From Glycine soja (Eukaryota; Streptophyta; Magnoliopsida; Fabales; Fabaceae), in the NCBI RefSeq assembly GCF_004193775.1, contig NC_041011.1, forward strand, positions 16,214,201 through 16,278,200: a stretch of 64,000 nt of DNA. Direction: 5' to 3'. Position numbers and translations under genes: made by a program. Positions within the stretch are counted from its first letter, which is position 1. Each line of letters starts with the position of its first letter. The notes beneath the pieces are model-generated. The model had not been told where the DNA came from. It saw only the letters and a list, made by a program, of their open reading frames with translations, and made no database searches. Shown here one piece after another: positions 1 through 64,000 of this stretch.

Positions 1-840
1 CACATTACATACACCATGTTCAAAATCACCATTGTACTCAAACTTTTAACATTAGTTTCATGAAACTGATATTAACATAAAACACGATGATAACTTTTTA
101 AATAAAGCAGTATGTAGCATTCTTTGTTTGGGTTATATTTAGTTCCACATTTGATCAATCTAGTAGTTTCCTTAAGCTCTATTTGCGATCATATATAAAG
201 ACTAATGGGTCACTTGTTACCTCAGGCAGTTGATTCATTTGCAAAGGGGGATCAAATGAAAGCAGAAAAACTGTTAGAACAGGTAAGGTTTTGATAGAAT
301 TGTGCCTAGCAATAAGTTTGCTTTATACTATGATTAATGTAGACTTTTTTCATGATGACTTCTAAATATTTGTTTCATTGGTATATTTATTCTTGTGCAC
401 ATTTCTGCATCTTGCATTCAGTTTTTTTTTTATACTAATATTGTTTAATAAAGGATGCTCCTTGGAGTTTCTTGGATTAGTTGCCATTATTCGATATTAC
501 GTTTTTTAAATGAGAAAAGTTATTATATTTTGTTTATGTTGAAGATCGTGAGTAGTGAGTTCCAACTGTCTTATTTGTCAATGATAATGGAAAGCCTTAA
601 CCAGACACGTGTTTAGTTATAACTCAAGTTTCCCTAATTTGATCATTCACTGGTTCATGATGATGCTGATGAAGAATCAAACAAAGTGATTCTCGAAACC
701 AGGTTAATATCCTCTGCTCTTAAATTTGCATTGCTTCATTTTTTTTTTCTATTTTTCTATTAGGCTGGGTCCGGATTGAAAATTTGTTTGGTAAGTTTTT
801 GTTTTCTTAAATGGTAAGTAATACAATATTTATTTTAGGC

Positions 841-1913
841 TAAATAGCCGCTTTTGTCCTTCAATGTATAATTCGTTAACAAATGCGTTCCTGAAAGATG
901 AAAATACAAACTTTAGGTTTATGAAAGTGTAAAAAGTACGACAAATATATCTGGCCGTTAATAATGAATTGTATAGGAGAAAAGTTATGGAAAAAGGAAT
1001 TAAAAAAAGAGTAAAATATAACTTAATATTTGAACTCTTGTATTTTGATTATCTATCTATTTATCCGTCTATCAAATTGTTAATTAGTTTTTTAATTACT
1101 ACTTATTTTCCAAAATAAAATAAATTTCTTTAGTTTTATGATATAAAAAAAATTGAGTTACCATTTAAAAAAATGAAAGTCTTTTATTTCTTCAATTTTT
1201 TTAATCTTAAATTAATTATTAATTTTTATTACGTACTCTGTCACGGTATGTCACATGGAATGCAATGTCACTGTAGCCGATAAATCAACGAGAGATACAA
1301 CTCTACGTCCCAAAGGTAAAGAATAAACCTCTGTATTAGTTTAAATATTATTGTATTTTTTATTTAAATTTATTTATATTTGTTAGTAACTGTTTTCATT
1401 TCATTCATATTATATATAATAAGTGTTGTCTCGAGTGGAAACACATAAGATTTATCTAAGAGATTTTTTCATATTTAAGGTATATAAATATATTTTATTG
1501 ATTAAAGAAAAAGACTTATAATTTCACTTTATCTTTATCTAGTTTAAATTTTATGAGACTTTTTTATAAAAAAAATAGTTGATTAAATTCTTTTTTTAAA
1601 ATAAATAAATAAATAAATTTGGTCTCGCGGCCAATTGTGTTTTTTCTACTCAAAACCCTCGATATATTAATTTCAATCTAAATATAAGGATACTTAAGTT
1701 GGAATTAGGATATGGAATAATTTTAAAGATTAAAAGTGAGAAATTTAGTAGAAATTTGATAAAATTATAAGATATAAGATAAAAAAAATTTTAACAGCAA
1801 AGATTAAGGTTTGACAAGAAAATCAAAATAATAAAAAAATATATATTAAAAGGCAATTTAAAAATATATTGCATAAATACTAAACGAATAGGAACAATAA
1901 ATTACAAAAACAC

Positions 1914-1976
<63 letters not shown>

Positions 1977-2460
1977 TAGTCACAATCTATTATTAACGTT
2001 CGTATATATTTATTGCACTTTTTATACTTTCGGTGACTAAATTTTGTATACACAATAATAATAATGATAATGACAATAACAACAATAATAATAATAATAA
2101 TTAGTCACAATCTATTATTAACGTTCATATATATTTGTCGCACTTTTTATATTTTCGGTGACTAAATTTTATATTTTCATCTTTCAGGGACGCATTTGTT
2201 AACGGGGCAAGAAGACGAAAAGTCAAAAAAATATTATGACAAATATACCCCTATGCTGACATCCACATTGACAATCATTTCAGTGACAAATTTGTCCCTT
2301 TGTGTCACGTAGGCTATTTTATTAATCATGACGGATGAAAATTAATGGTCGAATATATTTGTCGCACTTTTTACACTTTCAGGACTAAATTTTATATTTT
2401 CATCTTTCAAGGACGTATTTTTCAACAAATTACACATTGATGGACAAAAGTGACTATTTA
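841..2460. mobile_element. TIR-bounded non-autonomous DNA element
   Basis: About 130 bp at 841-970 recurs in inverted orientation at about 2330-2460; both ends share TAAATAG, CTTTTGTCC and GTGTAAAAAGT. Two further copies of the right-end sequence, in the same direction, lie at about 1975-2050 and 2100-2200. No coding region is visible. The size and inverted ends fit a MITE or small MULE-type element in an intron of the Smr remnant. I could not define a clear target duplication, so the superfamily is open. Confidence 0.55.
1914..1976. repeat. (AAT)n microsatellite
   Basis: An almost perfect run of AAT triplets about 63 bp long, inside the TIR element. A shorter run of the same triplet recurs near 2055-2100 in the next internal repeat copy. 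Confidence 0.95.
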
Positions 2461-2604
2461 TCCTTTCTTTTATTATATTTGTTGGCAGAAATACAGAAGC
2501 ACAAGAAATGGTGCTTAATTTGGGTGACCATTTATCCTTTCTTTTATTATATTTGTTGGCAGAAATACAAAAGCACAAGAAATGGTGCTTAATTTGGGTG
2601 ACCA
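2457..2604 (+). repeat. 74-bp tandem duplication over a splice acceptor
   Basis: 2457-2530 and 2531-2604 are nearly identical at a spacing of 74 bp. Each copy holds the intron end TTTGTTGGCAG and the exon start coding NTEAQEMVLNLGDH or NTKAQEMVLNLGDH. The Smr remnant therefore has two tandem acceptors for one exon. Only the second copy runs into the rest of the exon. Confidence 0.9.
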
Positions 2605-2696
2605 TGGTTCAAAAGAGGCTATATGTCTACTGAAGTGTCATCTTTCGTCTCTTTCGCATTCCATGTAAGTTATGGCATTGTACCACTGTTGAGTAT

Positions 2697-3670
2697 TGAT
2701 GTAAGCTCCATTGGAGCTTGTAGGCCTAGGATCTTCTTCATCAATGGATTCCTTTGCTTCTTGGGAGATAAATGGCAGCGAAATGGAGAAGGAAGAGAGA
2801 GAGGAGACACCACTTCAAGGAGAAGATGAGTCTAGAAGAAGCTCACCACCATAGGAGGCCATGGATAAGAGTTTGGAGGAAGAAGGAGATGAATGAAGGG
2901 AGAGGGAGAGAAGAGAACAAAATTTTATGTTCTAAAAGAGTTATGAAATCTGAAATTAATATTCAAATGATCAAAGTTAAAAAAAAATGCACACACATGA
3001 CCTCTATTTATAACCTAAGTGTCACACAAAATTGGAGGGAAATTTGAATTTCAATTCAAATTTCACTTGAATTTGAAATTAAATTTGTGGAGCCAAACTT
3101 TGGAACCAAAATTTCACTAATTATGATTAGTGAATTTTAGTTATGGTTCAGCCCACTAATCCAAGATCAATTCCAAGATTCTCCACTAAGTGTGCTTAGG
3201 TGTCATGAGGCATGTAAAGCATGAAGGACATGCACAAAGTGTGACTATATGATATGGCAATGAGGTGTAGTAAGCAAATGCTCACCTCCCCCTCTAAAAT
3301 TTAATTGGATTGGGCTTCTACCGATTCAATTAAATTTATTTCCAACCACACACATCAAATATTCACTTAGTTCATGTGAAATTACAAAACTACCCTTAAT
3401 ACAAAAACTAGTCTAGGTGTCCTAAAATACAAGGACTGAAAAATCCTATATTTCTAGGGTACCCTACTTATATTATGGAGCCCTAAATATAAGGTCCAAA
3501 ATTAATGAAACCTTAATCCAATATGTACAAAGATAAGTGGGCTCATACTTAGCCCATGGGCCCGAAATCTACCCTAAAGCTCATGAGAACCCTACGGCCT
3601 TCTCTTGCATTTTTGGTCCAATCTTTTTGGAGTCTTCTATCCAATGTCCTTGGGGGATAGGATTGCATCA
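2697..3670. mobile_element. solo LTR, about 974 bp
   Basis: The segment begins TGATGTAAGC and ends TTGCATCA, so it has TG..CA ends with a short imperfect inverted repeat. The flanks are AGTAT on the left and AGTAC on the right, a five-base target duplication with one mismatch. It has no gag or pol. It lies in the intron between the third and last recognised blocks of the Smr remnant. The sequence resembles LTRs that are common in soybean (recognition, not a search). The two small ORFs at 2623-3047 lie inside it and are not genes. Confidence 0.7.
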
Positions 3671-4059
3671 AGTACTACTATAATTTATCGATTCTTTTAA
3701 ATTTTCCTCCATGTTCTCTATGGTAATTTCATTATTCCGTTGTCCTTATTAGCATTCAAGTACCTCAAGGTTATCGTTGATGCAAATGATAAAGATAACA
3801 CTAAAGGGTCTCGCAGATGACTACAGGTATTAAAACTGTTAGAGCAGGAATCTATATCATGGGTTAAAGGAGAAACTGCTGATACATTAATATTGATCCG
3901 CTTAGCTAGCTAGCATAGAGCGTAAACGCTTAAGTTTTGTCAAAACATAGGATGCCTTTTGTGACTTGTACCAAGGTCTGATCAGTTAAGCAAATGATAG
4001 ACATCTAATCTCCACAATCTGCAAGTAATTGATACAATTTTATTTAACTACTTTTTTAG

Positions 4060-4292
4060 TGGGAATCTCAAGGAGTGACTCACCTTCAGTATGCTCGAGT
4101 TAATCTTGTTGATTTGGCTGGATCTAAGAGGTAATTGATTCCTAAGAGTGTGTATTTCTGTTTTTATAATTTAAACGAACAAAGAAAGAAGTCTGAAGTA
4201 TTTTACCTCATTTAACATTCATATAGATAATAGTATGTATCCATTTTGATGATAGGCAGAAGAATTCTGGTGCTGAAGGGGAACGCCTCAAG
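4060..4292 (+). pseudogene. kinesin-12-type motor domain fragment (two exons)
   Basis: Exon 4060-4130 encodes WESQGVTHLQYARVNLVDLA followed by GSK, and exon 4256-4292 encodes QKNSGAEGERLK. Both have AG acceptors and GT donors, and the reading phase matches across the intron. This is the switch II region of the motor domain, closest by recognition to the plant KIN-12E/F group that acts on mitotic microtubules. The usual DLAGSER reads DLAGSKR, so the switch II glutamate is replaced by lysine. No other motor exon is found in the flanks. It is an isolated fragment, not a functional gene. Confidence 0.78.
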
Positions 4293-5146
4293 GTAAGGAG
4301 TTATTTTTTTTTTTTTAAAAAAAAAGAAACTCTTCCAAGGAACTAGAAAAAGGACATTATACACCTTTTCTTCATCAATAATTTGTCTTGAATCATGAAC
4401 ATGGCTGCTTCAAATTTTCAATTCCTCATATTTGGGTAGGTTGAAATCGGACGGTGAAGCTGATTGCAACCCCTCACATATTTCTATTCATTTGCATGCA
4501 CAATATATTTATTATATATATACTTGGCAATTCTTTTGTATTGTGATAGTAATTATTTCAACAAGGTGTAATTGATACACCAACACATATACGGGCTTGC
4601 CCAATTTGTCTTTGTTTTGATAGTATGATGTAACTTTATTTATTATTTTTCTTTTTTCTATTCATCAAAGTGAAGTATTGTAATGACTCAAATTTATTAT
4701 TTTTACCAGCACGACGTGCCCTTTTTTCTTATACCTTTTTATTATCTCAACTAATTTGCGGTAAGTCTAGTACATTAACACAATTTCGTGAATATATGTT
4801 CTCCTTGAAATGTAGAAAATCATTCATTTACACAAGTAGAAAACAATTGAAAATTGTGGCTGGTTTCCTATTATTCTAAATATACAACATACAAAACTTA
4901 TTTAAGTGCATGATCTAATTCATATAGTAATGGGACTCAAAATCGAGGCATTTTTAATATTATATTTTAACCTGTCATTTTTAAATATTTAAAATATATA
5001 TATATTTTTAAATACTATTTATATATCTTTGAAGTGTTTAGTTAAATAAAACTATTGACTCAAATATTAAAATTAATAAAAGTATTATTGTTAAATCAAA
5101 TTAATGACCAATACTCATGTTGTATTAGTGTCAATAAGGTATTAGT
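4293..5146. other. AT-rich intergenic stretch
   Basis: No coding exon, RNA gene or repeat boundary was recognised here. A 69-codon ORF at 4670-4879 has no recognisable similarity and lies in AT-rich sequence. Confidence 0.5.
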
Positions 5147-5420
5147 CACTACTACAAAAGTATGATTCAACATCATTGAATCTAGGTCGATTATAAAAAA
5201 CCGATGTAGTAAAACTTGTAGTGGCAATTTTGAAATCAATACTAAACTTTATAAAGTGTTAACGACGATCAAGTCCAAACCACCTTAGATATAAATGTTA
5301 TGAAGGCGGTTTTTTCGTAAAACCGCCTTTGTTTGTAGGCCTATTACTACGTTTCTTCAAAAACCGCCTTTGTCTCATTTATAATTACTAATTTTTACTT
5401 TTTATTCTTTGGAATTCACG
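5147..5420 (+). repeat. CACTA-type terminus and subterminal hairpins
   Basis: CACTACTACAAAAG is followed by AAAAACCGATGTAG and then by a strong hairpin at about 5310-5335 (AAGGCGGTTTT and AAAACCGCCTT). A further AAAACCGCCTTTG copy lies near 5360. Stem-loop subterminal repeats are typical of CACTA ends, where transposase binds. Confidence 0.65.
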
Positions 5421-5775
5421 CACATGCCTTTCCATCTTTTGTCTCGCCATTCACCCTAGCTGTGACCTCCGCACATCTCACTCGCACCCTTCATCTTGCC
5501 ATGATCTCCGCAGTCTGCCACAACCTCCGTTGTGACCTTCGATACTTGTCGCAAGCTCGTCGTGGACATTCCCTCTAAAGCCACCATCGCTGCTTCCACA
5601 AACCCCCTTCACACTCTCAGGTAAGGTGCCCTTCAGTCACACCCTTAGCACGCAACAGTTAAATCTAATCCAGGGAGAGCGAATCATAAACCCTCGTTCC
5701 ATTTCCCCTTCGCGAAGGTTTGTGACTTTCTTCAAGCAAAGATCACAATTGCATTTGTGGGAATCGGCGAGAAAA

Positions 5776-5953
5776 ATGCAGGGTTGGTTCTCAGGGCAGA
5801 GCAGCGAGGAGGAGGCGAAGCCGACATCGTCGTTGCTCGCCGATTGGAATTCCTAGCATCCGCCAAATCCTCTGAGGACTCCTCCACTTTCCCCTTCGAT
5901 ATTGAATCCGCCGTTAGGTCTTCCAACAACACCGTTTCCGACACTTTCAGCAT
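5776..5953 (+). pseudogene. SFT2-like vesicle transport protein, first-exon fragment
   Basis: The ATG at 5776 starts MQGWFSGQSSEEEAKPTSSL, continuing LLADWNS and then a stop. The downstream frame gives FPFDIESAVRSSNNTVSDTF up to a GTAAGC donor at 5954. Both halves match the N-terminal cytosolic part of plant Got1/SFT2-like membrane proteins (LLADWNSY, FPFDIE-AVRS), which act in vesicle fusion at the Golgi. A single lost base near 5853 explains the switch between frames. The membrane-spanning exons are absent nearby. The GC-rich 5' leader (about 5400-5775) looks like co-captured promoter or 5' UTR sequence. Not functional; recognition is from family memory. Confidence 0.65.
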
Positions 5954-7159
5954 GTAAGCAATCTCCACCTGCCATTTGCTTCATAGGAGAAAGATATCAA
6001 GAACATATATCGTTCTATTTTTCATGATTTTTTAGTTGCTATTATTTGTTATTTAGAGAAAATGACATAATGTTCGTTTGGTTCTGTCGAGTGAAACCCC
6101 AGATCCGTGCCTGAGAAGCTTCGGGTGGGAAATATTGGTCATATATTGGGGTTGTTTAGATAAACTTCTCTAGAAATACTTTTAAGGGAAATACATAATG
6201 ACTCTAAATTGAGTAAACTCAATAGTTGATGTTATGTGTACATACATGACAAATCATGAATGTGTTGATGTATTGGTACAGTCATGGCTTGAGCAAGCTA
6301 GACCTTACCATCGACCATTGTTATTATTTTGCAAAAACAATTGGTGAGCTATAATGATCCATTTTTTATTTTTTCGTTGAGGCTAAACCCAAACTTTCTA
6401 CTCAATAGTTAGTTGTCATACACCGATAATGGATGTATTACCATTTGTTTTTTGTTGTCAAGCCATGCTTTAAGAGAAAAACTTTGTTACTTACAGTTAT
6501 ATTAGTGAGACTGTGAGAGGCTTAGTATATAAGTTAGATGCTTAGAGCTATGATTGTAATTTATGATTATCTAGTATAGGCACTTTGGGACGGGGAAAAC
6601 TGCTATTGGTAGTTATCCTTCCCATCGGATGGAGCTATTCTAAATTAGGTGATTTGAAATTTATCTAGTAGCTTCACTTTTTATTCCTTTAACTTGGTCT
6701 GTTTTAACATGAATTAGCGTATCAAAGCTTCAATTTACATACAAATTAAAATTACAAATCTTGAATGTAATTCTGGAGTTATTGGTTCACTTGTACTAGT
6801 AGGTACTTTTTTTATTTCTGTCTTATTCTTATGTCTTCTTGTCTTTAGAAATTTGATTTTCATTACTTGATTTCTAATGAAATAGGAATGGATATCATAA
6901 GTCAAAACAAGGACGAGATTTTTAGCATATTTGGTGAGAACTATCTTAAGGCATTATTGAGTTATCCTTGACATTTTAATTACTAATTTAACTTCTGATT
7001 ATGGAATTTTGTTGTTATTTAATCTGAATATCACCCATTTTTCAGTTGCTATCAATTTTTAATTTCAAGTTAACAATTCAGGGTATTTGACAACTCCTTG
7101 AGTGGACAATACTATTGCATATGTTATCTTCAAATTTGACTCATCGGTTTCATTAACAG
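5954..7159. other. non-coding stretch between captured fragments
   Basis: No recognised exon. A 48-bp block near 6887-6930, flanked by AG and GTGAG, looks exon-like but its peptide is not recognisable. Confidence 0.4.
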
Positions 7160-8775
7160 GGGGCTTCTGTGATGCATTCTAATGCAAACCTTGGAGTTCA
7201 TGGACAAGGTCTGCTTAATTTATTGGGGCCAGGAGATTGGATTGAAGCACAACATTTGGTTTTATCCCTATTTTATAGTATTTGTAACGACCCGCCTCGT
7301 CGCTACGGTATCCACACTCTAATATTCGATAATTTCAATTTTTTTGTATAAAAAGAACTCCCTTAATTTTTGCTTATGAAAATAGACGTGATTTTGTTAC
7401 AACATAAATTCATCCAACAACACGCCATTACTTAAGTGAATATGCATAATTACATAGAAACAATAATTCGGTACATGTCATACACATAAGGAAAATTAAA
7501 TATGTTCATATATATAATTAAAATTCCAGTTTTACATCTTCAACTCAACAAAATAAAACTTAAAGACCAACTACGGAGGAGTTGATTACAAAACACAACT
7601 CTCTCCCAAAATAACGCCAACGTCATCACGTCGGCTCGGCGACTCCTCACCAGAATCTTACTCCCTACACCCTGCCACTGTCATTCTGCTCCCATGAACA
7701 AGGTTCGTGATCATCACAGGTATCAATCACACGATACAAAATTGCAAGAGTGAGTTTATTATAAAAGAACCAATACCAATTCTGAATAACCACAATTAGC
7801 AAGGAACATAGGCAAACATGATAAGCATACGCAACAATCTTTATTCAACACTCATATCCAACAAATATTCATCATTCACATCCAACAATTACTCATCATC
7901 CATCCATGGACCCAATCAAGACTGCACAGAATGACGCATGCAACTGACTCAACACTCAGATGCAATGTGGTATGTACCAACAACAACCAAATATCATGAA
8001 ATAGCCTAAGCGTGTCCACACGACACTCTCACTTAGGGAACTGTGCTAAGTTTGTCGAGACCACCCGGTTGTGCACATAACAGCCCCCCTCCCATAGGTG
8101 ATCAGCCTGGGAGCCCAAAGGTGTTCCCTACCAGGTGACAAGCCCCCTAGTACAAAGTACACTTGGCCACAGTTACTCTATTTCCTGTGTCGTATGAGTT
8201 ATGATCACGACCAAAAGTAAGTGCCAAAGACCATGGACCAATTAAAGCGCCTAAGCATCTCCTCAGAAATGCTTAGATTCTCTAACCACGCTAGTTACCC
8301 ACGTCTGGGCCATCCGACAAGGTCAGTGCACTCTACCCCCCATGACATACACTCTATACGACGTATGATCGTGGCCAAAAGCTAGTGCCAAAGACCCTGG
8401 AAGGTCAGTGCACAGTGCCCCCCACGAACATACATAACATGCACATGCCAATGCATTTCCAACATCAATCAACATTCCATTTCCATGTCATTCACAACAT
8501 AAATATCATCTCATCTTAATGACGTTATCAACAACAACAACAACCTCATTTCATATTCACATATTCATCAATAATAACAATTCATGTTGACATGGTCTTT
8601 ATTAACAACTTTATCTCAAATCAATATCATCATAATTATCATTATCATCACATATCAATTAAAATCCTCAATAGCAACATCAACAACAATTCAAACAAAC
8701 ACAACAATATCATTTCCACACGCACGGTCTTCAAACAACACATTTCAAACAACCAAAACAATATCATTCATCACA

Positions 8776-8783
<8 letters not shown>

Positions 8784-8825
<42 letters not shown>
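8784..8825. repeat. (TA)n microsatellite
   Basis: About 42 bp of perfect TA repeat within the solo LTR. Confidence 0.95.
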
Positions 8826-8827
<2 letters not shown>

Positions 8828-9681
8828 CATCCCATTAGTTAAAACGTAATTTTATTTGAAGAAAAATCAGCATGCAGCAGGGACAGGTAGATATCCTTAT
8901 AGCTAGGTTCCCTGACCCTAACTATGGTGTTAAAATGGTAAATTTTATAATAAACTCCCCTTACCTATCGTGAGCTACCCCGCGGATTCCTCGTTGCGTC
9001 ACTTGAAGATTCCTTTCTGTCCTTGCTCGTCGATTCCACACAAGCCTCTCGAAAGAAAATGAAAGGTCAGATTAAGGTTTCGTTCTCTACCGAACCGCAA
9101 GCCAAGTTGGAAGATTCCGCTTTAGTTGAAGGGTTCCTCTCGGTGTGGGTTTTCAATGGAGAACAGTGATGGTTTGTGGTGGCTAATGGTGGTTGTGGGT
9201 GATGGAGAAAGTGCTTGGAACTTTAGAAATGGCTTTGGAAGAAAGAAAGAAGAAGAAATGACGTTTTTCCTAAGCTACACGAAAGCAAAGGCTGAAGTGC
9301 TTAAATAAGAAATGCTCTCGGGAATGGAAGTTTCGAGCACACTCCAGATATCTTCTCAAAGATCCCAACGGTCAAATCATGGACAAGTGTCTTGTGAAGT
9401 TGCAGACCGAATTTCGAGAAGATCCAACGGTTAACAAAGGCTGGGCCGCGTTTTTACCGAGACAGCTTCATGTAGCTTTCTCTAGAAGCTTCATTAAGAG
9501 GCTTCCTCCAGAAGCTTCCTCGTGGCTTCTTTGAGAAGCTTTCTCAAGAGGCTTCTTTAAGAAGCTAGATCCTTATCTATCCACATCCCTCTTTTAACTA
9601 AATTAACCTCCTTAAAAATAATTACGGATGAAAATAATGCAACAAATAATCAAACATCAAACATAATTACTAATAATATAT

Positions 9682-9682
<1 letters not shown>

Positions 9683-9737
<55 letters not shown>
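9683..9737. repeat. (TA)n microsatellite
   Basis: About 55 bp of TA repeat just before the right end of the solo LTR. Confidence 0.95.
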
Positions 9738-9740
<3 letters not shown>

Positions 9741-9930
9741 GGTGTTACAGTATTCATGTGAGACATTGTTTTATTTTCACCACCAATCTACTATGTAATT
9801 TTGTATAGTCTTGTAAACACTTGATTTCCCCCATCTGATTTGTCTAGATTAATGAATTAGGAGATCTCATTTGTTTTTCATTAGATTAACTTTTTTTCCC
9901 TACCAATCTTTTCATATTAATGGTTAACTG

Positions 9931-10444
9931 TAGGAGTGGGTATACGGACCTAGGTCCACGGGCTGGCCCGTTAAGCCTGTAGATAACATGCCTCTTTTTC
10001 AAAAGTCCAATTATCGTATTGAGTTTTTGAGTCCGGCCTGTTAAACCCGCAGACCTAGCAGGCTTTATCCACGGACTCACGGACTACCCGTTTAACCCGC
10101 TTTAGTCCCATGTGCAAATATTGTTAATTTGTTATTTTAAGATTTTGATCTTTAATTTAGGTTGTTATTGTTATTTTTTTATGTTTAAAATGTTGATATA
10201 TTTTAGTGTGATAGATTTTAGCTTAAAAAATGAAGTCAAATTTTTTGCTTTTAATTTTATTCATTTTTCGCTTTTTAAAAAATATTTTTTTCAAATTAAT
10301 TGTGGACTAATCTGTTTATCCGTGGGTTTTTTTGGATTGAATATGGACCCTAAAATAAAGTCCATTTATTTCGTGGATCAGGCTTATTCGACCAGACTGA
10401 AATGTGAGCTTCATGGGTCAGACCAGTATGTATACCCACCCCTA
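9931..10444. mobile_element. hAT-like MITE, about 514 bp
   Basis: The left end TAGGAGTGGGTATAC and right end GTATACCCACCCCTA are inverted repeats of about 15 bp with one mismatch. The TAGGGGTGGG type of terminus is common in hAT-derived MITEs. No transposase is present. A related stretch (CCAATCTTTTCAT, GGTTAACTGTAGG) occurs on both sides, at 9893-9933 and 10467-10540, so the host sequence was duplicated or the element landed in a repeat. I could not fix an 8-bp target duplication. Confidence 0.6.
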
Positions 10445-11332
10445 ATGAATTGTAGGGCATTTTTTTCCCACCAATCTTTTCATTTGTTTTTCTTATTAAT
10501 TTTTAACATGTTTCTTCTTTTTTTAATGGTTAACTGTAGGGCATTTCTAGTGGTGTGCTATTTTGTTCAGTTTTTAAAATAGAAAACAATCTAGTACAAT
10601 ATTGAATATTCTAATACTACTCAATCGTTATTTGTTAGTACCTTTTGGTTATTTTTAGTATAATGAAATGATACAAAGAAGTTTTCCTTCTGGTCAAAAC
10701 ATAATTCACTTGAACAATGAAATTTTGATATAGTATAACTCTTCTATTAACATTTATCAGACAAATCTAACCTTGAGTTGAACATCAAAGAGATGATATG
10801 GAGACAATCCTATTATGTGCTGATCTAAAGCCAATGAGAACTCCTAAAATTTAACCATTTTGCTCCAACCAAATATCCAAAAGCAATGCATATAAAGCTT
10901 AACTACAAATTTTCATCGTTGTTATACCTTCCAAAATTTCTATAGCCAATCCAAAGAAACTGGTTTTTTTTGTGTCTATGCTCAAAAATGATGGAAACAG
11001 AAACATAAAGTGTCTGAGGAAAATATCATAATGACTACTGAACATGGACAGTAGCTCTCTTTACATCTTGTCAAGATCTTGGGCTTTAGGTGCAATGGAT
11101 TGTTCTTGTCCATTGTGCCATTCTTTTGGTGGCTTAGCTGCACCCTTCTAATGTTCTTGGTTGTCTCAGTACTTTGGGTCTGTTTCTTGTTAATTCCATC
11201 TTTTTAAATGAAAACATTGTGGTAACTTTGTTGTTTTTGACATTAGCAATTGGTGATATGTGCTTGTGTTTTGGTTGAGCATTATATGGTCTTACCTCTA
11301 CAACTTGAGTTTGTTTTTGACATTTCTCATAG
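10445..11332 (+). other. intron sequence of the glycine-rich remnant
   Basis: AT-rich intron continuing to the AG acceptor at 11331-11332. Nothing else was recognised. Confidence 0.5.
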
Positions 11333-12555
11333 GTTGGGCCTGGATCTATCTTGCATGGTCCACTGGAGAATGCAACAACTGATGATGTGTATGTTTGGAT
11401 GTTTTCAAATCATTATTAGTTAATTTCTCATTATATTATTTTATTTCTAGTTCTGCTAAATTTCCATACTTTTATGATTAATAGTACTCCAAAGCTTTAC
11501 TGTGACAAAGAAGAATTCCCCTATGAATTACTTCATCCCCTTGAAGATTGCAATGTGAACTCATCCTTGTCATTCACACTTCAGGTACTTTGTAAAGTAT
11601 TGGTGGTGTGGTACCTTTGGTTATACTAATAGCTGCCTTTCTAATAGTTGAAACTTGAAAATTCTGTATGTTGGCTTTCTAGATCTGTAGAGTCGAGGAC
11701 ATCCTTGTTGAAGGCCTTATAAAAGGTTCTATTGTTCATTTCCATAGGGCAAGGACCATAAGTGTTGAATCTTCTAGAACAATATCTGCCTCTAGAATAG
11801 GTATGCTTCTTTGTTGTGCGTGAGGTTGTTGTGACTTTTTGATTCAAATAGCTGCAGTTCCTATATTGATTGTGTTAAAAAAAATTGCAGGCTGTACTGG
11901 TGGTTTGGGCCATGGAAATACTCTAAGTAATGGTATTGGCAGTGGTGGTGGGCATGGTGGTACCGGTGGTGAAGCATTTTATAATGATAATCATGTTGAA
12001 GGTGGCTATTCATATGGGAATGCAACCCTGCCCTGTGAACTTGGTAGTGGAAGTGGAAATGGCAACTCTACTAGAACCACAGCTGGGGGTGGTATCATAG
12101 GTAAGCCCAAGTTTATGTTTGGGTCAGTTAATGTTTCTTTATGAATAATAGAAGATGTTGATTGCCACAAGATCTCTTTTTAAATTCATATTCTTGTGTT
12201 GTATTTTCTGTTAAACAGTTGTTGGATCATTAGAACATCCTTTGTCAAGTTTGTCCATTCAAGGTTATGTAAAAGCTGATGGAGGAAATTTTGAACCGCA
12301 AATTAGAAACGAAAAATTTGCAATATTTGACAATTTTACTGGAGGTCCCGGGGGTGGATTTGGTGGCACTATACTAATGTTTCTCCATATGCTCACCATT
12401 GGGAAATTAGTTGTTCTTTCTAGTATAGGGGGATATAGCAGTTCTAATGGAAGTGGTGGTGGAGGTGGTGGAAGAATTCATTTTCATTGGTCCGACATTC
12501 CCACTGGTGATGTTTATCTGCCAATTGCTAGTGTGAAAGGAGACATTCAGATCTG

Positions 12556-15059
12556 GTATGTCTATTGCAAGCTTTTGCTGCAATTCTACCATATTTTTTC
12601 CTTTTGATTGTGCATAATATCTTTGGATTCAATCAAGTGTGCAAGAAAGAATTTGTTGTTGTGTCTTATTGTGCCCACATCTGTGGAAGAATGTAAGCCA
12701 AGTTGTTTGAGCTTGTAGTTTGTTTTTTTTATTTGTCAAACATAGCTCCATTTTTAACAAAAAATAGTCATCGTGTCTGATGTTATCTTTGCTATCTTTT
12801 CAATAACTGTTGTTGATGTTAGTTTCATTTCATTTCTATCCTTTCCTTGTATCTCCAATGGAGTACATTTATTCTTTTCCTTCCCTATCAGCATGGTAAC
12901 AACTTCTTAGATAGGCATCCTTGCAGAAGAATAATATTATTATGAGAAAGCAGTTAACTATGTTTTTTGTCTTATGTTAGAAATTGAAGTATGATTAAAG
13001 AGATAAGCTCATATGGAACAAGGATAGGCATCCTCAGGAGCTAGAAAAAGTTTTTTTTAAAAAAAAAGCAAAAATAAATAAAGGAAACCTTGGAAGCAAC
13101 AAGGCTGCCCAATACCTTTGAGTATAAGAGATGGATGCTCCTTAAAACAGCCTTGGGAAGAACACATGAGAGAGTATGAACATAACCCTATCATAGACCA
13201 AATTTAAGGGCAACAAAATGCCCTTAAAGATTTGTGCACCCTTGATCAAGGCCGTACCCAAATCAAATAAACATTAAAAATGTAGTATCTAGGAAGTGAT
13301 CCTAGGTCGTCCCCCAATGAACAATGGTCAACCAAACGTTCATAACAGATAGTAATAAAACAATAACGAATTGGGGGGGTGGGGGAGGTTATTTGTTTTT
13401 GTAAATTAAACAGCGAATAAATTTGAATTAGAAAATATCATAATTAAAACACGTTGCTTCCCCTTGATTCACAAGCAAGTCTCTTATCCTAGGTTACGAG
13501 AATTTATCATTTTTCAGTTCAACAACTTAATCCAACCCTAAATTAAATTACTAAGCGAAATTTAACATAAGGCATTCATTATGTGATTAAGCAACACATA
13601 CACCAATTAATCATGAACGATCATTAAGCATGAACGTAAATTAAGCGCAGAGACAATTAATCAAGCACTAAGCAAGCATGGGTTAATAGCAACAAATACA
13701 GAGTAATTGGTGAAGAGGAAAAACTGATCAGAATTTAATAGTAATAATAGAACCTCAAAGAGAACTGTGCTTGATCCTCATGAGAAAACAACGGTGGAGA
13801 CTTAGCCTTTCATTAATCAATAGAGAACGAAATTTTATTGCTAAAACGAAAAGTGACTAAAACAAAAAAGAGAGTAGCACTCTGAAAACTAAAACGAAAA
13901 AGAGAGAGGGGAGAAGAGAGAGAGGAAAGAGAGAGGAAGGAGAGAGAAGAGAGCCTAAACTAGAACCTTGGTGTTGCTATATAGTTTTCAGCCCCAAAGC
14001 TTACAAATCTGTTTTAAATTCAAGCCCATAAATAAAATAAAATCTAGATAAGATAAAATTTGGTAGAATAAAATAGTCTGCTCTTTTCAAGTCCAAGCCC
14101 AATTCTGGATTCAAGCCCAATTGCTTATAATTCTCTTAAAATTAAATTAAAAACACTAAATTAATCCAGTAGGCCCAAATGATAGAACTGCATAATTAAT
14201 TTGACAATTAAGGCTAATCAGTAATTAAAATGGTGACAAAAGGGTTAAGAAATATGAGAAAATGATGACACATCAACCCTGTTGCAGCCAGATGCACTTG
14301 ATAATGGCCAAGTTAGCACTTTTGGCCTTTCTACTCTAGTCAAACCCTCTTAACTGGACCCTAAAAGACTACTCTAGCATAGAAGGACAGTCACAATGGT
14401 CATCACTCATTTCAGATCCTGAAATGTTTGAGGTCTGTGAAACTGTAGCAAACTTTTTCTGTTAACCTTTTAGGCCAATGTATTTCTTTTTCTTGAGTGC
14501 GGGGGTTGTAATTATAGAACTTTTTGCTTTTCATTGTTTGCTTTGGTGTTATAAACTTGTAACTTTTAGCTCGTATTTTTTAAGAATTTAATTGGAATAG
14601 ACAATATAAAGATTTTTTTACACTCGTTCAATTATGAGTTGTCATGTATGATTAGATTGTTAACTTTTATGATGATTGCTTTAAAAGTCATATCTAGGAT
14701 AATTTCTCGTAAGTTGGTAGTGTAAAAATCCTACAGTCAGTGTATCAAAATTTAATTCTTATTTTAGTCCCAAAATAATTTTGTGTGTATATGCTAATGG
14801 TAATTATTCCTCTCATGAGGACATGGACATGTTTCTCTTTGGGTTGGAGGGGAACTATGTACAGCTTCAGGGGGTGACTGCAGTCCCTAACTTTTGAAAA
14901 CTTTAAAATATCCCCTCTTTTTTGTATGAATTTATCAATTTTTTTTCTGTTAAACTTTTCTATTTTAGCTCTCTATTTCATTTCAGTTTCTGCAGTTGCT
15001 TTTTGTTTATGTCATAATGGCAATTTCAGAACTTCATAATTTTATCTGATTATGATAAG
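12556..15059 (+). other. intron of the glycine-rich remnant with a nested solo LTR
   Basis: Intron between the exons ending 12555 and starting 15060. Apart from the solo LTR at 13243-14275 the sequence is AT-rich and unremarkable. The exon before it ends TG, so a G is needed first in the next exon, but the base count at 15060 then leaves the frame off by one. Confidence 0.55.
13243..14275. mobile_element. solo LTR, 1033 bp
   Basis: It begins TGATCAAGG and ends GACACATCA, with perfect ACCCT duplications at 13238-13242 and 14276-14280. No coding capacity. It includes a G-rich tract near 13373-13388 and a purine-rich GAGAGAGG stretch near 13901-13960. It lies in an intron, so splicing of the host gene could in principle have tolerated it. 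Confidence 0.85.
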
Positions 15060-16301
15060 GGAGGAAAGGGTAAGGGCCAGGGTGGCTCTGGAGCAAATGG
15101 GACTATAACTAGGAAGGCTTTCCCCAAAGGGTTGTATGGTACCTTTTGTGAGGTATTTTTTCTTTCCACTTCCCCCAATTCTGTTATGTGCTCTAGCTAG
15201 GCCTTTTGATCTTGGATTTCCATATTTGTTGGATGTGTGACCTCATTCTTTGTCCTAGTAGTTTGTCTAAATTTGTTATTTTAATGGTTAAATGTATGTG
15301 GAGGGATATTAGTTTTATCATAATGGTCATCATCACTATTTAGGTTATGCATTATTTTTTCCAGCCTCCATATGGTGGTTGGCTTATGAAGCCAGGTTGA
15401 CAAGACTCAGGTATTTTGAGCATATTTCTAGCAATGAGATACTGAAAAATCAAAATAGAAGCTGACCTTTATTTGGGGGACCAATAGTGAATATTGGTGA
15501 AAATATGTTATGTTTCTGATTACATGTCACCCCCAAAAATCTGTAGGTGTTTCAATATTTATGTTTTGTTTTCTAAGTTTAGATTCCCTATTAGAAGGAG
15601 CTATACTCCACTGTTTCTTACTTGTAAAAGTTCGTTCATATCAGAATGGTATGCTAATTTAATTCCATTTTGTCCCATTACATACCTTTCTGTTCCATTA
15701 CACCCATCGTCAGATATTACACCAACCTTTGTATTTTGGTGAAAAATATTCCTTGAAGTCTTCTATTTGCAAAGCTTTAGCACTACAGTGTTTAAAGGCT
15801 TTTGGGGCTGAAGAGGCCAACGGACTGGGTTGTTTGTTTTAGTTGAGGCATATTGTCTTTTCTTTTCTTAATTTTTCTACTATGCCAAAAATATAGTATA
15901 TTTCTATGAAGCACCAATACTTCAATTTGCTTTCAAGCTTTATATAAGGTTGTGTCATACCCTAATTTCGTCCGGGGATTATTACTTGATAATATGCAAC
16001 CTTTGATCGGCCGCTTTGAGATACTTGGCATCCTTTGTTTCACATTATGTGAAGTCCCGAGACATGCCGGAAATCAAAAGGAAGCAGGCTTACGTGATCC
16101 GTGAAATTCCGTAATGTGGCAGAAACCAAAAGGAGGTGTTGTTACGCAATCCGTGAGTTTCCGTAACTTCTTCGAAAGCTAAAAAAGAGTAAATACATGA
16201 TCCATAAGGATCCGTAACCTTACGGAAAGAAAATAAGTATCGTTACGAAATTCGTAAAGTTTCGTAACGTTACGGAAAAAGAATCACCAAAAAAGGTAAA
16301 G

Positions 16302-16838
16302 GGGGGTGAACTTATCAAGATAGGGGTGTAAATAGAAATTCAAATCTAGGCCCTTCCATAACATTTTGGAAGTTGGGTTGCTTAAGGAGGAAGCAACTGG
16401 GCGGCAAGCTCCTCCACGTTTTTGAAAAATGGTTTCCGGGGCTTCCGCGGCTTCCGTAATACTTCCGTAAAATTTCCGAAAACCTTGGGTAAGCATATTC
16501 CACTTAACATTGGTGAAAGGGAAGAGAAAAAAGATGAAAGTTAAGTCATATATGCTTCCGTAAGGCTTCCGTAACTTTTCCGTAAATTACGAAAGAAGGT
16601 GGGGTGAACTTATCAAGATAGGGGTGTAAATAGCAATTCGAGTCTAGGCCCTTCTAGACCATTTTGGAAGTTGGGTTGCTTAAGGAGGAAGCAATTGGGC
16701 GGCAAGCTCCTCCACGTTTTTGAAAAATGGTTTCCGGGGCTTCCGCGACTTCCGTAATACTTCTGTAAAATTTCCGAAAACTTTGGGTAAGCATATTCCC
16801 CTTAACATTGGTGAAAGGGAAGAGAAAAAAGATGAAAA
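16302..16838 (+). repeat. internal direct duplication in the LTR
   Basis: A block starting GGTGAACTTATCAAGATAGG near 16305 recurs near 16601. It runs through GGCGGCAAGCTCCTCCACG to the GGGAAGAGAAAAAAGATG segment. The same pair is present in the 3' LTR (about 30150-30680), so the duplication predates insertion. The minus-strand ORFs across it merely mirror this repeat. Confidence 0.85.
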
Positions 16839-16964
16839 TCAAATTCGAAAACACTTCCATAACTTTTCCGTAAAATACGAAAAGGGGGGTGAACTTAGTA
16901 ATTCGGGTGCGCTTAGAAATCTTCTTCATTAAGTCTCTGGGCGGCAAGCACCTCCCTTTTTTTC

Positions 16965-16972
16965 TATAAATA
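16965..16972 (+). promoter_or_regulatory. TATA-like box in the 5' LTR
   Basis: TATAAATA is followed by GGGGACGGGGG. The same box is kept in the 3' LTR at 30821-30828. The position, mid-LTR, fits a retrotransposon promoter with transcription starting shortly downstream. Confidence 0.6.
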
Positions 16973-18070
16973 GGGGACGGGGGAGCTGTTTCAAAATGTT
17001 CAAGACCCCCTTCGGCTATGCATTTCAGCTATTTTGGGCAAAAAATAGATTTTCGTGAAGAAGAATCGAGTCGAAGTACTTCCGTAACGCTTCCCTAAGC
17101 GATTATGTGGAAATTCTACATCGTTCTTCGTCGTTCTTCACCGTTCTTCATCCGTTCTTCGTTCGTTCTTCATTCTTCAACGGGTAAGTTTTCGAATCCG
17201 AGACTTTCAATTCATTTCTTGTTTTGTGTACTTTCACTTTAATTTCGTTTACTTTCAGTTTTCTTTTCTTCTGTTTTTAACGTGCTTTAACCGTTTATTT
17301 AAGCTGTTTTCTCGCCTAATAAATGATAAAATAAATTTCAACCGATCATTTGTGTTGTAATCTCGTTTAATCACTGTTACAACAAAATCTAACCGATCGT
17401 TCACGTTGTAACCACGGTTAAACCAAAAAGAGGTAAAATAATAATATAATAATCAAAAATATCTTTTGGTAAAATAAAGCGAAAAATCAATCGGACGTTT
17501 TCTCTTTGGGATTTCTCATTCTTAATTGAATTGACTAATAACTAAAGTGAAACTAAGGCTAAAATCAACTCGCCTAGTCAAGCTCGTCCACAAAAAAATA
17601 GGGTTTTGAAAGTTTATCATTTCAGTTTCTTACCAAGTAAAATGGATCATTTTTAAGGTCCAACGCCTTAAAATGATCACCTTTCAAGTAAAAAGAATCA
17701 CTTGATTCACGCATAAGAAAGAACTACGTAGGTCTTATTTCCTCTTCGATGGAGGGTACGTAGGAGCAAGAGCCCCGCTTTTGTCGACCTCAAAAAAATA
17801 AAAAGAAATAAAAGTTAAGATAACACAATTTCCACAATTCTGAAAAATAGGCTGTTGTCCTTTGAGACAAACGTAAGAGGTGCTAATACCTTCCTCAAAC
17901 GTAAATACAACTCCCGAACTTAGAATTTTCATTTCGACCGGTTTCCTTCGGTTTTTCCGACGTTTCCCACAAATAAACGTTGGTGGCGACTCCGCGCATC
18001 TTTCCTCCTTTGGAAAGCGCACCCGTGAGCCTCGCCTTCGCTCGCCCGCAAAAGGGCACATTGCGACAGT

Positions 18071-18089
18071 TGGCGACTCCACTGGGGAC
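18071..18089 (+). other. primer-binding site of the Ogre-like element
   Basis: TGGCGACTCCACTGGGGAC starts two bases after the 5' LTR end. TGG matches the CCA end of a tRNA. Ogre-type elements are described as using a tRNA-Arg primer; I have not verified the tRNA. Confidence 0.65.
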
Positions 18090-19714
18090 CTTTTTGTGAG
18101 TTAGGCCTATTCTAAGAAATTGTGGAATTGTGAAACCTTGTGTGTGCATTTATTAAATTATGTAAAATGTAATAACTGCTGTCTTTTCCACATTTTTACA
18201 CTAAGCACCCACGGGTTTGAGTAAAAAGGGGCCTTACACCCGGGTTCATGGGAATTTAAGGAGTGGAGGTGAATCTATCATCATGCTAGGTCTCCGACTT
18301 GCTTGATAATAGTGAAACCTCGTCTAGAGCTTTCTCTCTTTATAATATGTTGTCGCTGGTATTCCATACCGCCACAATATTATTATCTTGAGTGATGATA
18401 CCACTAGAAAACAGCCATGTAAGTTATGAATCGTTGGGAGTAGTTATTAGAGACCCCTAGATATTATCCCATAGGTCCCTAAAATTGGGGCACGAAGCGA
18501 TCACGTTGCGTGCCGTTTTAAACAGTGCCATGCATGTAGTCCTAAATGTCATATACGCCTTTGCTTGTAATTATTTATGGATATTGTCGTACTCTGTGCA
18601 TCCCCCTGTTGCGCTTTTGTGCATCTGCATCATGCCGTCACACATGCGTTGTATGTGGGTCTCGTCTTTTGTCGTGGGAAGTCGAAAGATCCATATCGTC
18701 TTCTTAACTGCACACATGGGGCACTGTGCCCCCAAATGCGCAGTAAGGAGAGAAGATTTTCCGGGCCCTCGTGTCCGTAAATGCATTCATATCATGCACC
18801 GCATAAACATCTCTTCAGCATCATAATGAACATATCGTTCCTACATTTGTCCGTTATCATATTCTAGCATCCCATTTTGCATGAGTCATTGCATCATCAT
18901 GCATATGCGTTCAACATACTTTTTGTTCTACATGTTTGCTCATACATGATCCTTGTATTTTCCTCTACAAAACAAAAACAAAAAAAGGGAAGCATGAAAA
19001 TTCATGATGCATTCTTAGTTGCATGTGTTAGGTACCATGAGCCAACCATGTTGGGATCATAAACCCATGTCTAAAATTAAAAAAAAAAAACACAAACAAC
19101 AAAATAAAATGATCGAGCATGGTACCTAATGCGTGGTTAATTAAGAAAGGATGTCTCTTCGGGCATCTCAATATCATAATTACATTTTCCATGCATAGCG
19201 TGCGTATTCTTGAGTCTTTCATCCCTATGAAATGTTGTTGAAGTATTGGCGATCAAAATTGCCATTCCCTGGGTTATGGGGTTGAACCAAGCTCGCGCTT
19301 TTACGAAAAGGTTCATCGAGTCAAGTTGAAGCATGGAAGTAACCATCTTGCAAAATTTGTGGTAAAAGATGGATCGTGTTACATCATTGCGTCGTCTACT
19401 GCCAAACACGTTTAGGATTGTTGATATCCTTGTTACTTCCAGCTTCACCTTGACAAAGATGTCATGGACCATGTTGAAAATCTAAATTGATTCAACCCCA
19501 TGTCCTGCGTAAAAATTCGCAATACTTCAACTATGCATCATTCGCGTACATCCATACTTTTCATTGGTTGCATTGCTCAGTACATTCTTTCCTTGAAAAA
19601 TAAAATAAAAAAGAACTTAATCATTGTTATATAAAAAAACATGCTTTACGGTGCCCTTACCGAACCCGTGCTAGAGCTAGAGTAATGGGTAAAGCGGAGG
19701 AGGTACAAGAGTAG
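18090..19714 (+). other. 5' leader region of the Ogre-like element
   Basis: Non-coding stretch between the primer-binding site and gag. Several ORFs of 60-113 codons occur on both strands but none is recognisable. It begins with the long leader usual for this group. Confidence 0.5.
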
Positions 19715-21119
19715 ATGGAGGCTGACATGGAGGCCATGAAAGAGCAAATGGCCGCAATGATGGAGGCCATGATGAGCGTGAAGAAGATAATGGAAGCCAA
19801 TGCGGTTGCAATTGCCGCTACCAGCGTTGTTGCTAAGGTGAACCTGATGTCCCCATCCGGCATCAACCAAATGAATCATCCAACCTCAGATATGGTAGGC
19901 AAAGATTTGGGAAGTACGGGCGGCCCCCATGATGTGCAAATTCAAAACGAGCACGCCTTCCCGCCATATGGCTTGCCTCTCAACTATACGCCACCCAATG
20001 TGGCGTACACTCCCAATAAGAATGTCAATAACTCCACTCCTATACCCATTGAGAGCCAACAACCCCGAACTGATCATGCACATGTCTCTTAAACCATGGG
20101 GGAGACACATGAAATTCCCCATCACAATCTAGACGACTTCGAGCCTTGGCTCGAATATGCCACTGAAGGGCAAGCAGTTGGTGGTATACCCCTTGAAAAC
20201 ACTTCGGAAGGCCCTCAGTATCACCCCCAGCTACACCTCTTGCATTTCACGACAAGTAAAAACCCTCATGCTATGGCAGAAATGGGAAAGTTGGATCATC
20301 TAGAGGAAAGGCTCAGGGCCATTGAAAGAGGTGAAGATTATGCCTTTGCTAACCTAGGAGAGTTGTTCCTAGTACCCAATATCATCACCCCTCCCAAGTT
20401 CAAGGTGCTGGACTTTGACAAGTACAAGGGGACTACTTGCCCCAAGAACCATCTAAAGATGTATTATCGGAAGATGGGGGCATATGCAAAAGATGAGGAA
20501 TTGCTGATACATTCCTTCCAAGAAAGTCTTACTAGGGTAGCTGTTACCTGGTACACTAACTTGGAACCTTCCCGAGTCCATTCTTGGAAGGACCTAGTGG
20601 TTGCCTTCGTTAGGCAGTGCTGTGAGGGTGAGAATGAGGGAGAAGCCCATGCTGTGACTGCCATTCCTATACAGCCAAGTTTCCCACCAACCCAACAATG
20701 TCATTACTCAGCCAATAACAAACCTTCTCCTTACCCACCGCCCAGTTATCGACAAAGGCCATCCTTAAATCAACCACAAAGTCTGTCTACCGCACTTCCA
20801 ATGATGAACATCACCTTTAGCACAATCCAAAAACACCAACCAAGAAATGAATTTTGCAGCGAGAAAGCCTATAGAATTCACCCCAATTCCAGTGTCCTAT
20901 GCTGACTTGCTCCCATATCTACTTGATAATTCAATGGTAGCCATAACCCCAACCAAGGTTCATCAACCTCCATTTCTCCGAGAATACGACTCGAACGCAA
21001 TGTGTGCTTGTCACGGAGAAGCCCCGTGGCATTCCATTGAGCATTGTAGGGGCCTGAAGCGTAAGGTGCAAGGTCTAATTGATGCGGGCTGGCTAAAATT
21101 TGAGGAGAATCACGTGTAA
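19715..21119 (+). pseudogene. gag region of the Ogre-like element (disrupted)
   Basis: 19715-20092 and 20096-20905 share one frame, separated by a single TAA at 20090-20092. The first part is a methionine/alanine-rich coiled stretch. The second holds the retrotransposon gag core (PPKFKVLDFDKYKGTTCPKN, MYYRKMGAYAKDEELLIHSF, WYTNLEPSRVHSWKDL). The reading then moves to another frame, 20847-21119, with PIPVSYADLLPYLL and HSIEHCRGLKRKVQGLIDAG, the usual C-terminal part before protease. Gag forms the virus-like particle that packages element RNA. One stop and one frameshift make it inactive as it stands. Confidence 0.82.
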
Positions 21120-21595
21120 ATCCTGACATTGACAAGAAATGCCACACATGGGGCAATTTTGAAAGCTGTTGTTAGATGTCTCTAATGACTCATCAGGATT
21201 TTCAAGTTTGTACCATTATTGTAAACCACAGTTACAATGAAATGGATGAAGTTGATATCTTTGTCCCTCATCCTCTCATAAACACATCTTTGCTTATTCA
21301 ACTTTCACCGGAATGTGGGTGCAAGCCATTGGTCTGTTTGCTCAAGCGACATGTGCTCCTGAGTTTGGACTTCCAAGACCGTTCAATCAGAGATTATTCA
21401 TCTTGCACATTGTTGGGGGCGCCATAAAACAACGAGTAAAGTTCAAAACAAATAAGTTTCAAAATAAAAATAAAAAAAAAAAGTGTTCAAAAAGAAAATA
21501 AGCATTTGATTGACTGTGTTTTCAAGACGTTCATGTGACCTCATTTTATCATCCTGGAAAGTTTGTCTTTTTAGAGAGAAGTGAGTTATCAAGAA
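21120..21595 (+). other. short post-gag remnant
   Basis: A weak continuation of the element's coding region (ORF 21176-21427) without a recognised protease motif. It ends in an A-rich tract near 21470. Confidence 0.35.
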
Positions 21596-21600
21596 TAGGA

Positions 21601-22372
21601 TGTTGGACAAATGGCCTCAGAAGGGGGGGGGGTTAAATTAAGATACAAAAACTATTCCCCAATTAAACTTTCACTCTCTCTTTTCGGATTAACAATGCAC
21701 ACAGGGACAACCCTTCCCTTGTGTTCAAGAATCCCCTACAATAAGAGACCCACGGTCTCTTAATCCCTTTTCAGAAATAAGAAGAAGAGAAGAAGAGGTC
21801 TCTCTTAAAAGAGATGGATTGTACAATGAAGATCAATCAAAATTCTTTATTGAATATGAAAGTGGTTGACCAAGGAATCTTTTGAGAGGATAAAGACATT
21901 TCAGTTTAGAAAATCTCTTAATCTTTTGAGAGGATAAAACTTTTTGGGCAATGAAAACTCTCTTTAAATTCGTGTTTCCAAGTCACATATAAATAGACCT
22001 TTGATGGCCGTTCATAAACCATTTGAATAGATGTGACTCCTGGGAATTATATTCTGAAAATCCCCTCTGGTAATCAATTACAAGACTTGTGTAATCGATT
22101 ACACGTTATAAATTTTGAATTCAAATTTCTAGTGACTGTTATAAACATTTTTCAGCTGCTGGTAATCGATTACCAGAGAGAAAATCTCAATTTGAAATGA
22201 TAGAATTCTTTGGTCAAACCTTTTGTATTTTCAATTTGGAAACTTCTTCCTAAAGATTCTAGAGATCAACTTGATCATATATCTTGATTTTCTTGGATTC
22301 TTGTCTTGAGTAAAACTTAGAAGCACTTGATCCTTTAGCATCATCAAGACATCAAAACATCTTGCTTCTACA
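21601..22372. mobile_element. nested solo LTR, 772 bp
   Basis: It begins TGTTGGACAA and ends TTCTACA, with perfect TAGGA duplications at 21596-21600 and 22373-22377. It carries palindromic GTAATCGATTAC-type motifs that are common in soybean LTRs. No coding region. It entered after the Ogre-like element's sequence had formed. Confidence 0.85.
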
Positions 22373-22499
22373 TAGGAGTCATTTGACTTTATCCATCAAC
22401 TGAAAGATCCTTCAACTATTTCTCGTCCTTGGAAAATTCTTTTTGCAAGAATCAAGTGCATCTTTCATTCTTCCTCACTACGAGGTTGAGAAAACAAGA

Positions 22500-22990
22500 C
22501 AACAATTGGTACCTCTAAGCCCTACACTGGGGCAATGAAAGGCCCCATGCATAAACCTCAAACGAACCTAGGGGCAGATTAGAAGTTCTCACCTAATAGG
22601 TTCCTTGCTACAAGGTCATGACGAAAGACAACGATTGTACCTCAAAGCCCTACATTGGGGCAATGAATGGCCCCATGCATAAACCTCAAACGAACCTAGG
22701 GGCAGATTAGAAGTTCTCACCCAATAGGTTCCTTGCTACAAGGTCATGACGAAAGACAACGATTGTACCTCAAAGCCTTACACTGGGGCAACAAAAGGCA
22801 CCATGCAAAAACCTCAAGCGAACCTAGGGGCAGATTAGAGGTTTTCACCCAATAGGTTCCCAGCTACAAGGTCATGGCAAAAGATAACAATTGGTACCTC
22901 AAAGGCTTACACTGGGCAATGAGGGGCATCGTGCATGAGCCCCAAGTGAACATAGGGGCAGATCAAAAGTTCTCACCCGTCGATGTTTTT
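22500..22990 (+). repeat. 128-bp tandem array, four units
   Basis: Four units, starting near 22510, 22638, 22766 and 22895 at TACCTC. Each runs through GGGGCAATGAA, CATGCATAAACCTC, CCTAGGGGCAGATTAGA and TAGGTTCC. The fourth is more diverged. The ORF at 22874-23176 is a by-product of the last unit. Confidence 0.9.
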
Positions 22991-23622
22991 AAACAAGAAA
23001 AAAAGGGGGGAGACAAGCCCTGGAATTTCAATAGATTGATTAAATGTCAAACGGCTCCATTGTCATCACTCCAAAATGGTCAAGTGACTAAATCAAACAG
23101 AATATACACTCTGAGGGAGTTCCTGGAGAGATTTGCAAAAGATAGGATAAGGTTGCATGAATTATCACCTTTTTAAAAAGGACAGTCAATCTGTGTTTTC
23201 CAAAAAAAATTAAATCAAAATCAAAATCACAAAATAGGGATAGAATTTCATGAACATTGTACAACTTTCCATTGCATTGCATTGTTTCATATGAGGTCAG
23301 CGTTACCAAATTTCCCAACAAAGGTTGCATGCGTCTGCATCCCTAAATATCATGTTAACTGCATAGATTTCCTACATCTCGTGTCCAATCTTGTTGGATG
23401 ACCGGCCCTCTCGATGGGCCGATCTCTTGTTTTCTCATAAAGGTGGACCCTTGGGTACTAGTACCTATCACCTTTAGAGGACCATATGTCCTCGCCATCA
23501 GAGGACTGCACATCCTCGCCTGTAGAGGGCTGCACGTCCTCACCTTTAGAGGGCTACGCGTCCTCATTTTCAGTGTGCTCCATATCCACACCTTAGAAGA
23601 ATATAAGGTCCTTTGCCCTTAG
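22991..23622 (+). other. non-coding internal part of the Ogre-like element
   Basis: No recognised domain. Near 23460-23580 a short GAGGRCTGCACATCCTCGCC-like motif repeats several times. Confidence 0.4.
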
Positions 23623-24634
23623 ATGCTTAACCGAGACTTGCGCTCCCGGTTACGGGGGCCACGGTTTCCTTTCAACGGTTCCTGGGCTACCCCCCTGATA
23701 TTGGACGGCGACCAACTGTGCGAGCACATCCAGAGAGGGAGGCTATCACGCATCTGCTATGCATACCGAGGCAAGATTTCCCCCGTGCCGCTGCAAAAAG
23801 ACGAGTGCGGACCATGCGCACCAACATGACCATCCTTACGTGGATGACGTTGCTATTTGGCAACATTCTGCCCAGCGACCACAATGCCAATCTCCCCTTG
23901 CAGATGTATCAGTTGGTCTGTGCCGTCATGACATAGGTAAGTATGCACATGGCTCAATTGATTTCTGATGTCATCTATTGTTTGCAGGGATCGCGCCCAC
24001 AAGACACCCAGTGGACTCAAAGAAGTTCAACAGGGCCCTGGGGTTTCCAGCTCTGGTTACGGGCCTCTGTCAGTCCTACCGGGTGCCCGTTCCCCCAACA
24101 AGGTCATGCCATCGTGACATATGTAAGTATACATATGGTTCAACTGATTTCTGATACCATCTATTGTTTGCAGGAATGGCACCCACAAAGACACCCAGTG
24201 GACCCAGAGAAGTCCAACAGGCCCCTGGGGTTTCCAGCTCTGGTTACGGGCCTCTATAGTCCTACAGGGTGCCCGTTCCCCCCGGCAAGGTCACGTCATC
24301 ATAGGTAAGTATGCACATCGCTCAACTGATTTCTGATTTCATCTATTGTTTGCAGGGATCGCACCTGCAAGACACCCAGTGGACCCGAAGAAGTCCAACA
24401 GGGTCTTGGAGTTGTCAAGCTCTAATTACGGGTCTCTGTCAGTTCTACGGAGTGCCTGTAACCTCCAGCAAGGGCATCAGGCCCCCTACTAATCGAGCTT
24501 TCATCAAGAAGTACTGCGTCTCCAGGCAGGCGCAGGGCGAAACACCACAGCAGCCTGGGGATGGCCAACAGCGGGCAAGAGACGCACCGCCATCACCTCT
24601 AGAGTTCACCTCAGCTCATCCACAAAAAGGTTAG
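23623..24634 (+). pseudogene. plant-transposon-type extra ORF remnant (Ogre ORF1-like)
   Basis: Fragments in shifting frames resemble the extra protein of legume Ogre-like elements: YAYRGKISPVPLQKDE, LLFGNILPSDHNANLPLQMY, AQLISDVIYCLQG, GVPVTSSKGIRPPTNRAFIK and AQGETPQQPGD. Its biochemical role is unknown. The middle part is tandemly triplicated (units near 23937, 24123 and 24305). Several stops and frame changes break it. In typical Ogre elements this ORF lies before gag; here it lies after, so the interior has been rearranged. Confidence 0.6.
23937..24480 (+). repeat. about 184-bp triplication within the extra ORF
   Basis: Three units start GTAAGTAT at 23937, 24123 and 24305. Each has CTATTGTTTGCAGG about 55 bases in, then GACACCCAGTGGAC. 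Unit borders therefore look like splice sites. Confidence 0.88.
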
Positions 24635-24904
24635 AGCGTTGTTTACGACCCATGGCCGACTAATAGGCGACCAAGTCCAAAGCCAAAGGTAAGCAAAGTA
24701 CTAGGTCCATGACCGACAAGCCATCACGCGTCCAGCTCAAGACGTTAAAGAAGCGCTACTAGGAGGCAACCTAGTAACTTTTAAAGTTTTGCTTGTTATT
24801 TGATCACCTTTTGTTTCTCAAGTCATAGTAGGACACACCTAGTTGCTCATGATCCTAGGAATTTAAATAAAACAAGCACAAGCTCGGAAGGTAGTCATAC
24901 CTCA

Positions 24905-24908
<4 letters not shown>

Positions 24909-24977
<69 letters not shown>
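24909..24977. repeat. (TA)n and (TGTA)n compound microsatellite
   Basis: A TA run followed by GTAT/GTATG repeats. Just after it, a block containing GTTTAGGTAG..GATACCTTGGA is present twice (near 24977 and 25047). Confidence 0.9.
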
Positions 24978-24978
<1 letters not shown>

Positions 24979-27900
24979 TTAGGTAGAAAGATACCTTGGA
25001 TATGCATGTATGTAGCAAAAATATCTCACAAAACATATATATGTATGTTTAGGTAGCAAGATACCTTGGACACGCATGTATATAGCAAAATACCTCATGG
25101 AAAAAAAGAGAGCAAAAAGAGAGTGAGCAAGAAAAGAATAAGAAGGAAGGAAAAAAAATAGAAAATAAGAAAAAAATAAAAAATAAAAGTTGTCTAGCTA
25201 AAAAACAACATGCTTGTGAAAAAGATAATTTCCAACTTTTCTTTGAAAGATTTTACTGATCTTAACCAGTTTCTGAAAAAAAATGTGTATACACCTGAAG
25301 AGCGAATGGTGTGAAAATTTTCCGAACGCCCAAAATGGACTCGGATGAATGCATGATTTGATAAAAGAACATATTTTGGAAACACTGGGTTGACTTATAA
25401 TAGGGAAAATGAATCCTGAGCCCTAGTGTCACATGACCATAAAAACTTGATGCTTGAGTGTCCACATGGGTGCATGCATGACCAGTTTTGCATAAAATTT
25501 CCTAATCATCGTTGTTGCATGTGTATCATGGAAATAATGTAGGACATCCCCTTTATCCCCGAACCGCTGGCCAAACCCTGACATATATCATGACCAGCCG
25601 TTCTACAAGCCTTGAGCCAAAATCCCAACTTATCATAAACCTTGACCCAGGGTGAGAATGTCAATCCTTGCCCTCGGAAAACAACAAAAAAAAAAGAAGA
25701 AAAGAAAAATTCCCAATCAAAGAGTAGGAGAAAGCAAAAAAAAAAAGAGAGAAGGAAAGAAAATTCCCGATCAAGAATCGGAAGAAAACAGAAGAAACAT
25801 CCAGAAAGGTCTTTGGACCAGACAATATCTGAACAATACAGAATTGTCACCAAGTAAACAAGAAAAAGGAAACCACGACCTAAAGTGGTCCTCTCCCTTT
25901 GATTGCTGACAAAATCCTGTGCGCTAGCGACTTTCTCGCCACGCACTACCAAAAACACAAAAGGAAAAGGAAAAAACACTCAAAGCCAAATTCCCCACCT
26001 AAAAACCATTATTGATCCATGATCACGCATGTAATCTTTGATTTGATAGGAAATGATTTGCAAAATCAAGTCATGACATATCTATGGTTCGGAATTAGGA
26101 TAAAACACTTACCTGTGTGAGATTGATACACTTTGAGTGATTTTCTCCTATCTTTGTTGGACCCAGTGCTTCCTCTAAATGGTCATTTAGAAACGAAATG
26201 CTAACATCCAAAATCTCATTTACGGTTATGAGAAAATTTCATCAGCATGCTCTCCTTCCCCGATAGACACATTGTTTTTCATCCAAAAGCATATGTTGCT
26301 CTGATCAGTTGGAAGTTTTGTCTCTTTACTAAAGCATGTTCGCATTTTGGTGAAGAAAACACCGAGACTATTTTTAGTCTCACAGTTAGCAAGAACTACG
26401 TAGGTCTGAGTTCCTCATCACAAATTGAGGATACGTAGGAGCAAAAGACCTGCTTTTGTCAACCACCCCACTTTTTGTTACCGTGACCCAAGAGTCCGGG
26501 GGCATGCGGAGCCACATGACTGTGGGATCCCCAAATTCGTATGTTCCATCATTTATCATTTGTATGCTATCTTTTGTTTAACTGAGGGACTAACGTTTGT
26601 TTCGTTTTGATTGACTTTTGTTTTGTGCATACATGTCGTTTGAACTGTTACGTTAGTATTTACTTCTTTGTTGTCAATAGTGTTTTTTGAAATTCCGGAG
26701 TCGTGTGGAGTTTTCCATTTAGGAACGTCGTCCTAAAAATAAAATGAACCAAAATCATGATAAAAAAGGAAAGAAGTGTTGTGAATAAAATGTCTACATA
26801 TATAAAGGAAAAGAAAAAATGTTTATATATATACATGTATGTAAAAGGAAAATGTGTATAGAAGGTTTTTGTGTGTATAAGTGATGCGTGGAGAGAAATT
26901 CTTGTGTGTGTGAACAACGAGTGTATATAAAGAAACTTTTGTATGAGCCATAGGTGTGCGTTGGAGAAAAATGAAAAAGATCTTTGAATGTAAATAGGGT
27001 TTGATCATGTGACGTAAAGAGAGAGAGTTCCAATGCGTATACAGAAAAAGTTTGTCATGTATAAGAGTGTAGATATACAAAGAAAAATTTCTTCATAGAG
27101 GACCATAGGTGTATAATTTTGTGAATATATAAAAATGAAACAAAAAGGAAAAAGAAAGAAAGACCGCAAAGGTCGACATGTTATAGTTAAGAAATATAAA
27201 TCATTCGTAAAGAGCAAACGTATCTTCTGGAAACAAGGGACTGACGCTAAGAGTTTATTTTCCGGAATAACCAAGATAAGAATGGATGAATTCATTAAAC
27301 TGATGAAAGAACATAACTTGGAAACGTTGGGTCTATTTGTGTAAATTCCCAACCGTAGTATCACAATGCCATAAACGAGATGCTTGAGTGCCCACCTGGC
27401 TGTAGCCATGACTAATTTTGCACGTTGTTTTCAAATCATCATTGTCACGCGTGCCTTATGGAATAATATGGAAGTTCGGCCCGAAATCGACACCTTGACA
27501 CCCAAATTTGTTTCGCCCCAAATATAAAGATTGGGTTCCCACGATAAAAGACCCCATTGAAACACAACCTTAGACCTTTTTGAACCTTGGCCTATAAAAA
27601 AGAATCCTCATTCCTTCCCCGAAGCAAAGGACAGCAAAATCTCCTCAAGGGAGAGCGAATAGAATGCTAAAACCCGATGTCCCAAACAAAGGGATGGGGA
27701 AGGAGAAGTGAAAAGAAAGAAAAGGAATAAATGGAAAGAAAGAAAAAGAAAAAGATGAAAATAAAGAAAAGAACAATAAAAAAGAAAAGGAAGGATTCCC
27801 GATCGAAGGTCGAAGGGAAGTGAAAATGGAAAAAAGCGGAGGCAAACAGAATAATTTTGGGTCAATGAAAGAAATGGAATTTTAAATCTTCAATCCAGAT

Positions 27901-28429
27901 AAATTCTCGGCAAGGTAAGTGACTGCCGGCAAAGGGAAACCCATTTTTGGTGTCTCTTCCTTTCAGATTGCCATTCTCGACTGGCGATATCCCACCCCAC
28001 ATGAACAAAGAGGAAAAGACCGAAACACCCAGCTTCCTCTCCAAAAACACTACCCTCGAGAAAATCCTATTGATCCGTGATCGTACGTTTGATCTTTGAT
28101 TCGATAGGAAGTCGTGTGCAAAATAGAGTCATGGTGCAGTTATGGTTTGGGAATAGGATAAAACACTTGCATGTGTGAGTTTTATACACTATGAGTGATT
28201 TATTTTCAGCTTAGCCTGATGTTTCCCCTGCATGTTCATTTAAAAGCTAAAAGTTGACATCCTGCCCTTCATTCTCGGTTACAAGGACGATTACCCTTAG
28301 CACAAGTATATTGTTTCTCTAAGATATGGTGCTCTCACGAATGATTTATTTTTCTTTGCAAAAAGCATGTTTTCCTTTTAGGTGGAAAAACCCGGTGGAC
28401 CGTTCGGTCCTGCCAACAAACTTTTTTCG
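24978..28429 (+). other. non-coding 3' part of the Ogre-like element with a 2-kb spaced duplication
   Basis: Two related blocks, about 25400-26150 and 27330-28205, share GATGCTTGAGTG, a purine-rich AAAGAAAAAG section and GGATAAAACACTT..TGTGTGAG, with much divergence. At 26385-26462 a segment (AACTACGTAGGTCTGAGTTC, GGATACGTAGGAGCA) resembles LTR sequence at about 17722-17800. The ORFs here are low-complexity. No pol domain was found. Confidence 0.6.
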
Positions 28430-29530
28430 GAGACCCATGAATGTCATTGCCTAGCGCTGTTCATGTGTCCTCCACCTTCGAGTCTGGAGCCCCGCAAATG
28501 TCATTGCCTAGCACTGTTCGCCAATTCTCCATTCTCCACTTTTATTCGGAGACCCATGAATGTCATTGCCTAGCGTTGTTCATGTGTCCTCCACCTTCGA
28601 GTTTGGAGCTATGCTTCATGATTGCCTAAGTGTGGACCCTCAAGTGCAATCCTCCATTCTCCCCTTTTTTTCAGAGCCCCATGAATGTCATTGCCTAGCG
28701 CTGTTCATGTGTCCTCCACCTTCGAGTTTGGAGCTATGCTTCATGATTGCCTAAGTGTGGACCCTTAAGTGCAATCCTCCATTCTCCCCTTTTTTTCGGA
28801 GCCCCATGAATGTCATTTCCTAGCGCTGTTCATGTGTCCTCCACCGTCGAGTTTGGAGCTATGCTTCATGATTGCCTAAGTGTGGACCCTCAAGTGCAAT
28901 CCTTCATTCTCCCCTTTTTTTCGGAGCCCCATGAATGTCAGTGCCTAGCGTTGTTCATGTGTTCTCCACCTTCGACTTTGGAGCTATGCTTCATGATTGC
29001 CTAAGTATGGACCCATAAGTGCAATCCTCCAATCTCCCCTTTTTTTCGGAGCCCCATGAATGTCATTTCCTAGCGTTGTTCATGTGTCCTCCACCTTCGA
29101 GTTTGGAGCTATGCTTCATGATTGCCTAAGTGTGGACCCTCAAGTGCAATCCTCTATTCTCCCTTTTTTTCGGAGCCCCATGAATGTCATTGCCTAGCGC
29201 TGTTCATGTGTCCTCCACCTTCGAGTTTGGAGCTATGCTTCATGATTGCCTAAGTGTGGACCCTCAAGTGCAATCCTCCATTCTCCACTTTTTTCGGAGC
29301 CCTAGGAATGTCATTGCCTAGCGCTGTTCATGTGTCCTCCACCTTCGAGTTTGGAGCTATGCTTCATGATTGACTTGTGAGGACCCTCTAGTGCAATCCT
29401 CCATCCTCGCCTTTTATCTGGAGCCCCATGAATTGCGTTTTCGTTCATGCATCCTCCACCCAAAGAGTTTGGAGCCATACTTCATGATTGACTAGTGAGG
29501 ATCCTCTAGTGCAATCCTCCGTTCTCCAGG
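28430..29530 (+). repeat. 125-bp tandem array in the 3' UTR of the Ogre-like element
   Basis: About eight units with the core ATGAATGTCATTGCCTAGCG, then GTGTCCTCCACCTTCGAGTT and GCTTCATGATTGCCTAAGTG. Units begin near 28556, 28681, 28806, 28931, 29056, 29180 and 29303. Shortened units lie at the start and diverged ones at the end. Tandem arrays before the 3' LTR are known in Tat/Ogre-type elements. Confidence 0.93.
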
Positions 29531-29786
29531 GTTTTTCATCGTCAAGTGCGGATCCTCCTGACTGGGAAATGTGATCTTTGTTATTTTCCCGATTGATTTC
29601 TTTGCCAAACGTGTATATGTATATTATGATATTGTTGTTTTTGTTGTTGTTTGTATTTTGTTTTGTGTTGTGCAGAAAAAGAAGGAGTAGAGACGAGAGT
29701 CGTCATAGACTAGTCACGGAAAGGGCAAGACGGACGAAATCAGTGTCTTATCTTTGCTTTCCTCTTATCTCCGATAAAAGGTAAGT

Positions 29787-29799
29787 AAAGAGGGGCAAC
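29787..29799 (+). other. polypurine tract of the Ogre-like element
   Basis: AAAGAGGGGCAAC lies directly before the 3' LTR start TGTCAT at 29800 and would prime second-strand synthesis. Confidence 0.7.
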
Positions 29800-31922
29800 T
29801 GTCATACCCTAATTTCGTCCGGGGATTATTACTTGATAATATGCAACCTTTGATCGGCCGCTTTGAGATACTTGGCATCCTTTGTTTCACAATATGTGAA
29901 GTCCCGAGACATGCCGAAAATCAAAAGGAAGCAGGCTTACGCGATCCGTGAAATTCCGTAATGTGGCGGAAACCAAAAGGAGGTATTGTTACGCAATCCG
30001 TGAGTTTCCGTAACTTCTTCGAAAGCTAAAAAAGAGTAAATACATGATCCGTAAGGATCCGTAACCTTACGGAAAGAAAATAAGTATCGTTACGAAATTC
30101 GTAAAGTTTCGTAACGTTACGGAAAAAGAATCACCAAAAAAGGTAAATGGGGGTGAACTTAACAAGATAGGGGTGTAAATAACAATTCAAATCTAGGCCC
30201 TTCCAGAACATTTTGGAAGTTAGGTTGCTTAAGGAGGAAGCAACTGGGCGGCAAGCTCCTCCACGTTTTTGAAAAATGGTTTCCGAGGCTTCCGCGGCTT
30301 CCGTAAAATTTCCGAAAACCTTGGGTAAGCATATTCCACTTAACATTGGTGAAAGGGAAGAGAAAAAAGATGAAAGTTAAGTCATATATGCTTCCGTAAG
30401 GCTTCCGTAACTTTTCCGTAAATTACGAAAGAAGGTGGGGTGAACTTATCAAGATAGGGGTGTAAATAGAAATTCGAGTCTAGGCCCTTCTAGACCATTT
30501 TGGAAGTTGGATTGCTTAAGGAGGAAGCAATTGGGCGGCAAGCTCCTCCACGTTTTTGAAAAATGGTTTCCGGGGCTTCCGGGGCTTCCGCGACTTCCGT
30601 AATACTTCCGTAAAATTTCCGAAAACCTTGGGTAAGCATATTCCCCTTAACATTGGTGAAAGGGAAGAGAAAAAAGATGAAAATCAAATTCGAAAACACT
30701 TCCGTAAGGCTTCCGTAACTTTTCCGTAAAATACGAAAAGGGGGGTGAACTTAGTAATTCGGGTGCGCTTAGAAATCTTCTTCATTAAGTCTCCGGGCGG
30801 CAAGCACCTCCCTTTTTTTCTATAAATAGGGGAGGGGGGAGCTGTTTCAAAATGTTCAAGACCCCCTTTGGCTATGCATTTCGGCTATTTTGGGCAAAAA
30901 ATAGATTTTCGTGAAGAAAAATCGAGTTGAAGTACTTCCATAACGCTTACGTAAGCGATTATGTGGAAATTCTTCATCGTTCTTCATCGTTCTTCACTGT
31001 TCTTCATCCGTTCTTCGTTTGTTCTTCATTCTTCAATGGGTAATTTTTCGAATCCGAGACTTTCAATTCATTTCTTGTTTTGTGTACTTTCACTTTAATT
31101 TCGTTTACTTTCAGTTTTCTTTTCTTCCGTTTTTAACGTGCTTTAACCGTTTATTTAAGCCGTTTTCTCGCCTAATAAATGATAAAATAAATTTCAACCG
31201 ATCATTTGTGTTGTAATCTCGTTTAATCACTGTTACAACAAAATCTAACCGATCGTTCACGTTGTAACCACGATTAAACCAAAAAGAGGTAAAATAATAA
31301 TATAATAATCAAAAATATCTTTTAATAAAATAAAGCGAAAAATCAATCAGACGTTTTCTCTTTGGGATTTCTCATTCTTAATTGAATTGACTAATAACTA
31401 AAGTGAAACTAAGGCTAAAATCAACTCGCCTAGTCAAGCTCGTCCACAAAAAATAGGGTTTTGAAAGTTTATCTTTTCAGTTTCTTACCAAGTAAAATGG
31501 ATCATTTTTAAGGTTCAACGCCTTAAAATGATCACCTTTCAAGTAAAAAGAATCACTTGATTCACGCATAAGAAAGAACTACGTAGGTCTGATTTCCTCT
31601 TCGATGGAGGGTACGTAGGAGCAAGAGCCCGCTTTTGTCGACCTCAAAAAAATAAAAAGAAATAAAAGTTAAGATAACACAATTTCCACAATTCTGAAAA
31701 ATAGGCTGTTGTCCTTTGAGACAAACGTAAGAGGTGCTAATACCTTCCTTAAACGTAAATACAACTCCCGAACTTAGAATTTTCATTTCGATCGGTTTCC
31801 TTCGGTTTTTCTGACGTTTTCCATAAATAAACGTTGGTGGCGACTCCGCGCATCTTTCCTCCTTTGGAAAGCGCACCCGTGAGCCTCGCCTTCGCTCGCC
31901 CGCAAAAGGGCACATTGCGACA
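29800..31922 (+). repeat. 3' LTR of the Ogre-like element
   Basis: 2123 bp, collinear with the 5' LTR, with the same internal duplication and TATA-like box. It ends GCGACA directly before the GGTTG target duplication. Confidence 0.92.
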
Positions 31923-31927
31923 GGTTG

Positions 31928-32696
31928 GAAAATGGAAATTTTGTCCTTGCAATGCATTGCTCTATGACTACTTAATACTATATTGAAAAAGGTCCGTCTC
32001 ATACATGTTACCAGGATAGTATAGATTTAAGGGTGTCATGACAATTGTGCTGGTGTTGAAGGATTTTGTATGACTGAACTAAATAAAAGCCTAGAAGCTT
32101 GAAATATGCTGCTAATAAGTATTGGAAGAAGATGAGTGTTGGATTTGACTACAAATGACTGGGGAAAAATGGACTGCAATTTTCATGTGAAGACAGGAGA
32201 CGGAAGAATGCTTTAACAGGAGCCCACATCAGTGTTTTAGCCTAAAGCTTGTTACCTCTCCTGTCTTTGACACTGACAATGACCTTTAATTTTGTAGTTT
32301 CAAATTGCCTTAGTAGGATCCAGTGCGCCTTTTAATTGGATACACATTGGCTAGTAGTGTTTAAAAGATGAAAACAATTTATTTTGTTGCAATGCCATAG
32401 TTGCAAGTTTTTTGTTCATCATGCTTTGCCTGAGAGTAGCCTATTCTGATGTTGCTACTCTGTTGGTGCTGGTGAGCCACTTGATTGGATCCCACCTTCC
32501 TCTGCACCTAGACTGACCACTGCTTTGACAACATTGGATTAGAGGAGTCTTACCAAATTAATAGGAGCTTTGTTTTTACCCTCTTTGTCTCGTGTTCTTT
32601 TGCTACTTTCTTGCTTTCCATTTTTTTATGATTAACTGATGCTTGTACTTACAAATTTTGTACTCATAAGGTTTTACACTTCTTGCTTGCCTCCAG
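31928..32696 (+). other. intron of the glycine-rich remnant after the retrotransposon
   Basis: Continuation of the host intron up to the AG at 32695-32696. No features were recognised. Confidence 0.5.
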
Positions 32697-33565
32697 GAAT
32701 ACCCAGCTGGGACTTACAAAAATGTTACTGGATCTGATAAATCACTTTGTCACAGTTGTCCTGTCAATGAGCTTCCTCACCGTGCTGCTTATATTTCAGT
32801 CTGAGGTAGATTTTATAAGTTTAATGGATGATTACGTAAACAGGCATGCAAGAGACTTTTTTCTCATTCAAGTATTATTATATTGTGGATGCTATTTGTA
32901 AATCTAGCATTCATTTACTTTATTTATTCTTGGGGGTATATGGTATAATGTGGCCCCATTCTTGCTTCATAGTATTTTCTAAAAGATACCCATCTTATTT
33001 TAATATCTGGAACATCAATGCATAATTTGCTATCTTGTTTCTTTTATGCAGGTGGTATTACTGAAACCCCTTGTCCCTACCAATGTGTTTTGGACAGATA
33101 TCATATGCCTGATTATTACACAGCCCTTGAAGAGTTAATTTACAGGTTTGGTGGGCCTTGGCTATTTGGTCTTTTTCTTATGGGTCTCTTGATCTTGTTG
33201 GCACTGGTGCTTAGTGTTGCAAGAATGAAATTTGTTGGGGTTGATGAATTACCAGGCCCAGCACCCACCCAACATGGTTCTCAAATAGACCACTCCTTCC
33301 TTTTCCTAGGTGTTGGAAACAAACAGAGTTGAGGAGTCCTAGAGTCATGTTCACAGAATGTACTTTATGGGACCTAATACTTTCAGTGAGCCTTGGCATC
33401 TGCCACATACACCTTCAGAGAAAATAAAGGATGTTGTGTAAGAAAGACATTTTTCTGTTTGATCATTATAAATTCCATGGTTTAAATTTGATGATGTCAA
33501 TTTTTTTATTTGTTAATTATATTTTCTTGGTTATGATTTTGTGATGGATATCTTCGAACATTTTC

Positions 33566-34550
33566 CTGTTTTAGGCCTTCCTTGGTAGCAGAGACCAACT
33601 TCTTTCCCTCAAATTCCTTAAGTTGACCAACAACATACTCATCAATAGCATCAACCAAGTAGAGAACCTCGTACCCCTTCTTCTTAAGCTTTTCAAGGAA
33701 GGGGGAATTCTCGACAGCTTTCTTGCTTTCACCAGTAATGTAGTAGATGTCATTCTGTCCTTCCTTCATCCTGGTAACATAGTCCTTGAGGCTGGTCATC
33801 TCATCACCACTTAGTGGAGTCATACCTGAGCAATTCAGCTAGCTTTGTCTTGTTCTGAGAATCCTCATGAATACCAAGTTTCAGGTTCTTAGAGAATCCT
33901 TCATAAAACTTGTTATAGTCTTCCTTGTTCCAATGAAATTTCAAAGAACATCTCAATGCCCTTCTTGACCAAGTTCATCCTGATGACTTTCAGGATCTTG
34001 TTTTGCTGCAACATTTCTCTAGAAATGTTCAGAGGAAGATCCTCATAACAAAGGATACCCTTAACAAAGCTAAGATATTCAGGCATCAACTCCTCACAGT
34101 TGTCCATGATGAAGACACGGCGAACATACAATTTGATGTTAGGCTTCTTCCTAGTGTCAAAGAGATCAAAAGGTGCCCTCTTGGGGATAAAGAGGACAGC
34201 CTTAAACTCCAGCTGACCCTCAACAGAAAAGTGCTTAACAGCCAAATGCTCTTCCAAATCATTGGTAAGACTCTTGTAGAAAGCAGCATATTCTTCTTTT
34301 GTAATCTCTTCAGGTTTCCTCATCCAAATAGGCTTCTAGTTGTTCACCAATGACCACTCGTGAGATACCTCGTTAATGGTCTTCTTTTTCTTCTCATCCT
34401 TCTCCTTATCTTCATCCACATCTTCAACTTTATGCTCCTCATCCTTGTTCTCTTCCTCATCCTTATCATCAGAAATCTCATTTTCAGTAGTCTTCTCAAT
34501 CCAGAGAGAAATTGGATAGCTAATGAATTCATAATGCTTCTTTGTTGACG
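33566..34550 (-). pseudogene. cytosolic HSP90 middle-domain fragment, antisense
   Basis: On the minus strand, blocks clearly match the plant cytosolic HSP90 chaperone: EFISYPISLWIEKTTENEIS, an acidic stretch, [85 protein letters not shown] and [20 protein letters not shown]. This is the middle domain and the start of the C-terminal dimerisation region. The ATPase domain and C-terminal end are missing. It has a stop near 34337, frame changes near 33925 and 33810, and no introns within about 1 kb. It could be a retrocopy or a captured exon. Not functional as a chaperone; a transcript through the region in + direction would be antisense to HSP90. Confidence 0.88.
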
Positions 34551-34594
34551 CTGCAATCTTGAAGGATCAATCTTCCTTTGGCGTCAGATTATGT

Positions 34595-34985
34595 TTGTGA
34601 GACCAAAATGGTGTGCTTATTAGAGCAAGATCTGAGTTACACCCAGGTATGCCTCAACCACATGAAGATGAAGCATTTGCATTTCATCAAACTCTAATTT
34701 GGATACAACAACAACTCCAACTTCAAAACGTGGTCTTCAAGAGCTACAACTATAAGTTCATCCAACATACTCTTAATGCAACAAAGAAAGGTTGAAATAA
34801 ATTCCATGTTATTCTAGCCAGATGTATGGCTCTTTTAAATTCATCCAAAAACTCTTGTTAGTTTAGTCAAGAGGCAAGCCAACATTGTTGCCCACAAGCT
34901 TGCTGTATGCTAGCTATCATGATTTCATTTGTATTCCTCAAAATGTATTCTTTGATATCCTTAATAAAATGACATGAATTTGTTT
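34595..34985 (+). mobile_element. LINE 3' end with RNase H-like (RVT_3) remnant
   Basis: The peptide ARSELHPGMPQPHEDEAFAF, then ALIW-like and LQLQNVVFKS segments and a VKRQANIVAHKLA-like block in another frame, resemble the RNase H-like C-terminus of plant LINEs. The unit ends in an A-rich tail near 34985. Stops and frame changes show decay. It abuts the HSP90 fragment. Confidence 0.55.
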
Positions 34986-35684
34986 CCTTAAAAAAATATC
35001 TATAGCGCCATGTAACTAATATGAAAGTCACAAGAGGTGAAGAATAGTAAAGAGAAGGTTAAAAAGTGGTTGTTGAAACTGAGGTTTTTCATTTACTTTT
35101 CTAATGGCCAAAGTTGGGATGTAAAAGTTTTGATTTTTCGCTTTCGATCCAACCTCCTGTTTGCACCATAATTGTTGAACATAATGATAACAATGCCCAA
35201 CCAAAAGAATCAGTGCGTGTGTGTGTTGGAGAAACAATTGAAACAACTTATCCCACACCAAACCAAAGGTGTTGTCCATTTGATCACATAGTCATGCGCC
35301 ACTATATTCCCTTCCTTTTTATTCTTGTGATCTTCTCTTTCATGCACTCTCACTGATGGGTATGAACATTTCTATATGTGTCAAATAATAAGCGATAATA
35401 TTATCTAATGCATAGCGACGAGAGCAAGGCTTTCCTCCATATCAGTACCCATATATACCTTTATAAGATTGCCACCAGTTCTGCCTCTGGTTTTAGATTT
35501 ATTTTATTATGGATTGAAAGTTTTCTGATCTTGAGGCCTTGCCACTAACAGATTTTTAAAACATTGCATTTTCCCTTCGCACTTTATACATCCATTTTTT
35601 ACATTGCACTAACCCAAAAATTATGGTTTTCTTTATTAGTTCTTAGTTACAGTAATGATGAAATACGAATTTCCTTTCATATAG
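34986..35684. other. unassigned stretch
   Basis: It contains an 80-codon ORF at 35114-35356 (+) that I do not recognise. Otherwise AT-rich. Confidence 0.35.
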
Positions 35685-35770
35685 GTGAAGGCCTGGCTTG
35701 CTGACAAGGATGCTGAAGCATTGAGATGCCAGAAGTTGCTGGTGAAGGAAGAGGAAGCTGCTCTAAAAAG
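35685..35770 (+). pseudogene. isolated coiled-coil exon
   Basis: An 86-bp block between an ATAG acceptor and a GTACAT donor encodes VKAWLADKDAEALRCQKLLV followed by KEEEAALKR. It is a charged alpha-helical segment resembling one exon of plant coiled-coil proteins of unknown role. No neighbouring exon was found, so it is best read as a captured fragment. Confidence 0.5.
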
Positions 35771-37164
35771 GTACATTTAGTGCTATGACTAGTTTGTCCT
35801 TCAACCTATCCTTTTGTGGTACCTTTTCCCAATCTTTCCCTTTTTTCTAGTGCCTTTATTGATAAGGTCTTGTCGATCTGCGTCTGCCTTGAGTGATTCT
35901 TGATTTTCATTTGAATTTTTAGGTTCTTGAGGAATGACAAATATTTCAAGGGTTTGTTGGGTTGAGTTTCATATATACAAAAATATTGTCTAATCTTCAA
36001 TTTATTTGTGTCTCTAAAAGTTTGTCTTCTTTAGTTTTGGGTGCTTGATTTTTCATTGTCCCTCCTTTACAGGGCAGTCACCATGATTGGACGAAATTTA
36101 GGATTAAAAGTGGAGCCCGAGCATAACAATTTTTAATTCTTTTAATAGAAGAATTGAGGAAATTTATATATTCATTGAATCAATGCAGCTGAAAAAGCAC
36201 AAGCAAAAAATCTAACTTGGTTTCATAGGCTCTTGCGGTCATGAGAGAAACAAATTCCAAATTGATTAACTGGGATCAGTTTCTAAGAAAGATAGGGGTG
36301 TTATGATCAAGCAGCATAACTCATGCATAGTTTTAGCAAAATTTGACTAGTCCAACTGCACAGACAAAACATCATAATGCAATAGTTTTCACTTTGTTTA
36401 CCCACTGTCTAGGTTGCTGTCATTATTAATATTTCTAGAGACTAGAATAGACTTACATTGACTTACACAGACAGAACATTATATGTTTGTCAATAATTCA
36501 CTTTCTTCCTTATTAGTGTTTTTATTCTTATATATTTTTTCTGTTTTAGTTTTAACCCGATTATCAAGTAACATAATTGATGGCAAAATAATTAGGTTGA
36601 ACCTAGTAATTTGTTCCAATACGTAGATTCTGGAGCATAGATTATCTATTCATGGCATGTGTAATGGAGCACACAACATGTCTTATGTCACTAATGCACC
36701 TATCTGGTTAGCGTATATATCCTGACACATTTTCTTTATGATTCTGGATTCAGATTTTTTTTCCTGGGTCATGTTGATATAGCTTTTTAATAATTATGTG
36801 CTTGTTTAGAATATAGCTTTGTGTCCCTGCAGATCATTCCAGGCTTACACTTGCACTTATGTTTTCTTAATTGCTTTTCTAGGATTAGGATACTTTTAAT
36901 TTTGAGCAACCACACAATCGAGTTATACATATGACTAGCTGTAATAATTTTATTTTCAATAGCAAATTTGCAGGTGTAATAATTACGATACATATAATTA
37001 TGCATAATGATTTCAGTTATATCGCATAATTTTTTTTTAGTATATTAATTTCATTGCAAAATTTTGACCGGAGTAGTATAATTTCATTGTTGAATTAAGT
37101 CTCATATGAGACATTAAGTATAATTATATTTGCACATATAATTACTGCCATTATTGAAAAGAAA
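35771..37164. other. AT-rich stretch
   Basis: No exon or repeat boundary was recognised. ORFs are short and AT-driven. Confidence 0.4.
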
Positions 37165-37431
37165 GCACAAAAAAAAATTAATAATTCTACATCGGTTGAT
37201 CACAAAAACGATGTAGAAAGTACCCATTCAACATCGGTTATTAACAAAAACCGATGTAGAATGGTATAGTATACTACATTGTTTTCAGAATTGTTGTATA
37301 ATGGATTTCAACATCGGTTTTCATAACCGATGTTAAAATTTATACTTTTAATGATGGTAGTTTCAACATCGGTTCATAAACGATGTTGAAAGTTCATAAA
37401 AATCGATGTTAAAAAATTATTTTTAGTAGTG
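37165..37431 (-). repeat. CACTA-type right terminus with subterminal repeats
   Basis: At least six copies of CATCGGTT or its complement AACCGATG, often paired as hairpins, end in TTTTTAGTAGTG at 37431. This is a CACTA terminus facing the one at 5147. Confidence 0.75.
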
Positions 37432-39189
37432 ATATGATGATCCTTCTATATCCACGAGTCTTGTAACTTTAGAAAGATCTTCTTCATATGTCTGATAGAA
37501 ATATTTTGGCATCTGAACAACATCCTAATGAAAAAAAGAAGAAAAAAAATAATGAGTTTTGAGTTGCTTTAAAAAAATTCTTCATAAAATTGATGGAGTA
37601 AATTATGTGTATATGCTTGGACAAACTTGTATATTAACAAATAAATGAATGGCAGTGTTAAAATTAAAAAGTATTTGAAGATAATTACACTCTCATGGCT
37701 AATGAGAATGTAAAAACAGTCAAATGCTTTTTCTTTTACCAAATGAAGTCCCTAGTTTTATCTGCAAATTTTAAAGTTCACTATTTGTTAGCCACATGTT
37801 AACAAAATTTAAACCCCCAGATTTATTTGTTAGGATTGAACTTGTTAATATGAATCTTTTTCTCACATTAACAGGAGGCACATTTTTTGATCCATTTCCT
37901 CCTTGGTGTAACATAGTCATTGTAAGTAGAAAACCTGACTAAAGGAAGGAAGAAAAGAGAAGACAAACAATTTAGCGAGTTCCTAAAATATGAGGTCGTT
38001 TAATTCTATTCTATTAACTAAATAATAACAAAAAAGATGTTAACTAATAATATGAAGAACTAAATAGGCTTAAAAATGTTGATCCTTGTATTAATGATGT
38101 TGTCTACTGTTATTCTTATTTGAAAAAAATTGAAGAGCCATATTTTGTATTTCCATGATGATAAGAACTAATCTAATGCAATTTAAGTAATTAATGCATT
38201 TGTTGATTAAGTTTTAGGCGAGAAAAGATTGCTTGCAGAATTTCTTTCTTTTATATTTATTAAGATTTATGAAGTGCTATGCCGATGAGATGTTTAGCTA
38301 TGAAGTGTTTACATACATTTTATTTCATCACGGATGAAGTTTTATCCAAAGAAAGTGACAATGATATTTAATTAACTCCATGGTTTTAGTGAAGAGCAAA
38401 TGATAAAGCTAAAGAAAATTTAGCCTGTCTCAAAAGAAAGGGAATACGAAATTAAACGAGCAATTTGATGGCATTTGGTGTATTGCTTAAAGGAAAATAA
38501 TGACTTTTTGTACTTTGTCCAACTATCTGAAATTTGTTGTAGGTTGTTAAATTAATCCATGAAGTTGCTCAAATCATGAACGGTATGTCTTTGTGATTGT
38601 GATAAACTAGGTGAATGCATCACACTTTTATAAAATGGATTTATAGAATGAAAAGTGACTGACAAAGTTGTTATTCCTGCAGTGAACAATTGTTTATAGA
38701 ATTGACTACAAAATTCAGAATGTTTCTACATCCACTGGAAAAGGTTTGATTTTCTTGCATGGTCTTGCTTACTTGCATAGAGATTTTACTTAGTCTTTAT
38801 GATTGTAAATTGGAGCACCTTTTTTTTTTTGGAATTTTTTAGCTACTGTTAGCCCATTACCATTATATTAAACATGTACTTCTGAATCATTCATAGCCTT
38901 TTCTTTTCATGCAACTAGGTAACAAAGTGTGCCTGTAAAATATAGTATTTTTTTCTCTCCTGAGTTATGGATCCCTACGCAACAAAATCCAACTTGGGGT
39001 TCCTACCATTATTGATATTGATTTGGGCAATCAGAGCATCTTTAGATGAAAAATATATTTGATAAGTTAAAAGTTTGATGGTCATGTATAGATAATGTAT
39101 AACACTTTAAAGAAGTCAAGGAAGCTATTTGGGAGTATGGAAATGATAAGAGTCCTTAGATTTACTTTTATCTTCACAAATGAGTTTTA
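37432..39189. other. AT-rich intergenic stretch
   Basis: No gene, RNA or element end was recognised. Confidence 0.4.
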
Positions 39190-41300
39190 GGAGTTGATGA
39201 AAGTGCATATGTTGAGATTTGTGATGATTTCCATAGAAATGGTGTTCTTCCTAGTGGTATCAATTCATCCTTCATCTTCCTTAGAGCAAAATGTGATAAC
39301 TCACAACTTTTAGGTGATTTTAGACCTATATCTCTAGTGGGGTGCCTGAATAAAATATTAGCTAAGGTGTTAGCTAAGAGGTTAAAAAAGGTCTTGGAAG
39401 TTGTAATTGACCAAAGGCAAAGTGCTTTCCTTGGAGGAAGACAACTTTTACATAGTGTGTTGGTGGCAAATAAGGTGGTGGATGATGCAAAGAGAAGAAA
39501 GAAAAATGTCTTATATTCAAAGTTGATTTTGAAAAGGCATATGATTCGATATCTTGGGATTTCCTTTTATATATTTTAAAAATATTGAGTTTTCATGGCA
39601 AATGGATAAAGTGGATAAGAGGATGTCTTGAGTCCTCTTGGGTTTCAGTGCTAGTAAATGGAAGTCCAACCCAAAAATTTAAGTGTACCAAGGGATTACG
39701 TCAAGGTGACCCCTTGACACCTTTTCTTTTCTTGATAGTAGCGGAAGGGTTGAATGGAATGATGAGGGAAGCAAAAAGAGAAATTTGATATGATGGCTAC
39801 TTGGTGGGAAAGAATAATTATGAGGTTAGTATGTTGCAATATACCGATGGCACAATTTTTGTTGGGGAAGTAAATGTGAAAAATATCTTTACCATAAAAG
39901 CTATTCTTAGATTATTTGAAGTAATTTTTGGATTAAGGATGAACTTTCACAAGAGTAGTTTTGGAACTATTGGTGTGGAACTTGGAGAGATAGAGAGATA
40001 TGCTAATTTGCTAAATTGTAGAATTCTCTCTATTCCTCTCTTTACTTAGGATTGCCTATTGGGGCTAATCCTAGAAAGTGGAAATTTGGTAACCCGTTAT
40101 TCATAAGTTTGAGAAAAGATTGGCACTATGAAAACACATACATATTTTTTTTGGAGGAAGGGTGTGTTTAATAAATTCCTTCCTTTCATCATTACCCCTT
40201 TTCTTTCAATCTTTTTACAAGATTCTGAAAGAAGTTTGCTCCAAACTTGTGGGAATCCATAGGAGGTTTTTATTTGTGGGGGGGGGGGGGGGGGGGGGCA
40301 CCCAAAAATTGCTTGGGTCAAGTGATATTTGTAAATCAAAGAAGTTGGAAGGTTTAGAAGTGAATGATATTTTGGTGTTTAATGAGGCAATGTGGGGAAA
40401 ATGAAGGTGAAATCTTTTTCAAAACCAAAGAGGTGTTTGGAGTGAAGTGCTTGTGTCAAAGTATGATGGGTGGCGTGGTTTAATTTGTTGAGGGGTGAAA
40501 ACTCTTTGGAGAGTTTGTGGTGGAGACATGTCAAGAAAGTATGTGGGGGAAGTAGGAATGGGTGATAAAACTAGATTTTGGATTGATGCTTGGGTAAAGG
40601 GGAATTGTTTGGCAAATTTTTTTCTAAGACTTTTCCTTATTTTGGAACAAAAAGAGAATTTGGTTGGGGGAGATGGGGTGTGGAAGGAGGATAGTTGGTC
40701 TTGGGAGTTTAAGTAGAGGAGGGAAATGTTCGAATGGGAGAGGAAGTTGACTTTACGACTAACAAATTTGTTACAAAATGTGCAGGTGCATAGAGCCAAC
40801 TTGGATGTTTGGATTTGGTTGGATAGCCCCTTGGGTGTCTATTCTACAAATTCTGCATATATATCTCGTTTTTGTGAGGAAGGACAAGAGGAACTCAATA
40901 CCTTTTTATTGGAGGTGTGGAAACTATAGATCCCTAAGAAAGTGGCGTTATTCTTAATTTGGAGAGCAATGAGGGATGGACTCCCTACCAAAGATAATTT
41001 GAGAAAGCGTGGAATCATTTTGGAAGAATCCGAAGCGGTATGTCCTTTTTGCCATCAACATGTGAGGTGATTCATAAACTGTGGATGGAATGCTATCGGT
41101 GGATCTCGTTAGACTTTGCTGTTGTTATACCGGGTTCAATTCAAAGTAATTTTTTATTGAATTCGGGTGTAGGAAGGTCGATTGAGGAGACTCACACTTA
41201 GAGAGTTATATGGAGTGCGGTTATTTTTACCATTTGGAAGAAGAGAAATAACATTGTCTTCAATATGAATTCTGCATAAAATGTCTCTGATACAGGATTT
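39190..41300 (+). mobile_element. LINE (non-LTR) reverse transcriptase remnant
   Basis: Domains in order: the RT palm segments DFRPISLVGCLNKILAKVLA, DQRQSAFLGGRQLLHSVLVA and FEKAYDS (the last after a frame change near 39515), and KGLRQGDPLTPFLFLIVAEG. The active-site segment is LQYTDGTIF at about 39837-39863, where YADD is expected. A zf-RVT-like end follows (SWSWEFK, YSTNSAYISRF, KDNLRKRG, CPFCHQH). LINEs copy themselves by target-primed reverse transcription. Here stops (for example after 39788 and at 40714), frame changes and loss of one catalytic aspartate make it dead. The 5' part with the endonuclease is missing, a common sign of 5' truncation. Confidence 0.87.
40278..40298 (+). repeat. 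run of 21 G
   Basis: Uninterrupted G homopolymer within the LINE, where an RRFLW-GGG type segment is expected. It breaks the frame. A run this long is also error-prone in assembly. Confidence 0.9.
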
Positions 41301-42202
41301 TATATTTTTGGTTTGGTCTTGGTTATGTTCGTTGACTCCAAATTTTAAGTTTTCATTTGTTCAATGGAGCAGTAATATTTCAGCATGTCTCATAAGATTA
41401 TAAGAAATCTTGATGCAAGATTAGATAGGGAAGCAGAACCTGTAACGCTTGGGTGAAGTGCAGCATATGGTCATAATTTCATAGTTTCAGATATGAAGGC
41501 AAATTACAAATCATAAACGAATGACTAGGGGGGTTGTTCATGGCAGTTGCGGGGTGGGAGAAAGCATTTAGCCTTTCAAATCTTTTTTGATCCTGCTGGG
41601 TAGTGGTGGGTAGCTTAGGGGTTAGTAGGTATTTATATTCTTACCGGATATTAATACATCTTAACCCTGTTGCTATTGTTTGGAAATTGTTGTATACTTT
41701 TTATTAGGTACTTCTGGCAACAAATTATTGAAATATGTTTTGCTGATTTAATTTTTTTTATATTGTTATTTAATTATAATTTGTTATTAATATAATTTTT
41801 AAAGTAATTATTATTAAAATTAATAAATTTATCATATGTACTGTGATTAAATGATGATGTAAAATTTTTATATTTTTATATTTTTATAATTTTATGTATA
41901 TGTATAATCCTTTTTCTCACCACTTCAACATATCAACCATTTAAGTACAGAGATTTTTCCTATGAGCACTATTCACTTTTCCTAAAATTTTCCACAGCAA
42001 ATAAACGTAAGATAATTAGTGGGGCAATATTGTAAAAGAACTTAGAATCATTTGAGAAGTTTACCTATAATTTAACTCAGTTTTGCGTCGTAAAAATTGG
42101 GATCAACGCTGGACTTGTATATGGACAATTCTCAATTGGTGTCAGACAAATAATTCTAGAACTGCAAACCGGAAAAGCATAACTTGACCATTCGGGTGGC
42201 TA
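41301..42202. other. intergenic stretch before the Mutator-like element
   Basis: AT-rich. No gene was recognised. Confidence 0.4.
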
Positions 42203-42213
42203 TGTCACATTCA

Positions 42214-42600
42214 GGCAAATTGCCTAAAAGACCCCTTTTATAAACTTATTCTTGAAATAGGGTCTTTTTAGAACTAATTCTGGCATGGTGCTCTTTTTAA
42301 CGTAAGTTGCATGCATAAACCATGCAAATCGCCATTGGCAATGACGAGTTCGTTGCGGATTGGACATGTGGAACGCAAACCGCCAACGGTGTTGGCGACT
42401 TCCCTGAACGTGGCATCTCGCCACTTCCATTGGCGACACAGCTAGTGGTTCTGAAACCGCTAGTTTGACTGGCGAGTTTCTGAAACCGCAAGGCTACGGT
42501 GCAGGAGCAGGAGCTCCAGTGGTAGGGGTGCAGTGCAGAGCGGCAAGTTTGACTTCTTGGGCTTTGGTTATCGCCATTATTGCTGGCGATTTAAGCTCCA
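42214..42600 (+). repeat. left terminal inverted repeat of the MULE
   Basis: It matches the reverse complement of 51300-51710, with indels. It is rich in small hairpins around GGCGA/TCGCC, for example CCGCCAACGGTGTTGGCGA. Confidence 0.9.
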
Positions 42601-42759
42601 GTGGTGGATTATAAAATCCACTTCAACGAAGGCGCTGGAGTAAATTGGTACTTGGTAAAAAAGTGAGCTTTGAGTTTTGACGGAGAAAACTTTGTGGCGA
42701 GAAGGAGAGGCTTCATTTTTTTTTGCTTCGTGTTCTTCCAAATTTCTGAAAATAGTAAG

Positions 42760-43950
42760 TTATTTATTTAATATTTTGTGTCTTTTATTTATTTAGATGT
42801 TTCTGTTAAATTAATTTTGTATAGTTTAGTTTTAGTTCTTATATATAATGAAATAGTTTTAGATACTGTAACTTATTAATTTTGTATATTTTAGTTTTAG
42901 TTCTTATTAATTAGTTTTAGTTATTGTATAGTTTAGGTTTAGTTTAAATTTTATATATTACGTTAATTTTAGTTATTGTAAGTTCTTAGTATGTTAATTA
43001 GTTTGAATGTTAATATTAATTAGTTTTAGTTATTATATTTAGTTTAAATTTTATATATTACATTAGTTTTAGTTATTGTAAGTTATTAGTATGTTAATAT
43101 TATTTAGTTTAAATGTTAATATTAATTAGTTTTAGTTATTGTATAGTTTAGGTTTAGTTTAAATTTTATATATTACGTTAGAACGTTATTATGGGTATGG
43201 TATTTATTTTTAGTTAGAATGTTTGTATGGTATTTATTTAGTTTGTATGGTATTATTAATGTTATATATATTGCTTAAATTTTTGTTTCCATAATAATTT
43301 TTGGATTTATTATAATTTATTTGTATAATATATGTTATTTAATTTAAATTTTATTAATTAGAAAAAAATTGGTCATTTATTTAAATTTATGTATGTATTT
43401 TAATTTTTAATTTTGTTATTTGTAGAGTATTTTAGTTAGTATTTTAAGTTTTGCATGTATTTTAATTTATTTGGATATTATATTTAAATTTTATATATTA
43501 CGTTAGTTTTAGTTATTGTAAGTTATTAGTATATTAATTAGTTAGATTGTTAAAATTATTTAGTTTGAATGTTAATATTAATTAGTTTTAGTTATTGTAT
43601 AGTTTAGGTTTAGTTTAAATTTTATATATTACGTTAGAACGTTAGTATAGGTATGGTACTTATTTTTAGTTAGAATGTTTGTATGGTATTTATTTAGTTT
43701 GTATGGTATTGTTGATGTTATATATATTGCTTAAATTTATGTTTCCATAGTAATTTTTGGATTTATTATAATTTATTTGTATAATATATGTTATTTAATT
43801 TAAATTTTATTAATTGGAAAAAAAATTTGGTCATTTATTTAAATTTATGTATGTATTTTAATTTTTAATTTTGTTATTTGTAGAGTATTTTAGTTAGTAT
43901 TTAAAGTTTTGCATGTATTTTAATTTATTTGGATAGTATATTTAAATTTT
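42760..43950 (+). repeat. AT-rich region with a 456-bp tandem duplication
   Basis: Two copies spaced 456 bp apart share ACGTTAGAACGTTA (43175 and 43631), GTATGGTATTTATTTAG and TTGCATGTATTTTAATTTA. It lies between the left TIR and the plant-mobile-domain gene, a promoter or 5' UTR position. Confidence 0.8.
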
Positions 43951-44158
43951 ATTATTTGTATCATATATTTTGTTGTTCAAATTGATGTATATTGTTATTT
44001 ATTTAGATTTTAATTATTTGGTATGTATATTTAATTAATTTGTTGTAAGTGTACTAAATTTTTTAATGTTAAATTTTTGTTGTCAATTTTTTGTATTAGA
44101 TTTTATTTTACAGTATCAATGACATATTCGTCGTCATGTTCATCAAGTATACAAATTT

Positions 44159-46382
44159 AAGTCGGGTCCAATAGATGGAGATGTTTTATGGATGCAACCT
44201 AAGCATGTTTCAGAACATGTTTTGTTTGGAATGGAGAACCAGACAGAAAATTACACATCAGACGAGTTGTCCCCATTTATCAAGGACAAGAAGAAATACC
44301 AGAGGAAATTATTCCTCTGCTTTGCCAATCTGGTTTTTATTGGATAATGAAGATGGGCTACCTAAAAATAAATGCGTCATTAATTACTGTCTTGATTGAA
44401 AGATGGAGGCCCGAAACACATACGTTTCACATGAGATGCGGAGAGTGTACGATTACTCTTCAAGATGTCTCTGTATTATTAGGTCTGCATGTTGATGGGC
44501 ACCATTAATTGGTCAAACTAATCTTGATTGGGCTGAATTATGTGAAGAATTGTTGGGAGTCAGACCACAGGAAGGTGAACTTCAAGGCAGTGTGGTTAAA
44601 TTAAGTTGAGTAGCTTACCATTTTTCACAAATAAATAACCATGATGGTAACGTAGAACAACTACAAAGGTTTGCCCGTGCATGGATCCTTAGATTCATAA
44701 GAGGTGTCCTTTTTGTTGACAAAATCAGCAGCAAAGTTTCCCTAAGGTACCTGCAATTTTTAGGTGACTTTGAATAGTGCAGCACGTATACATAAGGACC
44801 TACCGTGCTTCTTTTTTATATAAAAAGATGTACAGCACCACCGATTACAAAATTAAATCGATCGGAGGTATGTGCATCTTAATCTAAATATGGGCATGGG
44901 AACGATGCACGACTTTGGCTCCAAAGAGGAATCCTCCCGTAATAGAAAATAAACCACTCGGACACAGGTTAGTTGTTTAAAAAATAAGATTTCATTTGAA
45001 AATAATTAATAATGTAATGCGTCGTCACTGATGATTTCATTTTTAGGTGGCTGCGACGTGGAAATCAGCATATTGGCAATGATGATATGCTAGTTTTTCG
45101 TCGCAAATTGGATATCATGAAACGACATGAGGTAAGAAGATCGTAATGTATTCGTTAAATAATAAATAAAATGTCATGCTTAAGTGAAAATTAAAAAGTG
45201 TGTTATTGTATGTAGTTTATGTGGGAGCCTTACACAACAACTGTTATGTCAGCGTTGCCTCCAATTTATTTGGTTGGTAGTGTAGCGTGGTGCGCGGTGG
45301 TGCCACTCATTTGTTTCCATGTTGTTGAGTGGCACCAACCCGATAGAGTGTTGCGACAATTTGGTATGCAACAACCTATTTCCGAGTGTCCTTCGCAACC
45401 ACTGAATATCCATGGCCTAACGCTAAAAGGCAAACAAGATGAAAATTGGTTCCAGCTGTTGGCCCCAATGATCAGTCAATGGAACAATCGAGCTGAGTTT
45501 AGGGTCGACATTTATCCTCGACAGAAGGGCCTATTGAGTTTTAACTCCGACTACATGGTCTGGTATAGGAGAAAAACGAAGATGTTCGTCGACCCAAAGA
45601 ATGCAAACACAACTACATTGGTATTTATTTCTTTTTGAATATTTAACTTCAAATTATTTTTTAAAGCATCGGCATTAATTTCCTGACCCTAATAATTGCA
45701 GGCTGAAGTTGCGAAGACATTACAGTATATGGTGTCACCACAAGGGAGGAACACATGGACAGTTGATGATCTCGTGCCTTATGTGGAGAAGATAACGATT
45801 TTATCCGAAGAGCAAGAGAGAATCTCTGAGCCTGTGGCACATGGTCCAACATCAGAGCGTCGATTTCCACCACAAGAGTTTCACATGCTTTAGTCAAGTG
45901 TTGAAACTCGAGGTTTTGGCAGACAAAGGGAGGTTGTTGAAGCGGAAGAATTTTCCCAACAAATGGAGCAACGTGGCCATAGAATGTATTACACGCCACC
46001 AACATTTTCTCAATATCCTTCACAGATGTATCAATATCATTTCCAAGGTCATGACACTGATATGTCTGCAAGCGAACATTCGTTTGGTGGTGTTGTGGAA
46101 ACACACCCTCATTTTTCATGGCCGACTATGACCCATTCACAACAACATGATCCCCCAATGGCAACACCTAACGCCCCATTGGCTTCGCAATGGAATGTAC
46201 TCGGAGCAATACCTGATATGGGTGACTTATTAGGTGTTGATTTGCGTCACGAGTTTTCTGTTGAGGCTGAGCAAGTAGAAGCGGGGAGACAGCGCGGCAG
46301 AAGAAATCATGATTGTCAAGCCCGAAGATGGGATCGACCATGTGGCACATCCTCATGGCATCACGGACACCATAATGAATGA
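44159..46382 (+). pseudogene. plant mobile domain (PMD/MAIN-like) gene in the MULE
   Basis: Blocks 44159-44967, 45047-45131, 45216-45620 and 45702-46382 have GT..AG borders. They encode a plant mobile domain protein of the MAIN/MAIL or phosphatase-7 long-form homolog type: GPIDGDVLWMQPKH, ITVLIERWRPETHTFHMRCG, TITLQDVSVLLGL, NNHDGNVEQLQRFARAWILR, PPIYLVGSVAWCAVVPLICF, VVEWHQPDRVLRQFG. A proline/glutamine-rich tail ends at the stop 46380-46382. PMD proteins occur both as host genes for genome stability and inside transposons; their role in transposition is unclear. Breaks are frame changes near 44275 and 44500, TGA near 44607 and TAG at 45891-45893. Splicing of the 5' part is inferred. Confidence 0.82.
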
Positions 46383-46696
46383 TTTTGATGTCTCTGTTTA
46401 AATTTGTTGTTGTATGTTTGTAATTTGAATTTGACACTTAATTTATCGTATCTCATTTATTAAGCCTTACTAATGGATACAGTTTATGTCGCGCATCAAA
46501 CTAGAATAATAAATAAAGTTTAAAAAAAAACTAAAGTAGACAAACGAAAATAAGTAATGGTACTAACTAACGATGAACACCAATTTCAACTTCTAAATGT
46601 AATTTTATTTCATTACATGCATCAGTCTGAACTTTTTCCACTTACCTATTTGCTTCAATTATAAGGTTCATCATCAGAAACTGCATAGATTTCAAG

Positions 46697-47165
46697 GGTT
46701 AGCGTTTACGATTTATGGCTTACGCCTAAGGTTTAGGGTTTGGGGTTTAGTGTTTAGGGTTTAGGGTTTATGGTTTAGTGTAAGGGTTTATGATCTAGGG
46801 TTTAGGGGTTTAGGGTTTATGGTTTGGGGTTTGTGGTTTAGGGTTTATGGTTTGAGGTTTAGGGTTTAGGGTTTAGGGTTTAGGGTAAGGGTTTATGATC
46901 TAGGGTTTAGGGGTTTAGGGTTTAGGGGTTAGTGTTTAAGGTTTAGGAGTTAGTGTAAGGGTTTAGGATTTAGGGTTTATGGTTTAAGGTTTAGGGTTTA
47001 TGGTTTAGGTTTATGATCTAGGGTTTAGGAGTTTAGGGTTTAAGGTTTAGGGGTTAGTGTAAGGGTTTGGTATTAAGGGTTTAGGGTTTAGGGTTTTAGG
47101 ATTTAGGGTTTAGGGTTAGGGCTTAGGATTTAGGGTTTAGTGTTTTTTGCGTAGGGCTTAGGGTT
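46697..47165. repeat. degenerate telomere-like (TTTAGGG)n array
   Basis: About 470 bp of GGTTTAGGGTTTAGGGTTTA-type sequence with variants (GGTTTATGG, GGTTTGGGG, AGGGTAAGGG), lying between the convergent PMD and transposase genes. It is the plant telomere motif but is interrupted and internal to a transposon, so it is an interstitial array, not a chromosome end. Confidence 0.92.
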
Positions 47166-47344
47166 AAACTACAGAAGTCATGAATAGACTGCTACATTCC
47201 AAAATAAGTAATGTTAAAGGAATAACGAAACTACACAAACCAAAATATGTAATGTTTCTAACTAACGATTTCATTGAAGACCACAAAGTAAATACATTCA
47301 AGACAACTTAAACCAATACAAGTCAGTCGTGTAGCATACATAAA

Positions 47345-50118
47345 TCAATTAAATGAACAACTCCCACAGTCAAATTGCATTGGACATCGATGCCTGTTGT
47401 GCCCTTCTGCTCCACATTTACTACATTTTTGTCGGTGCTCAGATGGTTCGAGCCAATCCATCTCATTCCTTATCCTTGTTGATTTTGGCCGACCTTTCAC
47501 ACGAATTGTAGTTGGGTTAGGGATAAGTGTCCATGTGTCATCAGAAGGAGGAATAGCCGCTTCATTCCCAAGAGGCCACCATTGTGCGTAGTAAGCTTTT
47601 AAGATGTGCTCATTTGTGTAAACAGCATCTATATATTGGTAGTAGTTCATGCTCACGTAACCACAAGCTGCAATAATGTGTGAACATGGATAGTGAAGCG
47701 CATAATACCTTCCGCATTGACAATGATGACCATTCAAGTTAACTGCCCACTTTTGTCCGCCACGTTGCGTTATAGGGTTGAAGGTCTCCTCTACTTCAAA
47801 CCTTGTGAAGTGGATATCATACACACGAACGATGTGCGAACAAGCTTGTTCTTAATTTTTTCTAAGTTCTTTAACAAGCTTAGAACAATATACTTGTCCT
47901 TCATTTAACTGTCTTTGGACTTGCCGGCCACGATCAACAAAGTACTTTCGACACCTACTGTATGTTGATTTGACCAACGTTATTATGGGTATGTTGCGAC
48001 AATCCTTCAAAACCTTATCGATACATTCTGAGAGGTTGGTTGTCATGTGACCATATCGACGTCCTTCTCTATCATAAGCCATCATCCATTTTTCCTTTGA
48101 AATGCGATCAATCCATGTTGCTATGGCTGGACTCAGTTGACGAAATTTTTCTAAGTTTTGATAAAAAAAAAATGTGCTTGCACGGAGTGTAACCTACATA
48201 AAATTTGTTAGGAACAACAATTTTAAGTATATATGAAACTTAAATTAACGTGACCATCAAAAATGAAATCTTACCCAATTTCTTCAGCATTTCTTTTTGT
48301 TTGGCATTATTGAATTTGCGATTGAAATTGCTTGCTATGTGTCGGACGCAGTAAACATGATAACCGTGGAGAGGTTGTCAACCAAGTGCTTCGTTAGCCA
48401 CAACAGACTTTATACTCGCGTGATGATCAGATATGAGACAAATACCATTTTTATCTGTGACGTGTTCACGCAAGTGTGCCGAAAACCATGACCACGCTGT
48501 CAACGTCTCACCTTCGACCACGGTGAATGTTAAAGGAAGGACACCACCATTTCCATCTTGTGATGTGGCCATTAAGAGGGTCCCACGGTATATGCCGTAC
48601 AAATGTGTGTCGTCAACTTGTATGATTGGCTTACAATACTTGAAAGCCTCTTTACATTGACCAAAAGTCCAAAACACTCTATGAAACTGACGGTGTTCGC
48701 GACTAACCATATTCCCAATAATAAAATCGTCATGTAGTATTTGAAAATATGATCCAGGAGAATGATTTTGCATGTGTGTTAGCCACGACGACAGTTTCGC
48801 ATATGACTCTTCCCAATCACCATATTCTATTGCAATGGCTTTTTGTTTCGCCAACCAAGCTTTTTTGTACGACACCTTGTACACAAATTCACTGTTAATC
48901 CTCTCTTGAATCAAAGAAACTTTTATTGATGGATCTTCTCTGATCATGCCTGTCAATAGAATAACAAAATTTAAATGACAATTAATGTTAAAGAATAGCA
49001 TAATATGAACATAAAATACGTACCTACTACCCAAGTGGCAATTAAATCTGAATCAAGCTTCTTGTGATCTTGTGTCATGGTCATATTGAGACATGTGTGT
49101 AGTTCACCCCATTGTGTGACTTTCCATGAATCAAATTTTTTAGATAAAATTGCCCTCATATAGAAAGGGCAAGGACACTCTGCGCTTTTATTTAAGCAAC
49201 AAACGACATACTTGTTCAATTTGCTTTCAACCACTTTGAAACTTTGATGCACCTTCATAACATATTGTTTGACTGCATTCTTGACCGCATCTTTACTATC
49301 AAAATCCATGCCAACATATAATTCTTGGCCAACATTAAAACTCGATGGCATCTCCAAACCACAAATGTCCTCCTCATCAGGATGACTTCAGTTGATATTA
49401 TTATAATGCAAAGCATCATTCCAAAATGGATTTTGAATTCCTTGTACACCTAATAGTCCAAAAAAAAATTTAAACCATACTTATTTAGCATTAAATACAA
49501 TTGTCATCAAATGATAAATGTATTCACGTATTTTTTTAGAGGAAATTATACCTTGTGTTGGGTGAACAATTCTTACTGGTTGAATCATGTCAGTGACTTC
49601 ATCGTCTGTATCAGATATACCGTCAATACTATCATCTTCGTCTAAAGACTCTTCCACGTATGAGTTAGACACAAGATCATCATCATCATCTTCATCACCA
49701 TGTAAATTGCTCACATTTCTTGGCGGTTGCGCCTCATTATTAGATAAATTATTTTCACATGTTGTAAGAGAATTTGCCGAATGAAACATAGAACCATCGA
49801 CCACATCCTTTTCTATGTACAATTCCAAAATTGACATTTGATCTTCTTGTTGAAAACTTTCAAGCATGGTTTCAACATCTTCGTCATCACAAATTTGCAA
49901 CGCAACATATTTTCCAGACACTAAAAATCTACAATTGATAGCAGAAATAATTTCATTATTTTCTAACTTTACCTTATCTCCAATTTTTTTTTCTTCAAAG
50001 CATTAAAACTAATTCCACGTTTAATTTGAATCACTTTTTTACTGCCTTCAAATATTACACCATCATTCTCTTCATATACCCTTCCATCAAAATACAACAC
50101 TGTTATAATCGAATTCAT
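47345..50118 (-). pseudogene. MuDR-type MULE transposase (disrupted)
   Basis: Minus-strand exons are about 50118-49552, 49449-49024, 48949-48275 and 48193-47345, all with GT..AG borders in phase. Domains in order: a PB1-like N-terminus (VLYFDGRVYEENDGVIFEG); an acidic stretch; the MuDR DNA-binding region (LYVGMDFDSKDAVKNAVKQY, CPCPFYMRAI); the MULE catalytic core, with first Asp in IIQVDDTHLYG, second in LISDHHASIKS and likely Glu in NLSECIDKVLKDCRN; a SWIM zinc finger (CQCGRYYALHYPCSH); and a CCHC knuckle (CSKCGAEGHNRHRC). It would cut and rejoin the TIRs. Lesions are an extra A near 49985, TGA near 49388, TGA near 48388, an extra base in the T run near 48165 and TAA near 47853. Catalytic residues remain. 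Confidence 0.9.
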
Positions 50119-51299
50119 GATGTATCTACAAAAACAATATTTTAAATAATTAATCATAATAAATTCAAAATAATAAAATGTAATCACAAAAAGTCCCTTT
50201 ACTGGAACTTCACATTAAAACTTTATTCTAAAAAAATTATTAACTTCAAATAAATATAATGGTAGACACTTAAAAAACATGAACAATTTCAAGGTAGTAA
50301 TTTTAAAGGCAAAATAAACCATAAACGAAGTTAGTATTATAAATAATTAATCTTAACGATCATAACTTCAAAATAAAAAAGGTAATTAAAAAATTACTAC
50401 AAATACATTAAAATAAATATGATGCCACCCAGAAACTTAAAAGTATAAATTTAAAAAGGCAGAACAAAGCATCAAAGAACACTTTCAAAGTACACATTTT
50501 AATTACATCATCAACGAAGTTATTATTATAAAGGCACAGACCATCAACACCAACCTAATCTAATTAAAAAAATACTACACACTTCATATTGAAATTTTTT
50601 TTCACACTAACATACTTACTACAAATAAATATAATGCCAAAAAAAATTATTTTAAACACCATTCAAGTTGAACGCTTATAAATTTTTAACACACACCAAC
50701 AAACCATGAACATCAGCCTAATCTAATTAAAAAATTACAACAACTTCATATTAAAAAAAAATTCACACTCAAAATACTTACTTCAAATAAATATGATGCT
50801 ACAATTTTTTTTTATTTTAAACACAGTTAAAAGTACAATATTCGTCAATTTTTAACACACTAACAAAGCATCAACACCAACCTAATTAAAAAGTACAATA
50901 TTCAGTTAAAAGTCAAAATATTTTTTCCGCAGTCCAAATATTTTCTTGAAATAAAGATGATGACAGAAATTTTTTTATTTTACACAGTACACTTTTACTT
51001 CAACCCATACACAAATTTTTAACACAAACGAACAAGCATATGAGATATAAAACTAATTTATAAAAAAATTAATTCAAAAAAAGATTTGATGTCGCAGTTG
51101 CTTGATTGGGACTTTCGAACCTTCAATGGAACTTTCAAGACTGACAAATTTAAACAAGGAGGCAAATTTGGAGGATTTCGGTAACTTCTCAAGGACATTG
51201 AAACTGCAAGTTTTCAAAACATTGAAGTCGGGATACGTATTTAAAGGCCCTGCCTAAACCACCAAAGCAAGGGGCGAGTCCCCTTTATTTTGCCCAAAT
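50119..51299. other. AT-rich 5' region of the transposase gene
   Basis: It lies between the transposase start and the right TIR. A motif like ACTTCAAATAAATATRATG recurs several times (near 50245, 50400, 50620, 50775). It probably holds the promoter, but no clear TATA box could be assigned. Confidence 0.5.
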
Positions 51300-51710
51300 C
51301 GCCAAAGCTACTGGCGAGTCCCCTTTAGCGTAACTCGCCAAAGCTAGTGGCAACTCCCCTAAGCCCAAGAAGTCAAAGGCTGCAGCCTACACCTGCACGT
51401 CCTGCACCCCCGTAGCCTGCACCCCTGCTGCTGTCCTGCTCCGCAAGTCGCCAATCAAACCAGTAGTTTCAGAACCACTGGCTGTGTCGCCAGTGGAAGT
51501 GGCGATATGCCACGTTCAGTGAAGTCGCCAGCACCGTTGGCGGTTTGCGTTCCACGTGTCCAATCCGCAGCGAACTCGCCATTGCCAATGGCGGTTTGCA
51601 TGGTTTATGTAAGCAGCTTACGTGAAAAAGAGCACCATGCCAGAACTAGTTCTAAAAGGGTCCTATTTCGAGAATAAGTTTATAAAAGGGACCCCTTTTG
51701 GGCAATTTGC
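51300..51710 (-). repeat. right terminal inverted repeat of the MULE
   Basis: Reverse complement of the left TIR with indels. It contains three extra GGCGAGTCCCCTTTA-type repeats near 51260-51360. Confidence 0.9.
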
Positions 51711-51721
51711 TGTCACATTCA

Positions 51722-52333
51722 CAGTATCATAACCAATTCAGCTATGTATAAATGTAAGAATATTATATGTTCACTTTAAGTATTTTCAATTACATTTTTA
51801 TTTTTAATTAGACTTTTATTTTTTAAAATTTATACTAATAAAACACCATAATAGTTAAATATAATTTTATATTTATTATGCTTACAATAATTTAAACTCA
51901 TTCAAAAATGAATTTTCTAATATAATTTATATTTGAATTTTTATATTAGTTAACTTTAAATTAATTCCACAAATTATATATATTATAATCATAAAGTATT
52001 ATTTAATTTTTTAAAGTATTAAAAATATTTTTAGCTCTCAAATTTAAGTCAAAATTAATCTTAATTCCTATAATTTAAAAATTATCATTTTAATCTTCGT
52101 ATTTGTATAAAGTGGCGAGTTTTGTCCATTTCTCTAAAACTTAAAATAATAGGGTGAGACAAAATTTACAGTTTAACAAAAATATGAGAAACAAACTAAC
52201 AAAAATTCGATATAATAGAAGAGACTAAGTGTATGTTTGATTTGTAATTGAAAATGATATACGTAATATAAATCCAACGAAAAAAACAAAATGATAGCAA
52301 AAGCAAGGGTTTCTGATGGATTGATAAAATTAT
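51722..52333. other. AT-rich intergenic stretch
   Basis: No gene was recognised. Confidence 0.4.
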
Positions 52334-53041
52334 TTTTATCTTAAACGTAATTTTGTAATTGTAAACCAAACATACTCTAAATCTCGCACAATGAGAAAAC
52401 CTAAAAAAATCCAAAAGTATATAAAAATTAAAAATAATTGATGTCTATAAGTCTATAACATATTATAGTCTTTGGTAAAGTCTATAACATATTATAGTCT
52501 TTGGTAAAGTCTTCACAAAATTGTTCAAAGTCAACAAGGATAGCATCCGTCAAGAACACATCTTCTTTTACAAGTCACAGATCGAGCCTACTAGAATAGG
52601 CGTGAAAACCATGATGGAGTATAGGTTTTGATAGTATGTTATATTCTAATCAAATGACAAACTGCAAAATAACAAAGTATATAAAAATTTTATCTTAAAC
52701 GTAATTTTGTAATTGTAAACCAAACATACTCTAAATCTCGCACAATGAGAAAACCTAATAAAAATCCAAAAGTATATAAAAATTAAAAATAATTGATGAC
52801 TATAAGTCTATAACATATTATAGTCTTTGGTAAAGTCTATAACATATTATAGTCTTTGGTAAAGTCTTCACAAAATTGTTCAAAGTCAACAAGGATAGCA
52901 TCCGTCAAGAACACATCTTCTTTTACAAGTCACAGATCGAGCCTACTAGAATAGGCGTGAAAACCATGATGGAGTATAGGTTTTGATAGTATGTTATATT
53001 CTAATCAAATCACAAACTGCAAAATAACAAAGTAAATCACA
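52334..53041 (+). repeat. 354-bp tandem duplication upstream of the receptor kinase
   Basis: 52334-52687 and 52688-53041 are nearly identical; I noticed only a few substitutions and small indels. Inside each copy a block of about 36 bp (GTCTATAACATATTATAGTC plus TTTGGTAAA) is itself doubled. The second copy ends 13 bp before the kinase ATG, so the duplication covers the proximal promoter and 5' UTR. Confidence 0.93.
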
Positions 53042-53054
53042 ACAGAGAATTGTG

Positions 53055-53764
53055 ATGAAGAACCATGCATTTGGCGCCCTCTTTCTCTCTACCCTTGTTC
53101 TTCTTGTCTCTACTGCAAAGGGTAAGTGTCCACCCTCCTTTGTTTGTGGGAACCTCGGCACCATGCACTTCCCTTACACTGACACAAAACACCCTCACTG
53201 TGGCCTGTTGGTGATCTATGGCTGCGATGACCGCGACAATGATACCATTAAAACCATTAAGAACAACGGAGCATGGTTTTACATCACACGCGATCAGAAC
53301 AACGGTACCATTTTGTTCAGAGATGACAAACTCCGCACACTCTTGCTAACCAGACGATGTGGAGTCTTCAGCAACAACTACACCAGTTTGGACACCACTT
53401 CTCCTTTCCTTTCACTTCACTTCATGAATCTCAATCTATTCATATGCAACAGCACTCTCAATGTCACCCCTCCTTCTTCAGTCTTTTCCAAATCTACCAT
53501 ATGCAAGGATGAGGACATCTTCTATCGCCCGACTAATATGGATGATTATTATGATTATCATTATCCTTATTTTGAAGCATGTTCGAGGGTTATACTTCCA
53601 ATCAGAGATTCAGAGATTGTACCTGACAATGGAAACCTCTTTGACTATCTATCAGCTGATATTCCTGTCCAAGCAGAGGTGTTTCATGATTGTTCTTCTT
53701 GTTACTATCTTAGAGGAGGCCGGTGTCAACTTGACAACCAAGGGAAGTTCTTCTGTGCTGAAGG

Positions 53765-53807
<43 letters not shown>

Positions 53808-55790
53808 AAAGTTTGTTGCAACTAGTTTCTACTTTCTAAGAAGTGTTTCATGAATTTAATCAATCAGAAATATTATGGATATGATTTTTAAGATAGTTAT
53901 TGTAAAAATTAATCATATATGATAATTTTTTTATTAAATGATAATATAAAATGACTTTACCCTGTAGAGCATATATTATTAACACATTTTATTTGTTGTA
54001 ATTCTGACATTGAATGAAGAAACCAGATCTAAGTAGATCCTTAAATAATATATAGGGGTGAGACTCGTTTAGGAGTCAATCTCTTTATACGCCTTAATGA
54101 ATACATATTAATTAGTACCTTCTAATAAATGTGTATTTTTAATACTATAACTTAAAACTTTTTCATACTAAGACTTGATTCCTACATAAGTGTCACTTAT
54201 AATAATTGATTATTTTAACCGATCTAAATTACCACTTATTTCTAATTATGTTTTTATTGTTATTTATTCTTTTTCATTCCCCATTTTTTTATATTTTCAG
54301 AGAAAACTAGTAAGAAGGAGAAGATAGTGGTAGCAGGTGCAACTTTTTCTACCCCTTATTATATTTGCCAATTATTTGTTTAACTTGGAACCCCACAAAT
54401 AAAACTTGTAAATAATTTGTTAACCTTGTATCATAGTAGGTTAAATTTCATATTTGGAACCCACAAATAAAATTTATAAATAATGTAGAGTGATTGAATA
54501 ACTAAACAAAAAAAGCTGTAGATGTATTGTTGAATTATTCATCTGTGATGGCTCCAGGAAAGGAAGTTTGGTGACTCCTTCTAGCAAAAATAAATAAACA
54601 AATAATCTCTTTCAGATGCGAATATGAAAATAAATAAATCATCATGGAGGGTATGCCTTTTTCTCATTCTGACTTCTTAATGAAATAAACCTACAGCTAC
54701 TTCAGTTGCTGGAGGACTGGGAATTTTGATGGTCTTGGCTTGCATCTTACGAAGATACTATTTTCACAAGAAGAATCCTACTTACCTAATGATTGAGAAC
54801 TTTCTGAAGCAACATGGACACCTTTCAGCCAAAAGGTACAGTTATTTGGAGGTAAAGAAAATGACTAACTCCTTCAAAAACAAATTAGGCCAAGGAGGGT
54901 ATGGCAGTGTATATAAAGGGAGGTTACAAAATGGAAGCCTTGTGGCAGTGAAGATTTTAAGCAAGTTAAAAGGTGATGGAGATGAATTCATCAATGAAGT
55001 GGCTAGTATTAGCATGACTTCTCATGTTAACATTGTCAGTTTACTGGGATTTTGCCTGGAGGGCTCCAAAAGAGTTCTCATATACGAGTATATGCCAAAT
55101 GGATCTCTTGAAAAGTTCATATATGAAGAGAAAGATCCTTTAAAGCATAAACTCACATTGAATTGCAGAACTATGTACAATATCGTCATTGGTGTTGCTC
55201 GAGGATTGGAGTACTTGCACAAGGGTTGTAACACCAAAATCTTGCATTTTGACATAAAACCTCACAACATACTGCTTGATGAGTTGTTTTGCCCAAAAAT
55301 ATCAGATTTTGGGCTTGCTAAAATATGTCCTAGAGAAAAAAGTATTGTATCAATGATGGTTGCAAGGGGAACTGTAGGGTATATTGCTCCTGAATTGTTC
55401 TGCAGAAATTTTGGTGGAGTGTCCCATAAATCAGATGTCTACAGTTATGGAATGATGGTCTTGGAAATGCTTGGTGCTAGAGAGAATAATAATAGCAGAG
55501 TTGATTTTTCAAGTGAAAATTACTTTCCACATTGGATATACAGCCATCTTGAATTAAATCAAGAGCTTCAATTGCGCTGTATTAAAAAACAAAATGATAA
55601 AGAAATGGTGAGAAAAATGACTATAGTGAGTTTATGGTGCATACAAACTGACCCTTCAAAACGACCTGCAATGAGTAAAGTGGTGGAAATGATGGAAGGA
55701 AGCATTAGCTTGTTGCAAGTTCCACCCAAACCTTTCCTTTTTTCGTCCTCAGCCCCTGAATCACAATCAAGCGAGACTTATAGTTATTGA
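53055..55790 (+). CDS. LRK10L-type receptor-like kinase (GUB_WAK/WAK-assoc, non-RD)
   Basis: Three exons, 53055-53763, 54301-54336 and 54697-55790, join in phase to 612 codons. A signal peptide comes first (MKNHAFGALFLSTLVLLVST). A GUB_WAK cysteine-rich ectodomain begins KCPPSFVCGN, followed by a WAK-associated end (CRGGRC-like: YYLRGGRCQLDNQGKFFC). A membrane segment lies near residues 249-268 (SVAGGLGILMVLACILRR). The kinase domain has GQGGYGSV at 313-320, VAVK Lys334, Glu349, HFDIKPHN with Asp434 and DFG at 452-454. HFD instead of HRD makes it a non-RD kinase, a class often tied to plant immunity. The start is the ATG after the signal-peptide context; the GTG just before is not used. It sits at the plasma membrane by inference. 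A 36-bp second exon is unusual but in phase. All key kinase residues are present, so it is probably functional. Confidence 0.9.
53771..53803. repeat. (TA)n microsatellite in kinase intron 1
   Basis: About 33 bp of TA repeat starting 8 bp after the exon 1 donor. Length variation here could affect splicing of intron 1. Confidence 0.93.
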
Positions 55791-55793
55791 CAT

Positions 55794-56133
55794 TGTTGTA
55801 TGTTGGTTCATTAACAATCATTAGTTAGTTCTTTTACTCTTTACCAACTTATTATTTTTCTATTTTCTGTTATTCTGATATAGCATGTAACAGTTAATTA
55901 GTTTTAAGTTAGTTGGGTTAGTTAGGCTCGAAATAGTGCTTCTATTTCTTCTTCTTGCATAGCCTAGATCATAAGAGAATTTTTTACTTAGAAAAATTCT
56001 GCAAAGATCGAATAAAGTGGTTGCTGTGAGCACAGTGCAGTTTTTCGTTCATCCTTTTTTCTACATTTTGCTTATTCTTGTTCATACAAGAAATTTATTC
56101 TTTTGTGAATTAAAATCTGATCTTGGCACAACA
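55794..56133 (+). repeat. 5' LTR of the copia element
   Basis: 340 bp. It contains AATAAA near 56010, a possible polyadenylation signal that could also serve the upstream kinase transcript. Confidence 0.92.
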
Positions 56134-56160
56134 AATTAGTGCAGTGAGCGTGGAGCGATT

Positions 56161-59100
56161 TTGAGTTCTATTCAAGAAATGGGTTTGGCCAAGTATGAGG
56201 TTGAAAAATTTACAGGGCAAAATGATTTTGGGCTATGGCGATTGAAGATGAGAGCTCTTCTTGTTCAGCAGGGCCTGGTGGAAGCACTTGATGGAGAAGT
56301 CAAACTTGAAAAGATGATGGCTGATGGGGATAAGAAAGCACTACTGTAGAAGGCACACAGTGCAATTATCCTCAGTCTCGGAGACAATGTGCTGAGGCAA
56401 GTCTCAAAGGAAACAACTGCTGCTGGGGTTTGGTCAAAACTTGAAGGTTTGTACATGACCAAATCTTTAGTTAATTGTCTTTACCTAAAGTAGTCTTTAT
56501 ATTCATTTAAAATGCATGAAGATAGATCAGTAGTAGAACAATTGGATTTGTTTAATAAACTAATTCTAGATCTTGAAAATATCGATGTCACTATTGATGA
56601 TGAGGATCAAGCTTTGTTATTGATGTGCTCTTTGCCTAAGAGTTACTCTCATTTCAAAGAGATTTTATTGTTTGGAAGAGACTCTGTTTCTCTTGATGAA
56701 GTGCAGGCTGCTCTAAATTCAAAGGAATTGAATGAAAGAAAGGAAAAGATGTCCTTTAGAAGTGGTGAAGGGCTGACAGTAAGAGGCAAGACCTTCAAGA
56801 AAAATAGTAAATTTGATAAGAAAAAAGCAAAAGCCAGAAAATCAGAAGAATGGTGAAGGAAACATCTTCAAAATCAGATGTTATCACTGTAAAAAGGAGG
56901 GTCATACAAGGAAAGTTTGTCCTGAAAGGCAAAAAAATGGTGGCAGTAACAATAGGAAGAAGGACTCAGGGAATGCTGCAATTGTTCAAGATGATGGCTA
57001 TGAATCTGTAGAGGCACTGATGGTGTCTGAAAAGAATCCAGAAACTAAATGGATAATGGATTCAGGGTGTTCATGGCAACCAAAAGAGTTTTATCAAAAA
57101 CTGAGTTATGGCACATGAGGTTGGGCCATGTAAGTGAGAAGGGGTTGATTGAATTGGCAAAACAAGAGCTGCTATGTGAGGACAGAATGGAAAGATTAAA
57201 GTTTTGTGAACATTGTGTCTATGGCAAAGCCTGTAGAGCCAAATTCAATGTTGGACAACAAGAACAAAAGGTACCCTTGATTATGTTCATGCTGATCTTT
57301 GGGGTCCAACCAAGACTCCCTCTCATTCTGGAGCAAGGTATTTCTTGAGCATTGTGGATGACTACTGAAGGAAGCTGTGGATCTACATTCAGAAAACAAA
57401 AGATGAGGCTTTTGATAACTTCAAAAGCTGGAAAACACTTGTGGAAAACCAAACAGACAGAAAGATCAAGAGGCTTCGTATTGATAATGGTCTTGAGTTC
57501 TACTCTGAACCTTTTAATGATTTCTGCAAAGAGAATGGCATTGCAAGGCACAGGACAGTTGCGGGAACTCCTCAACAAAATGGTTTAGCTGAAAGATTCA
57601 ACAGGACCATTTTGGAGAGAGTGAGATGTATGTTGCTGAATGCAGGATTACCCAAGATTTTTTTGGCTCAAGCAGCAATGACGGTTGTATATCTTATCAA
57701 CAAGTGTCCTTCAACAGCTCTAAACTTTAAAACCCCTGAGGAGATTTGGTCTGGCCATCCATCGAGTCTAAAACAACCAAAGGTATTTGGCTGTGTTGCC
57801 TATGCTCATATCAAGCAAGACAAATTGGAACCTAGAGCTGTCAAGTGCATTTTTCTAGGATATCCTGAGGGAGTGAAAGGGTATAAACTGTGGTGTTTGG
57901 AGGCTGGTTTTAAGAGATGTTTAGTGAGTTGTTATGTTGTCTTCAATGAAGCTGAAATGGCCTACAAGACCAAGCCCAACATGGTTCAGTCCAACACTGA
58001 TCATAGTAAGGAAACTGATTCTGAAAAATTAAATTTTGAGGTGGAGACTGAGGATAAACATGCTGAAACACAAGCTGTTAATTGGCCTCTTGATGAAGAG
58101 AAATCTGAAGAAGAAGAACAAGAAGAAGCTAACTATGTGCTGGCTCGAGACAGAACCATAAGGGAAATCAAACAACCTAAGAGGTATGGATATGCTGATC
58201 TAATAGCATTTGCTCTGGTAGTTGCCAGTGAAGTTTTGGAGGAAGATCCAAAAACTATTAAAGTTGTCTTAGCTAGTAAAGAGAAAGAAAAATGGCTAAG
58301 TGCCACGAATGAAGAGATTAAGTCTCTCTATGACAACCATACATGGGAATTGATTAAAAAAAAACCCTGGTTCTAGAGTGGTCAGCTGCAAATGGATCTT
58401 CAAGAAAAAAGAAGGTATCCAAGGAGTTGAACCAGACAGATTTAAAGCTAGACTTGTTGCTTGAGGATTCACTCAAAAGGAGGGAATTGATTTCAATGAA
58501 GTTTTCTCTCCTGTAGTGAAACACAGGTCAATCAGAATTCTTATGGCTATGGTGGCAGGATTTGATCTTGTGTTAAAACAAATGGATGTGAAAACAACAT
58601 TTTTGTATGGGAAGCTTGATGAGGTGATATTGATGAAACAACCCGAGGGGTTTGAAGTCAAAGGTAAAGAGGATTATGTTTGCAAATTAAACAAATCCCT
58701 GTATGGTCTAAAGCAGTTCCCCAGACAATTGAATAGGAGATTTGATGAATTTATGGCTGACATACAGTTTCATAGAAGTCACTATGATAACTGTGTTTAC
58801 TTCAAATTTCCTTCTAAAGCTGAGTTTGTGATATTGCTATTATATGTTGATGATATTTTGATAGCAAGTAACAACAACAGTGAGGTTGAAAAATTGAAAT
58901 CTGAGCTGAGCAAGGAATTTGAAATGAAGGATTTGGGAGCAGCCAAGAGAATATTGTGAATAGAATTCAAACGGGACATAACTGTATCTGTCCCAGGAGT
59001 TATATCTGAGAAAAGTTCTTGAAAGGTTTGGAATGTCAAATTCCAAACCTGTAACTACTCCTATGTCACAGCAGTTTAAGCTCAGTACAAGTCAAGCGCC

Positions 59101-59812
59101 TAAGACACATGATGATATAATTTACATGGAAGGTATTCCATATGCTAATGCTGTAGGGTCACTGATGTATGCTATGGTATGTACTCGCCCTGACATAGCT
59201 CATGCAATGAGCTTAGTAAGTAGGTTCATGGTAAATCCAGGCAAAGCACATTGGCAAGCCCTGAAATGGATACTCAGATATATCAGAGGATCACGTGGAA
59301 GAGTTATGGTTTATGGTGGAGCTAGGAATAGCAGAAGAACAACTGCTATTGAAGGTTTTCTAGATTCTGATTATGCTGGCTTTTTAGATTCAAGGAAATC
59401 ACTCACAGTATTTGTGTTCACTGCTTTTGGCACTGCAATTAGTTGGAAAGCTAGCCTTCAAAAGGTAGTGGCTTTATCAACCACTGAAGCTGAGTATATT
59501 GCTCTTACAGAAGCTGGGAAAGAATCTCTGTGGCTTGAAGGCATTGCAAAGGAGCTAAAGATACAAAATGAAGTGATCACAATACACTGTGACAGCCAAA
59601 GTGCCATTGATTTATCCAGAAATTCTGTGCATCATGAGAGGACAAAGCACATTGATATTAAGCTGCATTTTGTTAGAGAAGTTATTGGTCAGGGATCAAT
59701 TATAGTCAAGAAGATTTCAACTGATCACAATCCTTCTGATATGATCACAAAGGCTCTTCCAAGTAGCAAGTTTTTCCATTGTTTGGACTTAATTCAGCTG
59801 AAGGGTGATTAA
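56161..59812 (+). pseudogene. copia gag-pol polyprotein (disrupted)
   Basis: Segments in order: gag (KFTGQNDFGLWRLKMRALLV; LPKSYSHFKEIL); a CCHC knuckle (CYHCKKEGHTRKVC) near 56880; a protease site (WIMDSGCSW) followed by a deletion; the pre-integrase zinc region (LWHMRLGHVSEKGL, CEHCVYGK); the integrase core (RIDNGLEFYSEPF, TPQQNGLAERFNRTILE); RT with intact LLYVDDILIAS near 58839; and RNase H ([20 protein letters not shown]). Breaks include TAG at 56347-56349, TAG near 56491, frame changes near 56815-56855, 57060-57350 and 58370, TGA near 58463 and TGA near 58957. Catalytic motifs survive but the reading frame does not. Confidence 0.9.
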
Positions 59813-59875
59813 ATCCTGTTTCTGCAGCAACCTCTAGTTTTGTTAATATTTTGTTATTGAACCAAGGTGGAGAAT

Positions 59876-60213
59876 TGTTGTATGTTGGTTCATTAACAAC
59901 CATTAGTTAATTCTTTTACTCTTTACCAACTTCATATTTTTCTGTTTTCTGTTATTCTGTTATAGCATGTAACAGTTAATTAGTTTTAAGTTGGTTGGGT
60001 TAGTTAGGCTTGAAATAGTGCTTCTATTTCTTCTTCTTGCATAGCCTAGATCATAAGAGAATTTTTTACTTAAAAAAATTCTGCAAAGATTGAATAAAGT
60101 GGCTGTTGTGAGCACAATGCAGTTTTTCGTTCATCCTTTTTTTGCATTTTGCTTATTCTTGTTCATACAAGAAACTATTCTTTTGTGAAGTAAAATCTGA
60201 TCTTGGTACAACA
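59876..60213 (+). repeat. 3' LTR of the copia element
   Basis: 338 bp, collinear with the 5' LTR. AATAAA is kept near 60092. Confidence 0.92.
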
Positions 60214-60218
60214 GACAT

Positions 60219-61073
60219 ATACAACACCAAGATGCAATCAATTTCAACAAAGTACAACTGCAGCTTGCAGCTATTATCAGTTTTATGGTGTGTATTGATT
60301 GTGATACACTCATAATTTTTCATTACAATAAAATCAGGCTTAATTATAAATTTTATCACCAAACTTTCATTATTTTTTAAATTTTATCACTCAAGTTTTA
60401 TTTTCACAAATTTTGCCATCAAACTTTCATAATTTTATAGATTTTATTACTTAAGTTTTTTTTCATAAATTTTATCATTCAACTTTTAACATTTTATAAA
60501 TTTTACCATCTAAATTTTTGATTTATATATATTTTACTATAATATTAGTAACAAAATAATATAAAAAATTTATTTTTCTAGATTTTCAATGTAAAAAAAT
60601 GACTTTTTAGATAGGTTATAACTACAACTAATATAAAAAGTCACTTTTTTTTTTTACTGCAACCCATATCAAAAGTGAAAATCGTCAATATTTAATGAAT
60701 GAATTTCGAAATTACATAGTTTGATTTATAGTTTTACAAAATCACCATAATAAAAAAGTCTATCATTTATGATAAAATACATAAAAATTGAAAATTTAAG
60801 ATTATAAAATCCAAAAAAAAATAAAACATGGTAATAAAATTTAGAATTAAACCTAAAATTATTTCATTTGTTTGTTCTTAGGAATAGGAACGAATATATT
60901 GAAGAGTCATATTACTGCATGTAAATAATCTCTATTGTTTTTCAGGTTATTTTAATTCATAAATACCATTTATTTTTATATTTATAAAAGTGCTTGCAAA
61001 CAAAGAAGGGTTGAGTACATGGTATGTAAGTTGCATTCAGGAAAGAACGAGTTCAAATCTTTGAAGGCAATTT
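60219..61073 (+). other. displaced 3' flank of the receptor kinase and AT-rich repeats
   Basis: The first part is what followed the kinase stop codon before the copia insertion. It has AATAAA near 60327. From about 60350 to 60530 a loose repeat of TTTTATCA..AAACTTT..ATTTTA type occurs several times. No gene was recognised. Confidence 0.55.
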
Positions 61074-61134
61074 TTGGGATGTCTACATTTTTATAGACGA
61101 TTAGATACATCTACAATCTTATCCTGCACCCTAC

Positions 61135-61518
61135 GTGCTAGATCCCCTTTCCCAGCTCCCTTCAGAACTCGTCTCCGCAGTGCACCGTCGCTGGCGATTT
61201 CCGGCGACGACACCTTTTTTTTTTTTCGATTCTTCTTCTCTTTCCTCTTCTCCGTTGTTTACTCTTCCACCCTATCTACAGCTTCCAGTGACACCGAGGA
61301 AGGAGAAAGTCAAGGAGAAGAACGACACAGACGAAGAAGCCATTGATGCTGAGAATCACCGCGATTCTCGACGAGGATCGAATCTCATACACCACGCACA
61401 ACCGAAATCCCCTTCCCACTCGCGTCTCTTGTCCGCCTTCTCCAAAACTGTAACTTCTCTCTTCGACTTCCCGCGGCACCTCCCCCTCGCCGACAGAATC
61501 GTCTTCGTCGTCTCATGA
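61135..61518 (+). CDS. unrecognised GC-richer ORF
   Basis: 127 codons, ending TGA at 61516-61518, in a stretch with higher GC than its surroundings. It has a Phe/Ser/Pro-rich N-terminal half, a charged segment (KEKVKEKNDTDEEAID) and a C-terminal part LLSAFSKTVTSLFDFPRHLP. I do not recognise it. The minus-strand ORF at 61385-61642 is arginine-rich and looks like a shadow. The first codon is not ATG in the sequence (CTA precedes, GTG/CTA type starts only), so the true start is uncertain. It may be a gene fragment carried by an element, or part of a 5' UTR. Confidence 0.25.
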   Translation: MLDPLSQLPSELVSAVHRRWRFPATTPFFFFDSSSLSSSPLFTLPPYLQLPVTPRKEKVKEKNDTDEEAIDAENHRDSRRGSNLIHHAQPKSPSHSRLLSAFSKTVTSLFDFPRHLPLADRIVFVVS

Positions 61519-63039
61519 GCGTGCCATGCGCCTCAATTTCTTGTACATCACCCCCGCTGTCACCGTCCAGACCCAATTTTCCGACCAAGTTCATTTTACC
61601 GGAAAATCTTCTATGTAGACTATCGTGTTTTTTCCTTTGCAATTGGGCGCTTTAAAAAAGGGGGTTTTCCAGTGTGGAGCATCATCACTGAAAAATTGTA
61701 GCACCATCGCCGATTCATAAAACAGAAGAGGAATGTAACTGAGAAGTTCTGGATCCTTCGCGAGAAAGGAAAACGATTAAATTCTCATTCTTTTTCTTAA
61801 TTTTTCCAATTATTTGCTTTCTCTGCTCTAGCATTTGATTCTATTATATTGTGAATTGTTCTTTGCTACTTCAATTATTTCTCCGGAATGGAGATTGAGG
61901 TTTTTGGGCTTGAATGAAAGTGCAAGATTTTTTTAACAAGTTTTAAAGTGTAAAGGTGGAGTTTTTTAAACACAGCATCACCTGGGTGATATTCTCTGTT
62001 GATGCAAAGGAAAAGCAGAAAAGTGGGAGAGGAGGGTCGTCGCCGTTGAAAACCGCTCTGGCAACGGTGAGTGACGATAATTTCCTTTTTGCTGGCAGGA
62101 AGCAGGGTGAACGGTGGAGAGGGGAAAAATAAAAAGAAAAAGAAAAAGAAAAAAATTAGTGCAGTGGGTCCACCTTATTTCTGTGGGAATGAGATGAACC
62201 TAGAGTAAATAAAGCTGGTCCACCAAAAGATCACTTGTATAAGTGCCTCACGCTAGGCGGTCATTTTTGGGAGGGCCTCCTAGTCACAATAGTTCCCAAT
62301 GTGTTTGTCTCACAATAGAAAGAAACCTACAAAAATTTTCCATGTGATTTTCATTCTACCCTCTTCACGCCAAGATTTCTTGATAATCTCCTAGTCACAA
62401 TATCCATGTGATTTCCATGTGAGTACTTTAATTTCATGATCGATTAAATTATTCACGTGTAGAGCTTGCAAAATTTGAAATGAAAATGAAGTGTAACAAC
62501 CCATTTACCAAAGAAAGTACTCTTGTATTGTACTGCAGTAAATGTGTTGAAAGAATGGGAATTCACCACTTTCAGCAACACTTAGAATTCAGGAATTCCT
62601 AACACAGATAGGCACGACTTGTTCGCAGTCCCAGGCCGAAGCTGGATGAATTAATCAATCAATAGTGCCACTACCATTTTCATCAACACACCGACTAGTA
62701 TTAAACTTTTCAATCTCATTGTTCATGGGATTAGCTTACCAAGAGGATTTGTGATATAAGAAGCACAAATTCGGACACGAACATGGGAACCCGACATATA
62801 TATAAAATAATAATCAACATGACAAAAAAATAAAATTAAGAATTATATATTCATCTTAAAACATCTTAAGTTTTATAATTTGATAATAAGTTTCACAAAA
62901 AAGTACTAAGAAACATCATATTCCACACAAGACAAAAAAATATAAGAAAAATAAATCATCATAATAAAGTCTCACAAGAAAAGAAATATTATGAGAAACC
63001 ATCATTGCAAAGAAAGATCTAAGTCATTCTCTTTTCTTC
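61519..63039. other. unassigned non-coding stretch
   Basis: It contains a purine-rich AAAAAGAAAAAGAAAAAG tract near 62135 and a short direct repeat, CTCCTAGTCACAATA, at 62278 and 62388. No gene was recognised. Confidence 0.4.
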
Positions 63040-63161
63040 TTATTCATCATCATTGAAAAACACAGTTTCTAACTCTGGTTCATCAAGAGATAACTGAACA
63101 ACCTCAAGAATTTCATTGTCATCAAATGGACCAAATTCATCTCCTGCAATGTCCTACATTT
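63040..63161 (-). other. possible last exon of an unidentified gene
   Basis: On the minus strand, a GTAG acceptor is followed by an open frame to a stop with peptide DIAGDEFGPFDDNEILEVVQ and an acidic end, LSLDEPELETVFFNDDE. Codon usage looks coding. No upstream exon was recognised. Confidence 0.3.
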
Positions 63162-63399
63162 TAGTTTTTCCTTGATTGTATTGTAGGGAATTTCTTGAAA
63201 GAAAGCAAAGATTACTATGAACAAATACTAGATCATCTGTTCTTTAAGGTATCATCTTATTTTATTTTCAAAGAATGCACAGAAAGAGTATGTGCTCCAA
63301 TTCCTTTCATAACATGAAGATGAGCATGAATGCCCAAGTAGCTTAAGGGCAATCTCTTGAAGTGTTGGTGCATGAGCACCTTGAACTAGTGTTGAAGTG

Positions 63400-64000
63400 T
63401 TTGGCAAGTGTACCAAATCGCTCCAAGTAGTAATTCTCGGAAGTCCGAGTATCGTTTCCCCAGGGATTTTATTGCACTTTATTGAATACTCTTCAATTTG
63501 TAAGTGAGAAATGAATAGTAAAAAGCAGGAATAAATGCAAGAGTAAATTGCTACTACTAGATCAAACAATTTAAAAAGATAATTAATTAAGATGAAGATG
63601 TTAAGACCGGGCAAACCTAATTGGCCTACAATGCATGAAATTATGATGTTTTATTACCAATGCAATTGAACCTGTTCTACCCACATCTGTCAGTTTTACT
63701 TGCCCCTGATGCCTCACGATGACAAGCCTATTTTAACTACCTATCTCCCAAATGCCTTTGTGAAGACTCAATAATTAAAATGCATTAAGGTTGAATTCTA
63801 GATGTTTGCTAAATGCGTGGGCATTGGGCCATCATTCTATGCCTAACAATGCTGACCCCATGATTCTTTTCTTTATTTGTTCTATTAGGTGTTACCCTTT
63901 CCCAAGCGCATAACCCCTAAAACTGATGCATGCATTACCTCTTAAACCCTTATTAGGAAATACCCTCTCCCGAGCGAATAAAACCCAAAAGAAATTTAAG
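63400..64000. mobile_element. edge of an LTR retrotransposon (partial)
   Basis: Sequence such as GGCAAGTGTACCAAATCGCT, AAGTCCGAGTATCGTTTCCC and paired CCC..GAGCG motifs resembles LTR sequence common in legume genomes, by recognition. The element runs past the window end, so no right border or target duplication can be seen. Confidence 0.4.

Follow-up and report, generated by a model that had tools for sequence, protein, structure and literature searches.

Coding copies of a large Glycine MULE family carry two genes under selection, a transposase and a plant mobile domain (PMD) gene, and we estimate at roughly one half the probability that the PMD protein works like VANC in the VANDAL MULEs. 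The case is built on the anatomy of the element, its recurrence, the co-inheritance of its two genes, purifying selection, a match between the predicted PMD fold and DNA-bound VANC21, and motif arrays, each of which is documented below. It was reached from a decayed MULE at 42214..51710 of the window, the 64,000-nt stretch of Glycine soja DNA that was analysed.

Results

A decayed MULE with two convergent genes

In this element, TIRs bound a PMD gene on the + strand and a transposase gene on the - strand, arranged tail to tail. The TIR arms (42233-42483 and 51440-51690) are 251 nt long and 90% complementary, with ends extending to 42214 and 51710. The TSD TGTCACATTCA flanks the MULE on both sides; its length of 11 bp is given to within one base, the right end of the MULE being without the terminal C present in sister copies. 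The features are the following.

42203..42213, no strand: left TSD TGTCACATTCA, read from the sequence
42214..42483, +: left TIR, from inverted-repeat comparison
42755..44113, +: putative PMD 5' UTR intron with GTAAGT donor and TTTTACAG acceptor (no transcript), enclosing tandem repeats
44119..44967, +: PMD exon 1, decayed, projected from the L044 exon (81% DNA identity), with a partial, weak PF10536 match
45047..45131, +: PMD exon 2, projected from a relative
45216..45620, +: PMD exon 3, projected, with PF10536 at E 4.2e-18 over 45219-45635
45702..46382, +: PMD exon 4, C-terminal tail (match 45704-46382), where the structure model has low confidence
46730..47145, +: telomere-like GGTTTAG array of ~60 units in the stretch separating the two genes, found by TRF (4517-4932 of the element)
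47348..48191, -: last coding block of the transposase, with SWIM zinc finger, from domain match and projection
48273..48953, -: transposase block with MULE domain, PF10551 at E 3e-10 and projection
49025..49450, -: transposase block with MuDR family domain, PF03108 at E 3e-07 and projection
49550..50118, -: N-terminal coding block of the transposase, from the L044 block (85% DNA identity)
50121..51439, -: non-coding stretch from the transposase start to the right TIR, with direct repeats (families D6, D18, D19)
51440..51710, -: right TIR, from inverted-repeat comparison
51711..51721, no strand: right TSD TGTCACATTCA, read from the sequence

The TIRs, a TSD within the 8-11 bp range of MULEs and a MuDR/MULE transposase with PF03108, PF10551 and PF04434 all above cut-off identify the element as a MULE, and its PMD lies antisense to the transposase inside the TIRs, as in Dupeyron groups 47-50. 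PMD (PF10536) is found on the + strand and DBD_Tnp_Mut, MULE and SWIM on the - strand. Compared with a relative devoid of interruptions, the projected PMD (44119-46382, +) contains 5 in-frame stops and 4 frameshifts, and the transposase blocks (50118-47348, -) 3 in-frame stops and 2 frameshifts. The sequence-only reading had described a PMD gene and a MuDR-type transposase converging within one TIR pair and one TSD, and TIRs, TSD and domains bear it out; it had left out the decay of both genes, the repeat array 5' of PMD and the TTTAGGG-like array between the genes. The window element is an ordinary dead member of an already known kind of MULE. Beside it, ORFs at 53052-53825 and 54726-55790 resemble the extracellular part of a receptor-like kinase and a kinase, and Copia-type polyprotein fragments with integrase and RNase H-like ORFs lie at 57441-59812 (both judged by eye).

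Maize MuDR, in which mudrA and mudrB are convergent, likewise has two genes, one of them a MuDR-type transposase; the likeness is one of layout, the partner being mudrB in maize and PMD here. The layout itself, which the sequence-only reading had implied to be new, was already on record: the table of PMC6446971 places PMD, often antisense, in plant MULE groups 42 and 45-50. These MULEs (MUDR group 50, MUDRAVI2 group 49 and others) likewise have a SWIM transposase and long TIRs, antisense PMD is present in most members, and soybean is among the MUDR-group hosts; the TSD is 9-10 bp for MUDR and 11 bp in the window element (sisters 9-10). We liken them by anatomy, and the sections of that paper considered here contain no selection test, fold or repeat arrays. 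The PMD-MULE fusions of grasses and Amborella (Ikeda 2017, PMC5418596) likewise join PMD-C to a MULE transposase, but as fusion proteins, whereas the window element has two genes on opposite strands.

Both genes recur between the TIRs

The left TIR has at least 40 matches in the genome. Four other TIR pairs with a spacing of about 9 kb, on C7, C3, C9 and C18, were fetched whole, and since all four show the same anatomy, with both genes convergent and in the same order, a chance association of the two genes is excluded. A 10.5-kb pair on C15 also encloses transposase and PMD (L059). Both genes are thus present in 6/6 of the TIR pairs looked into, window and C15 pair included, a count that does not extend to two wider pairs, at C18:39.76 Mb (27 kb) and C9:33.72 Mb (30 kb). 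TSDs of 9-11 bp were found in 5/5 copies, one with a mismatch and that of L040 read by eye. Short TIR pairs of 0.9-1.7 kb (4 of 6 opened) consist of TIRs alone, with no genes, and are non-autonomous derivatives.

The association was also approached from the transposase. Among its best 40 matches, 19, window included, have a convergent PMD at most 12 kb away according to list matching, which used partial PMD lists and is able to show presence only; at one of these loci a further PMD, oriented alike, lies 8 kb off. L040 is one more, and ten other loci were fetched without foreknowledge of PMD. A convergent PMD was present in all ten, always with stops, and four are 50-70% complete. These counts, which cover 30 of the 40 matches, concern the closest relatives of the window transposase, distant MULEs lying outside. 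The check proposed in the sequence-only reading, whether copies with the same TIRs always hold both genes, did not refute it: PMD is convergent in the four TIR pairs and in the ten blind loci.

Several other PMD loci were noted. L045 (C8:36.6 Mb) is at most a candidate for a second MULE with tandem PMD, as tblastn with the window-family transposase found no transposase in 13.9 kb. On C15, a second PMD-like ORF of PMD-B type lies in the gene spacer of L044 (5727-6608); it is 87% identical over 583 nt to the C8 locus L005 and has a 100% identical copy in L061 (C17). Two further copies contain no more than 122-159 nt of it within the part that was fetched. Many PMD matches have an identical score and no stops (G000, e.g. 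C15:9213123, >10 places), which suggests a very recent burst of the window MULE family.

PMD is under purifying selection and inherited with the transposase

Rates were computed on the frame of L044, whose spliced PMD has 670 aa. Between L043, L044 and the group L049/L006/L007/L008, which entered the comparison as PMD loci and not as whole elements, PMD dN/dS is 0.12-0.16 at dS 0.49-0.67. L043 and L007 carry one PMD stop each, and L044, L049, L006 and L008 none. The transposases of L043 and L044 give a dN/dS of 0.12; bootstrapping places four PMD pairs within 0.09-0.20 and the transposase pair within 0.08-0.15. PMD is under purifying selection, like the transposase, and the neutral evolution that the sequence-only reading had named as refuting its proposal was not found. 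Inside the tight group L049/L006/L007/L008, values scatter between 0.11 and 0.89, with very few changes behind them and one value undefined. Close pairs of dead copies (window, L039, L040, L041) show 0.38-0.62 for PMD and 0.47-0.87 for the transposase, as expected for copies after insertion. The dS values of the two genes correlate at 0.96 over 21 non-independent pairs, indicating that PMD and transposase are inherited together. At L042 (C18:9.99 Mb), PMD groups with L006-L008 (dS 0.16) and the transposase, among those compared, a set without L006-L008, is nearest to those of L043 (dS 0.17, versus 0.42 in PMD) and of the window (0.18); judging from these distances, subfamilies may have exchanged genes.

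The predicted PMD fold resembles VANC21

The predicted fold of the MULE PMD matches that of VANC21 bound to DNA, at 11% identity, and the model thus has the VANC DNA-binding fold. The model is of poor quality in parts: its mean pLDDT is 58, with 10-residue means of 58-94 over residues 41-340 and values under 50 for residues 481-670; the other 26 rows of the VIA list for the MULE PMD lie around residues 435-490. MAIL2 is predicted to have the same fold, the alignments behind the two models having sequences in common. The PMD profile found no sequence match in the VANC21 chain, and the PMD sequence had only weak matches to designed proteins among solved structures. The VANC21 structure is mentioned as unpublished in a meeting report.

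A tree of 33 PMDs was rooted on a soybean sequence that we take, by likeness, to be PMD-B. The MULE PMDs group on the PMD-C side, far from PMD-B, with MAIL2 as the named reference, no labelled PMD-A and weakly supported deep nodes within PMD-C. With support this low, a single capture of PMD, several captures, and descent of host MAIL2 from a transposon are all candidate origins. MULE and host PMD-C proteins (MAIN, MAIL1, MAIL2, MAIL3) have PF10536 in common; the host proteins are genic, and MAIN and MAIL1 act with PP7L in silencing and gene expression. Our comparison used MAIL2 alone of these and gave 25-28% identity to the MULE PMD (about 26%). For the L044 PMD, one Glycine soja entry matches at 100% identity; the Glycine max entries that follow reach at most 92% or cover part of its length.

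In a length-gated search, PMD was matched within 26 long proteins, 9 of them with MULE-type transposase domains (Glycine, Senna, Vitis, Hibiscus). Eight of the PMD-transposase proteins were rescanned, the transposase coming first in 7 and PMD in 1; these are gene models, in which neighbours may have been joined. PF10536 is the sole domain listed, with no PP7 domain, for the Glycine models P0001-P0120, most of which bear the name 'serine/threonine-protein phosphatase 7 long form', and their clusters have up to 163 members; many models of this name are probably transposon genes under a misleading label. In P0264 (Apium graveolens), PMD is listed alongside PF02902, presumably the ULP1-type peptidase, another accessory domain of plant MULEs.

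Repeat arrays upstream of PMD and between the genes

Tandem repeats of varying period and number lie between the left TIR and PMD in 5/5 copies. Together these copies contain 35 TTAGTTTTAG and 20 TATTACGTTA, where shuffles give at most 3 and 1; all are on the PMD strand, and none is in the genes or the spacer. Ranking words by their smallest per-copy count gives 7 for the best 9-mer, where 100 shuffles give 2 at most; with counts summed over the copies, the leading word stays within the shuffles (41 versus a maximum of 42). L042 retains both words despite different repeat units. The two words number 0 and at most 1 in the subfamilies L043 and L044, L043 having its own 138-bp repeat there, and the partial loci L051-L060, which span the region only in part, have 0-5 and 0-3, with neither word in 4/10. 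The absence of the words from some subfamilies fits coevolution as well as a lack of function.

Other candidate targets were discarded. The VANC21 motif YAGTATTAY has 1-2 matches per element in 7 elements and forms no array. For the host DOWN motif in its MORC1-promoter form, CATGCAGTTT, the window shows no enrichment (6 occurrences with at most one mismatch, 6.6 expected). A scan for 9-mers dense at both element ends and facing inward gave nothing convincing except AT-rich words.

The spacer between the genes holds 22 TTTAGGG in the window, the rest of which has 8. A TTTAGGG-like spacer array is present in 7/7 elements (window, L039-L044), in reversed orientation in L044; for five of the seven, TRF reports 22-60 units with a period of 7; all ten partial loci have 1-32 TTTAGGG in the fetched stretch.

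Discussion

The VANC systems provide our model for the second gene. VANDAL elements and Hiun are likewise MULEs with an accessory gene, and their motif arrays, all in one orientation, sit in tandem repeats within introns and upstream regions, as here (PMC5735166, PMC10398659). VANC21 of VANDAL21 binds same-orientation 9-bp motifs in such repeats, and VANC target motifs differ between VANDAL families (PMC5735166). By analogy, the arrays described here are a parallel of design, not a proof. VANDALs have no TIRs or short degenerate ones, whereas those of the window MULE are long; Hiun additionally carries vanB. The PMD profile found no likeness in the sequence of the VANC21 chain, the VANC21 motif is different, and the function of VANC is proven, whereas that of PMD is a prediction.

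On the VANC model, PMD would be a sequence-specific DNA-binding protein recognizing short motifs that recur in the non-coding DNA of the element itself, probably in the array 5' of PMD. Such binding would keep the element unsilenced and expressed, and its expression would let the transposase act on the TIRs. Several points weigh against this reading: a likeness between a predicted fold and VANC21 at 11% identity proves no function, the model is poor in parts, the VANC21 motif forms no array, L043, L044 and some partial loci have few or none of the recurrent words, such words arise from any tandem repeat, and host PMD proteins back silencing rather than opposing it (PMC5418596, PMC7156037).

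The same DNA-binding fold would fit an accessory factor of transposition that, like mudrB, helps the transposase at the TIRs or during integration and has no role in silencing. The tail-to-tail layout and the similar selection on both genes agree with such a factor, and mudrB has been described as apparently required for integration (PMC6446971). The recurrent words sit in non-coding DNA 5' of PMD, the word scan not having been run on the TIRs in their own right, and the nearest solved fold is that of an anti-silencing protein; neither point is decisive, and we regard this explanation as unlikely. No more probable, in our judgement, is a PMD that mimics host MAIN/MAIL and competes for PP7/PP7L or their targets, either weakening silencing in trans or exploiting it for expression of the element. 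Its position on the MAIL2 side of the tree is as a mimic would have it, MAIN and MAIL1, both PP7L binders, are required for TE silencing and gene expression (PMC7156037), and fusions of PMD with PP7 exist; yet the Glycine PMD proteins list no PP7 domain, identity to MAIL2 is low and the MORC1-promoter DOWN motif is unenriched in the window. Gene capture by MULEs does occur and the spacer of the L044 subfamily holds a second, PMD-B-like fragment, but a host fragment riding passively with the transposase (transduplication) is rejected as highly improbable by a dN/dS of 0.12-0.16 at dS ~0.5-0.67 among copies that have one stop or none and by the presence of PMD in each copy opened.

An anti-silencing role is itself not a new idea, contrary to what the sequence-only reading had implied: PMC5418596 describes two captures of PMD-C by MULEs, as fusions, and speculates on anti-silencing, which PMC8616336 repeats. 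The modelled match to VANC21 lends support to this earlier guess, and the accessory or anti-silencing function put forward in the sequence-only reading gains accordingly on its anti-silencing side while its function stays inferred. In the literature searched, we found neither a selection test of MULE PMD, which may nevertheless exist in print, nor a link between VANC21 and PMD folds; no publication pairing the plant mobile domain with DUF1985 was found, and those on the plant mobile domain and VANC, as far as their accessible text goes, do not link the folds. In tea, PMD genes are the site of 175 phased-siRNA loci, and siRNA control of transposon genes was suggested (PMC10673657); by analogy, such control may extend to MULE PMD genes.

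The VANC-like reading leads from a dead copy to a specific proposal, that the plant mobile domain may be a VANC-type DNA-binding domain. More tentatively, and with somewhat less confidence than in the VANC-like role itself, PMD and the VANC domain could form one fold family, in which the PMDs of many MULE lineages would be self-specific anti-silencing factors and MAIN/MAIL would belong to the same DNA-binding family, an arms race with one domain on both sides. A 2021 review lists PMD as a domain of unknown function (PMC8616336), and whether the MAIN/MAIL1 complex contacts chromatin at all is an open question (PMC9899485). If PMD has the VANC fold, both matters become testable by a binding assay that seeks a motif for each PMD. 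It would also suggest that many soybean 'serine/threonine-protein phosphatase 7 long form' genes with PF10536 only are transposon genes. A worn MULE copy of soybean type thus leads to a second gene that selection has kept working in related copies, and a VANC fold would suggest why PMD genes persist in so many plant MULEs.
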